Below are positions 1-64,000 of a DNA stretch of 64,000 nucleotides, one piece after another. The translations under genes and the position numbers were made by a program. Under the pieces are notes generated by a model. The model did no database searches, was not told where the DNA came from, and saw only the letters and a program-made list of their open reading frames with translations. This DNA comes from an uncultured bacterium (GTDB lineage Bacteria; Verrucomicrobiota; Kiritimatiellia; CAIKKV01; CAITUY01), in contig CAITUY010000145.1 of the NCBI GenBank assembly GCA_903895695.1, forward strand, positions 1 to 64,000, given 5' to 3'. Numbering within the stretch: position 1 is the first letter of the stretch; the number at the start of each line of letters is the position of its first letter.

Positions 1-14
1 CCGTAGCGCGCGAC
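1..14. repeat. Truncated end of a REP/BIME-like hairpin unit
   Basis: These bases match the 3' half of the second hairpin of the REP-like units found at 41.8, 43.9, 50.1 and 51.9 kb (CCGTAGCGCGCGAC). The rest of the unit would lie to the left of the window, so this is only a partial match. Confidence 0.5.
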
Positions 15-27
15 CGATAGGCTGCGG

Positions 28-54
28 GTGACCGGCCTCACCGAGGCCGGTCAC
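28..54. other. Perfect 12-bp inverted repeat (hairpin)
   Basis: GTGACCGGCCTC at 28-39 is exactly complementary to GAGGCCGGTCAC at 43-54 with a 3-base loop. No T-run follows, so a classical rho-independent terminator is not supported; it could end an upstream transcript or belong to the adjacent REP unit. The upstream in-frame GTG of the first gene lies inside it, which argues against starting translation there. Confidence 0.6.
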
Positions 55-132
55 AACAAATGCCAGAATCACAGATGCGCCCCCGGCTACAGACGAACCG
101 ACTTTCTGTTTTCTTTTCGGTTTGCTCCCGCT

Positions 133-1095
133 ATGATTCGACGCATGCCCGACGCTTCCGGACAGCGCAAACTGACGGTTCTCGTGCCCTTCCTTAACGA
201 GGTACAGAACCTTCCGATGTTGTACGAACGTCTGAGTGCCGTGATGGCTACTCAGCCCGAGGCCCTTGAATTGCTCCTGGTGGACGATGGCAGCACCGAT
301 GGATCCGCCGAGTGGGCTGCCGCGAAGGCGAAGGAAGACCCCCGGGTACGGCTGCTTCGACTTTCCCGAAATTTCGGGCATCAGATCGCGATCACGGCTG
401 GAATGGATCACGCCGGGGGCGATGCCGTCGTCATTATGGACGCGGATCTCCAGGATCCGCCTGAGGTCATCCCTGACCTGTTGGCCAAGTGGCGTGAGGG
501 CTTCGAGGTCGTTTACGCCGTCCGGCGCAGCCGCGAAGGCGAGACCTGGATGAAGAAGTTTTTGGCCGCGTCTTTCTATCGTGTGTTCCGCGCGATGGCC
601 AAGGTCAATGTTCCCATGGACGCCGGGGATTTTCGACTGGTCGATCGGAAAGTCGTGGAGGCGCTTCGGGAGGTGCGGGAACTGCACCGTTTTATGCGCG
701 GGCTGACGTGTTGGGTGGGTTTCCGGCAGACGGCCGTGAGTTACGACCGTGCCGCCAGGCATGGCGGCGAAACCAAGTATCCGGTCTGGAAATCGGCGCG
801 TCTGGCGGTGGATGCAATCACGGCGTTTTCCGCCTCCCCGCTACGGTGGACGGTGGGCGTCGGGTTGGTCGCCTGCCTGGTCGGGCTGCTGTGGTCCCTG
901 GAACTCGTCGTGGCCCACTTCACGAATCCCGGTGGTTACGAACGCGGGTGGGTTTCGGTTATCGCTGCCATTGTATTTATGGGCGGCGTGCAACTGGTCT
1001 CCATCGGTATGTTGGGCCAGTATGTCAGTCGGATCTTCGAGGAAACCAAGCGACGGCCGCTCTATTTCCTCAGGGACCAACCGCCCACCCGGTGA
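133..1095 (+). CDS. Polyprenyl-phosphate glycosyltransferase, GT2 (ArnC/GtrB/DPM1-like)
   Basis: Family 2 glycosyltransferase of about 320 aa, the usual size for enzymes that move a sugar from an NDP-sugar onto undecaprenyl phosphate at the inner membrane. The N-terminal GT-A domain shows VPFLNE, LLVDDGSTDGS and a DADLQDPPE metal/nucleotide region. Two hydrophobic C-terminal segments (about residues 238-262 and 271-300) fit the GtrB-type membrane anchor. An in-frame GTG at 28 sits in a hairpin, so ATG at 133 (or 145) is preferred; no strong ribosome site marks either. It is followed after 3 bp by a GT9 gene, so it probably heads the 0.1-4.2 kb operon. The sugar cannot be told. Confidence 0.85.
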   Translation: MIRRMPDASGQRKLTVLVPFLNEVQNLPMLYERLSAVMATQPEALELLLVDDGSTDGSAEWAAAKAKEDPRVRLLRLSRNFGHQIAITAGMDHAGGDAVVIMDADLQDPPEVIPDLLAKWREGFEVVYAVRRSREGETWMKKFLAASFYRVFRAMAKVNVPMDAGDFRLVDRKVVEALREVRELHRFMRGLTCWVGFRQTAVSYDRAARHGGETKYPVWKSARLAVDAITAFSASPLRWTVGVGLVACLVGLLWSLELVVAHFTNPGGYERGWVSVIAAIVFMGGVQLVSIGMLGQYVSRIFEETKRRPLYFLRDQPPTR

Positions 1096-1098
1096 ATC

Positions 1099-2250
1099 AT
1101 GGCGACGACCCCGGCTCCCGCAAGCAAGAATGACTACGGGTTCGTCCGCTTCCTCGATCACGCGGTCGGCGCGTGCGCGCTGCGGATTTTGGGCTCGTGC
1201 CGTCTCCGCCGTCACGCTCCTCCCGCGGATGTTCGTTCCATTCTCCTGATGAAGTTCGATGGCCTGGGCGACCTGGTTCTGGTGACAGGCATTGCGGACG
1301 ATCTTCGCAGGAGGTATCCCGGTGCGTCGATAACACTGCTGTGCGGGCCCTTCAACTATCCGCTGGCGAGCATTCTGGCCGCCTTTGACCGGTGCGTTTG
1401 CCTGGAGTTGCACGCCCCTTGGCGCACGGTCGGCGAGTTGCGGCGATTGAACGTGGACCTTTGCATCGACCTCGGCGAATGGTCACGGATTGAAGCCCTG
1501 CTGACCCGCCTGAGCGGAGCGAAGTATACCACAGGGTTCCGTACGCGGGGTCAGCACCGGCACTACGCGTACGACCGCGTCGGTGACCTGCGGTTTGACC
1601 GCCACGAGATCGAGAACTACCGGGCTTTGCTGCGTCAGCTCGACATCCCGGCCGGTGCACCGCCAACACTGGCATTGGTGCCGGGAGCGTCTTCCGCGTC
1701 GCCCGTGACGCTGCCGGGCGCACGCTATGCCGTTATTCATATGTGGTCCGGCAGTGCGAGATGGGCTCACCTCAAGGAATGGCCTGAAGATAATTGGGTT
1801 CGCCTCATCCAATGGCTGACGGCCCAGGGATTGACCGTCTACGTAACGGGGTCTTCGGGCGACCAAGCCCGGTTCGACGCCTTCGGCCAGAGGTGTCGCT
1901 CGCAAGGGGTGTCAGTCCAGTCCGCCATCGGGTTTCGTTTTCCAGCATTGATGGCGTTTCTTCGGGAGGCAGAGGTGGTTGTGTCGATTGACACCAGTAT
2001 CGCGCACTTGAGCGGGGCCTTGGGCGTGCCGACGGTAGGTTTGCACGGCCCGACCAGTTCGAAGCGGTGGGGCGCCGTGGGCAAGCGCGTGGTGGCGATC
2101 GACTCACCGACTGCCGGGTGCGGGTATATGAACTGGGGCGCCGATAGCGACCGGAAACGCGCAAGCCTGAAGTGTATGGAGGCCATCGATGCAAGGGTGG
2201 TGTTGGATGAAGCGGCACGACTGATGAGTCTGCAGGAAGGCGAGCCATGA
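1099..2250 (+). CDS. Glycosyltransferase family 9 (ADP-heptose:LPS heptosyltransferase-like)
   Basis: The 383-residue protein begins its GT-B fold with ILLMKFDGLGDLVLVTG, the family 9 signature loop for nucleotide-sugar transferases such as WaaC, WaaF and WaaQ. The C-terminal half carries VVSIDTSIAHLSGALGVPTVGLHGPT, where the D-T-x-x-x-H-L pattern and a GLHGPT loop form the donor site. Members transfer heptose or related sugars to LPS core at the cytoplasmic face. It overlaps the next gene by 4 bp (ATGA at 2247), so the two are translationally coupled. Heptose-type genes elsewhere in the window (31.4, 35.1 and 54.5 kb) make a heptose donor plausible but not proven. Confidence 0.85.
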   Translation: MATTPAPASKNDYGFVRFLDHAVGACALRILGSCRLRRHAPPADVRSILLMKFDGLGDLVLVTGIADDLRRRYPGASITLLCGPFNYPLASILAAFDRCVCLELHAPWRTVGELRRLNVDLCIDLGEWSRIEALLTRLSGAKYTTGFRTRGQHRHYAYDRVGDLRFDRHEIENYRALLRQLDIPAGAPPTLALVPGASSASPVTLPGARYAVIHMWSGSARWAHLKEWPEDNWVRLIQWLTAQGLTVYVTGSSGDQARFDAFGQRCRSQGVSVQSAIGFRFPALMAFLREAEVVVSIDTSIAHLSGALGVPTVGLHGPTSSKRWGAVGKRVVAIDSPTAGCGYMNWGADSDRKRASLKCMEAIDARVVLDEAARLMSLQEGEP

Positions 2251-2804
2251 ACCGGTTGAATTACGGATGCGGGCGTGACTACCGCGAAGGTTGGGTCAAC
2301 GTCGACGTTAACCCGGCGGTCAGGGCTGATGTGCACATTGCTATGGGCGCCCGCCTGCCGTTCCCTGACGGCATGTTTCAGGAAGTTCTGCTGGACAACG
2401 TGCTGGAGCACGTCAGCAAGGACCACGTGTTCGCATTCCTGGATGAAATCTATCGCGTGTGCTCGGATGCCGCCCGCGTGCGAATCTATGTGCCCCATTT
2501 CACAAGCGTTTTTGCGTGGGGCAACCTTTCGCATCAGTCCACGTTCGCGATCGGGGCTTTCGATTGTTGCAGTCCCGAAGGCGGCATCGGCTCAGGGGAA
2601 CGCTATGGAGCTGGCGTGTTCAAGGTCCGACAGCAGCGCCTGCTGTTGATCGGCCACAATCCCGTGCGGTTCCCGTGGCTGGGACGGTTGCCGATAAACG
2701 GGATCTTCAACCTGGGCTGGCTTTGGCAGAAATGCATGGAGCGGTTCCAGGTCTTCGGTTTTGACGAGGTATACTTTGAGCTGGAGGTGGTAAAGCACCC
2801 ATGA
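2247..2804 (+). CDS. Class I SAM-dependent methyltransferase (Methyltransf_11-like)
   Basis: A small 185-residue protein with the short Rossmann start LNYGCGRDYREGWVNVDVN, where YGCG replaces the usual GCGxG motif I, and a motif-IV-like VLLDNVLEHV that follows a PFPDGMF loop. This pattern is common for predicted sugar or lipid methyltransferases in LPS loci. It overlaps its neighbours by 4 bp on both sides (2247-2250, 2801-2804), so it is the middle gene of a coupled trio with the GT9 and radical SAM genes. Substrate unknown; O- or C-methylation of a sugar is a guess from context. Confidence 0.75.
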   Translation: MNRLNYGCGRDYREGWVNVDVNPAVRADVHIAMGARLPFPDGMFQEVLLDNVLEHVSKDHVFAFLDEIYRVCSDAARVRIYVPHFTSVFAWGNLSHQSTFAIGAFDCCSPEGGIGSGERYGAGVFKVRQQRLLLIGHNPVRFPWLGRLPINGIFNLGWLWQKCMERFQVFGFDEVYFELEVVKHP

Positions 2805-4189
2805 AACGAATTCTATTAGTGAGCCCTTGTGAGAACGACGGCCTTAAAGGCCTGGACACCTATCCCTCCGGGGCGCTGGTGCTCATGGGCACCATGCTGG
2901 TCAATAAGGGACATGAGGTCAAGATTGTCCACATGACGAGCGACAGGACGGACGTGGACGGTATTCAGGCGATCGTGCGATCCTTCCGGCCGGACATCGT
3001 GGGCGTCACGGTCAACACGTTTCAGACCAAGGCGGCCAAGCGGGTCACGGCTGGCGTGAAAGCCGTTAGCCCGGACACCATGGTCGTCATCGGGGGGCCC
3101 CACCCGTCGGCGTTGGGCCTGGCCATTTTCCGCGATTTTTCCCATGTGGATGTGGCCGTGATCGGCGAGGGCGAGCACGCCTTCATGGAACTCGTTGACG
3201 GCACGAATCCGCGGGACGTTCGCGGCGTATGTTACCAGGGGGTCTTCACGGGCCCGGCTGAACTGGCGCATGACCTGAGTTTTATCCCGCTCCCCAATCT
3301 GGGTTTGGTCGATCTCCATCGGTTTTCGGGCGCGGACCCGTTGGGCGCGTATCCCAGCATGTTCATCATGGCCTCGCGCGGGTGCCCGTTCGGCTGCACG
3401 TTTTGCAATAAGTCCATTTTCGGGCGGACGGCGAGATTCCGGACGCCGGAGGCCGTGGTGGCCGAGGTCGAATGGCTGCACCGGCAATACGGGATCCGGG
3501 AGATCTATTTCCAGGACGACACGTTCAACCTGAACCGCGCCTGGGCGACTCGGGTCCTGCAGTTGATCATCGATTCCGGCCTGAACAAGCGGATTGTCTA
3601 TAAGACATCCTTCCGGGCGAACCGAAACCTGATCGACGAAGACCTGCTGCAGTTGGCCAAGAAAGCGGGCGTTTGGTTGGTATTCTACGGCGTCGAGAGT
3701 GGGAATCAGGCGATGCTCGACCGAATGCAGAAAGGGCTCACCCTCGATGAGATCCGGCGCGCCTTCGCGCTCACTCATCGCGCCGGGTTGAAGACGATCG
3801 GGGCTTTCATTGTGGGGTTGCCCGGCGAGACGGAAGCCACGTTTGAGGATACCCTGAAGCTCTGGGCCGAAATCCGGCCGCATTTCATCGGTTGCGGCGC
3901 GGCCATTCCGTTTCCTGGTACAGAACTGGATGAGGAAGTCACGCGCAAGGGTCACAAGGTCATCTCGGACTACGATGAGTATTCCCTGAGCAAGGTGGTG
4001 GTTCGAACCGACGCGCTCACGGTCGACCAGTTGCGGAACATGCTCCTGCGATTCCGGCGCCTTTTCATGCGCAACCTGGTGATGGACATTTTGCGATTCC
4101 GTACCACGGGCTTTCTGCTCATGGTGTTGCGCTCGCCCCAATACTTCTGGTACATGTTGCGACGAGTCGTTACGTATTTTCGCGTCTGA
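2801..4189 (+). CDS. B12-binding-domain radical SAM protein (BchE/P-methylase-like)
   Basis: 462 residues. The N-terminal Rossmann half (about 1-140) has the B12-binding-domain layout ending in VVIGGPHPSALG; the base-off DxHxxG histidine motif is not obvious. The radical SAM core holds Cys195, Cys199 and Cys202 in SRGCPFGCTFCN, ligands of the [4Fe-4S] cluster, followed by YFQDDTF, FYGVESG and GAFIVGLPGET blocks typical of the Elp3/BchE superfamily. Relatives in sugar pathways methylate unactivated carbons or rearrange sugars. It is translationally coupled to the methyltransferase before it. Two further paralogs lie at 8.1 and 50.2 kb. The exact reaction is unknown. Confidence 0.85.
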   Translation: MKRILLVSPCENDGLKGLDTYPSGALVLMGTMLVNKGHEVKIVHMTSDRTDVDGIQAIVRSFRPDIVGVTVNTFQTKAAKRVTAGVKAVSPDTMVVIGGPHPSALGLAIFRDFSHVDVAVIGEGEHAFMELVDGTNPRDVRGVCYQGVFTGPAELAHDLSFIPLPNLGLVDLHRFSGADPLGAYPSMFIMASRGCPFGCTFCNKSIFGRTARFRTPEAVVAEVEWLHRQYGIREIYFQDDTFNLNRAWATRVLQLIIDSGLNKRIVYKTSFRANRNLIDEDLLQLAKKAGVWLVFYGVESGNQAMLDRMQKGLTLDEIRRAFALTHRAGLKTIGAFIVGLPGETEATFEDTLKLWAEIRPHFIGCGAAIPFPGTELDEEVTRKGHKVISDYDEYSLSKVVVRTDALTVDQLRNMLLRFRRLFMRNLVMDILRFRTTGFLLMVLRSPQYFWYMLRRVVTYFRV

Positions 4190-4269
4190 GGCGGTCCAAG
4201 GGTGGTTGGCTTGGACCCCTCCCTTTGCGGGCGGCTGGCCGGTTGACCGACGGCAATCGGAGGAAGATC

Positions 4270-6309
4270 ATGACGATGGCAAAGTCGGTAAGTCCGGCGG
4301 TACGTCGCGGGACAGTTTGGGTCGCCTTGGGATGTCTAATCCTGCTTGGCGCCTATTTCAGACTGGCGCGCCTGGGAGTGCCGTCGCTCTACATGGACAA
4401 CCAGGATTTCCTGCTGCCCTGCCAGCAGGGCGTTTCCTTCGTGGATGTGTTCACCCACTGGCAGGAACTGCCGACGGGCAAGAATCACCTGCCGTTCCCC
4501 GTGGCGGTTACCGCCGGGGTGCTGCAAACCTTTCATCTGCCGGTAACCTTCGCAAATCTTATTCTGCCGTCGGCGCTTTGGGGCGTGCTGGTGATTCCCG
4601 TGGCCTTCGCGATTGGGCGCGAATTGAGGGGGCCGCGCCTGGGGTTGGTGCTGGCCGGGATCGTGGCGCTGAATCCGATCTGCATCCAGTTGTCCCGCTT
4701 GGCGTATTACTACAGCCCGGCCTTGTTGGGCTGTTTCCTGTCGCTATGGGCCGTCCTGCTTTTCTTTAGGCCGTCCAAGACCGCGGCGTTGCCCCGGGAA
4801 TTCCACGTCGTGGGTCCGCTGTCCGCGTTCATGATGGGGTACTCCGATGCCAGCGTGTGGCCTTACGGTGGGACGGTCGTGCTGCTGTTCCTGGGCGTTC
4901 TCGGCTATCGCTTCCTTCGTCACCGCCAGGGAGGTCGTGACCTGCTTCTTGCGGTGATTCTGTTTGGTGCCGTGGGACTTCCCGTGCTCCTTTCGTCTTG
5001 GGGGCTCAGGGGCGTGGTGAAGGGGGTCATGGGAATGACCGCCGAGGAGAATGCCTACTGGAGACTTGTCTTCTGGCATATGGGTTCTCCCTGGCTGAAG
5101 CTCTGGCCGGCTCTGAAGTCCTATGCATGGGGAACGACGGCTGCACGGACGCTGTTCTCGACAGTGGTTCTGGGAATGGGCCTTGCTTGCGCGGTCCTCG
5201 GCGCGCGGCGGGACCGTCGGCATGGCGTGCTCCTCGGACTGGGGGGCGTGGCGCTTACGGTGACGCTGCTGGTCCTCATCCAGACGCCGGCCGCGTTCAC
5301 ACCTGCGCGACTCATGTCGGCGGTTCCGATGTACCTGACGCTGCTGTCATTGGGACTGATGTGGCCCGCCGAGGCGGCCGAGCGGTGGCACCGGGTTGCC
5401 CGCGCCGGTTGGTTCGCCTCGGGGGTGTTGATCGTGGCGGCCGCACTGTTGGCCGTGTGGCCGGCCTGGCTTTGCACGCGCGTGCTGGGGCGTCCCATGC
5501 CATTTAAGGCTACGGTGGCGTGGCTGGATGCGCACCTGCCGGCCGATACGCCGATTCTCACGGAACGGTTCTTTGACGCGTACAACGAGTTCCACGTTCA
5601 TCCGGCAACAAACGTGATCTTCATGTCAACGGTCCGGAACCAGGTGCCCCCCGAATACCTGGGAAATCATTTCCGCGACCGGTCCGAGGCCTTTCTTTCC
5701 AATAATCCCGTCTCGGGTGTCTTCCTGAGGCACCTGCTGTGGGATCGTCCGGAGGTCGGGCCCTGGACGTGGCCGGAGCGGTTCTTCGCGCGGAGCATCG
5801 TGATTACGAACGAGGCCAGCCTGGCGCTGCATCGCCTGGGGCTGAATAACGACACGCCGGCGGACGATCCGTCGGGCGACGCCGAATGCACGATGACCGT
5901 GCTGTACAATCTGCCTGAGGACGTCGTCGAACGGGCGCGACGTGAAGGCAAGTCGGTCGTCGGGTTCTTCGGGCCCGGTTGGAAGTATGTGAAGACGCAG
6001 GATTACCGCGACTGGCGTGTGTTGGGCGAATCGGCTTCCGTCGACGTGTACAACCTGGAGACCAACGCGGTATCGTGTCAGCTTGCGGTGCGCGGGGTTG
6101 CGGTCAACGGCACGAAGAACGTAGTGTTGTCGTCAGGCGGCAAGACGCGTCTCGATAATGGCGTGTTGGGCGAACACTCGCTGGGAACGCTTATGCTCTC
6201 CCCGGGGCATACCCGCTTGACGGCGCGTGATCCGAACTGGCAGGGAAGACAGATCCCGCTGCTCGTGGAGAGCATCGAATGCCGGAAGGCCGATCAAGCG
6301 GGCCAATGA
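4270..6309 (+). CDS. Polytopic membrane glycosyltransferase (GT39/ArnT-like, PMT superfamily)
   Basis: About 679 aa. The N-terminal two thirds are strongly hydrophobic with roughly ten to twelve predicted membrane helices; the C-terminal third (from about residue 420) is soluble and probably periplasmic. An early acidic pair in the first extracytoplasmic loop (SLYMDNQDF) fits the catalytic Asp of PMT-superfamily enzymes that take sugars from polyprenyl phosphate. The start at ATG 4270 follows a GGAGGA-rich site about 6 bases upstream; the frame is open to 4225 but that extension lacks support. It would work with a GT2 lipid-sugar synthase such as the one at 133-1095. Assignment rests on architecture, not on a close homolog. 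Confidence 0.6.
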   Translation: MTMAKSVSPAVRRGTVWVALGCLILLGAYFRLARLGVPSLYMDNQDFLLPCQQGVSFVDVFTHWQELPTGKNHLPFPVAVTAGVLQTFHLPVTFANLILPSALWGVLVIPVAFAIGRELRGPRLGLVLAGIVALNPICIQLSRLAYYYSPALLGCFLSLWAVLLFFRPSKTAALPREFHVVGPLSAFMMGYSDASVWPYGGTVVLLFLGVLGYRFLRHRQGGRDLLLAVILFGAVGLPVLLSSWGLRGVVKGVMGMTAEENAYWRLVFWHMGSPWLKLWPALKSYAWGTTAARTLFSTVVLGMGLACAVLGARRDRRHGVLLGLGGVALTVTLLVLIQTPAAFTPARLMSAVPMYLTLLSLGLMWPAEAAERWHRVARAGWFASGVLIVAAALLAVWPAWLCTRVLGRPMPFKATVAWLDAHLPADTPILTERFFDAYNEFHVHPATNVIFMSTVRNQVPPEYLGNHFRDRSEAFLSNNPVSGVFLRHLLWDRPEVGPWTWPERFFARSIVITNEASLALHRLGLNNDTPADDPSGDAECTMTVLYNLPEDVVERARREGKSVVGFFGPGWKYVKTQDYRDWRVLGESASVDVYNLETNAVSCQLAVRGVAVNGTKNVVLSSGGKTRLDNGVLGEHSLGTLMLSPGHTRLTARDPNWQGRQIPLLVESIECRKADQAGQ

Positions 6310-6365
6310 CACACAGCGCCGCTCAAGTGCCTTGTACCTGTTGAGTCTTCCCGTCTGCCTCTTGT

Positions 6366-6439
6366 GGAGCGGCGCGGCTTCCCGCGCCGGCCTGCCCTGA
6401 GCGCCATCGAAGGGCCGGAGCCGGAAGCGGCGCCGCTCC
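6366..6439. repeat. Imperfect palindrome between convergent genes
   Basis: Arms at 6366-6382 and 6423-6439 are 17 bases long and complementary except for one mismatch. The loop contains a 20-base internal motif, CCCTGAGCGCCATCGAAGGG at 6395-6414, which resembles the short palindrome CCCTGAGCG..CGAAGGG dispersed in many bacterial genomes. It lies between the ends of two convergent genes and could act as a bidirectional terminator, but no T-run was seen. Confidence 0.6.
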
Positions 6440-6462
6440 CTGTGGCAGGGGGCGGATAGGCT

Positions 6463-7854
6463 TTAATTCCGCTTGTTCGACTTTGCCTTCGGCATCGGCT
6501 GTGTGGGTCTTCTGGTCTCGGCTGTGGGGCTGTCCGCGCCGTCGCTGAATAAAGCCGGCCACCGGCGCGCCCGGGCAAAGTCGAACAACTGGAGCAGCGT
6601 GATCGCCGCGCAGCATCCCATCAGCATGTACAGGAACAGCATGTAGGGGATGTAGAAAACCACCGCGGCCTGGTGAAGGTGGTGCCACATGTGTCCCTTC
6701 ATCATAAAGGCCCACGACAGGCTGGCGCCGAGGCTGTAGATCGTCGCCGCGCTTAGAGATACCAGCAGTTTTCGGTTCGCCTCGAAACGCGGGAACCGTC
6801 GCCCATCCAGCAAGGACATAAGCGAGAACGGGACGACCGCCACCAGGAAGGCATAGAACGATAGATAGATGTGATAGCCGGGGAATTTGTTCTGGTAAAA
6901 GGGCAAACTCATCATGGGCTGAGTCAGGTACTGTTCGAAGATTTGGAAGACTGAAATCTCGGGCGGGGCGCCCCAATCCACGGAGGCGAAGCGCGCCTCA
7001 TGCCCGTACATCCGGTTGAAGGCCGCGTGAAAGACGGTCATCGCCTTGTCGGCGTTGCCGAAGAAGAGATAGCCCTGTACAGCCGTGGCTATCATGCTGA
7101 TCCCGACCGCCGCCGTGCCCACGGCGATGGCGGCGAGAGTCCACTTGGCGATGCGCCGGAATGGAACTCGATGCAACACGCCCCAGAAGACGGGGCCGAC
7201 CCCGATGCCGAACACGACATTGGTTATGAAGGGGTTGCTGCACAGGCAGAGAAATATCATGGCGGCCCCGATGATCAGGAGGAACTGCCAGAACTTCAGC
7301 CGTCCGCCGGTGACGACATGCCGGAACAACATGAAGGAAAGCAGGGAGGGCAGCAGCCGCAGGCAGAACAACAGATCGATGTTGCGGGCGATAAAGACCA
7401 GCCAGTCGGAAAGACATGTCAGGGCGGCAAGCGTAATGGCGGCGCCCCAGCCGATGTGCCGCCGCACAAAGAGCACGAAGGCGGCCAGCATGACGGCAAA
7501 GCAGCCCGAGACGACCCACTCTGTCCGCTCCACGAATGTGGCGGAGTCCAATGCCGTGTGGCTGAAGATCCAGCCGTATATCTTCACGTGAAGAGCAAAG
7601 GCGCGGTCATAGACATCGGTCTCCTTGGGATAGCCATAGATGAACCCGCCGGCCGGCCAGTGGCCGTCGCGGCGGGTCATGTCAATCGTTTGCTCGATGG
7701 CCTTGTAGGTGTCGATCTGGAACGTCTCGAAGACCCGGGGGCGCCACTGCTTGGGGTCGCAGGGGTCCCCGATCTGGAAGGGATTCCTCATGAAGGTGAC
7801 CGTGAACAGACACGCGAGTGCGAGGAAGATGACGATTTCTGGTATGCGTCTCAT
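6463..7854 (-). CDS. Polytopic membrane protein, GT39-like, function unknown
   Basis: 463 residues with a signal-anchor-like N-terminus (VIFLALACLFTVTFM) and about ten hydrophobic segments separated by short loops; the first large loop contains acidic residues (IGDPCDP, KETDVYDR). Overall it resembles the membrane half of PMT-superfamily glycosyltransferases, but no diagnostic motif is visible and the C-terminus is a short basic tail. RBS-like GGAGAAA lies upstream of the ATG at 7854. It is alone on this strand between two plus-strand operons, and the 264-bp gap 7855-8118 must hold two divergent promoters. I cannot assign a substrate. Confidence 0.6.
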   Translation of the reverse strand: MRRIPEIVIFLALACLFTVTFMRNPFQIGDPCDPKQWRPRVFETFQIDTYKAIEQTIDMTRRDGHWPAGGFIYGYPKETDVYDRAFALHVKIYGWIFSHTALDSATFVERTEWVVSGCFAVMLAAFVLFVRRHIGWGAAITLAALTCLSDWLVFIARNIDLLFCLRLLPSLLSFMLFRHVVTGGRLKFWQFLLIIGAAMIFLCLCSNPFITNVVFGIGVGPVFWGVLHRVPFRRIAKWTLAAIAVGTAAVGISMIATAVQGYLFFGNADKAMTVFHAAFNRMYGHEARFASVDWGAPPEISVFQIFEQYLTQPMMSLPFYQNKFPGYHIYLSFYAFLVAVVPFSLMSLLDGRRFPRFEANRKLLVSLSAATIYSLGASLSWAFMMKGHMWHHLHQAAVVFYIPYMLFLYMLMGCCAAITLLQLFDFARARRWPALFSDGADSPTAETRRPTQPMPKAKSNKRN

Positions 7855-8118
7855 GGGCGGATTTCTCCTCTATCCGGAGGGCGTGTGTTCGGTCCGGTTT
7901 GTTCGTGGCGGGAAAGATAGTCTGTGTGCGTGTCGGGTCAATCCCGAAAATCAGTCGCCAGGCGCCGGCGATTTGTCTCCTTGCGGTGCCGACCGTCTTT
8001 TTGGGATACTTTCGGGCTGAGAACCGAAACGTGAATCGGCGGGTGGGATCGGCGGGCGGCCCAGACGGACAGGTGCCGCCTGCGCAGGCGGTGGACCATA
8101 CGGAAAGGCGAAGTGTGA

Positions 8119-9528
8119 ATGAACGTGTTGATCTGCACGCCGACTAAGTTCAAGTCGTCTGCCTCCATTCAAGCGATCGACGAGGTTTTCAGTTATTCCG
8201 AGCACCTTGGGATAGCCTATCTGGCGGCGGTCCTCCGCGAGAGCGGGTATCCGGTGCAAGTGCTTCACAGTGAAGCCGAGAACCTGGACGTGGACGGCCT
8301 GCGCGATTGGATGCAGGGCAAGCACTTCGATCTCATTGGGCTCAACACCGATACGCCCTCGTGGCAAACGGCACGGCAGGACTTGCGCGAAATCCGCCAG
8401 GCCTTTCCCGAGGCCGTGATTGTCGTAGGCGGGCCTCACGCGAATGCGCTCCACAAGGTTGACCGGCTCGGCGATATGTTCCGGGAGTCCGGCGATTTCG
8501 ACCTGGCGGCCTTTGGTGAAGGCGAGTACACGCTGCTCGAGATCGCGCAACGGCAGGCCGCAGGCCAGGAGTTGTTGACAGTGCTGGGCACCGCCTCAAG
8601 GTCGGGGACCGAGGTCAAGGTCAACCCTGCCCGGCCGCTTGTCGAAAACATTGACACTATTCCCTTCCCCGCGATCGATTTGCTTCCTCTCCATAAGTAT
8701 TCCCGGACGCCCTCCAGTTACCGTCGCGAACCAGTAAGGTCGATCTTGGCGGCCCGTGGGTGTCCATTCTCATGCCTCTTCTGCGATCGGGGAGCTTTCG
8801 GCAGAACGGTGCGCCTGCGTTCCGTGGACAACTTGATGGCGGAAGTCGATCTCCTGGTAACGAAATATGGAGCGCGCGAACTGCGGTTCTGGGATGACGT
8901 GCTGACCATCAATGAGGCCCGCACCTTGCAGGTGTGCGAGGCGCTGTCGAAGTACGACTTGACGTGGAGCTGCAACGGGCGCGTCAAGATGCTGACCGAC
9001 CGGATGCTGGCGGCGATGAAGAAGGCAGGGTGTTGGGAGATCGATCTGGGCATCGAGGCCGGCAACGACACCGTGCTGCGGACCATACATAAGGGGTTCA
9101 CCGCCGTTCAGGCGCAGGAGACCATTAAGAAAGTCTCGGACCACGGAATCGAGGTTCGCTGCTTCTTCATTCTGGGTTTTCCCGGGGAGACCCGTGAGAC
9201 GGTAGCCGATACCATCAACTTCGCCTTGAACAATCCCATTGACTACGCGACGTTCTACCTGCCGCAGGCCTATCCCGGCACGGAACTCTACGAGATAGCC
9301 GTCCGCGAAGGGGCGCTGGGCGCGGATTACTCCAACTACCTCATCACGGGCTCCATTCCATCCTATACGAATCCCAACATCCCGCCCGGGGAACTGGCCG
9401 ACATGCAGCGGTCCGCCTATCGCCGATTCTACCGCCGGCCCTCGTACATTTGGAAGAGACTCAAGGCAATCCGCAGCGTCGAGGACATTCGGAGATACTG
9501 GAAGGCGCTGGCTGTCTTGAAAATGTGA
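8119..9528 (+). CDS. B12-binding-domain radical SAM protein
   Basis: 469 residues with the same two-part plan as the gene at 2801: an N-terminal B12-binding-like Rossmann half (VIVVGGPHANAL near residue 105) and a radical SAM core with Cys215, Cys219 and Cys222 in ARGCPFSCLFCD. Later blocks FWDDVLT, DLGIEAGND and FFILGFPGET match the family. The start ATG follows GGAAAGG by about 9 bases. It is the first gene of the 8.1-15 kb plus-strand run and is followed after 40 bp by a GT2 gene. Carbon methylation or another radical step on a sugar or lipid is possible; the substrate is unknown. Confidence 0.85.
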   Translation: MNVLICTPTKFKSSASIQAIDEVFSYSEHLGIAYLAAVLRESGYPVQVLHSEAENLDVDGLRDWMQGKHFDLIGLNTDTPSWQTARQDLREIRQAFPEAVIVVGGPHANALHKVDRLGDMFRESGDFDLAAFGEGEYTLLEIAQRQAAGQELLTVLGTASRSGTEVKVNPARPLVENIDTIPFPAIDLLPLHKYSRTPSSYRREPVRSILAARGCPFSCLFCDRGAFGRTVRLRSVDNLMAEVDLLVTKYGARELRFWDDVLTINEARTLQVCEALSKYDLTWSCNGRVKMLTDRMLAAMKKAGCWEIDLGIEAGNDTVLRTIHKGFTAVQAQETIKKVSDHGIEVRCFFILGFPGETRETVADTINFALNNPIDYATFYLPQAYPGTELYEIAVREGALGADYSNYLITGSIPSYTNPNIPPGELADMQRSAYRRFYRRPSYIWKRLKAIRSVEDIRRYWKALAVLKM

Positions 9529-9568
9529 TACGGGCGGGTGGCGATTGGCCGAAGCGAAAGGTGATTCC

Positions 9569-10285
9569 ATGGCGGATGAGAAGCGAGATTCGGTTACGGT
9601 CCTTGTCTGCGCCAAGAACGAGGCCGGGGGGATCGGTCAGATTGTCGAGCAGCTCAAGGCGTATGCCGATGAAGTGCTGGTTGTCGATGGGCATTCCACC
9701 GACGATACGCGTGCCATTGCCGAGCGGGCTGGCGCCCGTGTGTGTCTCGATCATGGCACGGGCAAGGGGGATGCCTATAGGGTCGGGGTGCAAGCCGCGT
9801 CATGCGATATCATTGTGTTCATCGATGGCGACGGCTCCCACGAGCCCGCCGATATCCCTGCGCTCATTGCCCCTATCGTGCAAGGCAAGGCGGAACTGGT
9901 GATCGCCTCCCGGCACAGAGGGGGCAGCGACGAGTGGGGCGGCGATCTGACGACGTGGCTTCGGGCGATGGGCGGCGGCTTGCTTAGCGTCTTGATCAAT
10001 GCGCGGTTCAAGACCAACCTCACGGACGTTCTGAACGGGTTCCGGGCAGCCAGGCGCGACGCGGCGCTTCAGGTGCCCATGCGGGCGAACGACTTTGACA
10101 TTGAGCAGCACATGATTGTGCAGTTTCTGAAATGTGGATTCAAGGTTGCCGAGGTGCAAAGCCACGAGTACTGCCGGAAGTGGGGGCATTCGAAGCTGCC
10201 CACTTACCGTAAAGCGTATCTTTTCTTCTGGCGTCTGTTTCTGGACCTGCTGAGGCGAACGGAGCGACGCAATCCTGGCTGTTGA
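9569..10285 (+). CDS. Glycosyltransferase family 2 (DPM1/polyprenol-phosphate type)
   Basis: About 238 aa, the size of single-domain DPM1-like enzymes without a membrane anchor. Visible blocks are VLVCAKNEAGG at the start, LVVDGHSTDDT, and FIDGDGSHEP with the D-x-D metal site. The tail LFFWRLFLDLLRR is amphipathic and may dock on the membrane. ATG 9569 is chosen because AAAGGTG lies about 6 bases upstream; the frame extends back to 9545. Likely role: transfer of a sugar from NDP-sugar to a lipid carrier. A 76-bp gap separates it from the epimerase gene. Confidence 0.8.
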   Translation: MADEKRDSVTVLVCAKNEAGGIGQIVEQLKAYADEVLVVDGHSTDDTRAIAERAGARVCLDHGTGKGDAYRVGVQAASCDIIVFIDGDGSHEPADIPALIAPIVQGKAELVIASRHRGGSDEWGGDLTTWLRAMGGGLLSVLINARFKTNLTDVLNGFRAARRDAALQVPMRANDFDIEQHMIVQFLKCGFKVAEVQSHEYCRKWGHSKLPTYRKAYLFFWRLFLDLLRRTERRNPGC

Positions 10286-10361
10286 CCGTGAGGTCTGGCG
10301 TGGCTCAATGACTTGGTAATACAGGGTGGATGTCAGATAATCTGCGACGAGAGGAGAGACC

Positions 10362-11258
10362 ATGAAAGTGTTCGTTACCGGATCGGAGAGTTTTGTCGGC
10401 AGGGAATTGGTCAAGCACTGCCGTCAGCACGGCGTGGAATTCACGGGGATCGACGTGGTCGCCGGTGAGCACACCCACTCGTGCGACATTCAGTCGCCGG
10501 AAGTGGCCGACGTCATCCCTGAAGGGACTGATGCGATCATCCATCTTGCCGCCATATCGCGCGATCAGGACTGCCGGAGGGACCCTGTGACCGCGTTCAA
10601 TGTGAACGTCGGCGGAACGCTGAATCTGGCCCGGGCGGCCCAGGCCCGAAAGGTGAAGCAGTTCGTGTTTGCGTCCAGCGAGTGGGTCTATGGCGGCGTG
10701 GCGCCGGGCGTACTGCAGAAGGAGGACGACCCGATCGACATCACGCGGATGGCCTCTGAGTATGCGATCACGAAGATCGTCGGGGAGCGGTTGCTGGCGC
10801 TGGGGCATCAGCGTGGATTGTGCCCGGTCACGGCGCTGCGATTCGGTATCATCTACGGGCCGCGTGCGAAGCCCGGGAATTTCCTGGAGGGGTTGTTTAA
10901 CGAAGTGCGCACGTTGGACACCATCGAGGTGAAGGGCTCGCTCGGCTCGGGGCGCCGTTTCGTCCACGTTTCCGATATCGCGGAAGGCATTCTGGCGTCG
11001 TTGGGGCAGCAGGGATTCCAGGTGGTCAACTTGACGGGTGACACGGTCGTCACCATGCGCGACATCATCCAAACGAGTGCCCGGCTGCTGGGGCGGAACC
11101 CGCGGGTGATTGAAACGGACCCGGCCGCGATCAACCTGCGCAACCCCGATAACCGCAGGGCTCGCGAGTTGCTGCATTGGAGCCCGCGGATCGGGCTGGA
11201 AGAAGGGCTGGGGACGTTGCGCGCGTTTCACGCAGAGGGAGGTGAACGCCGTGTTTGA
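10362..11258 (+). CDS. NAD-dependent epimerase/dehydratase (extended SDR)
   Basis: 298 residues with a Rossmann start VFVTGSESFVGRELV, in which Ser and Glu replace part of the usual GxxGxxG, so the dinucleotide loop is atypical. IIHLAA, the SSEWVYGG serine region and Tyr-x-x-x-Lys (YAITK) are in place, so the catalytic triad is intact. Members interconvert or dehydrate NDP-sugars. Its 3' end overlaps the E1-alpha gene by 8 bp, tying it to the TPP enzyme pair. Which sugar it acts on cannot be read from sequence. Confidence 0.8.
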   Translation: MKVFVTGSESFVGRELVKHCRQHGVEFTGIDVVAGEHTHSCDIQSPEVADVIPEGTDAIIHLAAISRDQDCRRDPVTAFNVNVGGTLNLARAAQARKVKQFVFASSEWVYGGVAPGVLQKEDDPIDITRMASEYAITKIVGERLLALGHQRGLCPVTALRFGIIYGPRAKPGNFLEGLFNEVRTLDTIEVKGSLGSGRRFVHVSDIAEGILASLGQQGFQVVNLTGDTVVTMRDIIQTSARLLGRNPRVIETDPAAINLRNPDNRRARELLHWSPRIGLEEGLGTLRAFHAEGGERRV

Positions 11259-12153
11259 TCGACTCGATATTGCCCAACGGCATCTGGCCGTCAAGGTCTT
11301 GCAGGTACGCCATTGGCAACACGTGGTCAATGAGGCCCTCAAGAAGAACGTCTTTCCCGTTCCCGTGCATGTCGCCTTCGGCCACGAGGCGGCTGCCGTG
11401 GCGATCGGCGCGATGATGCAGGCGGAGGACAGCCTCGTGCTCACTCACCGGAACATCGCCTACAATCTGGCGCGGGCGGGCGCCTTGCAGCCCGTGTACG
11501 ACGAGTACATGCGGTTGCCGAGTGGCGCGGGTGCGGGGCGGCTTGGATCCATGAACCTTTCGAACCCCGGCCATGGAGTGGTGTACACGTCCAGCATCCT
11601 GGGCAATAATTTCGGGGTGGCGTGCGGTGTCGCATTGGCGAACCGGTTGGCGGGGCGGGCTGGCTTGGTTTCCGTCCTGACGGGCGACGGCGCCATGGAA
11701 GAGGGGACGTTCTACGAGAGCGTGGCGTTGGCGCAGTCGCACGGATTGCGGTGCCTGTTTGTGGTTGAGAACAACAATCACGCTCTGGCGTCAACCATCG
11801 ATCAACGACGATGCCCCATTGACTTGGCGAAGCTTTGCGGGGGTGTGGGGGTTCCGTTCCTGCGGTTGTCGGGAAATGATGTCTTTGCCTATGCATCGGC
11901 GTTCGCCGAGGTAAGGAACACGGTGATGTCAGCCTCGGCACCGGCTTGCGTGGAGATCGACGTGACGACCATGAACCGGCATGCCGGCGCCACGCCCGGG
12001 TGGCCTACCGACCCGATGAATGTCGACTTCCAGCGCGGACTGGTGATCGCGGAGCGGACGATCGATCCGGTATTCGTCCTGAAACAGGTTCTGGCGCCGG
12101 CGCTCTACGCGGAACTGGAACGCGAGGTCCTCATGCACCCCGGGAGCCCCTGA
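11251..12153 (+). CDS. TPP-dependent dehydrogenase E1 component, alpha-like subunit
   Basis: About 300 aa. It has the E1-alpha blocks FGHEAAAVAIGAMM, a SMNLSNPGHG stretch, and the thiamine diphosphate motif GDGAMEEGTF (about 145-154) ending some 25 residues later in ENNN. This is the fold of pyruvate/acetoin dehydrogenase E1, here without any E2 or E3 gene nearby. The GTG start at 11251 follows GGGAGGTG by about 7 bases and overlaps the epimerase gene by 8 bp. The beta-like subunit starts 1 bp after its stop. In sugar clusters such orphan E1 pairs can add a C2 unit to a keto sugar (AviB1/B2 and paulomycin enzymes are the precedents I know); that role is inferred. Confidence 0.8.
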   Translation: MFDRLDIAQRHLAVKVLQVRHWQHVVNEALKKNVFPVPVHVAFGHEAAAVAIGAMMQAEDSLVLTHRNIAYNLARAGALQPVYDEYMRLPSGAGAGRLGSMNLSNPGHGVVYTSSILGNNFGVACGVALANRLAGRAGLVSVLTGDGAMEEGTFYESVALAQSHGLRCLFVVENNNHALASTIDQRRCPIDLAKLCGGVGVPFLRLSGNDVFAYASAFAEVRNTVMSASAPACVEIDVTTMNRHAGATPGWPTDPMNVDFQRGLVIAERTIDPVFVLKQVLAPALYAELEREVLMHPGSP

Positions 12154-12154
12154 C

Positions 12155-13096
12155 ATGCCTAATTACATCACAGCCCTCAACCAGAAGATCACGGCGACGG
12201 TAGCCGCCACGCCGGGTATCTGCGTGTTCGGGCAGAACATCAACACGGGAACGTTCATCACCGGTCTCACCAAGAATCTCGCTGTGCCGCCGGACGGCCG
12301 GATTATCAACACGCAGAACAGCGAGAACTCGCTGTGCGGCATGGGGTTCGGAATGATGCTGTCGGGGGCGCGGTGCATCTACTTTGCCAAGCAGCTCGAT
12401 TTCATGCTGCTGGGGGTGGACCACTTCGTCAACACCTACAACTTCATCCGGTGCAGTCGGCCGACGGCGACTCTCGGGAGTTTTTCCATCCTGGCCCTCG
12501 TGTGTGACCAGGGTCTGCAGGGGCCGCAGTCCAGCTTCAACAGTTTCGGGGACTTTTGCTCGATAGCGCGGATCCCTTGTTACTCCGTGACCAACAGCCA
12601 GGACGCGGCCCGGATCATCGGGACGGAACTGGTCGCGCCGGGGTTTCGCATGATCGGTTTGAGCAGCCGTCTCTTCAAGACGGAGTTTCTGGAGCTTCCG
12701 CTGGTACATGCGGCCGGTGACGGGTCGGTGTTTCAGTACACCGAGGGCGGGGATGCCACGATCGCTTGTTTCAACTTCTCCCTGCCGCACGGCCGTGCGC
12801 TGCAGCAGGCGCTGGCGGCCAAGGGCCGTCAGGCGAGTCTGTTTTCCGTGAACTATGTGCCGCAGCCGGATTGGAGCCCGATCCGCGACAGCGTGGCGAA
12901 GACCGGGAAGCTCATCGTATTCGACGACAGTAAGAGCGTTCATCTGCCGGCCTATCGTTTGCTTGACGAGGTTGCACAGGCCGGCCGGCCTTTCCGTCGG
13001 TGGACCGTGACCCGGGGTGAGGACGTGGATTTCGGCATGTCAACCGACGAATTCCGCGTGGATATCGGCGCGCTTGTGAGCCAAGTGCTGGCGTAG
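12155..13096 (+). CDS. TPP-dependent enzyme, beta-like (pyrimidine-binding) subunit
   Basis: 313 residues, partner of the preceding alpha-like subunit with one base between the genes. The activating glutamate lies in NTQNSENSLCGMGFGMML, equivalent to the conserved Glu that protonates the TPP pyrimidine ring. The protein keeps the Pyr domain (about 1-180) and the C-terminal transketolase-like domain (about 190-313), but the sequence is divergent from standard PdhB/AcoB. No lipoyl-carrying E2 is encoded in the window, so the acyl acceptor is probably not lipoamide. Substrate unknown; acetyl or glycolyl transfer to a sugar ketone is the working idea. Confidence 0.75.
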   Translation: MPNYITALNQKITATVAATPGICVFGQNINTGTFITGLTKNLAVPPDGRIINTQNSENSLCGMGFGMMLSGARCIYFAKQLDFMLLGVDHFVNTYNFIRCSRPTATLGSFSILALVCDQGLQGPQSSFNSFGDFCSIARIPCYSVTNSQDAARIIGTELVAPGFRMIGLSSRLFKTEFLELPLVHAAGDGSVFQYTEGGDATIACFNFSLPHGRALQQALAAKGRQASLFSVNYVPQPDWSPIRDSVAKTGKLIVFDDSKSVHLPAYRLLDEVAQAGRPFRRWTVTRGEDVDFGMSTDEFRVDIGALVSQVLA

Positions 13097-13132
13097 CCGG
13101 GCCGGGGGCATCTGCGAACCTTGGCACCCGAA

Positions 13133-13206
13133 CTGTAGCCGCGCACGTTGGGCGCGGAGAGACTGGCGCGTAAGCGGGACAACGCGGTCAACGCCCGCGT
13201 CTACAG
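13133..13206 (+). repeat. 74-bp palindromic-ended repeat, copy 1
   Basis: The unit begins CTGTAGCCGCGCACGTTG and ends in an imperfect inverted copy closing with CTACAG, so it has terminal inverted repeats of about 24 bases. A second copy lies in opposite orientation at 37901-37974, differing at 5 of 74 positions by my comparison. An open frame runs through this copy into the next gene, but the true start is probably at 13223 beyond it. Confidence 0.85.
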
Positions 13207-13222
13207 AAAGAGGCTAGCGAAT

Positions 13223-14950
13223 ATGATGTCCTTCTTGCTCTGGCTGGACGCAGACCCGAGTCGATACTGGAACGCTGCGTTCGGCGCGCTGATTGCCGTG
13301 TTTCTGGTCTCGCTGTTGTCTCTGGCGGCCCTCTTCTACCCGCAACTGACTCGATCCAGAGTGATCCGCTGGCTTCTCCATCCGCTGGTGTTTTGCGCGC
13401 TCGTTGGACTGGCGCTTTTTGCCTTTCGCTGGCCCGCGTTTTTTTATCCCAGGGACCTCAACCCCGACGAGAGCGCCTTCATCGCCCAGGCCATGAGGTA
13501 TCAGATCGCCCCTATCCCATGGAGGGATGTGGATGCAGGCACGAGCGGGCCGCTCAACCAATATAGCTTGCTTTTAGGCCCTTGTTTGGGACTGCCACTC
13601 GGGTACCTGTCGGCGCGAATTATCGGGGCGCTGTGCGTGGTGGGGATCATCATTGCCACCTACCTCACGCTCCGGCGTTTCTACGCGGATGCCTGGTCGC
13701 GACTCGCTGTGTGTCCCCTCCTGTGTTTCTTTGCGCTGACCATGCATGGCGACCTCGTTCACTATTCCAGTGAGCATGTGCCCATCCTGCTCCTCTCGGT
13801 CGCCACCTGCCTGCTGGCTGCGGCGCTGGGAGGCTCGGAGGTGCGCAGACGCACGTTATTTCTGGCCGGGGTGGTGTTGGGGGCGGCGCCGCTGGCGAAA
13901 TTGCAGGCTGTGGGGCCGGCCGTTCCGTTGTTCGCGGCTGGAACGGTCGCCGTAGTCTGGCGGGCCCGCACCTGGCTCAAGGCATTGCAGTCACTCGGCA
14001 TCTATATTGCCGGGGGAATGGTTGTTCCGTTCGTCGTCATGGCCATGGTCGCGGCAGGAGGGGCTCTCCCGGATTTCTGGCAATCTTTTGTCGTGGGCAA
14101 CCTCAACTACTCACACCCGAACCCGATTCCCCTATGGTGGTTCTTCAATTACTCATACATTGTCCAGGACTTCGATTCGTTTCTGAAGGGGATTCTGGCG
14201 TTTCTGTTCGCGGGCACGATAATCCTTTTCGTTTGCTCCCAGTGGATCAAGGCGCGTTTCAGGCGATTGGCCCTTATCAGCCTGCTGTATCTCTTCGGTT
14301 CGGTGTACGCGGTGCTGAAGCCCGGCGCGACGCCCGGCCACTACCTCCTGTTCGTTGTTCATCCGTTGGCTCTGCTCGCCGGCCTCTTCCTTGCGCACCT
14401 GGGTTCTGAACTCAAGGCCGACGCGTCGCAAACACGCAAGGTCTTGTGGGCCGGATTGCTGGCACTGCTGTACTTCTCCCTTACGACCGGCCTCCAGTTT
14501 TCTCGGAGCGAAAGGGCGAAGCAAGACGAGGCGATGTTCGTTGGGCAGTTGCGTACCTTTCTGTCCGCGCCTCTTACGGAGCAATCCCAAATTGTCCTAA
14601 GCGTGGCCAAACCGGGGGATCGCGCGATGATTTGGGGTGACATGCCCGGCATCTACGTCGAGACGCATCTCCCTCCTGCTACGCGCGACGTCTCGTCTGT
14701 CTACGAGATTCTGGATAATCCTTCGATAGGGTACTATCGGCGGCGTCTTCTTGAGGACATGCTCGCAAGCAAACCGGACCTCTTTGTGGATGCTACGGTT
14801 CCCGGCGCATCGTCTTTTCAGGATCGCCGTCGTTACGGCCACGAGACCCTCCCGGAACTCAGGAAGATCGTGGACGAATCGTACGTCCTGGTCGCGGAAG
14901 ACCATCGCAAAACGGGAGAGGGAATACGGGTCTACCGTCGGAAGGAGTAG
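13223..14950 (+). CDS. Polytopic membrane glycosyltransferase (GT39-like)
   Basis: About 575 aa. Hydrophobic segments begin at residue 15 and continue to about 425 (ten or more helices); the final 150 residues are soluble. The first large loop contains RDLNPDESAF, where the D-E pair matches the acidic catalytic motif region of PMT-superfamily enzymes; Gln-Tyr and aromatic residues follow. ATG 13223 is chosen because AAAGAGG lies upstream and because the longer frame begins inside a 74-bp repeat. It follows the TPP enzyme genes and converges with gtrA across 21 bp. It probably transfers a lipid-linked sugar at the periplasmic face; acceptor unknown. Confidence 0.65.
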   Translation: MMSFLLWLDADPSRYWNAAFGALIAVFLVSLLSLAALFYPQLTRSRVIRWLLHPLVFCALVGLALFAFRWPAFFYPRDLNPDESAFIAQAMRYQIAPIPWRDVDAGTSGPLNQYSLLLGPCLGLPLGYLSARIIGALCVVGIIIATYLTLRRFYADAWSRLAVCPLLCFFALTMHGDLVHYSSEHVPILLLSVATCLLAAALGGSEVRRRTLFLAGVVLGAAPLAKLQAVGPAVPLFAAGTVAVVWRARTWLKALQSLGIYIAGGMVVPFVVMAMVAAGGALPDFWQSFVVGNLNYSHPNPIPLWWFFNYSYIVQDFDSFLKGILAFLFAGTIILFVCSQWIKARFRRLALISLLYLFGSVYAVLKPGATPGHYLLFVVHPLALLAGLFLAHLGSELKADASQTRKVLWAGLLALLYFSLTTGLQFSRSERAKQDEAMFVGQLRTFLSAPLTEQSQIVLSVAKPGDRAMIWGDMPGIYVETHLPPATRDVSSVYEILDNPSIGYYRRRLLEDMLASKPDLFVDATVPGASSFQDRRRYGHETLPELRKIVDESYVLVAEDHRKTGEGIRVYRRKE

Positions 14951-14971
14951 GGCCGCACGCCGCAGCGGGTC

Positions 14972-15379
14972 CTATGGGCACTCCGTAGCCTTGGTCTGCG
15001 GCAATGCCCGGAATACGAGACGCTTCTGGCAAATGAAGGCCACTATCGCCATGACGCAGGTGGTATAGAAGCCGCCCAGATAGAGGTTCGTGGTCACGAA
15101 CGTAAAGCACTTGAGCACACCTACATTGACAAAATAGAGCACGGCATACAGCGCGATAAATCGTACGACGAGACGATTGTCCCGGTTCTTGAAGACGATT
15201 CTGCCGGTCGTGAGGAAATTGAAGAAGGGGCAGATCAATGTCGCGAGCAGAAGCGCCATGGGGTAGTTGAACCCCAGGTAGATAAACATCGCGTACATGA
15301 GATAGCCAAAGCCGGTATTGATCCCTCCGACCAGCAGGAAGAGGATAAACTGCTTCGTCACTACGTTTCGCCAATCCAT
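14972..15379 (-). CDS. GtrA-like membrane protein
   Basis: 135 residues with four hydrophobic helices and the GtrA-family pattern: FLLVGGINTGFGYLMY in the first helix, a central NFLTTGRIVFKN loop, and KRLVF after the last helix. GtrA proteins are small membrane proteins linked to movement of polyprenyl-phosphate sugars or lipid-linked glycans (GtrA of phage serotype conversion). An AGGAGA site precedes the ATG at 15379. It is the last gene of a three-gene minus-strand operon behind the two membrane/winged-helix proteins and may supply lipid-sugar to the nearby polytopic transferases. Confidence 0.85.
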   Translation of the reverse strand: MDWRNVVTKQFILFLLVGGINTGFGYLMYAMFIYLGFNYPMALLLATLICPFFNFLTTGRIVFKNRDNRLVVRFIALYAVLYFVNVGVLKCFTFVTTNLYLGGFYTTCVMAIVAFICQKRLVFRALPQTKATECP

Positions 15380-15432
15380 GACAGTGTCGTCTCCTTAAGC
15401 CACGCCGTCGGCAACCCAATTCCGTGTGCCCT

Positions 15433-15972
15433 TTAGACTACCGTCTCGCGTGGCCGCTTGCCCAGAATGATATACCGTACGGCATCCTCGACGAGGATGA
15501 AGCTTCGAATGTGTTGCTTGCCAGGATAGTAGCGACCGTCCTTCAAGATCAACTGTCCGGCACGGACCAGCCGGTCGAGCCGGATGTCGAGCATGTCGCG
15601 GGCGCTGTAATGCTGCAGAAGCTCCGTCAAGGTCAATCCCTTTCCGGCATCCCGCAATTCCAATAGAATGCGCGTACTCACGGACGATACTCCTGACTGG
15701 ATGATCGCAAAGTATCCGTAGTTGTAGGCGGCGTAGATCAGCAGATTGGCGAGGGTGAGACCCAAGCCCTCGGTTCGCGAGCCATCGGGCAGCGAAATCA
15801 GCATGACCACTTGAGCCGCGACCATGCCCATGCCCCCGCACGCGAATCCCGTCAGCCAAGCCATGACATAGCCGACGCGCCTGACCAGATGCGTGCAGAT
15901 CATCTGCACAGCGAAACAGAGAAGAAACGCGGCAAACAGCACGGCGAGAAAAGCCAGGTCCCATCCCAACAC
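15433..15972 (-). CDS. Membrane protein with C-terminal winged-helix-like domain (twin A)
   Basis: 179 residues, no family recognised. Three hydrophobic segments at about 4-26, 34-57 and 70-92 are followed by a soluble domain of about 85 residues. That domain has the order helix (ILLELRDAG), helix (LTELLQHYS), helix (DMLDIRLDRLVRAG) and a two-strand wing (QLILKDGRYYPG), which is how winged-helix folds read. The upstream gene (15977-16486) has the same plan and alignable motifs, so the two are probably paralogs. The start is a GTG at 15972 with AAAGGTGGG upstream. Gap to the upstream gene is 4 bp and to gtrA 53 bp. Confidence 0.6.
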   Translation of the reverse strand: MLGWDLAFLAVLFAAFLLCFAVQMICTHLVRRVGYVMAWLTGFACGGMGMVAAQVVMLISLPDGSRTEGLGLTLANLLIYAAYNYGYFAIIQSGVSSVSTRILLELRDAGKGLTLTELLQHYSARDMLDIRLDRLVRAGQLILKDGRYYPGKQHIRSFILVEDAVRYIILGKRPRETVV

Positions 15973-15976
15973 GGTG

Positions 15977-16486
15977 TCATCCCACCTTTCCAGGGAGCCG
16001 GTACAATTGCCGAACGAATGTCGCCGCCTTCAGCAGTCGGAGCCCGGTCACCCCCAGGACATAGTGGCCATCCTTCACGACAAGGAACCCGGCCGCCTCG
16101 AGTTGTTTCAATCGGGGCAAAATGAAGTCCTTATCGTTGTAGAAACAAGCCAGGTCGTCGCGCGAAAGCCCGCGAAGTCCACTGCGACCCACTTCCTGGA
16201 CGGCAATCCGAGCCGGACTGCGGGTGGTCGCCCCTACGTAGAACAGCAGATAAGGGCCTGCAAACGCCGCGTAGAGCAGTGCAGCGTGGAACATTGTGAC
16301 GGCGATCTTCGCAGCCACTTCCATGCGCAAGTACCAGGCCAGTCCGCCTGCGCCCACCACGAAAGCCGCCCCGAATAGGCCGGCGGTATTGGCCGCCGAG
16401 TGCCGCCGTGGGAAGAAACGACAGAAGACGATGTGCAGTGCGAATGTCGGCAGGAACCACAACAAACTCGACAACAACACGTTCAT
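15977..16486 (-). CDS. Membrane protein with C-terminal winged-helix-like domain (twin B)
   Basis: 169 residues, first gene of the operon that ends in gtrA. Three hydrophobic segments at about 4-25, 32-52 and 60-85 precede a soluble domain reading helix (IAVQEVGRSG), GLSRDDLACF, helix (DFILPRLKQLEAAG), wing (FLVVKDGHYVLG). The last elements match the downstream twin nearly position for position (RLxxLxxAGxLxxKDGxY). A membrane-tethered winged helix could sense or regulate, or the domain could be a protein-interaction module; no function can be assigned. Its start lies across a 306-bp divergent intergenic region from a methyltransferase gene. Confidence 0.6.
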   Translation of the reverse strand: MNVLLSSLLWFLPTFALHIVFCRFFPRRHSAANTAGLFGAAFVVGAGGLAWYLRMEVAAKIAVTMFHAALLYAAFAGPYLLFYVGATTRSPARIAVQEVGRSGLRGLSRDDLACFYNDKDFILPRLKQLEAAGFLVVKDGHYVLGVTGLRLLKAATFVRQLYRLPGKVG

Positions 16487-16792
16487 TCGTCGGCTCGCAA
16501 AGGGTTTTCGACGCTACCTGTCTGGAATGCCTCAAGACCCGTCCGGGGTTGTTTGCACCCGGTCATTCAATATCACAGCGCGATCCGGCCATCAATGACA
16601 CATCCGTACGCCGCTCGCGAAGCGGGCGCCACGGCGCCCAGAGTCCTGGCCCGGCCTGGCACGGCATCACAGTTGCGCCGGCAGGGCCTATCTGTTTTAC
16701 TGACCTGCATGTCTGACTCAAGCCAACGTTCCCCTTCGGGGCAGGGCCAGCCGATACTGCGCGCGGCCGCCGCACGCACCGGGCCTGGAACG
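16487..16792. promoter_or_regulatory. Divergent intergenic region
   Basis: About 306 bp separate the minus-strand membrane/winged-helix operon from the plus-strand methyltransferase gene, so promoters for both must lie here. I found no convincing -35/-10 pair. An open frame continues through much of the region into the downstream methyltransferase, with in-frame ATGs at 16597 and 16709, but its predicted sequence looks non-coding before about 16793. No repeat or RNA gene was recognised. Confidence 0.4.
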
Positions 16793-17998
16793 ATGGATCG
16801 GGACACCAATGATGCCTGCGAGATGGTCAACGCGACGTGCCTGCTCTGTGGCGCCCCGGCTCTGCGTCTGCTCGGAACGGTGGCTAATCGCCGCTTCCGC
16901 TTCACGCCCGAGCTTGGCGACCTGCCGGCTCAGTCGGCCATCTTCGAATGCCCTGCCTGCGGCCATATCCAGAAACGTCACGACGGATCCGACGTCGCCA
17001 TCATGGAAGCGCTCTACGCGAACTACAACGCCGGCAATTTTTCCCCGCGCATCAGCCAGGCCGTGTTTAACCAGGCCGGAGCGATCAATCGCGAACAACA
17101 CGTGCTGGCACGGTGCGCCGACGCCCTCGGGACATGCCGTGACCTGCTGGATATTGGCTGCGGGCCGGGCACTTTCCTGAGATGGGCGGGGCTGGCGCTT
17201 CCAGGCGCGAACTTGCACGGATTCGATGTCACGGACATTCACCGCGCTGAGATCATGGAGTTGCCTCACGTGGCGAGCTTCGTCTGCGGCCGCCTGGCCG
17301 CGCTTCAGGATCGGCGCTTCGACTGCATTGTGTTGTGGCATTCATTGGAACACATGCCCGATCCCCGTCACGATCTGGCGCTTGTGCGGGGCATGCTGCG
17401 GGACCACGGGAAGGTGCTGATTCAGGTACCCGACGTCGAGCAGATGCCGTTCGATCTGGCCATGTTCGAGCACTACTCGCACTTCACGACAGCCACGCTA
17501 ATCGCTCTCGCCGAGCAGGCAGGCTTCAGCGTGATTCTCAACGGTAGAGGATGGGTCCATAACTGCATCACGCTGCTCCTGGAAATGACCGGAGACTTGG
17601 CAGCGACGCACTTGCGACCGACCCCAACACGCCCGGCCCGCACGGGGGATGATGGAAGACGACGTGTTGCGTGGCTCAACGCCGCCGGACGGCATCTTAC
17701 TGATGCAGTGGCGGAGTGGACTGGTGATTTTGTTATCTTCGGCATCGGAACGGCGGCCGGGTGGCTCCACGGCCAACTGTCCGGAATACCACGGGCTTTC
17801 GTTGAGGAGGACCCGTCACGGATCGGGATTTTGGTGGATACCATTCCCACAATTTCCGCCGAAGCTATTCTCGATGGTGACCTTGTCATCCTCCCTTTCT
17901 GCCCCGAAATCGCCAAGTCCATAGTTGCGCGGCTGCGCAAGGCACATAAGCGACTTCCCGTAAGCCAGATCGTGTTTCCCTCGCTGCGCTATGACTGA
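16793..17998 (+). CDS. Zinc-finger class I methyltransferase (sugar C-methyltransferase-like)
   Basis: About 401 aa. An N-terminal four-cysteine site (CLLCG and, about 37 residues on, CPACG) is followed by a SAM-binding domain with LLDIGCGPGTFLRW and a motif-IV-like VLWHSLEHMPD, then a C-terminal domain of about 130 residues. This order matches sugar C-methyltransferases such as TylC3 and related proteins, which act on 4-keto sugars and often have a third Rossmann-like domain (FGIGTAAGWL). The start is uncertain: ATG 16793 or 16823. It stands 66 bp before another methyltransferase gene. Confidence 0.75.
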   Translation: MDRDTNDACEMVNATCLLCGAPALRLLGTVANRRFRFTPELGDLPAQSAIFECPACGHIQKRHDGSDVAIMEALYANYNAGNFSPRISQAVFNQAGAINREQHVLARCADALGTCRDLLDIGCGPGTFLRWAGLALPGANLHGFDVTDIHRAEIMELPHVASFVCGRLAALQDRRFDCIVLWHSLEHMPDPRHDLALVRGMLRDHGKVLIQVPDVEQMPFDLAMFEHYSHFTTATLIALAEQAGFSVILNGRGWVHNCITLLLEMTGDLAATHLRPTPTRPARTGDDGRRRVAWLNAAGRHLTDAVAEWTGDFVIFGIGTAAGWLHGQLSGIPRAFVEEDPSRIGILVDTIPTISAEAILDGDLVILPFCPEIAKSIVARLRKAHKRLPVSQIVFPSLRYD

Positions 17999-18064
17999 CG
18001 GAACTGAGCGGCGATTATTGGATGAAGTCTCAGCGATGAATGCCAGACAAGGAGATAGTAGCCA

Positions 18065-18754
18065 ATGAGTGACTTTGCAGGCTCAGCATCTTCCGATGAC
18101 ATCAAGCAACGGTATTTGAGCTCACTAGGCGAGGATTATGGAGAATTCGTTCTTGGGAAAAACACAACGCGCATCCTGCACGAGGACCCTAAGCTCCTGC
18201 TCTTTACGCTCGCCCGATACAAGTTCGTATCCAAGATGCTGAATGGGTGCGGAGCTGTTCTCGAAGTCGGTTGCCAGGAGGGCTTCGGCGCCATGTTGGT
18301 GAGCAAGGTTGTCAAGCGACTCCATGCCGTTGATTTCTACGTCCCCTACATAGCCAGTTGCAACCGCCGAATCAGGGCGACCAATATCGTGTTCGAGGCA
18401 CGCGACATGTTGGACGGTCCGATTGATGGTCCGTTTGACGGCGCCTATGCGTTGGATGTTCTTGAACATATCCAGCCTCAGGCCGAGGATCTGTTCATGG
18501 GAAACATCGTCCGGTCTATGGGCACGTATGGCACCCTCATCCTTGGCATGCCCAGCCGCGAATCCCAATGCTATGCGTCTGAAGCCTCACGGGCAGGGCA
18601 TGTGAACTGCAAGAGCGGACCGGAACTGGCTTCCTTTGCAGGCAAGTATTTCTTGAACGTGTTCTCGTTTTCGATGAATGACGAGGTCCTGCACACGGGG
18701 TTCTATGCCATGTCGCACTATCTCTTCGTTGTGTGCAGCAACCGAAGGGAATAG
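18065..18754 (+). CDS. Class I SAM-dependent methyltransferase
   Basis: 229 residues. The SAM domain starts around residue 60 with VLEVGCQEGFGAML (motif I), then VDFYVPYI at the acidic loop and YALDVLEHIQP at motif IV. AAGGAGA about 9 bases upstream supports ATG 18065. It converges with the long minus-strand operon whose last gene ends at 18817. Sequence here is slightly less GC-rich than its neighbours, but not enough to claim transfer. The acceptor is unknown; a glycan or lipid is likely from context. Confidence 0.75.
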   Translation: MSDFAGSASSDDIKQRYLSSLGEDYGEFVLGKNTTRILHEDPKLLLFTLARYKFVSKMLNGCGAVLEVGCQEGFGAMLVSKVVKRLHAVDFYVPYIASCNRRIRATNIVFEARDMLDGPIDGPFDGAYALDVLEHIQPQAEDLFMGNIVRSMGTYGTLILGMPSRESQCYASEASRAGHVNCKSGPELASFAGKYFLNVFSFSMNDEVLHTGFYAMSHYLFVVCSNRRE

Positions 18755-18816
18755 CGGTGGCGCTCCCGCCCGTCTTTTGGGGCCAGGAAGGGCGCGCATC
18801 GCAACACCGTGATGGC

Positions 18817-19554
18817 CTAGGTGCGCCGCCAGCATCGCCCGTGCAGCTTGTCACGCCAGATACGTCGTGCCATGCTAAGCACGTCGCGAAACGTACGCCA
18901 GCAGACCACCTTGCTGCTTCCCCGTTCCTCGGGGTTTTGCGGAACCGGCACGTTGCGCACGACCATCGGACGACGCAGCAGTCGAAGCAGGATTTCCACT
19001 GCGTAGGTGTTCCCGGTTGGCAACGGGACGAGCTCTCGGACGCGTTCGACCGGCCAGATGAACATTCCAGTCCAGTCCCTGACGCGGAATCCGAACTGGA
19101 GAGAGACGAACAGGCGGAACCCGATCGATATCATTTGGCGTGCGAGCGGGCGCCTCAGCCGCGTGCGGTAACCCACCACGAGATCCGCCGACCCAACGGA
19201 TTCGAATAATTGCTGAAGTCCCTCGGTGGTGTTGGCACGATCCCCCGCCACCATCGTGAGGTTCGCATAACGCGTTGACAGGATGAAGTCCCGAAACATC
19301 GCACCAATGCCTTCCGGCTTGGCGTGGTGCTCGACACGGATTTCCGGCGCCTCCAACGCCAGTTCGTCCATGATGGCGCCCGTTCGGTCGGTGCTGCCGT
19401 CATCCACAAGGATAACCTCGAACTCGTCGAGGGTGCGGCGCGCGATCGGGATCAACTCTCGCACGGTCAGCCCGATCAGGCGCTCTTCATTGAGAGCCGG
19501 AACAACGATCGTCAACGATCGCGGCCTCACGCTAGTTGCTTCGGTTGTCGACAT
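18817..19554 (-). CDS. Glycosyltransferase family 2 (DPM1-like)
   Basis: 245 residues with TIVVPALNEE near the N-terminus, VILVDDGSTDRT, and a TMVAGDRANT segment at the position of the usual DxD block; here the acidic motif is weak (GD). A basic C-terminal tail (residues 225-245) has no membrane helix. It is the last gene of the minus-strand operon that starts at 31968, 116 bp after the acetyltransferase gene. Lipid-linked sugar synthesis or direct transfer are both possible. Confidence 0.75.
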   Translation of the reverse strand: MSTTEATSVRPRSLTIVVPALNEERLIGLTVRELIPIARRTLDEFEVILVDDGSTDRTGAIMDELALEAPEIRVEHHAKPEGIGAMFRDFILSTRYANLTMVAGDRANTTEGLQQLFESVGSADLVVGYRTRLRRPLARQMISIGFRLFVSLQFGFRVRDWTGMFIWPVERVRELVPLPTGNTYAVEILLRLLRRPMVVRNVPVPQNPEERGSSKVVCWRTFRDVLSMARRIWRDKLHGRCWRRT

Positions 19555-19670
19555 GCATGCCTTTCCCTGTGCCTTCTGCCAGGCAGGGACCCGCGTTTGC
19601 CCGACGGCTTTCTACCAGTGCGTAGCGCCTGTGAGCAAGGACGAATGCGTTTGGCCGCCCGCCACGGTTG

Positions 19671-20927
19671 TCAAAAGTTGTCAGCCTGATAGACGAACGG
19701 CCAGCAACGCGGAAAGAGAATCGACAAGGGTCCAATCAGGGCGGCGGGGATTCGCACGCCGGGGTCCTGCCGCAGGTCGCCGGGAGTGTAGTACCCGGTC
19801 AGCAACCCCGGCAGCCAGCGCTCGGAGATGAACGCTACGGGGGCCCGGACGCCCTGCGTCACCGTGCCGCCGGCTGCCGAAAGGCGCAGGCCAACCTGGC
19901 AGCCCTCGGTCGCCAGCGTGAACTCCAGCACACGGGTGACTTGGCAGGCGCGAAGCCTCGCCGCCAGTAGATCCATCATGCCCACCATGACCTGAGGCAG
20001 GTCCAGGATGCACAGTAATGCCCCGCCGATGGGATTGCAGTACTCGTGGAAGACACCGCCGACATGCTGCCGACAGAAGGTCACCAATGCATCGTCACGC
20101 GGCACCTTGAGTTCGACCTGTTCGACCTTCTTCCGTCGCGCTGCCTTGTAGACGGCGCCTAGGGCGGCCTGGCAGGCGGCGGGCCGCTGCGCCACGACGA
20201 TCTCCCTGAGATGAAAGGCATCGACAGGGTCAAACGTCACATAGCCGACAAGGCGGTCGCGCGCGTCACGAATCGTATGTGGCTTGTGGAAGAAGAATGC
20301 AGATCGCCCCGGTCCGGCCAGCCATTGCCAGACGCGGTCATCGCGTCGCGCCGCGCACAGGCGATCTCGGGTGGCGCGGTCATACAGACGGCCCACCTCA
20401 CCAAGGTCCGATGGCCTCATCGGCACCAGACGACCGTACGTCGCGCAGAATTGCATGTTGTCCCGCGCCACTACGATCTTGCTCTTCGCAAGGAAGGGAA
20501 AGAAGCCGAGGCGCCCGTAGAAGCCGCGTACTCCTTGCAGATAAGCCAGCGGGATGCCCCGAGTCCGCATGTAGGCCTGGGCGTCTCGAAAGAGGGCGGA
20601 GGCAAAGCCGTGCCCCTCGAACTCGGGATGCGTGGCGACGGGACCGATCGTCATGGCCGGTATGGTGCAGTGCCCGAAACGTATGCGCCGAAAGCCCAGA
20701 AACGCCACACTCACCACGCGTCCGTCGGCGACGACGACACGGGTGTGCTCGGGATGGTACGCCGGTGGTTTCCAGAGGGCCTCAGTGACGTGTCGTTCCC
20801 AGACGTTGGTGCGGAATGCGCGCGTCAGTGTATCGAGAACCTCCCCGCGTTCACGCTCCTCGCGCAAGGAGCCCACGCGCTGTAACACGTACCGTTTCCG
20901 GCGCACAACGTTCACGTTGCCCGTCAA
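19671..20927 (-). CDS. GNAT-family N-acetyltransferase, Eis-like
   Basis: 418 residues. The first 150 form a GNAT domain with the acetyl-CoA loop region IGPVATHPEFEGHGFASALF, then LQGVRGFYGRLGF, a block typical of the Eis/multi-domain GNAT group; the remaining part fits a second GNAT-like fold and a sterol-carrier-like C-terminal domain, giving the ~400-residue length of Eis. The TTG start overlaps the aminotransferase stop (TTGA) with AAGGAG about 9 bases upstream, so the two are coupled. Acetylation of the amino sugar made by that aminotransferase is the natural inference, although an Eis-type enzyme in that role would be unusual. Confidence 0.75.
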   Translation of the reverse strand: MTGNVNVVRRKRYVLQRVGSLREERERGEVLDTLTRAFRTNVWERHVTEALWKPPAYHPEHTRVVVADGRVVSVAFLGFRRIRFGHCTIPAMTIGPVATHPEFEGHGFASALFRDAQAYMRTRGIPLAYLQGVRGFYGRLGFFPFLAKSKIVVARDNMQFCATYGRLVPMRPSDLGEVGRLYDRATRDRLCAARRDDRVWQWLAGPGRSAFFFHKPHTIRDARDRLVGYVTFDPVDAFHLREIVVAQRPAACQAALGAVYKAARRKKVEQVELKVPRDDALVTFCRQHVGGVFHEYCNPIGGALLCILDLPQVMVGMMDLLAARLRACQVTRVLEFTLATEGCQVGLRLSAAGGTVTQGVRAPVAFISERWLPGLLTGYYTPGDLRQDPGVRIPAALIGPLSILFPRCWPFVYQADNF

Positions 20928-22111
20928 CGCGCCTGCTCCTTGGCTATGGCGGCAAACGCTGCGGCAGCCTGGCGCATGTGGGACGCGTCAATCGGCGGGT
21001 GTACGGGCAGTTCCAGGACCCGCCGATCACAGTAATCCTCGATAACTGGGAAACTTAGATCCGCGTAGTGGGCAGGCATCCGGTCACGTCCCTCGTATAG
21101 CGACCACTTCCACGGGCATCCGCGCGCCGGCTCCACGGTTGGGTTGAAAAGGGGATGCCGATGCAGGGGTTGCCAGGTGCGTTCAGCCGGCACGCCGGCA
21201 TCTCGCAGGCGCGCGGCAAAATCCGCCGCCGTGCCCACCCGATCCGGGTCGCACTCGACGAGCACGCGGTAGTATACGCCTTTCGTGTTCGGCAGGGGTT
21301 TGCGGACCCGCACGCCGGGTATGGCGTCAAGAAGCGTGCCCAACCGTTCGGCATTCCGGATCCGCACGTCATTGTCCGCATCCAGACGGCGGAGCCGAAC
21401 CCGTCCGATCGCCGCCGCCAACTCGGTCATACGATAGTTGTAACTCAATTCGGTATGGCCAAAAGAACGCAGCCGAAAAAGGGCGGACGCAATATCCGCG
21501 TCATCGGTGACCAGGATCCCGCCGTCGCCCACGCAAAGGGCCTTGCGCTGGTGCAAACTGAAGACGCCCACGTCTCCGAAGGTGCCGATCATGCGGCCCT
21601 TGTACGAGGCGCCGTGTGCATGAGAGGCATCCTCGATCAGGCGTAGGCCGCGTCGCCGACACAGGGCCACAATCGGGTCCAAGTCCGCGGGATAGCCGAA
21701 CATGTGCACGAGAATGACTGCTTTGGTGCGATTTGTGATCTTCGCCTCGATCGTCTCGGCCGACAGTGCGAGAGTGGCCGCATCGCAGTCGGCGAATACC
21801 GGCACGCCGTTTTGCATGACCACGCACGACGCCGACGAAATCCACGTGTACGGCGGCACGATGACCTCATCGTTGACGCCGATATTCAGCGCCGCCAAGG
21901 CCAGGTGCAGTCCTTCTGTGGCATTCCCGACGCCGCGCGCGAACCGGGCACCCACGTAGTCTGCATACTCCCCCTCGAATGCCGCTACCTCACCGGCGGC
22001 AAAGAGCTGGTTGGATGCGATGACCCGTACGACGGCCTCCTTCTCCGCCTCGCCGAGGATGGGCCACGGCGGCCAAGGTTGGGAATTGACTGGAATCGGG
22101 GAGTTGCTCAT
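20924..22111 (-). CDS. DegT/DnrJ/EryC1/StrS aminotransferase
   Basis: 395 residues, the typical family length. Key parts seen are GNATEGLHLAL (phosphate loop), PPYTWISSASC, LIEDASHAHG with the PLP-ring Asp161, and SLHQRKALCVGDGG with the Schiff-base Lys190. It should convert an NDP-keto sugar or keto-cyclitol to an amine using glutamate or glutamine. It is coupled by 4 bp to the Eis-like acetyltransferase downstream and follows a zinc dehydrogenase gene after 39 bp, giving an oxidise-transaminate-acetylate order. Confidence 0.85.
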   Translation of the reverse strand: MSNSPIPVNSQPWPPWPILGEAEKEAVVRVIASNQLFAAGEVAAFEGEYADYVGARFARGVGNATEGLHLALAALNIGVNDEVIVPPYTWISSASCVVMQNGVPVFADCDAATLALSAETIEAKITNRTKAVILVHMFGYPADLDPIVALCRRRGLRLIEDASHAHGASYKGRMIGTFGDVGVFSLHQRKALCVGDGGILVTDDADIASALFRLRSFGHTELSYNYRMTELAAAIGRVRLRRLDADNDVRIRNAERLGTLLDAIPGVRVRKPLPNTKGVYYRVLVECDPDRVGTAADFAARLRDAGVPAERTWQPLHRHPLFNPTVEPARGCPWKWSLYEGRDRMPAHYADLSFPVIEDYCDRRVLELPVHPPIDASHMRQAAAAFAAIAKEQAR

Positions 22112-22150
22112 TTGGCTCCAGGCCTTTCTTTGGCAGTTCGAATGTGGACG

Positions 22151-23227
22151 TCAGGGGACGGACCGACCGGGATGAGCGGCGCCGACCCCGTCGTGCATGC
22201 GGATCATACACCGGCCCGCAACAGTGCCGGCCCGCATGGCATCCAGCGCGCCGTTGATATTGCCCAACGCATACCGGTTGGTGATGAGCCGGCCTGCGGC
22301 GAGAACGCCGGCTTTGGTCAGGCGGACATAGCGGGGGATATCTTCGGTCGGATTCGCTTCGCCGCCATGGGATCCCGTGAGCACCTTGCCGAAATGCAGC
22401 GGGAGCGAGTAGATGGAAATGTTTTGGCCTTTGCGCGGCACGCCGACCAACACCACGCGCCCTTGCGGTCCGGCGACCTCGTACGCGAGTTCGATCATGC
22501 CCGTGTTGCCGGTCGTCTCAACGACGACATCGGCCCCGCGCGTGCCCAGAATTCCCGCGATCGCGTCCCTGACGACGGTAGTTCGCGCGTTGATGGTGTG
22601 GGTGGCACCGACCTCACGCGCCAAGGCGAGCCGCTCCTCGACGAGGTCGACCGCGACGATGGGATGGGCGGACGTCAACGCGGCCCCTTGCACGACGTTC
22701 AGACCCACGCCACCCGTGCCCAGTACAACGATCGATTCCCCAAGGGACAACTTCGCGTTGTTGACGATCACGCCCAGGCCGGTTGTGACGGCACAACCCA
22801 TCAACGCCGCAATCTCCGGGTCCACATCGGCGGGCACCGCCGTCAGGCGATTCTCGGACACGACCGCATATTCGTTGAACGTCGTGACCCACCCCGCATT
22901 GACCGTCTTGCCGTCCCACCGGTACTTAGGGGGATCGGCCTCGATCCCGACACCCTTGCGCCAGTGCAGCACAACGCGGTCATCCTGGCGCACCGCCTTG
23001 ACGCCCGGCCCCGTCTCCAGGACGATCCCGCCGCCCTCATGCCCGAGCAAATGCGGCAGGAACCGGTCCGGTCCCTTGGCGCCGTCGATCTCGCCCAACT
23101 GCGAACCACAGATGCCGCTGCACAGCACCTTGACCAGAACCTGCCCGACACCCAGCGTCGGGAGCTCAATCTCGTCGACAACCAAGGGTTGTTTCAACTC
23201 GACCAGGATCGCGGCGCGACTCTTCAT
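22151..23227 (-). CDS. Zinc-dependent medium-chain alcohol dehydrogenase
   Basis: 358 residues with a catalytic-zinc site (SGICGSQ Cys, GHEGGG His-Glu, and GCAVTTGLGV Cys) and the NAD loop VVLGTGGVGLNV. The four-cysteine structural zinc lobe normally near residues 95-115 is absent; the segment reads KGVGIEADPPKYRWDG. Such enzymes oxidise secondary alcohols of sugars or cyclitols. Position before an aminotransferase suggests it makes the ketone. GGGGA lies about 7 bases before the ATG; the leader upstream is a purine-rich tandem repeat array that separates it from the rest of the operon. Confidence 0.85.
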   Translation of the reverse strand: MKSRAAILVELKQPLVVDEIELPTLGVGQVLVKVLCSGICGSQLGEIDGAKGPDRFLPHLLGHEGGGIVLETGPGVKAVRQDDRVVLHWRKGVGIEADPPKYRWDGKTVNAGWVTTFNEYAVVSENRLTAVPADVDPEIAALMGCAVTTGLGVIVNNAKLSLGESIVVLGTGGVGLNVVQGAALTSAHPIVAVDLVEERLALAREVGATHTINARTTVVRDAIAGILGTRGADVVVETTGNTGMIELAYEVAGPQGRVVLVGVPRKGQNISIYSLPLHFGKVLTGSHGGEANPTEDIPRYVRLTKAGVLAAGRLITNRYALGNINGALDAMRAGTVAGRCMIRMHDGVGAAHPGRSVP

Positions 23228-23243
23228 GGTGCGGTCCCCAAAC

Positions 23244-23375
23244 GAAGGGCGGAGGGCGTGGAGCCAAGAGCAGAGGGCAAAGAGCCAAGAGCAGAGGGCA
23301 AAGAGCCAAGAGCAGAGGGCGAAGAGCGATGAGCGGAGGGCGAAGAGCCAAGGGCGAAGAGCGGAGGGCGGAGGG
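23244..23375 (+). repeat. Purine-rich 21-bp tandem array (left arm)
   Basis: Three adjacent 21-base units GAGCCAAGAGCAGAGGGCAAA start at 23261, 23282 and 23303 with one change, followed by a degenerate fourth unit at 23324 and partial units to 23375. The unit length keeps reading frame. The array ends exactly at the stop codon of the four-helix-bundle gene. A related array of opposite orientation lies on the other side of that gene. Confidence 0.9.
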
Positions 23376-23741
23376 TCATGTTGGCCTCAGGGTGCGGGAG
23401 AAACTGGTCAGCATCCGGCTCAGTTGATCGCAGTCGTCGAGCAGCGTGTCAACCTGCCCGGCATCCCACAGTCCCATGGCCTCGAATACAAGTAGCATGG
23501 ATGCGTTTTCGAACAGTGAGCGCCGGGCAATGTTGAGAAATTGCTGAAATTCCTTCTTGTGCATACTGCCGGAACCCTCCGCAATGTTGTTCGGCACCGA
23601 CAACGCAGCCGCTCTCAACTGCTCTGCATACCGGTAGAGTCTCTTGGCCTCCAATTGCTCTGCCAGACGGTGCAGGGCCACCGCCATCTGCCTCGCCTTT
23701 CGCCAGACATCAAGATCCTCAAACCGAAAATGCGCCCTCAT
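23376..23741 (-). CDS. Four-helix-bundle protein (S23/IVS-encoded, Avd-like)
   Basis: 121 residues with the family pattern: FEDLDVWRKARQMAVALH at the start, a central SVPNNIAEGSG hinge, KKEFQQFLNIARRSLFE, and LLDDCDQLSRMLTSF in the last helix. Homologs are encoded in intervening sequences of 23S rRNA genes and as solitary genes; the Avd subunit of diversity-generating retroelements has the same fold. ATG 23741 follows AGAGGGG. The gene interrupts a sugar operon and is bracketed by inverted purine-rich arrays at 23244-23375 and 23742-23790. No reverse transcriptase or 23S rRNA is present. Role unknown. Confidence 0.85.
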   Translation of the reverse strand: MRAHFRFEDLDVWRKARQMAVALHRLAEQLEAKRLYRYAEQLRAAALSVPNNIAEGSGSMHKKEFQQFLNIARRSLFENASMLLVFEAMGLWDAGQVDTLLDDCDQLSRMLTSFSRTLRPT

Positions 23742-23790
23742 ATCCCCTCTTACCTCTTCGCTCCTTGCTCTTTGCTCTTCGCTCCTTACT
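23742..23790 (-). repeat. Purine-rich array (right arm, inverted)
   Basis: Read on the minus strand this is a run of GAGCAAAGAGC, AAGGAGCGAAGAG-type words leading into the AGAGGGG ribosome site of the four-helix-bundle gene. It is the same kind of sequence as the left array but on the opposite strand, so the two flank the gene as imperfect inverted repeats. It also supplies or overlaps the stop codon of the methyltransferase gene at 23786-23788. Confidence 0.75.
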
Positions 23791-24448
23791 CGAAGTAGAT
23801 GAAGGAGTGATCGCCCGAATAGCCTGTCAGTTTGAACCACCACTCCCATTCCTCTGGCGTACAGAACATCTCGCAGGTGAACTGCCAGTACATCAGGTTA
23901 ACCTTCTCCTCCTCAGTGCGATACGATTCGACGCAGATGTACTTGTTCTTCCGACCCACGCGTTCGATTTCTTTGAGCGCCGCAAAACAGTCAAAGGCGT
24001 ACAAATTATGAATTGTGTTGATGGACACGACAAGGTCAAAACTCCCGTCCGCAAAGGGCAGTCTATTGGCATTGCACACAGAAACGCGGTCCTTGATCTC
24101 TTCTTTGGCGTGTTCGATGGCATACCGTGAGATGTCGATCCCGGTGACCTCGACGCCCGGCACCACCTGCGTGAAGTCGTACAGCAGGAAACCCTTGCCG
24201 CAGCCCACGTCGAGAATTCGGTCCCCCGCCTTGAGCCCGTAGTGGTCCGCCATCGCTTTGGCGACTTTCTGCCAGCGCCCGTCGTAACGATAGCCCCCGT
24301 AGCCGGTCGTTCGATCGCCGTCCCAGTATTCCACGTCGAACTTCTTCGCGATCTTCGCCACTTCGGCCTTGGGTCGTTCCAGGACCCGGGCCACATAGTC
24401 GCGCTTGGTGCTCTTATGCACAGTCGATAGAAAATCAATGTAGGCCAT
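23786..24448 (-). CDS. Class I SAM-dependent methyltransferase
   Basis: About 220 aa. Motif I is ILDVGCGKGFLLYDF, the acidic loop is VTGIDISRYAIEHA, and motif IV is LVVSINTIHNL. ATG 24448 follows GGAG by 8 bases; the open frame reaches back to 24583 without support. It ends in the right arm of the four-helix-bundle element, so its stop codon TAA lies in the repeat-derived sequence. Gap to the upstream kinase-like gene is 25 bp. Substrate unknown, presumably an operon sugar. Confidence 0.8.
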   Translation of the reverse strand: MAYIDFLSTVHKSTKRDYVARVLERPKAEVAKIAKKFDVEYWDGDRTTGYGGYRYDGRWQKVAKAMADHYGLKAGDRILDVGCGKGFLLYDFTQVVPGVEVTGIDISRYAIEHAKEEIKDRVSVCNANRLPFADGSFDLVVSINTIHNLYAFDCFAALKEIERVGRKNKYICVESYRTEEEKVNLMYWQFTCEMFCTPEEWEWWFKLTGYSGDHSFIYFE

Positions 24449-24473
24449 GGAACGGTCTCCTTCAGTTTCAACC

Positions 24474-25502
24474 CTAATGCTGCTCCAACGCCTGCGCCAG
24501 TGCGGCCCGAGCCTTCTGCAGTTGGCTCGCCTTGCGCTCCTCGGCAGCGACTCCCTTGCGGGCAAAATGGCGCCGCCGTCCACCGACCGGAAGAAAGTCG
24601 TTCAACATGATACAGCACCATTTCAACCTGTACACAGGCATGAGTACCTCGACGCGCCGACGGCACTTAGCTGCCCCGTGGGCGGCGTCCGCGACCCCAT
24701 CCAGAAAGGCGCCCAGAAACGTCCGGGGAACCGGCACGGCGGGCTGGCAGAAGAAGTCACACACCGCTTTGGCGGGATCGTCCCACCCGGCATACTCGAA
24801 GTCGATGAAACGCCAGTCCCCGGTCCCGACCACGATGGCGTTGTGATAGCCGAAATCGGAGGGCGAAATGCAGCGTTCGGCCGCGGCGAGCGGGCGATCC
24901 AAGGCCAGGCCCAACTCGCCAGCCTGCCGCCTGGCATTCTCGATGATGCGCGCCGCGCCGCCGCTCAAGGCGCTGATCACGAAACCACGGGCTTCGGCTT
25001 GAATGCCCGCCCCGCCTTCCATCGCTTGCAAGATGCCGACCCGTCGTTCGAGGCATCGCAGGTGCTCCTCCAGCGTGAAGCAGGCTTCGGACGCGGTCGG
25101 CAGCAAGCTGGCCTCGCAGGCATCCCGATGAGCGTTTAGGCCTTGCCAGAAGCGCAGCGCCGCTTCGATGGCCGGGGCCCCGATGTCGTCAGTCGTCGGC
25201 GCCCGACCACGCAGGTAGCCGTAAAGTCCCAGCGCGTTCGCGGCGTCACACCCTAACGGTTCCGGGATGCACCGTACCCCCTGGCTCCAGGCGAAACGCG
25301 AAAACGCGAATTCCGCGCCGAGGCGGTCGCGCGTATCGCCGGGGTGCCGGAAGTATTCCTTCAGCAGCCACGTATCGACGCCGTTTTCGATGCGAAAGAC
25401 CCTGTTGTTGCCGCCGCTGGCCAGGACGTGCACCTGAACGCCGACCCGACCTGTGGCCTGGCGGACCAGTTCAACCATGGCAGGGGTGGCGGCCGGCCTC
25501 AC
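24474..25502 (-). CDS. APH-family phosphotransferase (choline/sugar kinase-like)
   Basis: About 342 aa of the aminoglycoside phosphotransferase/choline kinase fold. LASGGNNRVFRIE is the glycine loop, WLLKEY supplies the ATP-binding Lys, and PSDFGYHNAIV with WRFIDFEYAGWDDP corresponds to the catalytic loop and the metal-binding IDFE. The usual HxDxxxxN is changed to P-S-D-F-G-Y-H-N, with Ser where His normally stands. The GTG start at 25502 overlaps the HAD gene by 4 bp and has GGAGG 6 bases upstream. Likely a small-molecule or sugar kinase in the operon; substrate not identifiable. Confidence 0.75.
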   Translation of the reverse strand: MRPAATPAMVELVRQATGRVGVQVHVLASGGNNRVFRIENGVDTWLLKEYFRHPGDTRDRLGAEFAFSRFAWSQGVRCIPEPLGCDAANALGLYGYLRGRAPTTDDIGAPAIEAALRFWQGLNAHRDACEASLLPTASEACFTLEEHLRCLERRVGILQAMEGGAGIQAEARGFVISALSGGAARIIENARRQAGELGLALDRPLAAAERCISPSDFGYHNAIVVGTGDWRFIDFEYAGWDDPAKAVCDFFCQPAVPVPRTFLGAFLDGVADAAHGAAKCRRRVEVLMPVYRLKWCCIMLNDFLPVGGRRRHFARKGVAAEERKASQLQKARAALAQALEQH

Positions 25503-26131
25503 ACAGATTCCTCCGCCTGCAGGACGAAACGCTCCAGTTCCTGCCACGACGAGAACCGCTCGCCGACGCCGTGCTGCAGCCGATGCTCGCGGGCGGGGTC
25601 GAACAGCAGTTTCGTAACCCCTGCCGGGAAGGCCGGTTCGGCCAGGAACTCCGGCAGGTCGTCGATGAAATGCGTGCACGCGGTTTCGGCGATGCGCCGC
25701 AGCTTCTCGGCTTTGGTCAGCTCGAAGCGCACGTGCTCACGCGGCAACCCGACCCGTGCCGGATCGAAGAACCCTTCCTGCTCCAGCCAGCCATAGGCCG
25801 CCGCATGCAGGTCGTAAGCGGGGCCCAGGTAGGGCACGCGGGTCTTGTGGCTGATGATATGAACATCGATGCCGCGGCGCAGCCAGTGGGCCAGACAGTC
25901 GCAGACTCCCTCAAACGCCGCGGCATCCGCCATGCGCGCGCCATAGACGTAGCCCTGCAATTCGGTCCAGGCGTCCTCGCGGCCGATCGCCCGCAGGTGG
26001 TCGCGTACGGCCTGTTTGTGGACGGGGAGCGTGTCGGGGATCAGGCCCTTCTCGACGGCAACGCGGTGGAAGACACGATCGTAGCTGACAATGGTGTTGT
26101 CGAAATCAACGCCGATCAACATGAGCCTCAC
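25499..26131 (-). CDS. HAD-superfamily phosphatase
   Basis: 210 residues. Motif I is GVDFDNTIVSYD (nucleophile Asp in DFDNT), motif II is probably IISHKT, and the motif IV acidic pair is in FIDDLPEF. The start is GTG 26131 (GGAG 4 bases before) or ATG 26122. Overlaps: 26 bp with the transketolase C gene and 4 bp with the kinase-like gene. A phosphatase between a split transketolase and a kinase suggests a sugar-phosphate intermediate, comparable to GmhB in heptose pathways, but it is not a clear GmhB. Confidence 0.75.
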   Translation of the reverse strand: MRLMLIGVDFDNTIVSYDRVFHRVAVEKGLIPDTLPVHKQAVRDHLRAIGREDAWTELQGYVYGARMADAAAFEGVCDCLAHWLRRGIDVHIISHKTRVPYLGPAYDLHAAAYGWLEQEGFFDPARVGLPREHVRFELTKAEKLRRIAETACTHFIDDLPEFLAEPAFPAGVTKLLFDPAREHRLQHGVGERFSSWQELERFVLQAEESV

Positions 26132-27053
26132 CCGTCTCCATCATCGCCAGCGTTTGCGCCACGATGCCCCCGGGCGTCAGCCCAAAATACGCGCGCGCAT
26201 CGTCTTGGCTTCCGGCCTCGTGCAGGAATCGATCCCCCGTCCCGATCCGGCATAGACGGCCTGCTGTCACCGGATGATCCGAGAGCCACTCGGCGACACT
26301 TCCGCCCAAGCCGCCCAGACGACTGTGCTCTTCAATCGTCACCACGATCCTGAAGGACCGGAAGGCTTCAGCGAGCAGGGCCTCGTCCAGCGGCTTGACC
26401 GTATGCAAGCTGACCACCTGGGCGGAGAGTCCTTTTTCCGTGAAGCGGTCGGCGGCCTGCATGACCACCGGCAGGATGGTGCCTGCACTGAGCAGGCATA
26501 CGTCACGCCCGGGTCTGATCACGATGCCCTTGCCAATCTCGAACGGCGGGGGGCTCGCATGCACGATCGGTTCCCCCTTCTTGCCGAGGCGGATGTAGAC
26601 CGGCCCCGGATGCTGCAGGGCCGCCCGCAGCGCCAACCGCACCTCCACGGCATCGCCCGGGCAGATGACGGTCATATTGGGCAGGACCCGCAAGAACGCG
26701 ATATCCTCGCAGGAATGGTGCGTCGTGCCGAGGCTTGCGTAGGACAGTCCGCTGCCGGTGCCGACGATGATCACCGGCACATTCTGGTAGCAGATGTCCA
26801 CCCGGATTTGTTCCAGGCAACGGGTGGTGACGAACGGGGTAATCGTATAAGTGATCGGCCGCAGCCCGCACAAGGCCATGCCGGCGGCCACACCGGTCAT
26901 ATTGGCTTCAGCCACGCCGCAGTTCAGGAAGCGGCCCGGCGCGGTTGCCTTCAGTTTGTCGAACAGCCGGTTGCCGATGTCGCCCGAGAGCAGGACCACC
27001 CGCTTGTCAGCCGCCGCGAGCGCCGTTACTTCTGAGGCAAAGGCGTTCCTCAT
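26106..27053 (-). CDS. Transketolase-like protein, C-terminal half
   Basis: 315 residues containing the pyrimidine-binding domain (about 1-165) and transketolase C domain (about 185-305). The activating Glu is in NCGVAEANMTGVAAGMAL. YASLGTTHHSCEDIA and the LPNMTVICPGD block match split transketolases and DXS-like proteins. It overlaps the N-terminal half gene by 4 bp and the HAD gene by 26 bp, so the heterodimer is co-translated. Ketol (C2) transfer between sugars is the family activity; in this operon a dedicated biosynthetic rather than pentose-phosphate role is likely. Confidence 0.85.
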   Translation of the reverse strand: MRNAFASEVTALAAADKRVVLLSGDIGNRLFDKLKATAPGRFLNCGVAEANMTGVAAGMALCGLRPITYTITPFVTTRCLEQIRVDICYQNVPVIIVGTGSGLSYASLGTTHHSCEDIAFLRVLPNMTVICPGDAVEVRLALRAALQHPGPVYIRLGKKGEPIVHASPPPFEIGKGIVIRPGRDVCLLSAGTILPVVMQAADRFTEKGLSAQVVSLHTVKPLDEALLAEAFRSFRIVVTIEEHSRLGGLGGSVAEWLSDHPVTAGRLCRIGTGDRFLHEAGSQDDARAYFGLTPGGIVAQTLAMMETGEAHVDRR

Positions 27054-27865
27054 GACAGGCCCAGCTCCTTGCGCGCCGCGGATAGTTCGTCGGCTGTGGG
27101 CACCCGGTAATGCCAGTTGTTGTCATCCTCCATGAAGGACACGCCCTTGCCCTTGACCGTATTGGCGATGATGGCGACCGGCTTTCCTGAACCATCCGGC
27201 ACTCGTTGCATCAGCTCGGCCAGAGCCTTCACATCGTGTCCATCGACTTCGGTGGCGCTCCAACCGAACGCTTGCCACTTCTCCCTGAGCGGACAGAGCG
27301 CCATCACCTCGCAACTGCGGCCGGTGGCCTGCCAGCGGTTGAAATCCACAATGGCGCACAGATTCACAACCCCCTGGGCTGGCGCCATCATGGCGGCTTC
27401 CCAAGAAGATCCCTCGTTGCACTCGCCGTCGCTCATCGTGACATAGACCCGATACGGGCGCTCTTGTATCCGACTGGCCAACGCCATGCCAAGGCCGAGG
27501 GGAAGTCCATGTCCCAGCGATCCGGTGGCTGCCTCGACGCCCGGAACGCAGTTCGGCGTCGGGTGCTCCTCAAGTCGACTGCCGTGGGAAGCGTAGGTGT
27601 CCAACAAGCTCTCGGGAAAAAATCCATGAAAGGCGAGTGCCGCATACAGAGCGGTGGCCGCATGGCCTTTGCTCAGGATGAACCGATCCCGCCCGGGGTC
27701 AGCCGGTGCGCCCGGGTCAATCCGGAGAACGGACCCGTACGCCGCCGTGAGAATGTCCACGCAGGAAAGCGCAGACCCCAGATGCGGCGTCTCGGCCCGG
27801 TGGCTCATTTCGATGACCTTGCCGCGTATCCGCCGCGCCATGCCTTCTAGGTCTTTGCCGCGCAT
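27050..27865 (-). CDS. Transketolase-like protein, N-terminal half
   Basis: About 271 aa TPP-binding half. LSKGHAATALYAAL and GSLGHGLPLGLGMALA are conserved, and the cofactor motif reads SDGECNEGSSWEA and ends in IVDFN about 25 residues on, with Ser in place of the first Gly of GDG, a variant seen in small split transketolases. ATG 27865 overlaps the preceding epimerase gene by 19 bp; ATG 27841 is the alternative. It pairs with the C-terminal half at 26106. Confidence 0.85.
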   Translation of the reverse strand: MRGKDLEGMARRIRGKVIEMSHRAETPHLGSALSCVDILTAAYGSVLRIDPGAPADPGRDRFILSKGHAATALYAALAFHGFFPESLLDTYASHGSRLEEHPTPNCVPGVEAATGSLGHGLPLGLGMALASRIQERPYRVYVTMSDGECNEGSSWEAAMMAPAQGVVNLCAIVDFNRWQATGRSCEVMALCPLREKWQAFGWSATEVDGHDVKALAELMQRVPDGSGKPVAIIANTVKGKGVSFMEDDNNWHYRVPTADELSAARKELGLS

Positions 27866-28812
27866 GCCCACCCCAGGTTCCCGATCGTCTTCATCGTCTT
27901 GATGTTGTAACAACCGTCCTCATTCTTCAGCCGGCCTTCGCGAAAGGCCGCAATGATCTCCTGGATGGCGTCGTTGACGCCGTAACGCGGCCGAAAACCC
28001 GTGGCCAGCAGTTTGTCCGAATTGAGCCGGTACGAGCGCGGGTCGTTCGACGGCGTTACAACGATCTCGGCCGGCACATATTCCGTGACCCGGCGTGCGA
28101 TATCGAGGATGGAGATGTTTTCGAAGCCGGCATTGTAGACGCCAGACATCCGTTCACGCTGTTCAAGAAGGTGCAGGTAGACACCCACCATGTCCCGTAT
28201 ATGGATGTTCGGCCGCGTCTGGTCTCCCCCGAATACCGTGATCCGCCCGTTGGCCAGCGCTTGAACGGCCAGCATGTTCACCGATAGGTCCAAGCGCATG
28301 CGCGGCGAATAGCCGCAGACCGTGGCCGGCCGGACACACTGGATCAGGATTTTGTCCCGGTAGCTTAACAGCACGCGCTCACTGACCATCTTGGTCTTGT
28401 TGTAGTCCGAGATCGGCACCAGCGGCAGATCCTCGGTAACCTGCGGCTCATCCTTCACCCCGTACACGCTTCCGGAACTGGCATAGACGAACTGCCGCAC
28501 ACCGTGGCGAATCGCGCGTTCCACGAGTTGCATGGACGCCAGGACGTTTACCTCCCAGGAAAGCTTCGCGTCCAGTTCACTGCAGGGATCGTTAGCAACA
28601 TTTGCCAGGTGAAGAACCGCCTCCACGCCGGCCATGGGAATGCGTTCGACGTCCCGGGTGTCTTGCCGGATCACCGTAAGGTTCGCGTGGGCCGGCAACC
28701 GATTGCCAAACCACATGACATCAACGACCGTCACTTTGTGCCCCTGCCCGAGGAGCGCCTCCGTGAGCATCGTCCCGATATAGCCGCAACCGCCCGTCAA
28801 AAGAATGTTCAT
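27847..28812 (-). CDS. NAD-dependent epimerase/dehydratase (extended SDR)
   Basis: About 321 aa. LLTGGCGYIGTMLTEALL is a full dinucleotide loop; SSGSVYG and YNKTK give the Ser and Tyr/Lys of the catalytic triad. VCGYSPRMRLDLSVNML and the GGDQTRPNIHIRDM block resemble UDP-glucose 4-epimerase-like and heptose epimerase-like SDRs. ATG 28812 leaves a 20-bp gap to the nucleotidyltransferase-kinase gene. The plus-strand epimerase-like gene at 57075-58007 (minus strand) is similar in motif style (SPRMRLDLLVN). Confidence 0.8.
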   Translation of the reverse strand: MNILLTGGCGYIGTMLTEALLGQGHKVTVVDVMWFGNRLPAHANLTVIRQDTRDVERIPMAGVEAVLHLANVANDPCSELDAKLSWEVNVLASMQLVERAIRHGVRQFVYASSGSVYGVKDEPQVTEDLPLVPISDYNKTKMVSERVLLSYRDKILIQCVRPATVCGYSPRMRLDLSVNMLAVQALANGRITVFGGDQTRPNIHIRDMVGVYLHLLEQRERMSGVYNAGFENISILDIARRVTEYVPAEIVVTPSNDPRSYRLNSDKLLATGFRPRYGVNDAIQEIIAAFREGRLKNEDGCYNIKTMKTIGNLGWACAAKT

Positions 28813-28832
28813 GCAGGACCCCCGTATCGAGT

Positions 28833-30374
28833 TCAAAACGACAGCATGGCCTCGCTGCCCTTGAGTAGTTTCGCTTTCCGGATCGGTTCGGAGTTGCCGA
28901 CAATCCGTACGGCCTGGGCACCCGCGAGTTGCCCCAGGAAAGTGGCCGCCAGCACGGGTGCCCCCCTTGCAGCCGCGAGCGACGCCACGGCATAGAATGC
29001 ATCCCCGGCGCCAACGGTATCGACAATGTTCTGCTCCAGCGCCGGGCAGGAGCAGGACTTATCGCCCCTCTTCAAGCCGATAGTCTCAGTTGCACCCCGG
29101 GTCAGCCAAGCGTACTGAGCCCCCAGATGCTGCTGGAGGTTGGCCAGTTCCTGGGCATAGTCAATGTCCCGCCGTCCGCATGCGAGAAGGAGTTCAGACT
29201 GGTCGAGGCAGAAACTGTCGGCCCGGTGGTACCGGCGGTTGATGATATTGAACCCGTGGTTGTTGCTGTTGGTCTGGCAGTTAACCGCCAGGAAAGGCGC
29301 TTGTTCCTGGACCATCTTCCGGATCGGATCGCCCATCAACCCGTGGCCGAAATCCATGGCCAGAACCACGTCGTAGTTCTTGATCTGCCGTCCGAGTCGG
29401 TCCACCACGAACTTCAACACATCCGGGCCCGGGTGCTGTGCGTCGATGTAGTTGACGGCAAAGAGCTTGATCAGTTCCTTCCCTTCGTTCAACGGCTCCA
29501 CGAAGCGCTGTTTGACGATGGTGGTGAACCCGGGTATCCGCAGGATTTCGTCCTCATCGGGGTGAACGTATCGCGACAGTTCGCCTTCGACCCACGATTC
29601 CGTGCCCACCAGGCTCAGCAGTTTCACGGAGGACGTGAATTCGCGCACATGACGGAAGACTGCCAAGGCGCCCCCGGCCTGCATCTCGTCCCGCATGAAC
29701 CGGCCCGACAAGATCCGGTTCTTGGATGTCAACCCCTGGACCCCCACGGTCGTGTACCGGTCAAAGATGATATCGCCCACCACGAGGACCTTCAAATCGC
29801 CAAAGCCACTCACAATCTGCCGGAAGTCACGCACGGAACACGTGGCCGCCAGGTGCCGGCAGAACTCTCTTACTTCGGGCGAATAGGTTCCGAAATGGCG
29901 GTTCAGAAGCTTCGTGGAGCTGAATACAATCGACCCCACATACCGCACCTTGCCGCCCAGGCGTTCGACGGTCTTGATATCGTCGTGAATATTGCCGGTG
30001 GCATCCGTCTCGGTGTCTTGATACTCGCGGCCTTTGCAGTACACGTCGGGATGGACGCATTCGATGGCCTCCATGGCCGCGGGGTAGGGCACGACGATCA
30101 CGTAGTCAATGAACTCGATCGCCGTCAATGACTTCACGCGCATCTGGTCGTTGAAGAACGGGCGGCCGGGGCCCTTGTTGACATATTTTTCCCCGGTCAC
30201 GGTCACGACCAATAGGTCGCCCAGGGCCCTGGCTTCTTCGAAATGAACGATATGCCCCGGATGAAGCAGATCGAACGTGCCGTGGCACTGTACGATCCGC
30301 TTCCCTTCGGCGCGCAGGTGGGCGAATACGGCCGGAGCTTCTTCAAATGAAAGCTGTTTGCTGGCTGTGATCAT
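28833..30374 (-). CDS. Bifunctional nucleotidyltransferase-PfkB kinase (HldE-like, domains reversed)
   Basis: 513 residues. The N-terminal domain (about 1-170) is a cytidylyltransferase-like nucleotidyltransferase with GTFDLLHPGHIVHF (HxGH at 38-41) and a later FSSTKLL. The C-terminal domain (about 190-505) is a ribokinase/PfkB sugar kinase with GGALAVFRHV and DTVGAGDAFYAVASL. Escherichia HldE has the kinase first and the nucleotidyltransferase second, so the order is reversed here. The reaction is probably phosphorylation and nucleotide activation of a heptose or similar sugar. It overlaps the next epimerase gene by 4 bp. Confidence 0.85.
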   Translation of the reverse strand: MITASKQLSFEEAPAVFAHLRAEGKRIVQCHGTFDLLHPGHIVHFEEARALGDLLVVTVTGEKYVNKGPGRPFFNDQMRVKSLTAIEFIDYVIVVPYPAAMEAIECVHPDVYCKGREYQDTETDATGNIHDDIKTVERLGGKVRYVGSIVFSSTKLLNRHFGTYSPEVREFCRHLAATCSVRDFRQIVSGFGDLKVLVVGDIIFDRYTTVGVQGLTSKNRILSGRFMRDEMQAGGALAVFRHVREFTSSVKLLSLVGTESWVEGELSRYVHPDEDEILRIPGFTTIVKQRFVEPLNEGKELIKLFAVNYIDAQHPGPDVLKFVVDRLGRQIKNYDVVLAMDFGHGLMGDPIRKMVQEQAPFLAVNCQTNSNNHGFNIINRRYHRADSFCLDQSELLLACGRRDIDYAQELANLQQHLGAQYAWLTRGATETIGLKRGDKSCSCPALEQNIVDTVGAGDAFYAVASLAAARGAPVLAATFLGQLAGAQAVRIVGNSEPIRKAKLLKGSEAMLSF

Positions 30375-31360
30375 GGCTTATGAACATAGTCCCACGGCTG
30401 CTGTTTCAGGACGTCAAGATGGTCGCGCACCCACCGGACGGTATCGTCGATCCCTTCTTCGAGCGACTTGGCATCGCGCCACCCGAGTTCCACACGCGCT
30501 TTCGTGCTGTCCAGCTTGTACGCCGCATCCTTGCCCAGGCGATCGCCCACGATTTCGACGCCGTCCTCGAACGGGACGCCGACACGCGCTGCGATCAGTT
30601 CGACCAGCGCCCGGATCGTGATCATGCGCGGCGTGGAGAAGTGGTAGATCGAGCCAGCCGGCGCCGTCCGGGCCACCCGCAGAGTGCCGTCCGCCACGTC
30701 GCCGATATGGATGAACGAACGGACCGAAAGCCCCCCCCCTTGCAGCGCCAGTTTTTTGCCGGTGAGGAAGCAGAGAATACTGCGCGGGATGATGCGGTAG
30801 AGTTGCTGGCCGGGTCCATAGACATTGGCCGAGCGGGTGAAGACAACCGGGAACCGGTACGCCCGGAAGAAACTCATCAGGCTCATATCCGCGGCCGCAC
30901 GCGACACGGCATATGGCGTGCTGGGATTGTAGGAGGTGTTCTCCACGACAACGCCCTCGCACGATCCGTAAACTTCCGGCGTCGACACGTGGACATACTT
31001 CTTGAGGAAGTCGCACTTGCGCAGTCGATCGTGCAGCTTCACGTTCGCCACGACATTCGTCTGGAACCAATCCTCGGGGCGCTGCCAGCTCTGCGCCACC
31101 ATGCCCTGAGCGGCAAAATTCACGACGTACTCGGGCTTGCAGTCCTCGATCACCTCCATGATGCGTCCCAAGTCTCTGTTCAAGTCCAACTGAGCGAAAC
31201 GGAACCGGCCTGTGGAGCGGGCCTTGTAAGGCAGGAAGGCCGGGTCCGGTTCGGCCGATCGGCTGATGCCCGTCACGTCGTCACCTTCGGCGAGCAACCG
31301 GTCGACGAAATGCGCCCCCGAGAAGGAGTTACTGCCGATCACGACCACCCGCTCGCTCAC
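30371..31360 (-). CDS. NDP-sugar dehydratase/epimerase-like SDR with altered catalytic Lys
   Basis: About 329 aa. The Rossmann loop is VIGSNSFSGAHFVD, a variant of GxxGxxG. VHVSTPEVYGS holds the catalytic Ser/Thr-Asp/Glu region and the Tyr motif reads YAVSR, so the Lys of YxxxK is Arg. The rest (RSANVYGPGQQLYRIIPR, SFIHIGDVADGTLRV) follows dTDP-glucose 4,6-dehydratase and GDP-mannose dehydratase relatives. GTG 31360 has GGAGGG 9 bases upstream and overlaps the SIS gene by 4 bp. Whether it is active with Arg is unknown. Confidence 0.75.
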   Translation of the reverse strand: MSERVVVIGSNSFSGAHFVDRLLAEGDDVTGISRSAEPDPAFLPYKARSTGRFRFAQLDLNRDLGRIMEVIEDCKPEYVVNFAAQGMVAQSWQRPEDWFQTNVVANVKLHDRLRKCDFLKKYVHVSTPEVYGSCEGVVVENTSYNPSTPYAVSRAAADMSLMSFFRAYRFPVVFTRSANVYGPGQQLYRIIPRSILCFLTGKKLALQGGGLSVRSFIHIGDVADGTLRVARTAPAGSIYHFSTPRMITIRALVELIAARVGVPFEDGVEIVGDRLGKDAAYKLDSTKARVELGWRDAKSLEEGIDDTVRWVRDHLDVLKQQPWDYVHKP

Positions 31361-31968
31361 CGCACGACCCTCCGCGTCCGCCTTGCGCGTCCGTCGGCCG
31401 CGACATCCACGAGATCCATCCAGTGATGCAGCACGGCGGCATGGCACGTCTCGGCACACCCGTAGGTGCGGGCGGGGACATAGAAGCTCAGTGTCCCGGC
31501 GGACCGGAGCGGGTTGTCCGGATCCATCGCCGACAATGTGACGATCGTCAGCGCCTTCCGTCGAGCCGCAGTCACGGCGCTGAGCACGTTCGGCGACCGG
31601 CCTGAACTGCTGATAGCCACGAGCATGTCCCCGGCGCGGGCACGACGGGATAACGGCTCGGAAAACACGCGCTCGTAACCCAAGTCGTTGGAAATCGCGG
31701 TAATGAGCGAGAGGTCGGAAAACACCTCGGTGTGGATGTGTCCATTCTTGGCCAGATCCGCCGCCATATGGCTCGCCATGGACGCACTGGCCCCATTTCC
31801 GATCAGATAGAGGGTTCGCCCCTTGTCGCGGAGGTGGAGTGTCGCCTCCTTCCACTGCATAAACCCTTTTTCAGGGCCTATTTCATGGCGGCCACGACGG
31901 CGACAGGACACACCGGCCAGCAGGCGATGCATTTCCTCAATGTGCTCGTACCAGGAATGACCCGTCAT
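31357..31968 (-). CDS. SIS-domain sugar isomerase (GmhA-like)
   Basis: 203 residues with LIGNGASASMASHMAADL and ISSSGRSPNVLSAV, the two phosphosugar-binding loops of SIS proteins and closest in feel to sedoheptulose-7-phosphate isomerase GmhA. The internal DLxLITAISNDLGYE block is also GmhA-like. It is the first gene of the long minus-strand operon, across a 272-bp divergent gap from the UGM gene. It would feed the nucleotidyltransferase-kinase downstream with a heptose phosphate. The assignment to heptose is from family and context. Confidence 0.8.
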   Translation of the reverse strand: MTGHSWYEHIEEMHRLLAGVSCRRRGRHEIGPEKGFMQWKEATLHLRDKGRTLYLIGNGASASMASHMAADLAKNGHIHTEVFSDLSLITAISNDLGYERVFSEPLSRRARAGDMLVAISSSGRSPNVLSAVTAARRKALTIVTLSAMDPDNPLRSAGTLSFYVPARTYGCAETCHAAVLHHWMDLVDVAADGRARRTRRVVR

Positions 31969-32240
31969 AGCGTCCGCAATTGCCTTTCCGATCGGCGTCG
32001 AGGCCCCTTAGATTCTCGATGCTTTGACGATACACTATCCATCGCGCGGTTGGAACCGAATTCCGCAGCAAAGCGTTGACCGTTGACATCGCTTAGAGCC
32101 CGGAGCAGCATACGGTGCGTGGCACGACGCTCAGTGTTTCGGCCTGCTGCCGGAACAGGAATGCAGTCAGATCACATGAGCGGCGTGGCTCAAAGCGGTC
32201 AGGCGGCAGACACGTATTGGCGACCAAGAGGCGGGCAAAG
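31969..32240. promoter_or_regulatory. Divergent intergenic region
   Basis: About 272 bp separate the start of the minus-strand sugar operon (31968) from the plus-strand UGM gene (32241). Promoters for both must lie here. I could not identify a confident -35/-10 pair, operator palindrome or repeat in it. Read in frame with UGM it is open back to 32115, but that part does not look like the family. Confidence 0.4.
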
Positions 32241-33605
32241 ATGAGATTCGTCATCCTGGGTGCAGGTCCGGCAGGATTGGGTGCTGCTTGGGCGCTTCAA
32301 CAGTCCGGCGCGTCGTGGACTTTGCTTGAGAAGAACGACCGGCCTGGTGGGTTGGCGGCAAGCTTCGTCGTTGATGGCTTCACCTGGGACATCGGGGGGC
32401 ACATCCTGTTCTCCCACTACCCTGCTTTTGACCAAGTGCTTGACGGGGTTATTCCGCGCGATGAATGGCATAACCACGAGCGCCGTGCATTTATCCGGAT
32501 GCACGACGCCTGGATCCCCTATCCGTTCCAGTACAACATTCGACATCTGCCGTCAGACGAGCAGCGGCAATGCCTGGAGGGCGTCAGCGAGGCCAACTCG
32601 AACCGAAGGGCTGACCTCCCTGCGAATTTTGAAGAATGGATTTACCGGTCCATGGGAAAAGGGGTGTCGGACCTCTTCATGATGCCGTACAATCGGAAAG
32701 TGTGGGCGGGGCCGCCGTCAGAGATGTCAGCGCAATGGGTGGGGGATCGTGTAGCAGTCCCCGACCTGGCGAGAATGATGCGCCACCTGACAACGTCGAA
32801 GGACGACGTGTCGTGGGGGCCGAATAACCTGTTCCGATTCCCGAAGAGCGGCGGAACCGGCTTCATATGGCGGCGGGTAACCGACGCGCTGCCCCCGGAG
32901 CGGATGCTGTTCAATGCCCCCGTCGTGACCATTGGGGCCGATAGGCGCGCCGTCGTCACGAATGACGGCAGAAGTTTTCCATACGACGTTCTGATCAGCA
33001 CCATTCCGATCGATCAGGCCGTTGGCATGACCGGCCTGGATCGTGGGATGAGGGCGGCAAGGGGGTTGGTTCGCACGAGCACATGGGTCGTGGGCCTCGG
33101 CCTGCGCGGTCCTTTGCCTCACGCTGCACGGGAAAAGTGCTGGATGTACTTCCCGGAGTCTGAGTATCCATTCTACCGCGTGACTGTGTTCAGCCACTAT
33201 AGTCCGCGGAACGCTCCAGAAGGGTGCTATTCGCTCATGGCTGAAGTGGCATTTCGTCCTGGCGGGTGCCTGCCGGGGCGAGATGCCCTTGTGCAAGCCT
33301 GTGTGCAGGGCTTAAGACGGTGCGGGCTATTGGATGAAGAGGCCGAACCGATCCATGTCTGGACCCACATGGCCGAATACGGGTACCCGGTCCCATCCTT
33401 GGGCCGCGATGCGATTCTTGATGAGGTCTTGCCGGCGCTGGAGAAGCTGGGCATCTACTCGCGTGGACGGTTTGGCGCCTGGAAATACGAAGTCGGGAAT
33501 ATGGATCACACGTTTATGCAGGGCATGGAGATTGCCGGTCGATTGCTCACGGGGACGGCCGAAGATACGCTATTGCGCCCTGAATGGGTCAATAGGCAGA
33601 GATAG
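32241..33605 (+). CDS. UDP-galactopyranose mutase, eukaryotic-type
   Basis: 454 residues. GAGPAGLG (7-14) is the FAD loop; GGHILFSHY, PYPFQYNI, MMPYNRKVWA, FPKSGGTGFIW, CWMYFPE and GSWKYEVGN-like blocks follow in the order and spacing I know from fungal and protozoan UGM. The bacterial Glf enzymes are shorter (about 370-390 aa) and much less alike. The enzyme converts UDP-Galp to UDP-Galf using reduced FAD. ATG 32241 is chosen by the family N-terminus. It ends 2 bp before the convergent membrane protein gene. Confidence 0.8.
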   Translation: MRFVILGAGPAGLGAAWALQQSGASWTLLEKNDRPGGLAASFVVDGFTWDIGGHILFSHYPAFDQVLDGVIPRDEWHNHERRAFIRMHDAWIPYPFQYNIRHLPSDEQRQCLEGVSEANSNRRADLPANFEEWIYRSMGKGVSDLFMMPYNRKVWAGPPSEMSAQWVGDRVAVPDLARMMRHLTTSKDDVSWGPNNLFRFPKSGGTGFIWRRVTDALPPERMLFNAPVVTIGADRRAVVTNDGRSFPYDVLISTIPIDQAVGMTGLDRGMRAARGLVRTSTWVVGLGLRGPLPHAAREKCWMYFPESEYPFYRVTVFSHYSPRNAPEGCYSLMAEVAFRPGGCLPGRDALVQACVQGLRRCGLLDEEAEPIHVWTHMAEYGYPVPSLGRDAILDEVLPALEKLGIYSRGRFGAWKYEVGNMDHTFMQGMEIAGRLLTGTAEDTLLRPEWVNRQR

Positions 33606-33607
33606 CC

Positions 33608-35107
33608 CTAAGGCGTTCCCGTTGGCCGAGCAGGGGGATTGCCGTCGGGTGAAATCTTCTTCTTCTCGAAAATGATCTTCCGCCAGCGAAGCGTTGCCGA
33701 TTCCGGATAGCGAGATGCGGCCGGAATTTCGCCGACGGGCGTATAGGCTGCGTTCAACCGTTCATAGAGGAACCAACTGCTCATCTCCGTCGGTATATCG
33801 ATGACCACCATGTCGAACGGATCGCTGCCGAAGTAGTCGCGCAACTCATTGGGGTATCGCGACTTATCGCAGACCCCGTTGATCCAGCAGCCCCGCGGTC
33901 CTTCTACACCGCGAAACGGCTGCCTTCCCACCAAGATCTTCTCGAACTCATAACTGACCGTGTAAACACTCCTGCCCGGCGTGGCAAGAAGCGAGAGCAC
34001 TTTCGAGAACCGGTCGTCGTCCTCGGCCGTGATGAAGTCTGCGCGCAGATCCTGCACAAGGGCGCCGCCCTGCACAAGGATCAAGGCCGTCGCCAGGCCC
34101 GCGTAGAGGACGCCGCGTTGCATAAGTCTATGCAGATACGACAGTCCGACGGCCAGCAGCATCGCGTTGAAGACCAGCGCCTGTGAGGGTCCCGAACCGT
34201 ACTTGAGCCGGGCGAAAACACCCACGACGGCGGAGGCGCCAAGAAACACCACGGTGGGCGAGCGGATATACTCTCGGATGCGGAATCGTTCGAACACAAA
34301 TGCCGCTACCAGTGCGATCATGATGCCGAAACGGCCGAGGTTCTCGGGGAACAATACGGGCGTAAGGAACCAGTCCCAAACCAGAACGTGTGCGATGAAC
34401 TGTTTGACGAGAACGAGATAGACAAAGTCAGAGCCTGGTTGCATGGCATAGTACAGCGTGCCCGCTCCCGCAAGAGATGCCATGACGACCAGGGCCACCA
34501 GTCCTTTCTTAACGCTGTGCACCAACATGTAGAAAACGCTTGCCGCCATGTAAATATAACCCGTCTGCTTCGACCAGAAGCCGGCGAAGAAGGCGAACGA
34601 GGCGAGCAACACGGTGCTCCAGCGGAGTTTCTCGTCACGAACCAGGAAGTAGATGCCAAGCAACGTAAAGAAGACGTGGTAGGGGTTGGGCCCGACTTCC
34701 AGGTACCAGGCACCTGCCGGCGCCGCAATCATCAGCGCCCCGGCCACGAATCCCATGAATTTGTTTTTGCACAAAGTCCACGTAATGGCGCCAACGAGGA
34801 AGGCGGCCCCGAGTGCGAAGAGGAAGGTCGTGAATCGGAAGACGCGTATGTCGACGCCGAACAAGCGTGCGGCGGCGCCCATGATGTCGAACCCCAGGGG
34901 CGTGTACCACAAATCCAGTAAATGTGGATCGGCGACCTTGTTGAACATGAGGTGCCCTTGACTAATTTGGTAGACGAACTGCGCATGGAGCGCCTCTGAG
35001 CCGGCAATGATCGTCGTGTGGGCCATGTAGTTGGTCAGCAATGCTCCGGCATAGAGGAGGTGGCCGAGCACGAGGACTGCAACCAACAGTTTTTCGAGCT
35101 TGCTCAT
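33608..35107 (-). CDS. Polytopic membrane glycosyltransferase (GT39-like)
   Basis: 499 residues; about ten hydrophobic helices over residues 8-370, then a soluble C-terminal segment of about 120 residues with conserved-looking RCWINGVCDK. The first loop has an AHTTI..E..HAQFVYQISQG stretch with acidic Glu, as in ArnT-like proteins. It follows the kinase gene by 14 bp and converges with UGM across 2 bp. Likely transfer of a lipid-linked sugar; the name rests on architecture. Confidence 0.6.
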   Translation of the reverse strand: MSKLEKLLVAVLVLGHLLYAGALLTNYMAHTTIIAGSEALHAQFVYQISQGHLMFNKVADPHLLDLWYTPLGFDIMGAAARLFGVDIRVFRFTTFLFALGAAFLVGAITWTLCKNKFMGFVAGALMIAAPAGAWYLEVGPNPYHVFFTLLGIYFLVRDEKLRWSTVLLASFAFFAGFWSKQTGYIYMAASVFYMLVHSVKKGLVALVVMASLAGAGTLYYAMQPGSDFVYLVLVKQFIAHVLVWDWFLTPVLFPENLGRFGIMIALVAAFVFERFRIREYIRSPTVVFLGASAVVGVFARLKYGSGPSQALVFNAMLLAVGLSYLHRLMQRGVLYAGLATALILVQGGALVQDLRADFITAEDDDRFSKVLSLLATPGRSVYTVSYEFEKILVGRQPFRGVEGPRGCWINGVCDKSRYPNELRDYFGSDPFDMVVIDIPTEMSSWFLYERLNAAYTPVGEIPAASRYPESATLRWRKIIFEKKKISPDGNPPARPTGTP

Positions 35108-35121
35108 TCAGTCGTCCTTCT

Positions 35122-36114
35122 TCATCCCTGGGCGGGCGCCAGGAACACGATTTCGCTGCCTCGCGAGTCAAAAGCAAAGCCGACTTCCCGCAACTTGGCC
35201 AGCTTCGCCCGGATTGAACCCGCGTGCTCCGGCTTCGCGAACACCAGGAGGAACCCCCGTCCGCCGCCCCCAAGCAGTTTGCCGCCCAGTGCGCCCGCGG
35301 CTCGCGCCGCGGCGTAGGCCTGATCAATGGCGCCGTTCGAAATGCCGCGTGATAGGCTCTTCTTCAGTTGCCACGATTCGTCCAGGAGACGCCCGAAGTC
35401 ATCGATATCGCGCCCGCCAACCAGGATGTCCTGGGCCGTGTGGACCATGTGGGCCATCTGCAAGAGCGCTTTCGTGTTGTGCTTCGTCCTGCGCTGCTGC
35501 TCACGGACGACCCCATCCGCCGACTGCTCACGACCGGTGTAGAATAGCATCAAGTGGCTCTCCAACTCCTTGATGCGCGAAGCGCTGATGCCCAAATGAT
35601 GCACGGTCACGCCGTGAGATCCCGAGAAATCGATCCTGACGAATCCGCCGTAGGCGGCCGCGTACTGGTCCTGGTGCCCCCCGGCGTCGCCCACGCGTTC
35701 GCGTTCTATAACGATCGCTTCCCGGGCCAGATCTTCCTCGGTCACCCGGTCCCCGCGGAGGGTGTGCAACGCATGCAGCAGCCCCACCGTGAACGACGAC
35801 GAGGTGCCCAAGCCCGTGCGCGCCGGCAGATCGGATACGTGCGCGATCTCGAGATTGTCCTGGATGTCCAAATAGAGCAGGCACTCCCGTATCAAGGGGT
35901 GGACAAATTCGCTGGGATTCTGAACCAATTCCGTCTTGGCGTAACTGGCGCGGAAACGATACTTGAAGAATTGGCTGATCCTGTGAATGGAGAGGTAGCA
36001 ATACTGGTTGATCGTAGTGAGCAGAACCGATCCTCCGTGCTCACGGTAGAATTCGGGATAGTCCGTCCCCCCGCCGAGGAAACTGATTCGAAAGGGCGTT
36101 CGCGCAATGATCAT
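35122..36114 (-). CDS. GHMP kinase, D-glycero-D-manno-heptose 7-phosphate kinase-like
   Basis: 330 residues. IIARTPFRISFLGGGTDYPEF is cut here to its core: RISFLGGGTDYP marks the HddA/heptokinase group; LPARTGLGTSSSFTVG is the GHMP ATP-binding motif; GGKLLGGGGRGFLLVF is the third motif. HddA phosphorylates heptose 7-phosphate at C1 in the GDP-heptose pathway. ATG 36114 overlaps the GT2 gene (ATGA) and has GGAGGG 4 bases upstream. Together with the SIS isomerase (31357) and HddC-like transferase (54537) it suggests a GDP-heptose route. Confidence 0.8.
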   Translation of the reverse strand: MIIARTPFRISFLGGGTDYPEFYREHGGSVLLTTINQYCYLSIHRISQFFKYRFRASYAKTELVQNPSEFVHPLIRECLLYLDIQDNLEIAHVSDLPARTGLGTSSSFTVGLLHALHTLRGDRVTEEDLAREAIVIERERVGDAGGHQDQYAAAYGGFVRIDFSGSHGVTVHHLGISASRIKELESHLMLFYTGREQSADGVVREQQRRTKHNTKALLQMAHMVHTAQDILVGGRDIDDFGRLLDESWQLKKSLSRGISNGAIDQAYAAARAAGALGGKLLGGGGRGFLLVFAKPEHAGSIRAKLAKLREVGFAFDSRGSEIVFLAPAQG

Positions 36115-36857
36115 GGTCCCTCCGGGGTAGTCAACTCCTTGCGCAGGGCAAGCAGCCCGCGAAATGCTTTCCATGCTTTGCCAACCAATCTATGGGGCGG
36201 AACGCCTGTCGATACCGAGTTTGCAGTCCGTTTGCGATGCCGCACGCGGATCTGTTGCAGGCGGCACCCTGCGTAGATGCAGCGCATCATGAGTTCTGCC
36301 GTGTAAATCTCGCCCAATTTTCCGCATTTGGGCGCCAGGCGCTGGGCAACGCTCGTGCGCATAAGCTTCAGCCCGAAGTTGATGTCACGAACGCTGATGC
36401 CCAGAAAGATATCCGTCACGAGGTCGAAGCAACGCGAGACGATGATGCGGAAGGTGGGGTCGCAGCGGGGAAACTTTTCGCCGCTCACGATGTCGTAGTC
36501 CATGGACGCTCGCAGCAGGATCCAGATATCCTCCGGTTCAATCTGTCCGTCGCCGTCCAGTATCAGGATCCAGTCCTTCTTCGCCATCGCGATACCGCGT
36601 GTGATCGAGGCCGCATAGCCGATCCTTCGCGGATCCGTTACGGCCTTGAGGTTGGGGTAGGCTGTCTCGCACACCTTCAACACCGCGGCGGTATCGTCCT
36701 TCGACCCATCCTCGAGCATGAGCACTTCGAAGTCCGATAGTCGATTCAGGCACTTGGCGTACAATTCGTCCAGAACGCCCCGAATGATCCGGGCCTCATT
36801 GTAAACCGGGATCAGGATGCTCACTGAACGAGAAGCGTTGTCGTCGTTGGCTTCCAT
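36111..36857 (-). CDS. Glycosyltransferase family 2 (DPM1-like)
   Basis: 248 residues with VSILIPVYNEARI, VLMLEDGSKDDT and LILDGDGQIEPED, the N-terminal Walker-like start, Asp site and DxD metal site of DPM1-type enzymes. It has no C-terminal membrane pair. Start at ATG 36857; overlaps the heptokinase gene by 4 bp and lies 3 bp after the epimerase gene, so all three are coupled. It probably makes a polyprenyl-phosphate sugar used by one of the polytopic transferases. Confidence 0.8.
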   Translation of the reverse strand: MEANDDNASRSVSILIPVYNEARIIRGVLDELYAKCLNRLSDFEVLMLEDGSKDDTAAVLKVCETAYPNLKAVTDPRRIGYAASITRGIAMAKKDWILILDGDGQIEPEDIWILLRASMDYDIVSGEKFPRCDPTFRIIVSRCFDLVTDIFLGISVRDINFGLKLMRTSVAQRLAPKCGKLGEIYTAELMMRCIYAGCRLQQIRVRHRKRTANSVSTGVPPHRLVGKAWKAFRGLLALRKELTTPEGP

Positions 36858-36860
36858 ACA

Positions 36861-37814
36861 CTATCCCTGCTGCGTCTGCGGCGTGGCCGCCGGCCCGCGG
36901 CGCAAGGCGGCGATGGTTTGATCGATGCCCGCCTCGATGGATGGCGACGGCGCCCAGCCGGTCAGGTTGCGTAACCGGTCCAGACTCGCGTAGCTGAGCG
37001 GCTGCTCCGGTTCGCCGGCTCGCATGGGCAGGGCGCCGAAGTCCATATCCCCGGGGTCGCCCCCCAGGTGCGACCAGAACAGCGTCGCGAATTCCCGCAC
37101 CCGAATGGCGTGCCCGCTGCCCAGGTTCACGATCGCCGACTGCGTCACCTCGCAAAGACGGCGGATTCCCTCGGCGGCCTCGCGCACAAAGATGTAGTCG
37201 CGGTAGTGCTCGCAGGGGCCCAGTGCGGGTCGCTGACCATCCGAGAAGCAGCGGTACAGTTTATTGGTCAGCGCGCCGGGCCGTTGTCCGGGACCGAAGG
37301 TGTAGAACAGGCGTATGGACAGGAAGGCACGGCCAAGGCTTGCCGCCCGCGCGAGCCCATACTGCGAGACAGCAGTCTTCGCCTCGGCGTAATGCGTCAG
37401 GCGGCCCTCCGGGGGCATGGATTCCTCCAGAAGACCCGTTCGGCCGCCGTACTCGTTCACTGAGCTGAGGAATACAAAGCGCTTCAATCCGCACGCATAC
37501 AGGGTATCAATCAGGTTCCGCGAAGCCGAGACATTGGCCCCCAGATGCTCGGGAGATCCGGGGTCTTCCATGGCTCCCCAGCCCATGTGGAGGACTATAT
37601 CCGGCACCCCGTACTGACCGACGGCGCGCCGCACGTCGTCGTGACTCCGGAAATCCAAGTGGTGCCGCCGCTGGCCGCCGGGTCCACGCGTCTCTTCCCC
37701 CCTGTTGTCGTGGGTAAAACAGAGCAACTGAGAGTGCGCCGTCACCAGTTCGGGAATGACGTGCGTTCCGATGAACCCGCCTGCTCCCGTCACCCAGATC
37801 GCCTGATTAGTCAT
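36861..37814 (-). CDS. NAD-dependent epimerase/dehydratase (extended SDR)
   Basis: About 317 aa with IWVTGAGGFIGTHVI (intact GxxGxxG), SSVNEYGG and YAEAK for the catalytic Tyr/Lys, and LFYTFGPGQRPGA typical for NDP-sugar SDRs. ATG 37814 is chosen from the family N-terminus; the frame is open to 37886 with no support. It heads the 33.6-37.8 kb minus-strand operon. Product sugar unknown. Confidence 0.8.
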   Translation of the reverse strand: MTNQAIWVTGAGGFIGTHVIPELVTAHSQLLCFTHDNRGEETRGPGGQRRHHLDFRSHDDVRRAVGQYGVPDIVLHMGWGAMEDPGSPEHLGANVSASRNLIDTLYACGLKRFVFLSSVNEYGGRTGLLEESMPPEGRLTHYAEAKTAVSQYGLARAASLGRAFLSIRLFYTFGPGQRPGALTNKLYRCFSDGQRPALGPCEHYRDYIFVREAAEGIRRLCEVTQSAIVNLGSGHAIRVREFATLFWSHLGGDPGDMDFGALPMRAGEPEQPLSYASLDRLRNLTGWAPSPSIEAGIDQTIAALRRGPAATPQTQQG

Positions 37815-38202
37815 TGTGCAACACGCATTTCCCACCCGCTTCCCGAAAGCGCTGCCATAGTAGCACCCGGCATAGGCTGCGGACAAACACGTTTTTTCTT
37901 CTGTAGGCGCGGGCGTTGACCGCGCTGTCCCGTTTACGCGCCCGTCTCTCCGCGCCCAACGTGCGCGGCCACAGTTCGTGTGCCAAGGACGCTACCCCCG
38001 CAGAATTGCCACAGGCTATGGCGTAACACAATCTGGGAAAACGAGCGAAGAAAAGCATGGGAATATTTGGTCAATACTGTACTCTATCCACCCTTAATCC
38101 GTCTCATGGGGGGCTCATGGGCGCGGCCTCGGATGCGTCATACTGCGGGGGAGGCCGAGGGGTGCGCAATGAGGGTGTGAGCAGTACTTCGGAGGTGCAT
38201 GC
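37815..38202. promoter_or_regulatory. Divergent intergenic region with repeat
   Basis: 388 bp between two divergent operons. It contains the second 74-bp palindromic-ended repeat (37901-37974) and a T-rich stretch at 37891-37897 next to it. The remaining sequence, including the part upstream of the plus-strand gene with GGAGG at 38191, holds no recognisable gene. Promoters for both operons must be here, but I see none with confidence. Confidence 0.5.
37901..37974 (-). repeat. 74-bp palindromic-ended repeat, copy 2 (inverted)
   Basis: The reverse complement of this segment matches the unit at 13133-13206 at 69 of 74 positions by hand comparison, including both termini (CTGTNG...CTACAG). The two copies are therefore in inverted orientation about 24.8 kb apart. 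Confidence 0.85.
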
Positions 38203-39768
38203 ATGCGACGGACCGCCAACACAACGAAGACCGGCCTGCCGAGTGTCGGTCAGGTGAAGCCGCCGCGAGACTCGGTCTTTGCGAAGCTCGTTAGAGCGCT
38301 GCCCTGGCTGTTGATCTCGGCTCTTTCCGCCCAGGCCATATGCATGACGCTGGTTGGGGGGGTCACTCCTGATGAGTTCGCGCACATTCATTACATGTGG
38401 CTTGTCCATCGACTGTTCAATGCGAATGTAGATTTCCTGTGTCCCTATCCGACCGTGTTCTACAGGCTCTTTGGATTCCTGCTGGACGTGTTTCCCCAGA
38501 ACGCCGTGTTCATTCTGTATGCCAGGCTGGTGGCGCTGCTGTTCCTGGGTACCATGGCGTTTCTCATGGGGCGGATTTGCAGGGAGGCGTGCGGCGTGTC
38601 CTGGCCGGGTGTACTGGTCATCCTCTTGCCCGTGGCGGGATCTCTCGCGACTTTCCACGAGTTTCGCCCGGATAATTGTGCCTACGCGCTGTTCCTGGCT
38701 GGCTTACTGCTGCTGTGTCGTTGGCCGAAGAGCCGCTTGGCTATCAGTTCCGCTGCCTTTCTGACGGTATTCTCCCTGTGCATTATGCCGAAACATGTGC
38801 TGCTGGCGGCCGGCGCCGCGCTCGGATTCCTGACTATGGGATGTGTCACGAAATCAATCACTATGCGGGGAAGTCTGCCATGGGCTTTCCTTGGACTGCT
38901 GGCGGCCCTGATAGGGGTCACTGTCACCATACGGCCTGAGTTGGGCGTGTTTCCTGAATTTGTGAAATTGGCGCAAAGGAATGCGCTGGCCGAAAAGGGA
39001 CTCGTGCGGGCCTTCTTCTTGCAGCTGTGCAGCGCCGTGCATTGGCCGTCCGCCGTCGTGTTGCTATCCGCCCCGCTGTTTGCGATCCTTGGCTTCGTGA
39101 CGCAGAGGATCCGGATCCTCAGGCGGAACCCCATGCCTTGGCAGTGCAAAGGCATCATGCTTGGAGTGCTGTGTGGTGGGATTGCTCACGCTTCCCTGAG
39201 TCCCTGTCCCTATTCACAGAACCAGTCTGTCTTGTACATGGCGATGGCCATTGGTATTCCTTTGACCGCTGGTGTTCTTTCTCTGGTTCCCTGGGCGATC
39301 CTGTCAGTGGCCCTGGGCGGCATCTATCTGGTCAATCTGTGGCCGGCGACCCGGCACGCCCTGGACACAGCGCCAACGCTGTGGAACGTCGAAGTGAACT
39401 CGTACCTGCTGAAGATCATTCCGGAGAATGAGTACGTTGTCGCGCCAACGTATACAGGGCCGGTGTTCCGGAATGAACCGACTTATCACTACTGCAGCGA
39501 CAATCCCGCGTATAGAGAGGCGGTTCCCGCCGAGAAAAAGCGTTTGTTCACGGCGGACTATTTCTACCAGCGGCTGTGCAGCACAAGGCCGGCGTATTTC
39601 TGCTTCGCCTATATGAGCCATCAGCCCCCGGAGTACTTCGCGGCCTGCCAAAGATATCTTTCGGAGAACGGAGGCGCATACGCGGTCGTGTCCTATGCCT
39701 CCTACGAACCTGGCGCCGGGGGACTCGAAATGCTGGTGCGAAGCGATCTTTTGGGCCTCAAGAAGTAA
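38203..39768 (+). CDS. Polytopic membrane protein, glycosyltransferase-like
   Basis: 521 residues with about eleven hydrophobic segments from residue 33 to 395 and a soluble tail of about 120 residues. The first periplasmic loop contains GGVTPDEFAHIHYMW, a D-E pair placed as in PMT-superfamily enzymes. GGAGG lies 8 bases before ATG 38203. It is followed after 16 bp by a GT2 lipid-sugar synthase gene, a typical supply/transfer pair. No closer assignment possible. Confidence 0.6.
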   Translation: MRRTANTTKTGLPSVGQVKPPRDSVFAKLVRALPWLLISALSAQAICMTLVGGVTPDEFAHIHYMWLVHRLFNANVDFLCPYPTVFYRLFGFLLDVFPQNAVFILYARLVALLFLGTMAFLMGRICREACGVSWPGVLVILLPVAGSLATFHEFRPDNCAYALFLAGLLLLCRWPKSRLAISSAAFLTVFSLCIMPKHVLLAAGAALGFLTMGCVTKSITMRGSLPWAFLGLLAALIGVTVTIRPELGVFPEFVKLAQRNALAEKGLVRAFFLQLCSAVHWPSAVVLLSAPLFAILGFVTQRIRILRRNPMPWQCKGIMLGVLCGGIAHASLSPCPYSQNQSVLYMAMAIGIPLTAGVLSLVPWAILSVALGGIYLVNLWPATRHALDTAPTLWNVEVNSYLLKIIPENEYVVAPTYTGPVFRNEPTYHYCSDNPAYREAVPAEKKRLFTADYFYQRLCSTRPAYFCFAYMSHQPPEYFAACQRYLSENGGAYAVVSYASYEPGAGGLEMLVRSDLLGLKK

Positions 39769-39784
39769 CTGGTGGAGGCACACT

Positions 39785-40504
39785 ATGTCGTACGATGTGG
39801 CCGTTGTGATGCCCGTCTACAATGAGCAGGATTGCATCGATTTCGTGGTGCGGTCCTGGCTCGACGTGTTGTCAGGAACGGGTGCCAGCTTTCTCTTGAT
39901 TGTGCTGAATGACGGTTCCCGCGATGGCACGGAGAAGGTGTTGGCCGGATTCAGAGACCATCCTCGTTGTCGCATCGTCAACAAACCCAACAGCGGTCAT
40001 GGTCCCACCATTCTGGCGGGCTACGCCATCGCGGTCCAGGAGGCTGAATGGGTCTTTCAGTGCGATAGCGATGACGAAGTGGAGGCGCGCCATTTCGTTG
40101 ACCTATGGGAGGCGCGCAAGGACTATGACGCGCTTTTCGGCACGCGCTGCGACCGGCATCAGGGGGCGGGGCGTGCGCTGATCAGTGCGGTTTCGCGCGC
40201 CACTGTTCGACTGGCATTCGGTCGGGGGGTGACCGATGTCAACACGCCATTCCGGCTGATGCGCAGTGCCCTGCTGGCCCCGATCATCAGCCAGATTCCG
40301 GCCGGGACGTTTGCGCCCAATGTGCTCATTTCGGGCGCGCTGGCGGGTGGCGGGGCCCGCATCTGCAATCTACCCGTGCCTCACCGCGGTCGTCGCACAG
40401 GGACCGCATCGATCGTCAAGTGGAAGCTGGTCAAAAGCGCGTCCCGGGCTTTCCTGCAAACGCTCTGCTGCCGACCACGGTTGCCTGCGAGGACCGACGA
40501 CTGA
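39785..40504 (+). CDS. Glycosyltransferase family 2 (DPM1-like)
   Basis: About 239 aa with VAVVMPVYNEQ, IVLNDGSRDGT and FQCDSDDEVE as the acidic DxD-like block, and a NTPFRLMRS stretch before a basic C-terminus. ATG 39785 has GGAGG about 5 bases upstream; the frame extends back into the previous gene without support. Probably forms a polyprenyl-phosphate sugar for the preceding membrane transferase. A 91-bp gap leads to the ColD-like gene. Confidence 0.8.
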   Translation: MSYDVAVVMPVYNEQDCIDFVVRSWLDVLSGTGASFLLIVLNDGSRDGTEKVLAGFRDHPRCRIVNKPNSGHGPTILAGYAIAVQEAEWVFQCDSDDEVEARHFVDLWEARKDYDALFGTRCDRHQGAGRALISAVSRATVRLAFGRGVTDVNTPFRLMRSALLAPIISQIPAGTFAPNVLISGALAGGGARICNLPVPHRGRRTGTASIVKWKLVKSASRAFLQTLCCRPRLPARTDD

Positions 40505-40595
40505 GCTTCCCGTCCGGAGGATCTCGGGCTTTTGTGATTGAGCCGAGTCGAGCGGACGGGTATCCTTGAAGCTCATTCTGAAAGCAGGTGGCTTT

Positions 40596-41780
40596 ATGGG
40601 GAACACATTCAAGAGCAGCCGACTTGACTTGGCCGTGGATACGATCAGCCGCGACGACATTGAGGAGTTGATCGGCTGGTTGCGCGAGTACCCCCGGTTG
40701 ACGATGGCCGACGAAACGAAGCGCTTCGAACAGGCTTGGTCCGACTGGCTCGGCGTCCGGTACAGCGTCATGTGCAACTCGGGATCGTCGGCCAACCTGC
40801 TGATGTGCGCGGCCCTCGATCGCGCCCCGTCAGCCAAGGTACGGAAGATTGTGGTGCCGGCCACGGGCTGGGCGACGACCCTGATGCCGGCCATCCAACT
40901 GGGGTGGCAGCCGCTCATGTGCGAGTCGGATTCCCGGACTTACGGCATGGACCTGGCGCGCCTGGAAGAGCTGCTGAAACGCGAGCGGCCCGAGGCGGTC
41001 ATGTTGGTCCAGGTCCTGGGCGTCCCGAATGACATGACCCGTATTCTCGCGCTGCAACGCCAGTACGGGTTCGACCTTGTGGAAGATTGCTGCGCGAGTC
41101 ATGGGTCCACGCACCAGGGCCGCAAGGTAGGGACGTTCGGGCTGATGTCGTCATTTTCCTTCTATTACGGGCATCACATGTCGACCGTGGAAGGCGGCGT
41201 CGTATGCACGAACGAAGAAGACGTGTATCACCGGTTGCTCATGCTGCGAAGCCATGGCTGGCTCAAAGACCTGCCGCCAGCCAAGGCGAAGGTTGTAATG
41301 GACAAGTACGGCGTGGACGGCTTCCACGCGCCCTTCACCTTCACGCTCTCCGGGTATAATCTCAGGCCGACGGATATCAACGCCAGGCTGGGCCTGATCC
41401 AGTTGCGCCGCCTGGACGACACGATTCGGATCCGGGTGGCCAATCACCTGGCCTACCAGGCGGCACTCCGCGGTTGCGTGGATTTCGCGGAGTGCATCCC
41501 GGGTGATACGATCAGCAGCATTTCCTTCTGCGCCGTCGCCAAGTCGACCGCGGAGCGCCGGCGCGTCGTCGAGGCGCTCGAACGGAACACGATCGATACC
41601 CGGATATTCACGGCGGGCAATCTGGGCCGGCACCCCTTCTGGATCGATCGCTATGGCGAGTTCCGCGCACCCGTGGCCGACAGGCTCTACGAATGCGGGT
41701 TCTTCCTGCCCAACAACCAATCATTGGGTGTGAAAGATGTCGGGATGGTCTGTGACGTCGTGAAGAAGGCGCTTCAGTAG
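40596..41780 (+). CDS. DegT-fold sugar 3-dehydratase, ColD/E1-type (His replaces Schiff-base Lys)
   Basis: 394 residues of the DegT/AHBA fold. CNSGSSANLLM, VPATGWATTLMPA and LVEDCCASHG are conserved, but the position of the PLP lysine reads FYYGHHMSTVEGG, with His193 where transaminases have Lys. That is the hallmark of ColD (GDP-4-keto-6-deoxymannose 3-dehydratase) and of the E1 dehydratase of 3,6-dideoxyhexose pathways, which remove the C3 hydroxyl of a 4-keto sugar. It lies just before a REP-bracketed transketolase pair, suggesting its keto product is extended. Preference for GDP or CDP sugar is unknown. Confidence 0.8.
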   Translation: MGNTFKSSRLDLAVDTISRDDIEELIGWLREYPRLTMADETKRFEQAWSDWLGVRYSVMCNSGSSANLLMCAALDRAPSAKVRKIVVPATGWATTLMPAIQLGWQPLMCESDSRTYGMDLARLEELLKRERPEAVMLVQVLGVPNDMTRILALQRQYGFDLVEDCCASHGSTHQGRKVGTFGLMSSFSFYYGHHMSTVEGGVVCTNEEDVYHRLLMLRSHGWLKDLPPAKAKVVMDKYGVDGFHAPFTFTLSGYNLRPTDINARLGLIQLRRLDDTIRIRVANHLAYQAALRGCVDFAECIPGDTISSISFCAVAKSTAERRRVVEALERNTIDTRIFTAGNLGRHPFWIDRYGEFRAPVADRLYECGFFLPNNQSLGVKDVGMVCDVVKKALQ

Positions 41781-41826
41781 CGCGCAACAGGACCGCACCT
41801 GCGCGTTTCCCGGTACTGTAACTGTC

Positions 41827-41916
41827 GCGTGCTACAGGGGTAGCACGCCCACACACAGGGGACTGGAGACGACATGTCTATTCTTGATGAGGTGGGCGCG
41901 CTGCTCCGTAGCGCGC
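41827..41916. repeat. REP/BIME-like bipartite hairpin unit A
   Basis: Hairpin 1 is GCGTGCTAC-AGGG-GTAGCACGC at 41827-41848. Hairpin 2 is GCGCGCTGC-TCC-GTAGCGCGC at 41896-41916. The two are oriented head to head with about 47 bases between, containing CATGTCT and TGATGAGGTGGGC words shared with the unit at 43841. It stands between the ColD-like gene and the transketolase pair. Confidence 0.85.
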
Positions 41917-41996
41917 GACAGGGCTGCAACTGGAGGGCCGTAATCGGACTGTCCTATTGTAAGGCCAAGATCGCTGTGGCAGAATAGCGGTTCCTC

Positions 41997-42872
41997 GTGA
42001 CCTTGAAACGGAAGGATGCCAGAGTGGTTCATCCCAATCTCTCGACCGAAAAACATCTGCTTCTGCGGAAGAAAGCGGACTGGGTGTGGACGGAGACACT
42101 CCGCATACACGCTCGTTCTCCGGAGACGCGCGTGGCCTCGTCTCTTTCACCGATTGAGATGCTCGTATGCTTGTACTATGGGGGGTTGCTCGCGTTTGAT
42201 CCCCGGAATCCCCGTTGGGAGGCCCGTGATCGCCTCATCATCAGTAAAGGCCACGGGTCGATTTGCATGTACCCAATCCTCGCCGACCTTGGGTACTTTG
42301 CGATGAGCGAGCTCGAGCGGGTCTGCAAACTTGACAGTTTCCTTGGGGGCATCCCCGATCCCGTGATTCCCGGCTACGAAACAGTCAACGGTTCGTTGGG
42401 ACATGGTCCCGGTGTTGCCTGTGGAATGGCGGTGGCCCTGAAGAGAAAGCAGTCACGAAACAAGGTGTTCGTGATGGTGGGTGACGGCGAACTGGATGAA
42501 GGCGCCGTCTGGGAGGCGATCATGTTCGCCGGGCACCATCGGCTGGATAACTTGGTCATGCTGGTTGACAGCAACGCCAAGTGCATGCTCGGGCACTCGC
42601 GTGAGATCATGAATGTCTTTCCCTTGGAACCGAAGTTCGAGGCATTCGGTTGGCTCACCATGACGGTCGACGGCCACGATATCCCGGCTGTTTACGCGGC
42701 GCTGGCGGAATGCGCAGCCAGCGGCCCGGCCCAGCCCCGGGTGCTTATCGCCAACACCGTGAAGGGCAGAGGGGTGCCGTCGCTGGAGCGCGACCCGTTG
42801 TGCCACATCCGGACCCTCGGTCAGCAGGAGATTGCCGAACTGATAGGAGGTGGCTGTGGCCCCCGCGTCTAG
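41997..42872 (+). CDS. Transketolase-like protein, N-terminal half
   Basis: 291 residues. SKGHGSICMYPIL, NGSLGHGPGVACGMAVAL and the TPP motif GDGELDEGAVWEA (162-174) ending in LVDSN about 24 residues later are all in place. The start is GTG 41997 by frame; no strong ribosome site was seen. It overlaps the C-terminal half gene by 17 bp. This third TPP pair directly follows a ColD-type dehydratase, so C2 transfer onto a 3-deoxy-4-keto sugar is a testable idea. The pair is bracketed by REP-like units at 41.8 and 43.9 kb. Confidence 0.85.
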   Translation: MTLKRKDARVVHPNLSTEKHLLLRKKADWVWTETLRIHARSPETRVASSLSPIEMLVCLYYGGLLAFDPRNPRWEARDRLIISKGHGSICMYPILADLGYFAMSELERVCKLDSFLGGIPDPVIPGYETVNGSLGHGPGVACGMAVALKRKQSRNKVFVMVGDGELDEGAVWEAIMFAGHHRLDNLVMLVDSNAKCMLGHSREIMNVFPLEPKFEAFGWLTMTVDGHDIPAVYAALAECAASGPAQPRVLIANTVKGRGVPSLERDPLCHIRTLGQQEIAELIGGGCGPRV

Positions 42873-43812
42873 CAGGATGAGAGACGTCTTCCTCGCCTCC
42901 GTGCTGGCGCGGATGAAGACTGACCGCCGATTGTTCTTTCTATCCGCCGATTTCGGATCGCCTGTGCTCGATGTCGTTGCCCGCGATTACCCGGATCGTT
43001 TCATCAACGTGGGCATTGCCGAACAGAATCTGATCAACGTCGCCACGGGCCTGGCGTTGGAGGGATTCGTCGTTGTCGCCTATGCTATTGCGCCGTTCCT
43101 TTCCATGCGGTGCTATGAACAGATACGGGTGAACCTGGGCATCCTCTCGCAGGTGCGGCCACTCAACGTCAACATGGTCGGCGTGGGGGCCGGCCTCAGC
43201 TACGACGTGTCGGGGCCTACGCATCAGGCGCTCGAGGACCTGTCCATCATGCGCACGCTTCCCAATGTGGAGGTGCTGTCGCCGGCAGATGGCGCCAGTG
43301 CCGGCGCGATTGCCGAGTATTGCCTGGAGCATAGCGGGCCCAAGTATGTCCGGTTGGATGGCAAGCCGCTGGCCTCACTTTATGAGACTGGGGCGGCGGT
43401 CAACGTCGAGATGGGCTTCCACGAATGGCGCCGCGGAACGGATGTGTGTCTTGTGGCTACGGGGTATATGGTGCACACGGCGCTGAAGGCCGCGCAGATC
43501 CTGGAGGCCGAGAACCTGAGCGTTGGGGTCGTCGACATGTTCGCGTTGAGCAAGTACAAGGCGTCCGAGCTCTCGGATGTGCTTGGGCACTACCAGACCG
43601 TGATTACGATCGAGGAGGGGTTCGTCGGCAAGGGCGGCCTCGATGCGTGCCTGAACGAAGCTCTCGGGGCGCGCGGCGGCCAGCGTGTGCATGCTCTCGG
43701 GCTGCCGAGCCGCTACAGTTTCCGCGTTGGCGATCGGGACGAAATGTTGCGCGACTCAGGCCTGGGAGAGGTGAGCATCGCGGCAAAGGCCCGTGAGTGC
43801 CTGCGACGTTGA
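42856..43812 (+). CDS. Transketolase-like protein, C-terminal half
   Basis: 318 residues with the activating Glu in NVGIAEQNLINVATGLAL, the LSYDVSGPTHQALEDLSIM block and a transketolase C domain (ITIEEGFVGKGGLDACL). The GTG start at 42856 has AGGAGG with a 5-base spacer and overlaps the N-terminal half gene by 17 bp; ATG 42877 is an alternative. Partner of the 41997 gene. The REP-like unit at 43841 follows its stop by 28 bp. Confidence 0.85.
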   Translation: MAPASSRMRDVFLASVLARMKTDRRLFFLSADFGSPVLDVVARDYPDRFINVGIAEQNLINVATGLALEGFVVVAYAIAPFLSMRCYEQIRVNLGILSQVRPLNVNMVGVGAGLSYDVSGPTHQALEDLSIMRTLPNVEVLSPADGASAGAIAEYCLEHSGPKYVRLDGKPLASLYETGAAVNVEMGFHEWRRGTDVCLVATGYMVHTALKAAQILEAENLSVGVVDMFALSKYKASELSDVLGHYQTVITIEEGFVGKGGLDACLNEALGARGGQRVHALGLPSRYSFRVGDRDEMLRDSGLGEVSIAAKARECLRR

Positions 43813-43840
43813 CGTGAGTCTGGCCAGGACTTTGCCTGTC

Positions 43841-43923
43841 GCTTGCTACGGGGTAGCACGCCCACAGAGAGAGAGCCAGCCCGCATGTCTTGAATGAGGT
43901 GGGCGCGCTACTCCGTAGCGCGC
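43841..43923. repeat. REP/BIME-like bipartite hairpin unit B
   Basis: Hairpin 1 is GCTTGCTAC-GGG-GTAGCACGC at 43841-43861, one pairing mismatch. Hairpin 2 is GCGCGCTAC-TCC-GTAGCGCGC at 43903-43923, perfect. The spacer has CATGTCTTGAATGAGGTGGG, close to the spacer of unit A on the other side of the transketolase pair. Confidence 0.85.
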
Positions 43924-43946
43924 GACAGGGTTGCGCCCGAGTTCGG

Positions 43947-46265
43947 CTACTGGCCGGCCGTCGGCATCGTGAAAGACTTGCGATATACCACGATCCCTTC
44001 TTTCGATCCCGGCCATTCCTGCATGGGGCGTAACCCGATCGCCTTGGATTGCATATCGACAAAGGGGTCGGGGAATACCCAGACGTAGGGTTCCTCGGGC
44101 GGTCCCTTGACTCCCGTTCCGCCCACAGCCTGCCAACCACTGTCGTCATAGTCCAAGCCCTTCCAGTTGCCGGAAGGGTTGAAGGCCGTCTTCCATGTGG
44201 GGTCGGTGGTTACATCGCCGTGTTGCGTTCTCAGGCAAAGCTGAACCCAGTCCGGGTACGCCTTGTACCGTGCCGCCAGCGCAAGCACATGGCGACCCGG
44301 CGCCAGTTGGAGCTTCCAGATCATCATTTGCTCGGGGTTTTCGGCTGAGCCCATATCTCGCCCGTCGATATACGCGTGCGTCCGGGTGTCGCAGTAGACC
44401 CCCATCAGAGCGTTCGAGGTGCTTTCGTGAGCCCACAAGAGCGTCTCGGTATATTGCCGGACGACGGCATTCGTCGAGGTCTGGAGCGTGCCCTCATAGA
44501 GCGGCCGAGCCGCGTCAAATCCCTTCATCTTTTCAACGTAGGCAACTTGGCGCAGCCGCAGCAGGTCTACGAACGGGAACGCCGGATAGATGGCGATGAA
44601 ACCATCGATATACTCCGACGCGCCGGCGTAGTCGTGCAGCCGTTCGTAGTTCCAGATGTCGGTCATGACGGTCGCCTGCTCCATCGGGTCGCGGGGGGCA
44701 ACCCTGTCTTGGGCGGTGCCCAAACGACTGAACGCGGGGGTGGGCTGGGCCATATAGTAGAACGCCGTGCTTTCCATCCATCCGTGGCTCTGTTGGTTCG
44801 GTCCTCGCTCAAAGACCATGTCGAACGACTGGTCGAACAAGGAGGGATCCATCAGGTGCACGCGGTACTGCACGGTACGGAAGGGAGCTTTGATCGGCAC
44901 GCCGTGTGTTGGCTCGGCCAACACATTTTGATAGTACCAGCCGCCGTTAAAGTAGTCCTCAAGGCCCGTCCCGTACCAAGCCTGCGTGGTCTCCGCATCT
45001 TTGCGGATCGATTCGTTTCCCTCCAATAGCCAGAAAGTGCGATCGGCGCAGACCACACCCAGAATGCACCCCACATACTTGCCTTTCCCTGTGGCATGCA
45101 GAATGGGGTGCGGCGAGCCCACATCGCCGGGCGACGTGCGATACCATCCGGCATGGAAATAGCCCAGGCGGGCATCCCAGGTCGGGAGCGGCTCCGCCTC
45201 GACGCTCAGGGTCACACGGACCGGTGTAGTGCCTTGATTCTCAAGGCCGATCGCCGCCGCGGTCTTGAAGGGCATGGGGAACCGGCAGGAGAATGTGGAA
45301 TTGCTGAGACCAAAGAACATGGACTCGTACCGTGTTCGCCGCCACACACTGCCAAAGAAGTCCCCCAGGGGCACCTGGACGCTCGCGGCGGTCGAGCCAT
45401 CCCAGCGGATGCTGAGCAGCATATCCCGGAGCACTCGTTCGCGCTCTGCCACAGTCTCCAACCCATCGAAATCAGGTTGGATCTGAACCGATCTGATAAC
45501 GGCCGGGCCCGACAGTTGGATTATGTTCGAAGCGTTGCTGCCGGGAGCGAGGACGAGTTGCGTTGAGGTGGCCGGCGGTAAGCCCGGGGGCAACAGCAGA
45601 CCGTCCGTCCACGTCTTGCGAACCTGTTCGACGGCGGAGAGTTCGTCCGGCGTCAACGTGACGGGAAAGCTTAGCGTTGTGCGTCCTCCGGTCAGAGTTC
45701 GGTAGGCAATCTGGTAGAAGAGCCGTGTCTGACCGCTGGCTTTGAGCTCTCCCTCCTGCATCTCGATGCGTATCGACTTGGCGTAGGGCAGCGGCACAAA
45801 ACTGTAGAAGCAGTAATTCTTGTACTCAGCCAGCGGGGGCAGGAACGGTGCCATTCCCCCGCACAGGGTGCCCACGGTCGTGTCGATGCGGGCCTTGCGC
45901 TCGCCATCGAAGAATATCCGGACGCGGTGGGACGATTCTCCGCCGGTGAACCAGAACCGCGAGACATAGCCCGGCCCTCGCAACTCCGCGAGCACAACCC
46001 ATCCCGTGGGGCCTTTGCGCAAGAAGTTGTTGTAGTCAGTGTTGCCGCCCGTTCGGTCGCCTGAACTGACCAGTCGCGTGTCGGCGCAATCCAGTCGGGC
46101 CAGTTCCACGGTGTTGGTCAGGTCCCGCAGGAAGTCTGCGAAGCCGAGGGGCGGTTGCGACGAGCGTGGCGCGCAGCCCACGAGCGCGGCGCAGGCCATG
46201 CCCGCGGCTACCCCCACCATGGCAAGCGTAAAGCCCGCCCTGCTTCTGCATAGCTGTTCAACCAT
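43947..46265 (-). CDS. GH172-family (DUF2961) furanosidase-like lipoprotein
   Basis: About 772 aa. The N-terminus is a lipoprotein signal (hydrophobic run then LVGC lipobox). The DUF2961/GH172 core is recognised by GPGYVSRFWFTGG, LGDFFGS and the block with two acidic residues: Glu415 in LLEGNES and Glu436 in GTGLEDYFNGGW, 21 residues apart, as I recall for the Glu270/Glu291 pair of the GH172 alpha-D-fructofuranosidase. Known GH172 enzymes cleave alpha-linked fructofuranosides or D-arabinofuranosides. A C-terminal extension (about 640-772) looks like a jelly-roll domain (DDSGWQAV). ATG 46265 has GGGAGG with an 8-base spacer and overlaps the GT4 gene by 8 bp. Confidence 0.8.
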   Translation of the reverse strand: MVEQLCRSRAGFTLAMVGVAAGMACAALVGCAPRSSQPPLGFADFLRDLTNTVELARLDCADTRLVSSGDRTGGNTDYNNFLRKGPTGWVVLAELRGPGYVSRFWFTGGESSHRVRIFFDGERKARIDTTVGTLCGGMAPFLPPLAEYKNYCFYSFVPLPYAKSIRIEMQEGELKASGQTRLFYQIAYRTLTGGRTTLSFPVTLTPDELSAVEQVRKTWTDGLLLPPGLPPATSTQLVLAPGSNASNIIQLSGPAVIRSVQIQPDFDGLETVAERERVLRDMLLSIRWDGSTAASVQVPLGDFFGSVWRRTRYESMFFGLSNSTFSCRFPMPFKTAAAIGLENQGTTPVRVTLSVEAEPLPTWDARLGYFHAGWYRTSPGDVGSPHPILHATGKGKYVGCILGVVCADRTFWLLEGNESIRKDAETTQAWYGTGLEDYFNGGWYYQNVLAEPTHGVPIKAPFRTVQYRVHLMDPSLFDQSFDMVFERGPNQQSHGWMESTAFYYMAQPTPAFSRLGTAQDRVAPRDPMEQATVMTDIWNYERLHDYAGASEYIDGFIAIYPAFPFVDLLRLRQVAYVEKMKGFDAARPLYEGTLQTSTNAVVRQYTETLLWAHESTSNALMGVYCDTRTHAYIDGRDMGSAENPEQMMIWKLQLAPGRHVLALAARYKAYPDWVQLCLRTQHGDVTTDPTWKTAFNPSGNWKGLDYDDSGWQAVGGTGVKGPPEEPYVWVFPDPFVDMQSKAIGLRPMQEWPGSKEGIVVYRKSFTMPTAGQ

Positions 46266-47529
46266 TGGCATCCCCTCCCACGTGATCTGTGCCCAGCACC
46301 TCGTCAATTAACGCACAATGCTTGGCCGCCGCGACTTCGGGGTCGAAGCACTGTTTCGCGCGCTCGCGTCCCGCTTGGCCTGCTATCGTCGCTTCCTGGG
46401 GGTGTTTGGACACGAATTCGAGGACCTGGCGGAAGGACTCAAAACTATCCGGCTCAAACAAATAACCATCCACACCGTGGTGGATGATCTCGGCCATGCC
46501 GGGCAAGCCGGTCGCGACCGTAGGTTTGCCTGTGGCCATGCTGTTGAATAATGCGCTGGGGATGATGCCCTCATTGTCTTCTGAATTCCGTCGGATCACC
46601 AGAAGGCAATCCCCGGCATTCAGGTAACCGTTTACGTCTTGCTTCGTCGGCAACCAGCCTGTCATGACCACGCTTCCGCCTATCCCGAGGTCGGCAATCT
46701 GCTGGCGACACCACGATTCGCCGCCCGCGCCACCGATGATCAGCAACCGCCATGGCGGATGTATCACATTCAACTGCCGCCACCACTCGAGAAGCTGGCC
46801 ATACCCCTTTCCGGGTCGAATGATACCATGGATCGCGACCACCCAGTGCTGCGACGTGAATCCGCACTTGGTTCGCTCGACATCTCCTGCGGCCGGTCCA
46901 AAGACGCTCGGCGCGCTGGGCGCGTTAATGACTCTGACACGCTCGGGCGACATTCCTTTTCTGACAACAACCCTCGCTTCGGCCTGGGTCGTAGAGACCA
47001 CCCACGCCTTTGTCATCTTGTTCCACCGCGTCACTTCCGACCGCTCCAACCGCCCGGCCACTTTGCGTCCCCAGGTCGTACCGCCCAACAAGATGGACCA
47101 CCACCAGTCGCTCGTGGCGATCAGCATCGGAACGCCGAGTCGCCCCACGACGCACGGGACAAAAGGCAGGGTTTCCTTGCAGATGATGAAAGCGGGGGCC
47201 TCCCGCCTCAACTGCCGCATGGCCCAGGGCAGAAAGAGGTAATACAAGATCGTCTTGGCCCATTTATCGATCGCGTTTCGCTGGTCCACGCTGAATGGGA
47301 ACTGGATCGTGCGCACGCCTTGGCGAAGTGTGCTGTCGACCTTCCCGGGAGTGCGCATGCTGAAATAGATCACGTCGTACCTGGTCAGGAGATTATCCAG
47401 CATGCGGCGCAAGGCGGGGTACTGCACCGTCTCCGTCTCCGGCGGATAGCGATGGAAATAGACCACTAACGGGCGGGACTGGCCGCGCGTCGGCGCTTCA
47501 GCGGATGGATCGGTTGCCGGACTGGTCAC
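46258..47529 (-). CDS. Glycosyltransferase family 4 (GT-B)
   Basis: 423 residues. The N-terminal half has VVYFHRYPPETE. The C-terminal half has HGIIRPGKGYGQL, LLIIGGAGG, VVMTGWLPTKQDVNGYL and GIIPSALFNSMATGKPTVATGLPGM, where the E-x7-E-type motif is altered (N-E-G-I-I-P-S). This is a retaining GT-B enzyme acting at the cytoplasmic membrane. ATG 47529 is the family N-terminus. It overlaps the GH172 lipoprotein gene by 8 bp. Donor sugar unknown. Confidence 0.8.
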   Translation of the reverse strand: MTSPATDPSAEAPTRGQSRPLVVYFHRYPPETETVQYPALRRMLDNLLTRYDVIYFSMRTPGKVDSTLRQGVRTIQFPFSVDQRNAIDKWAKTILYYLFLPWAMRQLRREAPAFIICKETLPFVPCVVGRLGVPMLIATSDWWWSILLGGTTWGRKVAGRLERSEVTRWNKMTKAWVVSTTQAEARVVVRKGMSPERVRVINAPSAPSVFGPAAGDVERTKCGFTSQHWVVAIHGIIRPGKGYGQLLEWWRQLNVIHPPWRLLIIGGAGGESWCRQQIADLGIGGSVVMTGWLPTKQDVNGYLNAGDCLLVIRRNSEDNEGIIPSALFNSMATGKPTVATGLPGMAEIIHHGVDGYLFEPDSFESFRQVLEFVSKHPQEATIAGQAGRERAKQCFDPEVAAAKHCALIDEVLGTDHVGGDANG

Positions 47530-47723
47530 GCTATCTCCTTGGACTCCACGGAGTAAAGTCAGACGATCACATGTGCAAACGGTGTGTTCAAGATCAAAAC
47601 GGCCAGATCAACAGCCTTGGCCGGTCTACCTTGACTTTCCAGGATGATCCCGGCATCTTTTTCCTGCTGATGGAATCTTCGCCCACACACAGCAAGAGCC
47701 AGTCCCAAGCCCGGATCTCCTTG

Positions 47724-48623
47724 ATGGCAAAGTTCCGCGAGTGGGCCCTTATCTTTCGCGGCGATCTCCGTGCCGCACGATCGACTCCCGACAGTTCCGA
47801 TATCTTCACGCGAGTCGAGGAATACAGGCAGTTGCTCGACAGGTACACGGGCAAGAAACTGATGCAGGCCAGCCTTTTTGATATTGGCTATGGTCCCAGG
47901 CCTTATGCCCTCCTGGCCCTGATCGGTTTGGGCATTGACGCGCGCGGCATCGACATGGATGCGCCCGTTCTCCGGGGGCGACCGTCGGAGTTCTGGCGGA
48001 TACTGAAGACCAATGGACTGGAGCGGGCCGTCAAATCGGCGGTCATCTTTTTCTGTTTCAGCGCGCCGAAACTGCGGTCGCTGCAGCGTGAACTGCGACG
48101 GCGTGGCGGGGCCCTGGTCACGCCGCCTGGCCGACTTCTGGTTGGCGATGCAGGTCAACTCGACCTGCCTGCCGGATCCCTCGACCTGATCGTATCCGAG
48201 GATGTATTCGAGCATATCTCCCAGCCATCGCTCGAGGCTGTGGTGGCGAGGATGGCGCGCTGGTTGAAGCCGGATGGCCTGGCGCTTGTCCGCCCGTGCA
48301 TCTATACCGGTCTGTGGGGCGGGCATCTTGCCGAGTGGTGCATGACGGACCTGGACGACCCGCGGATTGTGCGCAGGAGCCAGCCTTGGGATCATCTCCG
48401 GCAGCGACAATTCCGTCCGAACACTTACCTCAATGAGCTGTCGCGCGCGGATTTTCGAGACTTGTTCAGACGGCATTTCGAGATTCAGGAGGAGACGGTC
48501 CGGAACACGGATCTGGGCCGTCGATTCATGACGCCGGAGATAAGAGCCGAACTCGGTCGGTACCCCGACGAGGAGCTTTTCAGCAACCAAGTGCTCTTCG
48601 TGCTTAGGCCGAAACGCTCATAA
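47724..48623 (+). CDS. Class I SAM-dependent methyltransferase
   Basis: About 299 aa. LFDIGYGPRPYALLAL is a divergent motif I, DARGIDMDAPV the acidic loop, and LLVGDAGQLDL with LIVSEDVFEHI gives motifs III and IV. The start is uncertain: ATG 47724 or 47670; the frame is open back into the divergent GT4 gene. Upstream of it the non-coding gap is about 194 bp. Substrate unknown; glycan methylation is likely from context. Confidence 0.7.
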   Translation: MAKFREWALIFRGDLRAARSTPDSSDIFTRVEEYRQLLDRYTGKKLMQASLFDIGYGPRPYALLALIGLGIDARGIDMDAPVLRGRPSEFWRILKTNGLERAVKSAVIFFCFSAPKLRSLQRELRRRGGALVTPPGRLLVGDAGQLDLPAGSLDLIVSEDVFEHISQPSLEAVVARMARWLKPDGLALVRPCIYTGLWGGHLAEWCMTDLDDPRIVRRSQPWDHLRQRQFRPNTYLNELSRADFRDLFRRHFEIQEETVRNTDLGRRFMTPEIRAELGRYPDEELFSNQVLFVLRPKRS

Positions 48624-48794
48624 CGGGTATCGCTTGGCTGGGGGACGCGCCTTGGTTTGCCTCCTATGGCCTTGTAGGGCGCGTATGGTTGTGGCAACGT
48701 GAGTCACCAGTGCCGTTGGGGCGGGCACGACACGATAGGCGTCGCACCGGCCCACCATGTCGCGTGGATTGACCTGCAGGAGGGGAGCCGGATC

Positions 48795-50054
48795 ATGATC
48801 AGCATGTTCAGAACGGATCGGGCGATGGACCGCTGGGCGTGGTTTGTCATGGTCGCGGGCATAGTCGGCATGGCGGTATGGATGTTCCAAGGCGTGCTGG
48901 CACACGATGTCATCCTGTTCAGCACGGATAACAACATCGGCGGCATCGACTACGTCAAGGAGCAGCTCCCCGGGGCCTATGCCGGGCTCTGGTTGAATTT
49001 TCCTCTTTTGGGGGGTGGCGATCCGGTCGCGCTCAATTGCACAACCGCTTTGTCCTGGTTGCTGCCTTTGAACACCTATATGGACTGGATCCACGCCGTC
49101 CATCTTGGCCTGGCCTCTGTCTTCCTGGTCTGTTTTCTTCGTCTCCACCGTTTGTCCTGGCTGGCATGCGCGATGGCGTGGCTCACGGCCTATTGGGTGG
49201 GCACGAACTTCACACTTGTATATGCGGGCCACACCGGGAAGTTCGGGGTGGTCATGTTTGCGACCGCCGCCCTGTGGTGTATCCGCCAATTGGCGCTGAG
49301 CTCTTCGTGGGCCTGGTCCCTTTTGGCAGGCGCCTGCCTGGGCGGCATGCTTCTGGAACAGCAGGATGTGACTGTCTTCGTCGGCCTGTTCGTCGGCGCC
49401 TACGCGGTGTTTGCGGTCGGGCGCAGCGTGGGATGGCGGGTCAGGCCGGTCTTGATGCGCGTGGTCCCGATTCCCGCTGTCGCGCTGTTGCTGGCGGGCG
49501 GCACCATGCTTAAAGCGTACGCCGTGAACGTGGCAGGCGTCGCCGTGATGGAGGAAGACTCCGGTGCAAAGTGGGAGTTCTGTACGCAGTGGAGTGTGCC
49601 GCCGGATGAGTCGATCGAATTCGTGGCCCCCGGCTACATGGGCTGGCGATCCGGGGAGCCGGAAGGGCCTTACTGGGGTCGCACCGGTCGTTCCGCCGGC
49701 TGGGAACAGACGGGTCAGGGGTTCATGAATTTCCGGCTCGAGGGCATCTATGTCGGCGCGATCCCGGTGGCGCTGGCGCTGTTCGCCGTGGCGGCGGCCG
49801 TGTGGGGCGGGCGGTCCGATCGCCGCGCCGAGATCTTTTTTTGGGGTGGCGCAGCGGTGCTGGCTTTACTGCTCGCCTTCGGGAAGTTCTTCCCTCTGTA
49901 TGCGCTGTTGTACAAGTTGCCGGTGCTTAACAATATCCGCAACCCGAACAAATTCCTCCACGTGTTCCAGGTTGCGCTGGGCATCCTGGCGGCCTATGGG
50001 CTGGATACGGCCGTGAGATGGCGGGGAGAGACCCGGCATCCGCAGGCGCTGTAG
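48795..50054 (+). CDS. YfhO-like membrane protein, N-terminal half
   Basis: About 419 aa. The N-terminal stretch, with STDNNIGGIDYVKEQLPG, an early loop and about ten helices, and the motif FGKFFPLYALLYKLPVLNNIRNPNKFLHVFQVAL fits (quoted in part) the YfhO-type membrane glycosyltransferase-like family: the R-N-P-x-K-F-L-H block is its clearest mark. YfhO proteins normally continue into further helices and a soluble C-terminal domain; that continuation is found instead in the gene at 51991, beyond an opposite-strand radical SAM gene. ATG 48795 has AGGGGAG 7 bases upstream. Confidence 0.7.
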   Translation: MISMFRTDRAMDRWAWFVMVAGIVGMAVWMFQGVLAHDVILFSTDNNIGGIDYVKEQLPGAYAGLWLNFPLLGGGDPVALNCTTALSWLLPLNTYMDWIHAVHLGLASVFLVCFLRLHRLSWLACAMAWLTAYWVGTNFTLVYAGHTGKFGVVMFATAALWCIRQLALSSSWAWSLLAGACLGGMLLEQQDVTVFVGLFVGAYAVFAVGRSVGWRVRPVLMRVVPIPAVALLLAGGTMLKAYAVNVAGVAVMEEDSGAKWEFCTQWSVPPDESIEFVAPGYMGWRSGEPEGPYWGRTGRSAGWEQTGQGFMNFRLEGIYVGAIPVALALFAVAAAVWGGRSDRRAEIFFWGGAAVLALLLAFGKFFPLYALLYKLPVLNNIRNPNKFLHVFQVALGILAAYGLDTAVRWRGETRHPQAL

Positions 50055-50086
50055 CCGGGTTGACGTTGCCCCTGGGCTCAACAGCC

Positions 50087-50169
50087 GCGCGCCACGGGGT
50101 GGCGCGCCCACACAGAGCGGGACTCGCCGCTGTTCTTTCCCGGGGTGGGCGCGCTGCCCCGTAGCGCGC
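50087..50169. repeat. REP/BIME-like bipartite hairpin unit C
   Basis: Hairpin 1 is GCGCGCCAC-GGG-GTGGCGCGC at 50087-50107 (perfect). Hairpin 2 is GCGCGCTGC-CCC-GTAGCGCGC at 50149-50169 with one wobble. CACACAGAG follows hairpin 1, as in unit D at 51814. It starts 33 bp after the first half of the YfhO-like gene. Confidence 0.85.
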
Positions 50170-50195
50170 GACAGGGCGGACCGATGCCGCTAGCC

Positions 50196-51701
50196 TCAAG
50201 CCCCGGTCTGCACTCCCGGTATCTCGGCTTCGCCGAACTGCCTGTGCGTCCGCTGGAGTCTGTGGCGCGTCATGTCCTGAATGTGGCGCACGGTGTCGAG
50301 ACCAAACAGGCGCTGTATCTTCGCGAGATAGCGAGGGTTCTCATAGTAGGCATGGAAAGCGTAATCCCGGAAACTGAGGACTTCGCCTGCCGTCAGATGC
50401 CGCGTTGGCAACGGGAGTGAGTCGCGCGCATAGGGCGAGTATCCGGACCACGATGCCGGGAGCGCCCACCCCTGCGCTATGGCCTGGTCATGGAGCCGCG
50501 TGCCTGGATAGGCCACGGCCGCGTAGATATTCAGCCACTCGGCATTGATGTCCATGGCCATGTTGAGCGTTTGCTGCATGCTGTCGAAATCGTCTTCCGG
50601 GAGTCCGAAGATAAAGTTCGACAGGACGTACAGTCCCTCTTGGTAAGTCATGTCCACGATCTTCATCGTTGTGGACGCGTCGTAACGTTTGTCGACGTCT
50701 TTCAGGACGCGTTCGTTCGCAGACTCGAATCCGTAGGCCACCCAATGGATGCCGGCTTTCTTCATGCGGGCCAGCATCCGCGGCGTGACGGTATTGACGC
50801 GAGCATAGGCCCACATGTTGAGGTCGTACCCGCGTTCTATGATCCGGTCGCAGAGGTCGATTACCCGATCCTCGTTGAGCGCAAAGAGTTCATCGATGAT
50901 CTTGATATTCCGGATGCCATAGCGGGTGACGAGCCCGTCGAGGTCCTCGATCACTCGTTCCGGGCTCCGCAGTCGGATCCCGGGTTTGCCGAACATGGTG
51001 TTGATGCAGCAAAAGCTGCAGTTGAAAGGACACCCGAGACTTGTATAGAGCACGCCGTAGGGTTGGCGGTCCTGAATGTGGCCGAAACAATGCCAGTTGT
51101 GCGCCCGGTAGCGAGTCATGGGCAGCAAGTCCCAGGCGGGCTGCGGCAGGGCGTCGAGGTCGGCGCACACCGGCGCCCGCGGGTTTGCGCAGACGCGCCC
51201 GTTCTCGCGATACCACAGGCCGGGTATCCGGAAGCCAGGCGCCGGCGACTGGAGCGCCTCGACCAAATCCACCAGGGCTTGGAAGCCCTCCCCCTCGAAG
51301 GCGAACTCCACATGCTCCTCGTCCATCGTGCGTGCCGGGAGGGCCGAGACGTGCAGTCCGTGGATGGCTGTCTTGATTTCCGGCGCGATGTCCCTGAGAT
51401 TGCGCAGGACGTGGCCTGCGCCGATCATGTTCATGGTAGAGGCTGATGGATTGCTGCCGGAAACGGAAATCACGGCCAGCAGCGGGTTCAACGCCTTGAT
51501 CCGTGCGGCGGTCTCGGCGCCATCCCATCCCTCGACTTCCGCGTCGAGCAGTTCCACCGCATGGCCGTGCGAGCGCAGGTAACCCCCGAGCAGGGCCGCC
51601 CAAAGCGGGGGCTCGACCGCCGTAAGGGAGAACTCGCTCAAGGCTCCATATAAGCGCTTCTGGTCGCCAGGTTTAACGATTACGACCGTCGGTGAATTCA
51701 T
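50196..51701 (-). CDS. B12-binding-domain radical SAM protein
   Basis: About 501 aa. N-terminal B12-binding-like half with VELLDAEVEGWDG and LAVISVSGSNPSAS; radical SAM core with Cys224, Cys228 and Cys231 in LGCPFNCSFCC, followed by IKIIDELFALN, VAYGFESAN and FIFGLPEDDFDS. It is on the strand opposite to its neighbours, between the two parts of a YfhO-like gene, with REP-like units C and D just outside it. ATG 51701 is the family N-terminus; the longer frame runs into unit D. Substrate unknown. Confidence 0.85.
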   Translation of the reverse strand: MNSPTVVIVKPGDQKRLYGALSEFSLTAVEPPLWAALLGGYLRSHGHAVELLDAEVEGWDGAETAARIKALNPLLAVISVSGSNPSASTMNMIGAGHVLRNLRDIAPEIKTAIHGLHVSALPARTMDEEHVEFAFEGEGFQALVDLVEALQSPAPGFRIPGLWYRENGRVCANPRAPVCADLDALPQPAWDLLPMTRYRAHNWHCFGHIQDRQPYGVLYTSLGCPFNCSFCCINTMFGKPGIRLRSPERVIEDLDGLVTRYGIRNIKIIDELFALNEDRVIDLCDRIIERGYDLNMWAYARVNTVTPRMLARMKKAGIHWVAYGFESANERVLKDVDKRYDASTTMKIVDMTYQEGLYVLSNFIFGLPEDDFDSMQQTLNMAMDINAEWLNIYAAVAYPGTRLHDQAIAQGWALPASWSGYSPYARDSLPLPTRHLTAGEVLSFRDYAFHAYYENPRYLAKIQRLFGLDTVRHIQDMTRHRLQRTHRQFGEAEIPGVQTGA

Positions 51702-51813
51702 GCCGCTTGATTCTCGTGATGGACGCTTGGAAGGCAAGCCGATTTGTGACCGCGCACCGAGGGAACGACGGAGCGATGGTGGGGCCGCTGGCGGTCTGGT
51801 GGCCTTGACGGTC

Positions 51814-51882
51814 GCGCGCCACAGGGGTGGCGCGTCCACACAGAGGGTGTCCCAAGGTGGGCGCGCTACCCCCGTAGCGCGC
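51814..51882. repeat. REP/BIME-like bipartite hairpin unit D
   Basis: Hairpin 1 is GCGCGCCAC-AGGG-GTGGCGCGT at 51814-51835 (last base mispaired). Hairpin 2 is GCGCGCTAC-CCCC-GTAGCGCGC at 51861-51882 (perfect). CACACAGAGG follows hairpin 1. It shares the CCAC/GTGG form of hairpin 1 with unit C only, and lies in the divergent gap 51702-51990 between the radical SAM gene and the second YfhO-like piece. Confidence 0.85.
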
Positions 51883-51990
51883 GACGGGGCTGTGGCCGGA
51901 AGATGGCGACGGATTATCTTTCATCTTTGCATTTCTCCCCCTTTTCCTTCAGCCTACAGCGCACAGACTAAACCACGGTCGGCAACAACT

Positions 51991-53448
51991 ATGAGCAAAG
52001 ATAAGAAGAAGCCAGCGACACGAGGCGCCTCCGTCAATTCCCGCGACGAAGCCGCATCCCCGCGGCCGAGCGCAGTTTCCCCTCTGTGGGCTCGCGTGTT
52101 CGTGTGGTGCGTCCTGGGTGCTGCCGGCCTCTTGGCACTGTGGGCGCTGGTAGTGACAACCAACCAGGCGGCCGAAATACGCCGGTTCTCGGAGCAGGGC
52201 TGGGGCCAGCATGCGAGCGCGATCGTCGGCAATCAAGTGCGGGCCCTTTGGCACGCCGCTTTCATGATGGCGGTCGCAGGAGTCGCTTTGTGGTGGATTA
52301 TTGGGAAAAGAGGGTCGAGGGTTGAGGGTCGAGGGGCAGGGGTCCGAAATGGTGCGGCAGCAGCAGTCCGAAGTCCGCGGTTCGTTGTCCCTGTCCTTTT
52401 GGTGCTGATTGTGGCGTTCGACGCCGTGTGGTTTTCGCGGAATTACGTGAAGACTTTGCCCCTGTCGGGCTTCGAGGCAAACCCGGTGATTGCGATATTG
52501 AAGAAGGACACGCCGGAGCACCGCGTCGCGTTGGTATCCCAGGACGGCTTCTATAATTGGTGGCTGACCTATCTGTTTCCCTACCACGGGATCTTGACCG
52601 TCAACATCACGCAGATGCCTCGCATGCCGGCCGATTACAAGGCCTTCCTGGGCGCGATGGGACGTAACCCTCTGCGGATGTGGCAGCTCTCGGCGGTGGG
52701 ATATGTGCTGGCGCCGGCCCCGGTGTGGCGGCAGATCCAGCACGACCCGGCCTGGAGCAACGCCTTCGAACTGGTCTGCGGGTACAATGTGGCGCCGGCT
52801 GAGGCGGGTGTGACCGTGGTGCCGGTGTGGGAGCGCGCAAGCCTGGAATCAGGAGACAGAAGTCAGAAGCCAGAAATCGGAGCGTCGGCTGTTCCTCCTA
52901 AAGACGTCGGTGAGCACGTTGTCCTGCGTTTGCTTCGACCCGCCCCTCGCTTCGCTTTGATCGGCGCCGTGCGTCAGGTGGATGATGAGGAGGCATTGAA
53001 ACTGCTGGGTTCACCTGCCTACGAATTGTTTCAGGAGGTGCTCGTTCCGCCTGTAGCCGCGGGCGCCGACCCCGGGCGTGCGGCTGCTGAAGCGGCGCTG
53101 ACCAATGCCGGATTCATGGGCACCTGCACGTTGAGCCATTATCGCCCCGGCCGTATGGAGGTCGAGGTCAAGGCGACCAAGCCGGGTATCCTCCGGGTGA
53201 GCGAGAAATACGATAGGGACTGGAAGGCGACCGTGGACGGCACGCCCGAGCCCGTGCAGCGAGTCGATTTCATCATGCAGGGCGTGCTGGTGCCGGCAGG
53301 CGAACACAGGATTGTGCTGCGGTATGCACCCTCCATCTGGCCTCTCTACGTACAGGGCGTGGGGATGCTGATCGTGCTCGGCGCCGTGGGGTGGCTGGTT
53401 GGCGCGAAGATCCGCGCGCGCAAGTCGCAAACAATGATCAGCAAATAG
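51991..53448 (+). CDS. YfhO-like membrane protein, C-terminal half (with in-frame low-complexity inserts)
   Basis: About 485 aa. A charged N-terminal segment precedes membrane helices at about 30-50, 85-105 and 130-150, a large soluble domain with two strand-rich blocks, and a last helix near 455-475. LRVSEKYDRDWKATVDG and HRIVLRYAPS are the C-terminal motif set of YfhO-like proteins, so this is the continuation of the gene at 48795. Two stretches look inserted: about residues 106-131 and 286-300 (52306-52382, 52846-52890), both low-complexity and in frame. Start ATG 51991; no good ribosome site. An independent translated subunit or a split gene are both possible. Confidence 0.7.
   Translation: MSKDKKKPATRGASVNSRDEAASPRPSAVSPLWARVFVWCVLGAAGLLALWALVVTTNQAAEIRRFSEQGWGQHASAIVGNQVRALWHAAFMMAVAGVALWWIIGKRGSRVEGRGAGVRNGAAAAVRSPRFVVPVLLVLIVAFDAVWFSRNYVKTLPLSGFEANPVIAILKKDTPEHRVALVSQDGFYNWWLTYLFPYHGILTVNITQMPRMPADYKAFLGAMGRNPLRMWQLSAVGYVLAPAPVWRQIQHDPAWSNAFELVCGYNVAPAEAGVTVVPVWERASLESGDRSQKPEIGASAVPPKDVGEHVVLRLLRPAPRFALIGAVRQVDDEEALKLLGSPAYELFQEVLVPPVAAGADPGRAAAEAALTNAGFMGTCTLSHYRPGRMEVEVKATKPGILRVSEKYDRDWKATVDGTPEPVQRVDFIMQGVLVPAGEHRIVLRYAPSIWPLYVQGVGMLIVLGAVGWLVGAKIRARKSQTMISK
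52306..52382 (+). repeat. In-frame low-complexity insert 1 in the YfhO-like gene
   Basis: A purine-rich run of GGGTCGAGGGTTGAGGG-type words is followed by a segment of AGTCCGAAGTCCGCGG-type words. It lies in the loop between two membrane helices and keeps the frame. Style resembles the array flanking the four-helix-bundle gene. Confidence 0.6.
52846..52890 (+). repeat. In-frame low-complexity insert 2 in the YfhO-like gene
   Basis: The core reads AGGAGACAGAAGTCAGAAGC followed by CAGAA. It codes for a serine/glutamine-rich stretch (LESGDRSQKPE) in a soluble part of the protein. The same words appear, inverted, in the insert at 54993-55115. Confidence 0.6.
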
Positions 53449-53458
53449 TGATTCGGCA

Positions 53459-54487
53459 GTGACAGAACCCCACAATATCAAGCTCTCCGTCGTCATCCCT
53501 ACTTTGGGACGGCCGATCTTGATCGACACGCTGAAGTCCCTGCTGGCCGCCCAGGGAGTCGACGACATTGAAATCATAGTGGCGGGGCGAATCGCGGATG
53601 TAGCGGTAGCCGCTCGGGTGAAGGACCTTGTCGGGCGCTACCCGCGCATCAGGCATCTGGAAGTGGCCTTTCCTTCCGGCGACTCGAGCCGCAAGAAGAA
53701 CGCCGGTGCCGAGATAAGCCGGGCGGATCTCGTTGCGTTCATCGACGACGATGTGATCGTGGCGTCGGACTGGCCGCTGCGCATTGTCGAACCTTTTGCC
53801 GATCCAGCGGTCGGCCTCGTTAGCGGTCCCAGCCTTGTCCCGGACGATCTGCCGCTCATGGCGCGGCTGGCGGGCGTGACGCTGGCCTCAAAAGCGGCAG
53901 GTTATGTTGCCCAGAGGTACCTGCAGGGCGACCCGCATCCGCGCGAAGTTCGCTGGTCCTTCCTGATCGGTTGCAACATGGCGTTCAGGAAGACCGTGTT
54001 GAACGAACTGGGTGGCTTTGACCCGGCCTTCTGGCCCGGCGAAGAGATGATCGCCTCTTCCAGGGCCACGCGCGCAGGCCACAAACTGATCTTCCACCCG
54101 CACGCGTTCCTCTATCACTATCCCCGTTCCTCATTGCTTCGGTATCTCAAACAGATCTACGGCTATGGCGCGACTCGAATCCGGCTGCTAAGGGCAGGCG
54201 TGGAATTCGAGGCCACGACATTGCTCCCTGCTCTATGGGTGCTATCGCTGTTGGTGCTCGGAATTACGGCCCCGTTCTGTCAATGGTGTCTGTGGCTGCT
54301 TGTGGCAGATATTGCCCTGTACCTGGTCGGCGCGCTCGCCATTACCGCTCAGAAGGTCGGTGAGACCCGTCATTGGAAGGACGTACTGATGTTTCCGCTC
54401 GTGCCTCTGACGCATCTGAGCTATGGGATCGCCGAATGGGTTGAGGTGTTTATGCCCGGTCGCGATCTAAGCGTGAAGAAGGGATAG
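53459..54487 (+). CDS. Glycosyltransferase family 2 with C-terminal membrane helices
   Basis: 342 residues starting at GTG 53459. VVIPTLGRPILID, VAFIDDDVIV (D-D-D metal site) and GGFDPAFWPGEEM, the acceptor-side motif, mark an inverting GT2 that adds sugars to a growing glycan. Two helices at about 262-282 and 285-305 anchor it. It follows the YfhO-like second piece by 10 bp and is the last plus-strand gene before the convergent nucleotidyltransferase operon. Confidence 0.8.
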   Translation: MTEPHNIKLSVVIPTLGRPILIDTLKSLLAAQGVDDIEIIVAGRIADVAVAARVKDLVGRYPRIRHLEVAFPSGDSSRKKNAGAEISRADLVAFIDDDVIVASDWPLRIVEPFADPAVGLVSGPSLVPDDLPLMARLAGVTLASKAAGYVAQRYLQGDPHPREVRWSFLIGCNMAFRKTVLNELGGFDPAFWPGEEMIASSRATRAGHKLIFHPHAFLYHYPRSSLLRYLKQIYGYGATRIRLLRAGVEFEATTLLPALWVLSLLVLGITAPFCQWCLWLLVADIALYLVGALAITAQKVGETRHWKDVLMFPLVPLTHLSYGIAEWVEVFMPGRDLSVKKG

Positions 54488-54536
54488 CCCTGCAGCGGGC
54501 GCCCGACCCCGAGGAGACGAGCCCCGCCGAGGCCGG

Positions 54537-55310
54537 CTACTGCCTTTTGAGAAACGCTTCCATTGCCGCAATGCCCTCAGGTGTCCCCATGTCCAGCAGG
54601 GGCGGCGGGAGGGGACAGGCGCGGACCAAGCCGCGACGCACGAGATCCGGAAAGATATCGATCTCAATAGACACGTTGCGATCAGCGGGGATGGACTGCA
54701 GGATGGCGCGATCGATCAGGTACAGGCCTGCGTTGATCCAGCCGGACTCTCGCGGCGCCTTCTCCCGGAAGGCGGTCACTCGCGCCGCCTCATCGAATTC
54801 AACGGTGCCGTAGCGGCCAGCCTCGCCGATTTGCGTCACGGCGATGGTGACCGAACCGCGGTGTGCAGCCGTCAGAGACTTGAAATCCAAGTTCGGCGAC
54901 AGGCTGTCGCCGTTGAGCACCAGGAACGGATCACTCCTCACCCACGGCTCGACAAATCTGAGCCCACCGCCCGTTCCAAGGGGAGACGGCTCGGAAGAGA
55001 GCGACACGTGGAAGGTGAAAGGTGGAAGGCATATGGTCAGCGGCGAAGCGTGAGCCGTTAAGCCCATAACGGCGCGCTCACTCTGACTTCTGACCTCTGA
55101 CCGCTGACTCCTGGCTCCCAACCACTCGGCAAGCACCTCGGCCTTGTAGCCGGCGGCCAAGTGAATGTCCGTAATGCCCGCTTTGCCGAGCCACTCGAAC
55201 TGCCATTCCAGGAATGGGCGGCCGGCGATCGGCACCAATATCTTGGGACGATCCGAGTAGAGGGCGCTGAGGCGTGTGCCCTTGCCGCCGCAGAGGATGA
55301 TGGCTTGCAT
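54537..55310 (-). CDS. Sugar-1-phosphate nucleotidyltransferase (HddC-like) carrying an in-frame insert
   Basis: 257 residues. ILCGGKGTRLSALYSDRPK is the family P-loop; LVLNGDSLSP holds the metal-binding Asp; EPSPLGTGGGLRF the sugar loop. HddC (D-glycero-D-manno-heptose 1-phosphate guanylyltransferase) has this style and is usually about 230 residues. Residues 66-106, rich in Ser/Arg then hydrophobic, break the usual EYFGDGS-to-EPLGTGG stretch and match low-complexity repeat DNA (54993-55115). Activity with the insert is uncertain. It ends the 54.5-58 kb minus-strand operon. Confidence 0.8.
   Translation of the reverse strand: MQAIILCGGKGTRLSALYSDRPKILVPIAGRPFLEWQFEWLGKAGITDIHLAAGYKAEVLAEWLGARSQRSEVRSQSERAVMGLTAHASPLTICLPPFTFHVSLSSEPSPLGTGGGLRFVEPWVRSDPFLVLNGDSLSPNLDFKSLTAAHRGSVTIAVTQIGEAGRYGTVEFDEAARVTAFREKAPRESGWINAGLYLIDRAILQSIPADRNVSIEIDIFPDLVRRGLVRACPLPPPLLDMGTPEGIAAMEAFLKRQ
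54993..55115. repeat. In-frame repeat insert in the nucleotidyltransferase gene
   Basis: The left part is purine-rich (CGTGGAAGGTGAAAGGTGGA) and the right part is a pyrimidine-rich run of CTGACTTCTGACCTCTGACC words, so it has the same purine-left, pyrimidine-right layout as the unit around the four-helix-bundle gene. Its length leaves the frame intact. The boundaries are estimated from where the protein departs from the family. Confidence 0.7.
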
Positions 55311-55334
55311 GGTTGTCGCCTGGATGGGTGTCGT

Positions 55335-56132
55335 TCAGGGCCTGTGTCCGGCCGACGCCGCCTTCAGGAAAGCGGTGAGGGCGTCTTCCGTGCGCGGTAA
55401 CGGGCATAGGCGTCCGAGCTTCTCCACGTTCATCTCATATCGTTCGCGGGGGAGCGTCTCCCACGCAGCGTCCAGCCGGCACTGGGGAATCATTCTGGCC
55501 ACCTGGCGCAACGAGATTAGACCGCGACCGGCTATGTTGAACACCTGCTGCGTAGCCCCCGTCTCCGCCACCGCAAGAATGGCCCGGGCCAGATCGTCAG
55601 TATGCAGGTACTGGTACTCGGAATCAGGATGCACGCGAAGCGGCTGGCCGTTGAGCAGGTCGAAAATGGAATTCTTCCAGAGTCCTGGCCCGACAGAACC
55701 GGCCATCCGGAAGATCAGCCAGCGGCCCGCATACCGTCGCACGATTTGCTCGGACAGGTACTTGTGAAAGCCGTAAGGCGATTGGCGCGTGCTGTCGATC
55801 GCCACATCTTCGTGGTTGAGCGCCGGGTCGGAGACATCCGGGTAGACGTCCATCGTGGACAGGTACACGTACAAGCCGACCTTGAAATCACACATCGATT
55901 TCAGCACGGAACGTACGGAAAGATCGAACTCCAGCGCGGGATTCTCCCGTCCCAGGAACTTCTTCGAGTTGCCGTTCGCATTGATCAGCAAATCGCATGC
56001 GCTCCCGACCCACTGATCGTAATCTTCCCGGCCGACAACCCGCACGGAATAGCCGCGCTCGCGTGCCTGCCGCACGATGGCCGACCCCACGAATCCTTTG
56101 CCACCCAGGACGATGCAGTCCCTGCCGATCAC
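55335..56132 (-). CDS. NAD-dependent epimerase/reductase (SDR)
   Basis: 265 residues with CIVLGGKGFVGSAIV, STMDVYPD and YGFHK, giving the dinucleotide loop and catalytic Tyr/Lys. It is shorter than typical NDP-sugar epimerases (about 310-340), with a reduced C-terminal substrate domain. It overlaps the GDP-fucose synthase-like gene by 4 bp. Substrate unknown; a deoxysugar reductase is possible. Confidence 0.75.
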   Translation of the reverse strand: MIGRDCIVLGGKGFVGSAIVRQARERGYSVRVVGREDYDQWVGSACDLLINANGNSKKFLGRENPALEFDLSVRSVLKSMCDFKVGLYVYLSTMDVYPDVSDPALNHEDVAIDSTRQSPYGFHKYLSEQIVRRYAGRWLIFRMAGSVGPGLWKNSIFDLLNGQPLRVHPDSEYQYLHTDDLARAILAVAETGATQQVFNIAGRGLISLRQVARMIPQCRLDAAWETLPRERYEMNVEKLGRLCPLPRTEDALTAFLKAASAGHRP

Positions 56133-57082
56133 AGTTTTACCTCACCTTTGTCCCGGGCCTGCACGAACCAGGCCAGGGTGCGGCGCAGGCCTGCCTCCAG
56201 GGGCGTTGAGCACGTAAGCCCCAGCGAGTGGAGGCGTGTCACGTCGAAGATCTTGTCCATCTGCCCGTCCGGTTGAGTCGTATCCCACGCAATGCGCCCG
56301 GGGAAGCCTGTAACGTTCCGGATGGCTTCGGCCAGTTCCTTGATCGAGATGCGCGTGCCTGACGAAATGTTGACAGGGTCGCTGGAGTCGTAATGGGCCA
56401 GAAACCACGGGACCGTGGCGGCCACGTCGCCGGCATAGACGAAGTCCCGCGTGGGACGCCCCGTGCCGAAGGCCTTGATTTCGGCTTGGCCGCGTTCTTT
56501 TGCTTCCTGGTACTTGCGAAGCAGGGCGGCGATGACGTGGGCCTGGGTAAGGTTGAAGTTGTCCCACTCGCCATAGACATTTCCCGGCACGAGCACGACG
56601 GAGTTGAACCCGTATTGCTTGCGGTAGGCCCACGATTGCATCAACAGCATTTTCTTGGCAACCGAATAGCCCGCGCTATCAATCTGCGGGAGCCCATTCC
56701 ACATTTGGTCTTCGCCAATGGGCGACACGGCCGTGGCCGGATAGGAGCACCCGCCCATGAACGTCACGAGCTTCTTCACGCCGGCCTTGTAGGCCTCGTG
56801 CAGTACAACCGTGTTCATGGCGAGGTTGTTGTAGAAGTAGTCGGCCGGACGCTGCCTATTGTCGAGAATGCCACCGGATTTGGCCGCCATGTGCACGACC
56901 GCATCGGGCTGAATGTCGCGGAACATACGCGCCGGCACGCCCGGGTCGAGCAGTTCGTAGTCCTTGCGCCCTACCGCCACCAGTTCGGCCTCAGGAAATG
57001 CCGCACGCAACTGCGGGAGCACGTGATGCCCGAGAAACCCGTGGGCGCCGGTGATCAAGATCCTGGAGAACGGGCTAGACAT
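56129..57082 (-). CDS. GDP-L-fucose synthase-like epimerase/reductase
   Basis: 317 residues. ILITGAHGFLGHHVL is the cofactor loop; HMAAKSGGI, the FMGGCSYPATAVSPIGE block and YSVAKKML (catalytic Tyr/Lys) and a long LVPGNVYGEWDNFNL segment match Fcl/WcaG, which makes GDP-L-fucose or similar 6-deoxy or heptose sugars from GDP-4-keto intermediates. It overlaps the genes on both sides by 4 and 8 bp. No GDP-mannose 4,6-dehydratase is clearly recognisable nearby, so the true substrate may differ. Confidence 0.8.
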   Translation of the reverse strand: MSSPFSRILITGAHGFLGHHVLPQLRAAFPEAELVAVGRKDYELLDPGVPARMFRDIQPDAVVHMAAKSGGILDNRQRPADYFYNNLAMNTVVLHEAYKAGVKKLVTFMGGCSYPATAVSPIGEDQMWNGLPQIDSAGYSVAKKMLLMQSWAYRKQYGFNSVVLVPGNVYGEWDNFNLTQAHVIAALLRKYQEAKERGQAEIKAFGTGRPTRDFVYAGDVAATVPWFLAHYDSSDPVNISSGTRISIKELAEAIRNVTGFPGRIAWDTTQPDGQMDKIFDVTRLHSLGLTCSTPLEAGLRRTLAWFVQARDKGEVKL

Positions 57083-58007
57083 TGGAATACTGGTTTCTGC
57101 GGATCACCTGGTACCCTTTGATCAGCTCGGCGATACCCACGGGTAGGGTTACCTGGGCCTTGAACCCTGTCTTCTCGATCTTGTCGTTACTGACAATGTA
57201 GTTGCGCTGGTCCGGGTCCTTGCCGATCGCCGATTCCAGGATCGTGAACTCCGGGATCTGCTTCTTGATTTCCAGGCAAAGCTCCATCTTGGAGAGATTG
57301 GCCTCGCTGAGCCCGACATTGTAGGGCTCGTTCTTCATCCGGTCGAAATTGTCGATGGCGTGGATGAACGCCCGCGCAATGTCGCGGACGTGCACGTAGT
57401 TGCGCTTGAAGTGCGCCTCAAACAGGATCACGAAACGGTCCGTGACGGCGCGGTAGGTAAAATCGTTGACGAGCAGGTCGAGCCGCATGCGCGGGCTGAT
57501 GCCGAACGCCGTGGCCAGGCGCAACGTGACGGCCCGGCCGGAATCGAGAAGGGCCTTTTCGATATCGGCCTTGAGGACGCCGTACAGCGAGATGGGATGC
57601 AGGGGTGTCTCTTCGGTGCAGAAGATGCCGTCCTGGCCGACGCCATAGCCGCTGTTCGTCGTGGGGAACACGATGCGCTGCTGGCGGCTGCCCAGATCAA
57701 TCAGCATCCTCACAGCCTCATAGTTGATCGTGCGGGCCTCAACGGGCTTCTGCTGGCAGAGCGGAGCCCCCACCAGGCAGGCCAACGGCAGGATAACGTC
57801 GGCCTTGGGCAAGAGCTTCTTGAGCAGGGCCTCGTCACGGACGTCGCCCCGTACGATCGACAGGTTCTCGTCGTGACAGCAGTCCAGCAAGGATGACTGG
57901 CCGTACATGAAGCTGTCGAGGACGGTGACGCGGAAGCCCCTCCTGAGGAGCGCGGGTACGGTGACGGAGCCGAGGTAGCCTGCGCCGCCGGTTACAAGTA
58001 CGTTCAT
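57075..58007 (-). CDS. NAD-dependent epimerase/dehydratase (extended SDR)
   Basis: About 310 aa with VLVTGGAGYLGSVTV, TTNSGYG and YGVLK for the catalytic Tyr/Lys, and a FGISPRMRLDLLVNDF block also present in the 27847 epimerase. ATG 58007 has AAAGG 6 bases upstream; the ATG 6 bases earlier is less well spaced. It is the first gene of the minus-strand operon, with a 190-bp divergent gap to the next plus-strand gene. Confidence 0.8.
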   Translation of the reverse strand: MNVLVTGGAGYLGSVTVPALLRRGFRVTVLDSFMYGQSSLLDCCHDENLSIVRGDVRDEALLKKLLPKADVILPLACLVGAPLCQQKPVEARTINYEAVRMLIDLGSRQQRIVFPTTNSGYGVGQDGIFCTEETPLHPISLYGVLKADIEKALLDSGRAVTLRLATAFGISPRMRLDLLVNDFTYRAVTDRFVILFEAHFKRNYVHVRDIARAFIHAIDNFDRMKNEPYNVGLSEANLSKMELCLEIKKQIPEFTILESAIGKDPDQRNYIVSNDKIEKTGFKAQVTLPVGIAELIKGYQVIRRNQYSNV

Positions 58008-58197
58008 GGCCATCCTTTCGGGTAAATGAATGGTAGCTACCGTAACACATTGCATTGAAATGTTCCAGTTCCAGTTGGCTGTGGTTCGCGCGGATGGGGC
58101 ATGCGACTCGCATCGCGGCAGGGGTAACCCCGCCGCAGCATATTTCGGACGTTGGCAAGGGCGCGACTCCGTGGCATAACTCGGCTTGAGGTGACCC

Positions 58198-59301
58198 ATG
58201 CCCTATCCGCAACTGGACCGCCATGCCTTGAAGATCAAGCCGCTAAAGGCGCGCCATAGCACGCTGAGCGTGGACCGGGATCTCGTCGCGCCAGATCGGC
58301 CGCCGGCCCGGTTGGGGGCGGAGGCCAGCGCGGCCACACTTGAGATCGCGGCGCGCGTCCGTGCCGCCCGTCAGGCCGGCCGACCGGTCATGCTGGCGTT
58401 CGGCGCTCACACCATCAAGAACGGCCTGGCACCCGTGTTGATCCGGCTCATGGAGAAGGGGTGGGTGACGCACCTGGCTACCAACGGTGCCGGCATCATT
58501 CACGACTGGGAGTTCGCCTATCAGGGGATGAGCAGCGAGGACGTGCGAGCCGGCGTGCCGCGCGGCGAGTTCGGCATCTGGCAGGAGACCGGGTTCTTCA
58601 TCAACCTGGCGCTCGTCGTGGGGGCATATGAGGGTCTCGGGTACGGTGAGTCGGTCGGCGCCCTGATTGAGCGGGAAGGCCTGCGTATTCCGGCTGAGCA
58701 CGAACTGGCAGAATCAGTCGCCCACCTTCCACCCGCCACCCTCGATCACGCCGCCGCGGCTCTCGATCTGCTGGACGTGATCCGGTGCTTCGACCTCAAG
58801 CCGGGCTGGTTGGCGGTTCCGCACCCGCACAAGCGCCTTAGCGTGCAGGCGACGGCCTACCGGCTTGGAATCCCGTTCACGGGGCATCCCATGTTTGGGC
58901 ACGATATCATCTACAACCATCCGATGAACCACGGCGCGGCCATCGGCCGCACGGCCCAACGGGACTTCCTGGCCTTTGCTCACTCGATCAGCCAATTGCA
59001 GGACGGCGTCTATATGTCCGTCGGGTCAGCCGTCATGTCGCCGATGATTTTCGAGAAGGCCCTGTCGATGGCCCAGAACCTCAGCCTGCAGAAGGGCCAA
59101 CGGATCGACCGGCATTTCATCGCGGTGGTCGATCTCGCCGAGTCGCGTTGGGACTGGGCGCAGAGCGGCGAGCCACCCATGGATAACCCGGCCTACTACC
59201 TGCGTTACTGCAAGACATTCAGCCGGATGGGCGGCGCTATGCGCTACGTCTGCGCTGACAACCGCGATTTCTTGCTGGGGCTGAGTCAGGCGTTGGACTG
59301 A
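58198..59301 (+). CDS. Conserved protein of unknown function
   Basis: 367 residues, soluble, no signal or membrane segment. Strongly patterned stretches include FGAHTIKNGLAPVLIRLM, LATNGAGIIHDWE and FTGHPMFGHDIIYNHPMNH, the last with four His that could bind metal. The style suggests an enzyme with a Rossmann-like fold; I do not recognise the family with confidence. It lies 2 bp from the convergent ACT-like gene and marks the end of the sugar locus. ATG 58198 has GAGGTGAC upstream. Confidence 0.6.
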   Translation: MPYPQLDRHALKIKPLKARHSTLSVDRDLVAPDRPPARLGAEASAATLEIAARVRAARQAGRPVMLAFGAHTIKNGLAPVLIRLMEKGWVTHLATNGAGIIHDWEFAYQGMSSEDVRAGVPRGEFGIWQETGFFINLALVVGAYEGLGYGESVGALIEREGLRIPAEHELAESVAHLPPATLDHAAAALDLLDVIRCFDLKPGWLAVPHPHKRLSVQATAYRLGIPFTGHPMFGHDIIYNHPMNHGAAIGRTAQRDFLAFAHSISQLQDGVYMSVGSAVMSPMIFEKALSMAQNLSLQKGQRIDRHFIAVVDLAESRWDWAQSGEPPMDNPAYYLRYCKTFSRMGGAMRYVCADNRDFLLGLSQALD

Positions 59302-59303
59302 CA

Positions 59304-59570
59304 TCAGTCGTGGCTGAAGACCATCTTCTTGGCCTCGATGCCGCGAATGGCCGCGAGCTTCTTCAGGATCGTCAGGCACTGGCGTTCGCCGCCGACCATC
59401 TCGAGGATGATAATCCCGTTGGGCGACGAGAACGCGTCGCCGATGTCGTGCAACCCGAGACGTGTCTTTATGTGCGTTCCGTATTCCGTAAGCACCTTCT
59501 GGATGGCCCCTGCGTGCTTGGCCCGGTCTGTGACGTGAATGCCAACGATAATGTGACTGTGTTCCTTCAT
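59304..59570 (-). CDS. Small ACT-fold regulator (TM1266-like)
   Basis: 88 residues with HSHIIVGIHVTDRAKHAGAIQ, IKTRLGLHD and IILEMVGGE, the strand-helix order of TM1266-type ACT/NikR-like proteins, annotated as putative regulators linked to iron-only hydrogenase systems. ATG 59570. No hydrogenase gene is in the window, so its target is unknown. It converges with the preceding gene across 2 bp. Confidence 0.6.
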   Translation of the reverse strand: MKEHSHIIVGIHVTDRAKHAGAIQKVLTEYGTHIKTRLGLHDIGDAFSSPNGIIILEMVGGERQCLTILKKLAAIRGIEAKKMVFSHD

Positions 59571-59674
59571 GGCCGCCTCCTATTTGCAGGCCAGTCTAGC
59601 ACGATACCCGGCTTGGGGAAGCGGCAAGAAGGGGCGATTGCCGGGTGGCGGCGCCTTGTGTTAGCATCCCGCTC

Positions 59675-60286
59675 ATGCCCAACGAACCCGAAAACATCCT
59701 CGTCGTTGAACGGAGTCTGATCGAGCGCATCGGCATGTTCCAGGGCCTGATGCTGGACACCGGCCGCTATCTGCCGACGCTGCTCGAGCCCCGCAATTAC
59801 CGCTTTGTGCCCCGGCCGGCCGCCGAGCAGAACGATACGCTCAAGCAGTTGATTCCCTATTTTCTCATCGTGAACGACGGCAGGATCTGGTGTTACGTGC
59901 GCGGCAAGAAGTCGGGCGAGTCACGCCTCGTGGCCAAGGCTTCGATGGGCATCGGTGGGCACATCAACAACGACGATCTGGACCTGTTCGGCGACGTCTA
60001 TACGACCGCGGCACTGCGTGAACTCAACGAGGAGGTCGTGATCGGCGCCCCGTACACCCAGAAGATCGTGGCGCTCCTCAACGACGATGCCACGCCCGTC
60101 GGACGCGTGCATCTCGGTGTCATCCATATACTGCGTGTCGCGGCGCCGGACGTTGCCAAGCGCGAAGGCGTGATCACCGAGGCGGGGTTTCGCACGCTCG
60201 ACGAACTCCGCGCCATGCACGACCGCATGGAGACCTGGTCGCAGATCTGCCTGGACCAGATAGATGCCCTGCTGGCGAAAGGGTAG
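59675..60286 (+). CDS. Nudix-like hydrolase family protein
   Basis: About 203 aa. GIGGHINNDD and AALRELNEEVVIG resemble the second half of a Nudix box (R-E-x-x-E-E), but the first G-x5-E part is not canonical, so activity may differ from classical Nudix pyrophosphatases. ATG 59675 chosen as family-like start; an upstream in-frame start at 59645 lacks support. Standalone between two minus-strand genes. Confidence 0.6.
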   Translation: MPNEPENILVVERSLIERIGMFQGLMLDTGRYLPTLLEPRNYRFVPRPAAEQNDTLKQLIPYFLIVNDGRIWCYVRGKKSGESRLVAKASMGIGGHINNDDLDLFGDVYTTAALRELNEEVVIGAPYTQKIVALLNDDATPVGRVHLGVIHILRVAAPDVAKREGVITEAGFRTLDELRAMHDRMETWSQICLDQIDALLAKG

Positions 60287-60330
60287 GGCGACGGCTGCCT
60301 GCCCGCCCGTGGCGGGTCCTAGCCGTGCCG

Positions 60331-61299
60331 CTATTCCTTCGCGTACCCTTTGCGTTTCAAGGCCGCCGCAATGCGCGCTTCGACCGGTCCGTCGGTCACT
60401 TCGAACGTCCGTCCGGTCACCGTTTCGTAGGCCTGGATGTAACGGCGCGCCGCTTCCAGTCTCACGGCATCCGGTAAGGCGGGCGGCGTGCCATCGCCGC
60501 GAAAGCCTTGCGAAACGAGCCACTCGCGCACGTATTCCTTGTCGATCTTGCGCTGGTCTTTGCCGGCCTTGAAAAGCTCGGCGTACGTGTCGGCGAACCA
60601 GTAGCGCGACGAGTCGGGCGTGTGGATCTCATCCGAGAAAACAAGCTTTCCGTTGAGCCGGCCGATCTCGTACTTGGTGTCGACGAGGATCAGGCCCCGG
60701 CCGGCCGCGTGTTTGACGCCGGCCTCAAAGAGCCGGAAACAGAGCCGGGCGGCTTCGTCGAACGTCTGGGCGTCGATCAGCCCTTCGCGGATCGCTTCGT
60801 CCCGCGAAATAGGCCGGTCGTGCACTTCGTGTTTGGTGGTCGGCGTAAGGATGGGCCGCTCGAGCTTCTGGTCCTTCTGCAGGCCTTCCGGCAGGTCGTT
60901 ACCGCAGAAGTGACGCACGCCTCGCTCGTAGTTATACCACGCCGACGTTTTGGTTACGCCGGTGATGTACCCGCGCACGATGAACTCCAGCGGAAGTTGT
61001 TCGCATTCGTGCACGACCATGACGTTGGGGTCGGGGAGATCGATAACGTGGTTGGGGGCGATCGCCCGGGTCGTCTCAAACCAGAAGCCGGCCAACTGGT
61101 TCAGTACCTGGCCCTTGAAAGGGATGGTGCCGATGATGCAGTCGAATGCCGACACCCGGTCGGTTGTAACGAGGATGCGTCGTTTGTCCTGCAAGTAACT
61201 CTCGCGCACCTTGCCTTGTTGGCGTTCGCCCAAGCCGGCAAAGTGCGTCTCATTGAGGGTGCGGTTCAGTTCGGTCCGGAGGCGGGATTCGGAGATCAT
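60331..61299 (-). CDS. purC: Phosphoribosylaminoimidazole-succinocarboxamide synthase (SAICAR synthase)
   Basis: 322 residues, the longer form of PurC. QGKVRESYL, RILVTTDRVSAFDCIIG, EFIVRGYITG, LILVDTKYEIG, FSDEIHTPDSSRYW and the KEYVREWL block are the family signatures in order. It condenses CAIR with aspartate in purine synthesis in the cytoplasm. ATG 61299 has GAGGA 5 bases upstream; the open frame reaches back to 61578 but overlaps the amidase gene on that side. Ordinary housekeeping gene that lies 17 bp downstream of the amidase gene. Confidence 0.95.
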   Translation of the reverse strand: MISESRLRTELNRTLNETHFAGLGERQQGKVRESYLQDKRRILVTTDRVSAFDCIIGTIPFKGQVLNQLAGFWFETTRAIAPNHVIDLPDPNVMVVHECEQLPLEFIVRGYITGVTKTSAWYNYERGVRHFCGNDLPEGLQKDQKLERPILTPTTKHEVHDRPISRDEAIREGLIDAQTFDEAARLCFRLFEAGVKHAAGRGLILVDTKYEIGRLNGKLVFSDEIHTPDSSRYWFADTYAELFKAGKDQRKIDKEYVREWLVSQGFRGDGTPPALPDAVRLEAARRYIQAYETVTGRTFEVTDGPVEARIAAALKRKGYAKE

Positions 61300-61316
61300 A
61301 AGTTCCTCGTTAGTCG

Positions 61317-61967
61317 TTACGTCTGGCGAAGCTGGGCGACGTAGGGATAGAGGCGGCCGCCCGGGCAGATGGTGGGGCTCAGATCGCGGTGGCCGTAGAT
61401 ACGCGAGGCGCGAATCCGGTACTGGTGGCGCAGCAAGGCCACCAGGTTCGCCTGGGTGGCAAGCTGGGCCGCCGAAGGCTCCTGTTTCTCGAAGTTGCCC
61501 AACAACATGACGCCGATGTTGCCTTCGTTGGCGTTCAGGGTGTGGGCGCCTTCGTAGGCGAGGGAGCGCCCTTCCCACACGCGGCCGGCATAGTCGACGA
61601 TCAGGTGGTACGCGATGTCGCCGTAGTGCAGGGCAAGATGAGCCCCCTGGACATTGCTGATCTCCTGCGCCACGAGATGGGGGGATGTCATGCGGAGCGC
61701 CTGGTTCCCCGTGTGGTGCAGAGTGATGCGGGTGTAGGGGCTTGCGGCCCGCAAGCGCGCGTAGTTGATCGGCGTCCTGATCCAGGCGGATCGGCGGATG
61801 ATGCCGATTTGTGTGCCAAGCAGGTCGATCACGGTGCGGGGTGCCATGGAGCGCGCCGGTGCGGCGGCTGCCGGCAGTCCGAGCCAGGCACTGATCGCGC
61901 CAAACGCGCCCAAGCGCAGAAACGCGCGCCTGTCGAGCATCCCGTTTGGATTCGCTGTCTCGCTCAT
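61317..61967 (-). CDS. Tat-exported N-acetylmuramoyl-L-alanine amidase (Amidase_2/PGRP)
   Basis: About 216 aa. A twin-arginine signal RRAFLRLG (13-20) precedes a hydrophobic AISAWLGLPAAAA core. The catalytic domain shows ITLHHTGN, HYGDIAYHLIVD, NIGVMLLGNF and YGHRDLSPTICPGG, giving the zinc His/His/Cys ligands of the PGRP fold. It would cleave the amide between MurNAc and L-Ala in the periplasm. ATG 61967; it follows the unknown gene by 8 bp. Confidence 0.85.
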   Translation of the reverse strand: MSETANPNGMLDRRAFLRLGAFGAISAWLGLPAAAAPARSMAPRTVIDLLGTQIGIIRRSAWIRTPINYARLRAASPYTRITLHHTGNQALRMTSPHLVAQEISNVQGAHLALHYGDIAYHLIVDYAGRVWEGRSLAYEGAHTLNANEGNIGVMLLGNFEKQEPSAAQLATQANLVALLRHQYRIRASRIYGHRDLSPTICPGGRLYPYVAQLRQT

Positions 61968-61975
61968 CGTCTCAC

Positions 61976-62605
61976 TCAGGAATGAAGGCACATTACCAAT
62001 GGTGTCCCCAGCCACGCCCTCCGCGTTCGCATGATCTCAAGCCGGTCGGCGCAGAATTGCTGGATCGTGTCTGCCATCGTCGTGAGGCGATTGTTTCGGG
62101 CCCGCGCGCCGACCAGGCGGCGCACGGCACCGCGCAGGTCGCGCAATCCGAGGATCCCGCGGCCCTGCGGGCCGTCCCACACGTCGCCGAACGATTCGAG
62201 TGTCAACCGCAGGCGCTCAAAGAAAAGGATCTCCATGCCGCTTTCGCCTGGTCCGATCAACCGGCCGACATTCAGGATCCACACCGGTTGGCCGGGCGCC
62301 GCGTGCCATTGCCCGGCATACACGACCGCGTCGCCAAAGGACCGGATGCGGCAGGCCAGTACGTTGTCGCCGTTGGCCTCGAGGGCGGCCGCCAGGAGGG
62401 CGCACATGCGCGTTGTGTCGATGGGCGCGTCCGATGCGACGGCCGGGTCCGTCAGGTAAGCCGCCACGCCGCTGGCCGCTTCGGCCACCCGGAATTGCGA
62501 GGCCAGCGTGGCATGAGCGCACAGGCGGGGCACCGTCTCGAGGATGCGGGCCGTTAGGACGGTTTGCGCGGATGCGGGCGTCTTCGAAGGCGTCTGCCAG
62601 ATCAC
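61976..62605 (-). CDS. Hypothetical protein
   Basis: 209 residues, no family recognised. Largely alpha-helical by composition, with a central FGDAVVYAGQWHAAPGQPVW stretch and an Arg-rich C-terminus; no signal peptide or membrane segment. It overlaps nrdR by 4 bp (62602-62605), so it is expressed with it. An in-frame ATG start at 62605 is the only clear choice. Confidence 0.6.
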   Translation of the reverse strand: MIWQTPSKTPASAQTVLTARILETVPRLCAHATLASQFRVAEAASGVAAYLTDPAVASDAPIDTTRMCALLAAALEANGDNVLACRIRSFGDAVVYAGQWHAAPGQPVWILNVGRLIGPGESGMEILFFERLRLTLESFGDVWDGPQGRGILGLRDLRGAVRRLVGARARNNRLTTMADTIQQFCADRLEIMRTRRAWLGTPLVMCLHS

Positions 62606-63054
62606 TTGGTTACCATCCCCTGGATTGCGTTCAGGAATTGGTTCACGTCCTTGAAGCGCCGGTAAACTGAGGCGAACCGGACGTAGGCCACCTCGTCCAG
62701 CTTTTCGAGTTTCTCCATGACCTTCTCGCCGATGACTTCGCTGGGAACCTCGCGTTCGTACTCATTTTCGATCTCGGCGATGATTCCGTCCACAAGGCTC
62801 TCGAGTTGCTCAGCGCCGATCGGCCGTTTCATGCAGGCGCGCAGGAGGCCGTTGAGGAGCTTTTCGCGGGACAGTTCCTCGTGCCGGCCGTCCCGTTTGG
62901 TCACGTGGAGTTCGGCCTTGAGGACTTCCTCGCGGGTCGTGTAGCGGTGACTGCAGTTGACACACGACCTCCGCCGCCGGATTACGTCCCCGGACCGGGA
63001 CGTCCGGCTGTCGATGACCTTGTCTTCCAGATGACCGCATCGCGGACAACGCAT
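62602..63054 (-). CDS. nrdR: Transcriptional repressor NrdR
   Basis: 150 residues, family length. Zinc ribbon Cys3, Cys6, Cys31 and Cys34 (MRCPRCG and SCVNC), then VTKRDGRHEELSREKL of the ATP-cone domain. NrdR binds nucleotides through the ATP cone and represses ribonucleotide reductase genes at NrdR boxes. ATG 63054. It is divergent from serC across a 142-bp gap; no NrdR box was identified in it. Confidence 0.95.
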   Translation of the reverse strand: MRCPRCGHLEDKVIDSRTSRSGDVIRRRRSCVNCSHRYTTREEVLKAELHVTKRDGRHEELSREKLLNGLLRACMKRPIGAEQLESLVDGIIAEIENEYEREVPSEVIGEKVMEKLEKLDEVAYVRFASVYRRFKDVNQFLNAIQGMVTK

Positions 63055-63196
63055 AGCACCCCTCGTTTCTACGGCAGCAGACAGGATACGCGAAATCGGG
63101 GCTGCGGGTCAACTCGGTGCGCAGGCAGGTTTGGGATTGAGTTCGGCTGTCCCGGCGATAGAGTAGGGGGGTATCCAACGAAAGCGAGGTAAGCCC

Positions 63197-64000
63197 GTGG
63201 CACGTATCTTCAATTTCAACGCCGGTCCGTCCGCTTTGCCGCTCGAGGTGCTGGAGGAGGCCCAGCGCGAACTCGTCGATTACAAGGGTGCCGGGATGTC
63301 CATCATGGAGTGCAGCCACCGCGGCAAGGAATACGATGCCGTGCACCTGGAAGCCGTGGAAAATCTCAAAAAGCTGCTGGCTCTCACCGATGACTATGCG
63401 GTCCTGTTCATCCAGGGAGGCGCCAGCCTCCAGTTCGCCATGGTGCCCATGAATCTGCTGGGACCGGGCCAGACCGCCGACTACATCAATTCCGGCGCCT
63501 GGGCCGACAAAGCGCTGAAGGAAGCCAAGCTTCTCGGTGGCCAGGTCAATGCCGCAGGGAACACCGCCAAGGATATTCCCACCCGCATGCCGGCGATCGA
63601 GAGCCTGAAGCTGACCAAGGGCGCTGCTTACGTGCACATCACGTCCAACGAGACCATCGCCGGCGCCCAGTACAAGGTCTTCCCGAAGACCGAGGCGCCG
63701 CTCGTGGCCGATATGTCGTCCGATATCCTGTCCCGCCCGATCGATGCCCAACAGTTCGGCCTGATCTATGCCGGCGCCCAGAAGAACCTCGGGCCCTCCG
63801 GCGTGGCCGTGGTCGTGATCCGCAAGGATCTGGCCGAAAAGGCGGCGGCGACCGTGCCGACGATGCTCCGGTATAAGACCTACGTCGAGGAGAACTCGCT
63901 GTACAATACGCCCCCGACTTTCGGCATCTACATGATCGCCCTCGTGACCCGCTGGATTCTCAGGATGGGCCCCGAGGCGCTGTATCGGCAGAACGCTGAA
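63197..64000 (+). CDS. serC: Phosphoserine aminotransferase (partial, runs off the window)
   Basis: 268 codons are visible to the window end; the full enzyme is about 360 residues. FNFNAGPSALP at the N-terminus, FIQGGASLQFAM, ADMSSDILSRP and AGAQKNLGPSG with the PLP Lys196 are diagnostic. It makes phosphoserine from 3-phosphohydroxypyruvate and glutamate. The GTG start at 63197 has GAGGT upstream. The 3' end is missing because the window ends, not by truncation. Confidence 0.95.
   Translation, partial: MARIFNFNAGPSALPLEVLEEAQRELVDYKGAGMSIMECSHRGKEYDAVHLEAVENLKKLLALTDDYAVLFIQGGASLQFAMVPMNLLGPGQTADYINSGAWADKALKEAKLLGGQVNAAGNTAKDIPTRMPAIESLKLTKGAAYVHITSNETIAGAQYKVFPKTEAPLVADMSSDILSRPIDAQQFGLIYAGAQKNLGPSGVAVVVIRKDLAEKAAATVPTMLRYKTYVEENSLYNTPPTFGIYMIALVTRWILRMGPEALYRQNAE

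Follow-up and report, generated by a model that had tools for sequence, protein, structure and literature searches.

The locus and its hairpin units

The window (the whole stretch of 64,000 nucleotides analysed) contains a gene cluster with nucleotide-sugar enzymes, glycosyltransferases, a DegT aminotransferase and transketolase halves, and several of its intergenic gaps hold a bipartite hairpin unit. Units C (50083–50176) and D (51811–51889) lie on either side of a minus-strand gene (50196–51698) that encodes a 500-residue protein with B12-binding (PF02310) and Radical_SAM (PF04055) domains. Outside the two units are two plus-strand genes, YfhO-N (48795–50054, 419 residues) and YfhO-C (51991–53448, 485 residues). 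The original prediction described just this arrangement, a radical SAM gene on the opposite strand, with a unit on each side at 50087–50169 and 51814–51882, between the N- and C-terminal halves of a YfhO-like gene; its limits for the units are correct to the base, and both the strand and the identity of the flanking halves are confirmed. Two further units bracket the split transketolase pair (41997–43812, plus strand; TktN, 41997–42872, and TktC, 42850–43812; assigned from Pfam and synteny): unit A (41825–41923) separates it from the DegT aminotransferase gene, and unit B (43838–43930) lies between TktC and a convergent DUF2961 gene. All four units are given here as read on the plus strand.

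Each arm of a unit consists of GTGGG followed by a GC-rich hairpin with a stem of 8–9 bp, and the two arms are inverted with their tags inward, giving a tail-to-tail dimer with a spacer of roughly 15–45 nt. Hairpin-1 and hairpin-2 occupy 50087–50107 and 50149–50169 in unit C, and 51814–51835 and 51861–51882 in unit D. In single-strand folding, units A–D score far beyond their shuffled counterparts (z of −4.7 to −6.5; none of 200 shuffles was as good); a search of the window against Rfam found no known RNA family. The hairpin-1 sequences of A/B and C/D differ by two compensatory T-A to C-G changes, a comparison of few sequences. As these changes disrupt the long-range pairing of both arms, the two local hairpins are what is kept. 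The resulting CCAC/GTGG variant and a CACACAGAG tail occur only in units C and D, as had been claimed. The units also pair off by the identity of arm 5 (A–B 29/32, C–D 30/32, cross pairs 25–27/32); arm 3 shows no such A–B and C–D likeness, so the pairing is a property of arm 5 only. Today, C and D have no exact match longer than 16 nt, and exact words common to units reach at most 20 nt. Between 40.5 and 58 kb, units occupy four of the five gaps longer than 100 nt, and the orientation of their neighbouring genes is mixed (co-directional, convergent, convergent and divergent).

Pattern and covariance-model searches of the 6.34 Mb assembly (94.6% complete) located A, B, C, D and one copy at the start of contig C147. 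The contig of the window, C145, itself opens with 18 bases from the 3′ end of a unit (1–18, plus strand), and joining the reversed C147 to C145 rebuilds a complete 3′ arm that matches the consensus at 29 of 32 positions, a result equalled by none of 2000 shuffles. The copy at C147:1–93 (reversed) and the start of the window are therefore most likely one fifth unit broken in the hairpin loop; with this putative join, all five units would belong to a single glycan gene cluster or border on it. The unit is absent from the 96 relatives searched, the nearest of which (G003) belongs to the same family but to another genus, from 387 other sampled genomes of the phylum (a sample that overlaps the 96), from the viral contigs searched, and from about 60 homologous radical SAM loci looked at elsewhere. 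Among the genomes sampled, the units are thus confined to this one, and they look like a low-copy REP-type intergenic family restricted to a single surface-glycan cluster. Two other repeats were observed in the window: a 90-nt inverted repeat (13119–13208 and 37899–37988, 93% complementary, with 24.7 kb between the arms) and a short tandem array with a 21-nt unit (AAGAGCAGAGGGCAAAGAGCC) at 23245–23377.

The two YfhO genes and the gap between them

YfhO-C matches the YfhO profile (PF09586) with 32.2 bits against a cut-off of 28.5, the match covering positions 757–827 of 835. YfhO-N alone has no Pfam match; it matches the N half of fused YfhO-like proteins, with about 45–54% identity to the N half of frames of 800–900 residues in the nearer relatives. 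Both parts align within such single frames, and most relatives of the class have the uninterrupted gene whose existence the original prediction had proposed to check. The window differs from these single YfhO-like proteins in having two genes. Stand-alone halves are found in 12 genomes from five families. The C half of the window is 46–60% identical to stand-alone C halves and mostly 25–42% identical to fused ones; over part of the alignment some fused ones go up to 52%, and over its full length those of two genomes nearly reach the stand-alone values. A single clade of stand-alone C halves is compatible with the data (AU p 0.35), whereas one clade of split N halves is rejected (AU p 0.012; two short N frames at contig ends, in G021 and G056, were left out of this test). 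Swapping of halves, or several splits, may therefore have taken place. Both trees make G003 the sister of the window (support 98/95 and 99/95). By these comparisons, the halves in the window are two separate genes that descend from an old split.

What lies between the halves varies from genome to genome. The B12 radical SAM gene of the window is replaced in G003 by a DUF4143/AAA_14 ATPase gene, the halves in G003 being collinear and followed, as in the window, by GT2 and nucleotidyltransferase genes. In G047 the gap is taken by a GxxExxY (PDDEXK_3) gene that has inverted ends (L064 8599–9251), in G067 by a DUF2961 gene and, over two contigs, in G058 by a DUF2961 gene followed by a decayed GxxExxY piece (L187 2039–2366, with inverted ends of about 42 nt). 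It measures only about 50 nt in G036, and in G084 a DUF2961 gene directly precedes the C half. The inverted ends of the GxxExxY gene in G047 and G058 suggest that it is a small mobile gene. Since different genomes have different genes here, we conclude that the YfhO junction takes in insertions and that the two-gene state predates the insertion of the radical SAM gene. The minimal mobile elements of Neisseria offer a parallel: there, too, the gene found at a given junction between conserved genes differs from genome to genome. The YfhO junction differs from them in that its variation is seen across families, not strains, and any common mechanism is putative.

The radical SAM gene and the transketolase pair

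By domain order and best NCBIfam scores, the product of the gene between C and D resembles the HpnJ/BchE-like B12 radical SAM enzymes; unlike these, it scores far below every equivalog cut-off and is found in a nucleotide-sugar and transketolase context. In all seven class relatives examined (G032, G036, G084, G022, G038, G086 and G094) the gene adjoins the split transketolase pair, in the order TktN–TktC–radical SAM in G032, G036 and G084 and radical SAM–TktN–TktC in G022 and G086. Many other phyla have it beside or near a transketolase pair and genes for an aminotransferase, a GHMP kinase, an epimerase and a nucleotidyltransferase. In the window it lies 6.4 kb from the pair, on the opposite strand. 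A second transketolase-like pair in the cluster, recognised by eye only, is encoded on the minus strand (26106–27913).

The closest relatives of the radical SAM protein are in G032 (64% identity) and in a Planctomycetota MAG (63%). In the tree the gene groups with that of G032 (support 97–99), within a clade that includes Planctomycetota, Thermodesulfobacteriota, Myxococcota and others. The transketolase pair of the window groups instead with those of G022 and G086 (support 97). A transketolase tree constrained to the grouping with G032 is rejected (AU p 0.0007), as is a radical SAM tree constrained to the grouping with G022 and G086 (AU p 4e-65); the two genes therefore have separate histories. 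The radical SAM gene is a newcomer at the YfhO gap, most likely one that was horizontally acquired on its own. Given the gene content of the cluster, we suggest that its enzyme is likely to help make an unusual sugar of the surface glycan.

A single inversion between units B and D, which would restore the adjacency of transketolase with radical SAM and of DUF2961 with YfhO-C, was attractive. We dropped it because the halves are already collinear in G003 with the same GT2 and nucleotidyltransferase genes downstream, and because the origin of the radical SAM gene is not that of the transketolase pair.

REP-type elements and the placement of the radical SAM gene

Elements of the REP/BIME/REPIN type in the GTAG super-family are intergenic GC-rich hairpins of 20–40 nt with a GTAG-type tetranucleotide at one end, arranged in inverted pairs with a short spacer (PMC3733652, PMC8266576). 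GTAG-tagged REPs are present in the PVC superphylum, and most GTAG-20 elements of O. terrae (Verrucomicrobia) have GTGG (PMC3733652). The units of the window share this layout, in line with the proposal that they are REPs: a GTGG tag stands at one end of a short GC-rich hairpin, the units are inverted dimers with a short spacer, and hairpin-1 is maintained by compensatory change at two pairs. They differ from REP/BIME in number and spread, with five copies in or at one cluster rather than many genome-wide, and the low count weighs against the explanation that we favour below.

The Y1 transposase genes sought elsewhere in the genome do exist (five Y1_Tnp genes, on C66, C81, C83, C105 and C143), but the unit of the YfhO cluster is absent from all five loci; unlike in RAYT-linked REPs, no Y1 transposase gene is flanked by a repeat of the A–D type. 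Two of the five have their own tagged palindromes on their flanks, with GTGGGAGG tags at C81 (C81:19500–25500; seven matches genome-wide) and GTAG tags at C143 (C143:29500–33304; three matches genome-wide), both of these palindrome families being small too. We regard these two genes and their palindromes as candidate REP/RAYT pairs of this genome. The unit is, to judge from its sequence, a REP dimer in form; its membership of a RAYT-driven family is putative.

The explanation that we consider probable is that the units form a small REP family, that the glycan cluster around them is a mosaic, and that the radical SAM gene was placed in the YfhO junction, a site prone to insertion. The YfhO-like gene would have split long ago into two separate genes, and the junction between them would accept insertions, other genomes having taken in other genes. 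The B12 radical SAM gene, whose place in relatives is beside the transketolase pair, would then have come into this lineage by horizontal transfer and ended up in the junction. Units C and D were probably already there or came with the gene, perhaps serving as recombination ends. They may have had some part in the placement.

It is in this last, inferred step only that the chief rival departs from the favoured explanation. REP-type elements may have settled independently in roomy intergenic gaps, so that the repeats have nothing to do with the inserted gene and bracket it by chance. Sixteen identical bases in a row are too few for efficient homologous recombination, and this length of the C–D match, together with the presence of units in most of the roomy gaps, makes chance bracketing a serious rival; the mixed orientation of the neighbouring genes is also as expected for intergenic insertion. 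However, the compensatory hairpin variant and the tail are peculiar to C and D, which flank the one gene for which a separate origin has been demonstrated. On balance, we hold chance bracketing to be quite possible, if somewhat short of probable. With so short a match, and with the repeat lacking in all relatives searched, recombination between the repeats, put forward earlier as a cause, is putative.

A bolder view would make the REP-type dimers the ends of exchangeable modules of the glycan cluster (A–transketolase–B and C–radical SAM–D), with bracketing units that descend from one another and a YfhO junction where genes land preferentially throughout the class; we think this unlikely. Also unlikely is that the same two segments are mobile cassettes moved by a Y1 (RAYT-type) transposase that acts on the units as ends. 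The paired likeness of A–B and C–D in arm 5 would fit such cassettes, as would the GTGG tag, the inverted arms and the occurrence of Y1 transposases in the genome. However, none of these transposases adjoins the unit, the roughly 60 homologous radical SAM loci are free of it and, to our knowledge, mobilisation of kilobase cassettes by REPs is not an established process.

The original prediction had also offered the insertion of a repeat-bounded cassette into an intact longer gene. The uninterrupted gene of most relatives and the collinear halves of the window agree with a recent event of this kind, but the split form is common to the 12 genomes and to the sister G003, which has another insert, so that the idea fails unless the G003 gene underwent a split of its own at the identical site. 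In addition, about 15 kb separates the halves in G017, where they are on opposite strands, and in G014, G009 and G022 each half is on a different contig. Because the gene was already in two parts before the radical SAM gene came in, a cassette that broke a once-intact gene in this lineage is not supported, and we consider it very unlikely. Taken as a whole, the original interpretation is partly supported.

An assembly chimera at the repeats, which two contig ends falling within a unit might bring to mind, is highly improbable, as the exact words in common (20 nt or less) are below usual final assembly k-mers and G003 has the same collinear halves. The genome encodes two integron-type integrases that clear the NCBIfam cut-off by a wide margin (C185:56395–57333 and C64:30841–31800), which led us to consider the units, palindromes between genes in one orientation, as attC sites of integron cassettes, a reading to which we give almost no credence since no unit has a GTTRRRY/RYYYAAC core-site pair and the integrases sit on other contigs. 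Near the C185 integrase we observed a 34-nt direct repeat with AAC motifs, its copies 627 nt apart, which may be a small attC array.

Under the favoured explanation, the parts of this glycan biosynthesis cluster have histories of their own: one gene split long ago, the junction between its halves has received inserts repeatedly, and an enzyme gene of different origin has come to lie away from its usual operon. If the repeats guided the placement of that gene, REP elements would gain a role in the shuffling of genes.
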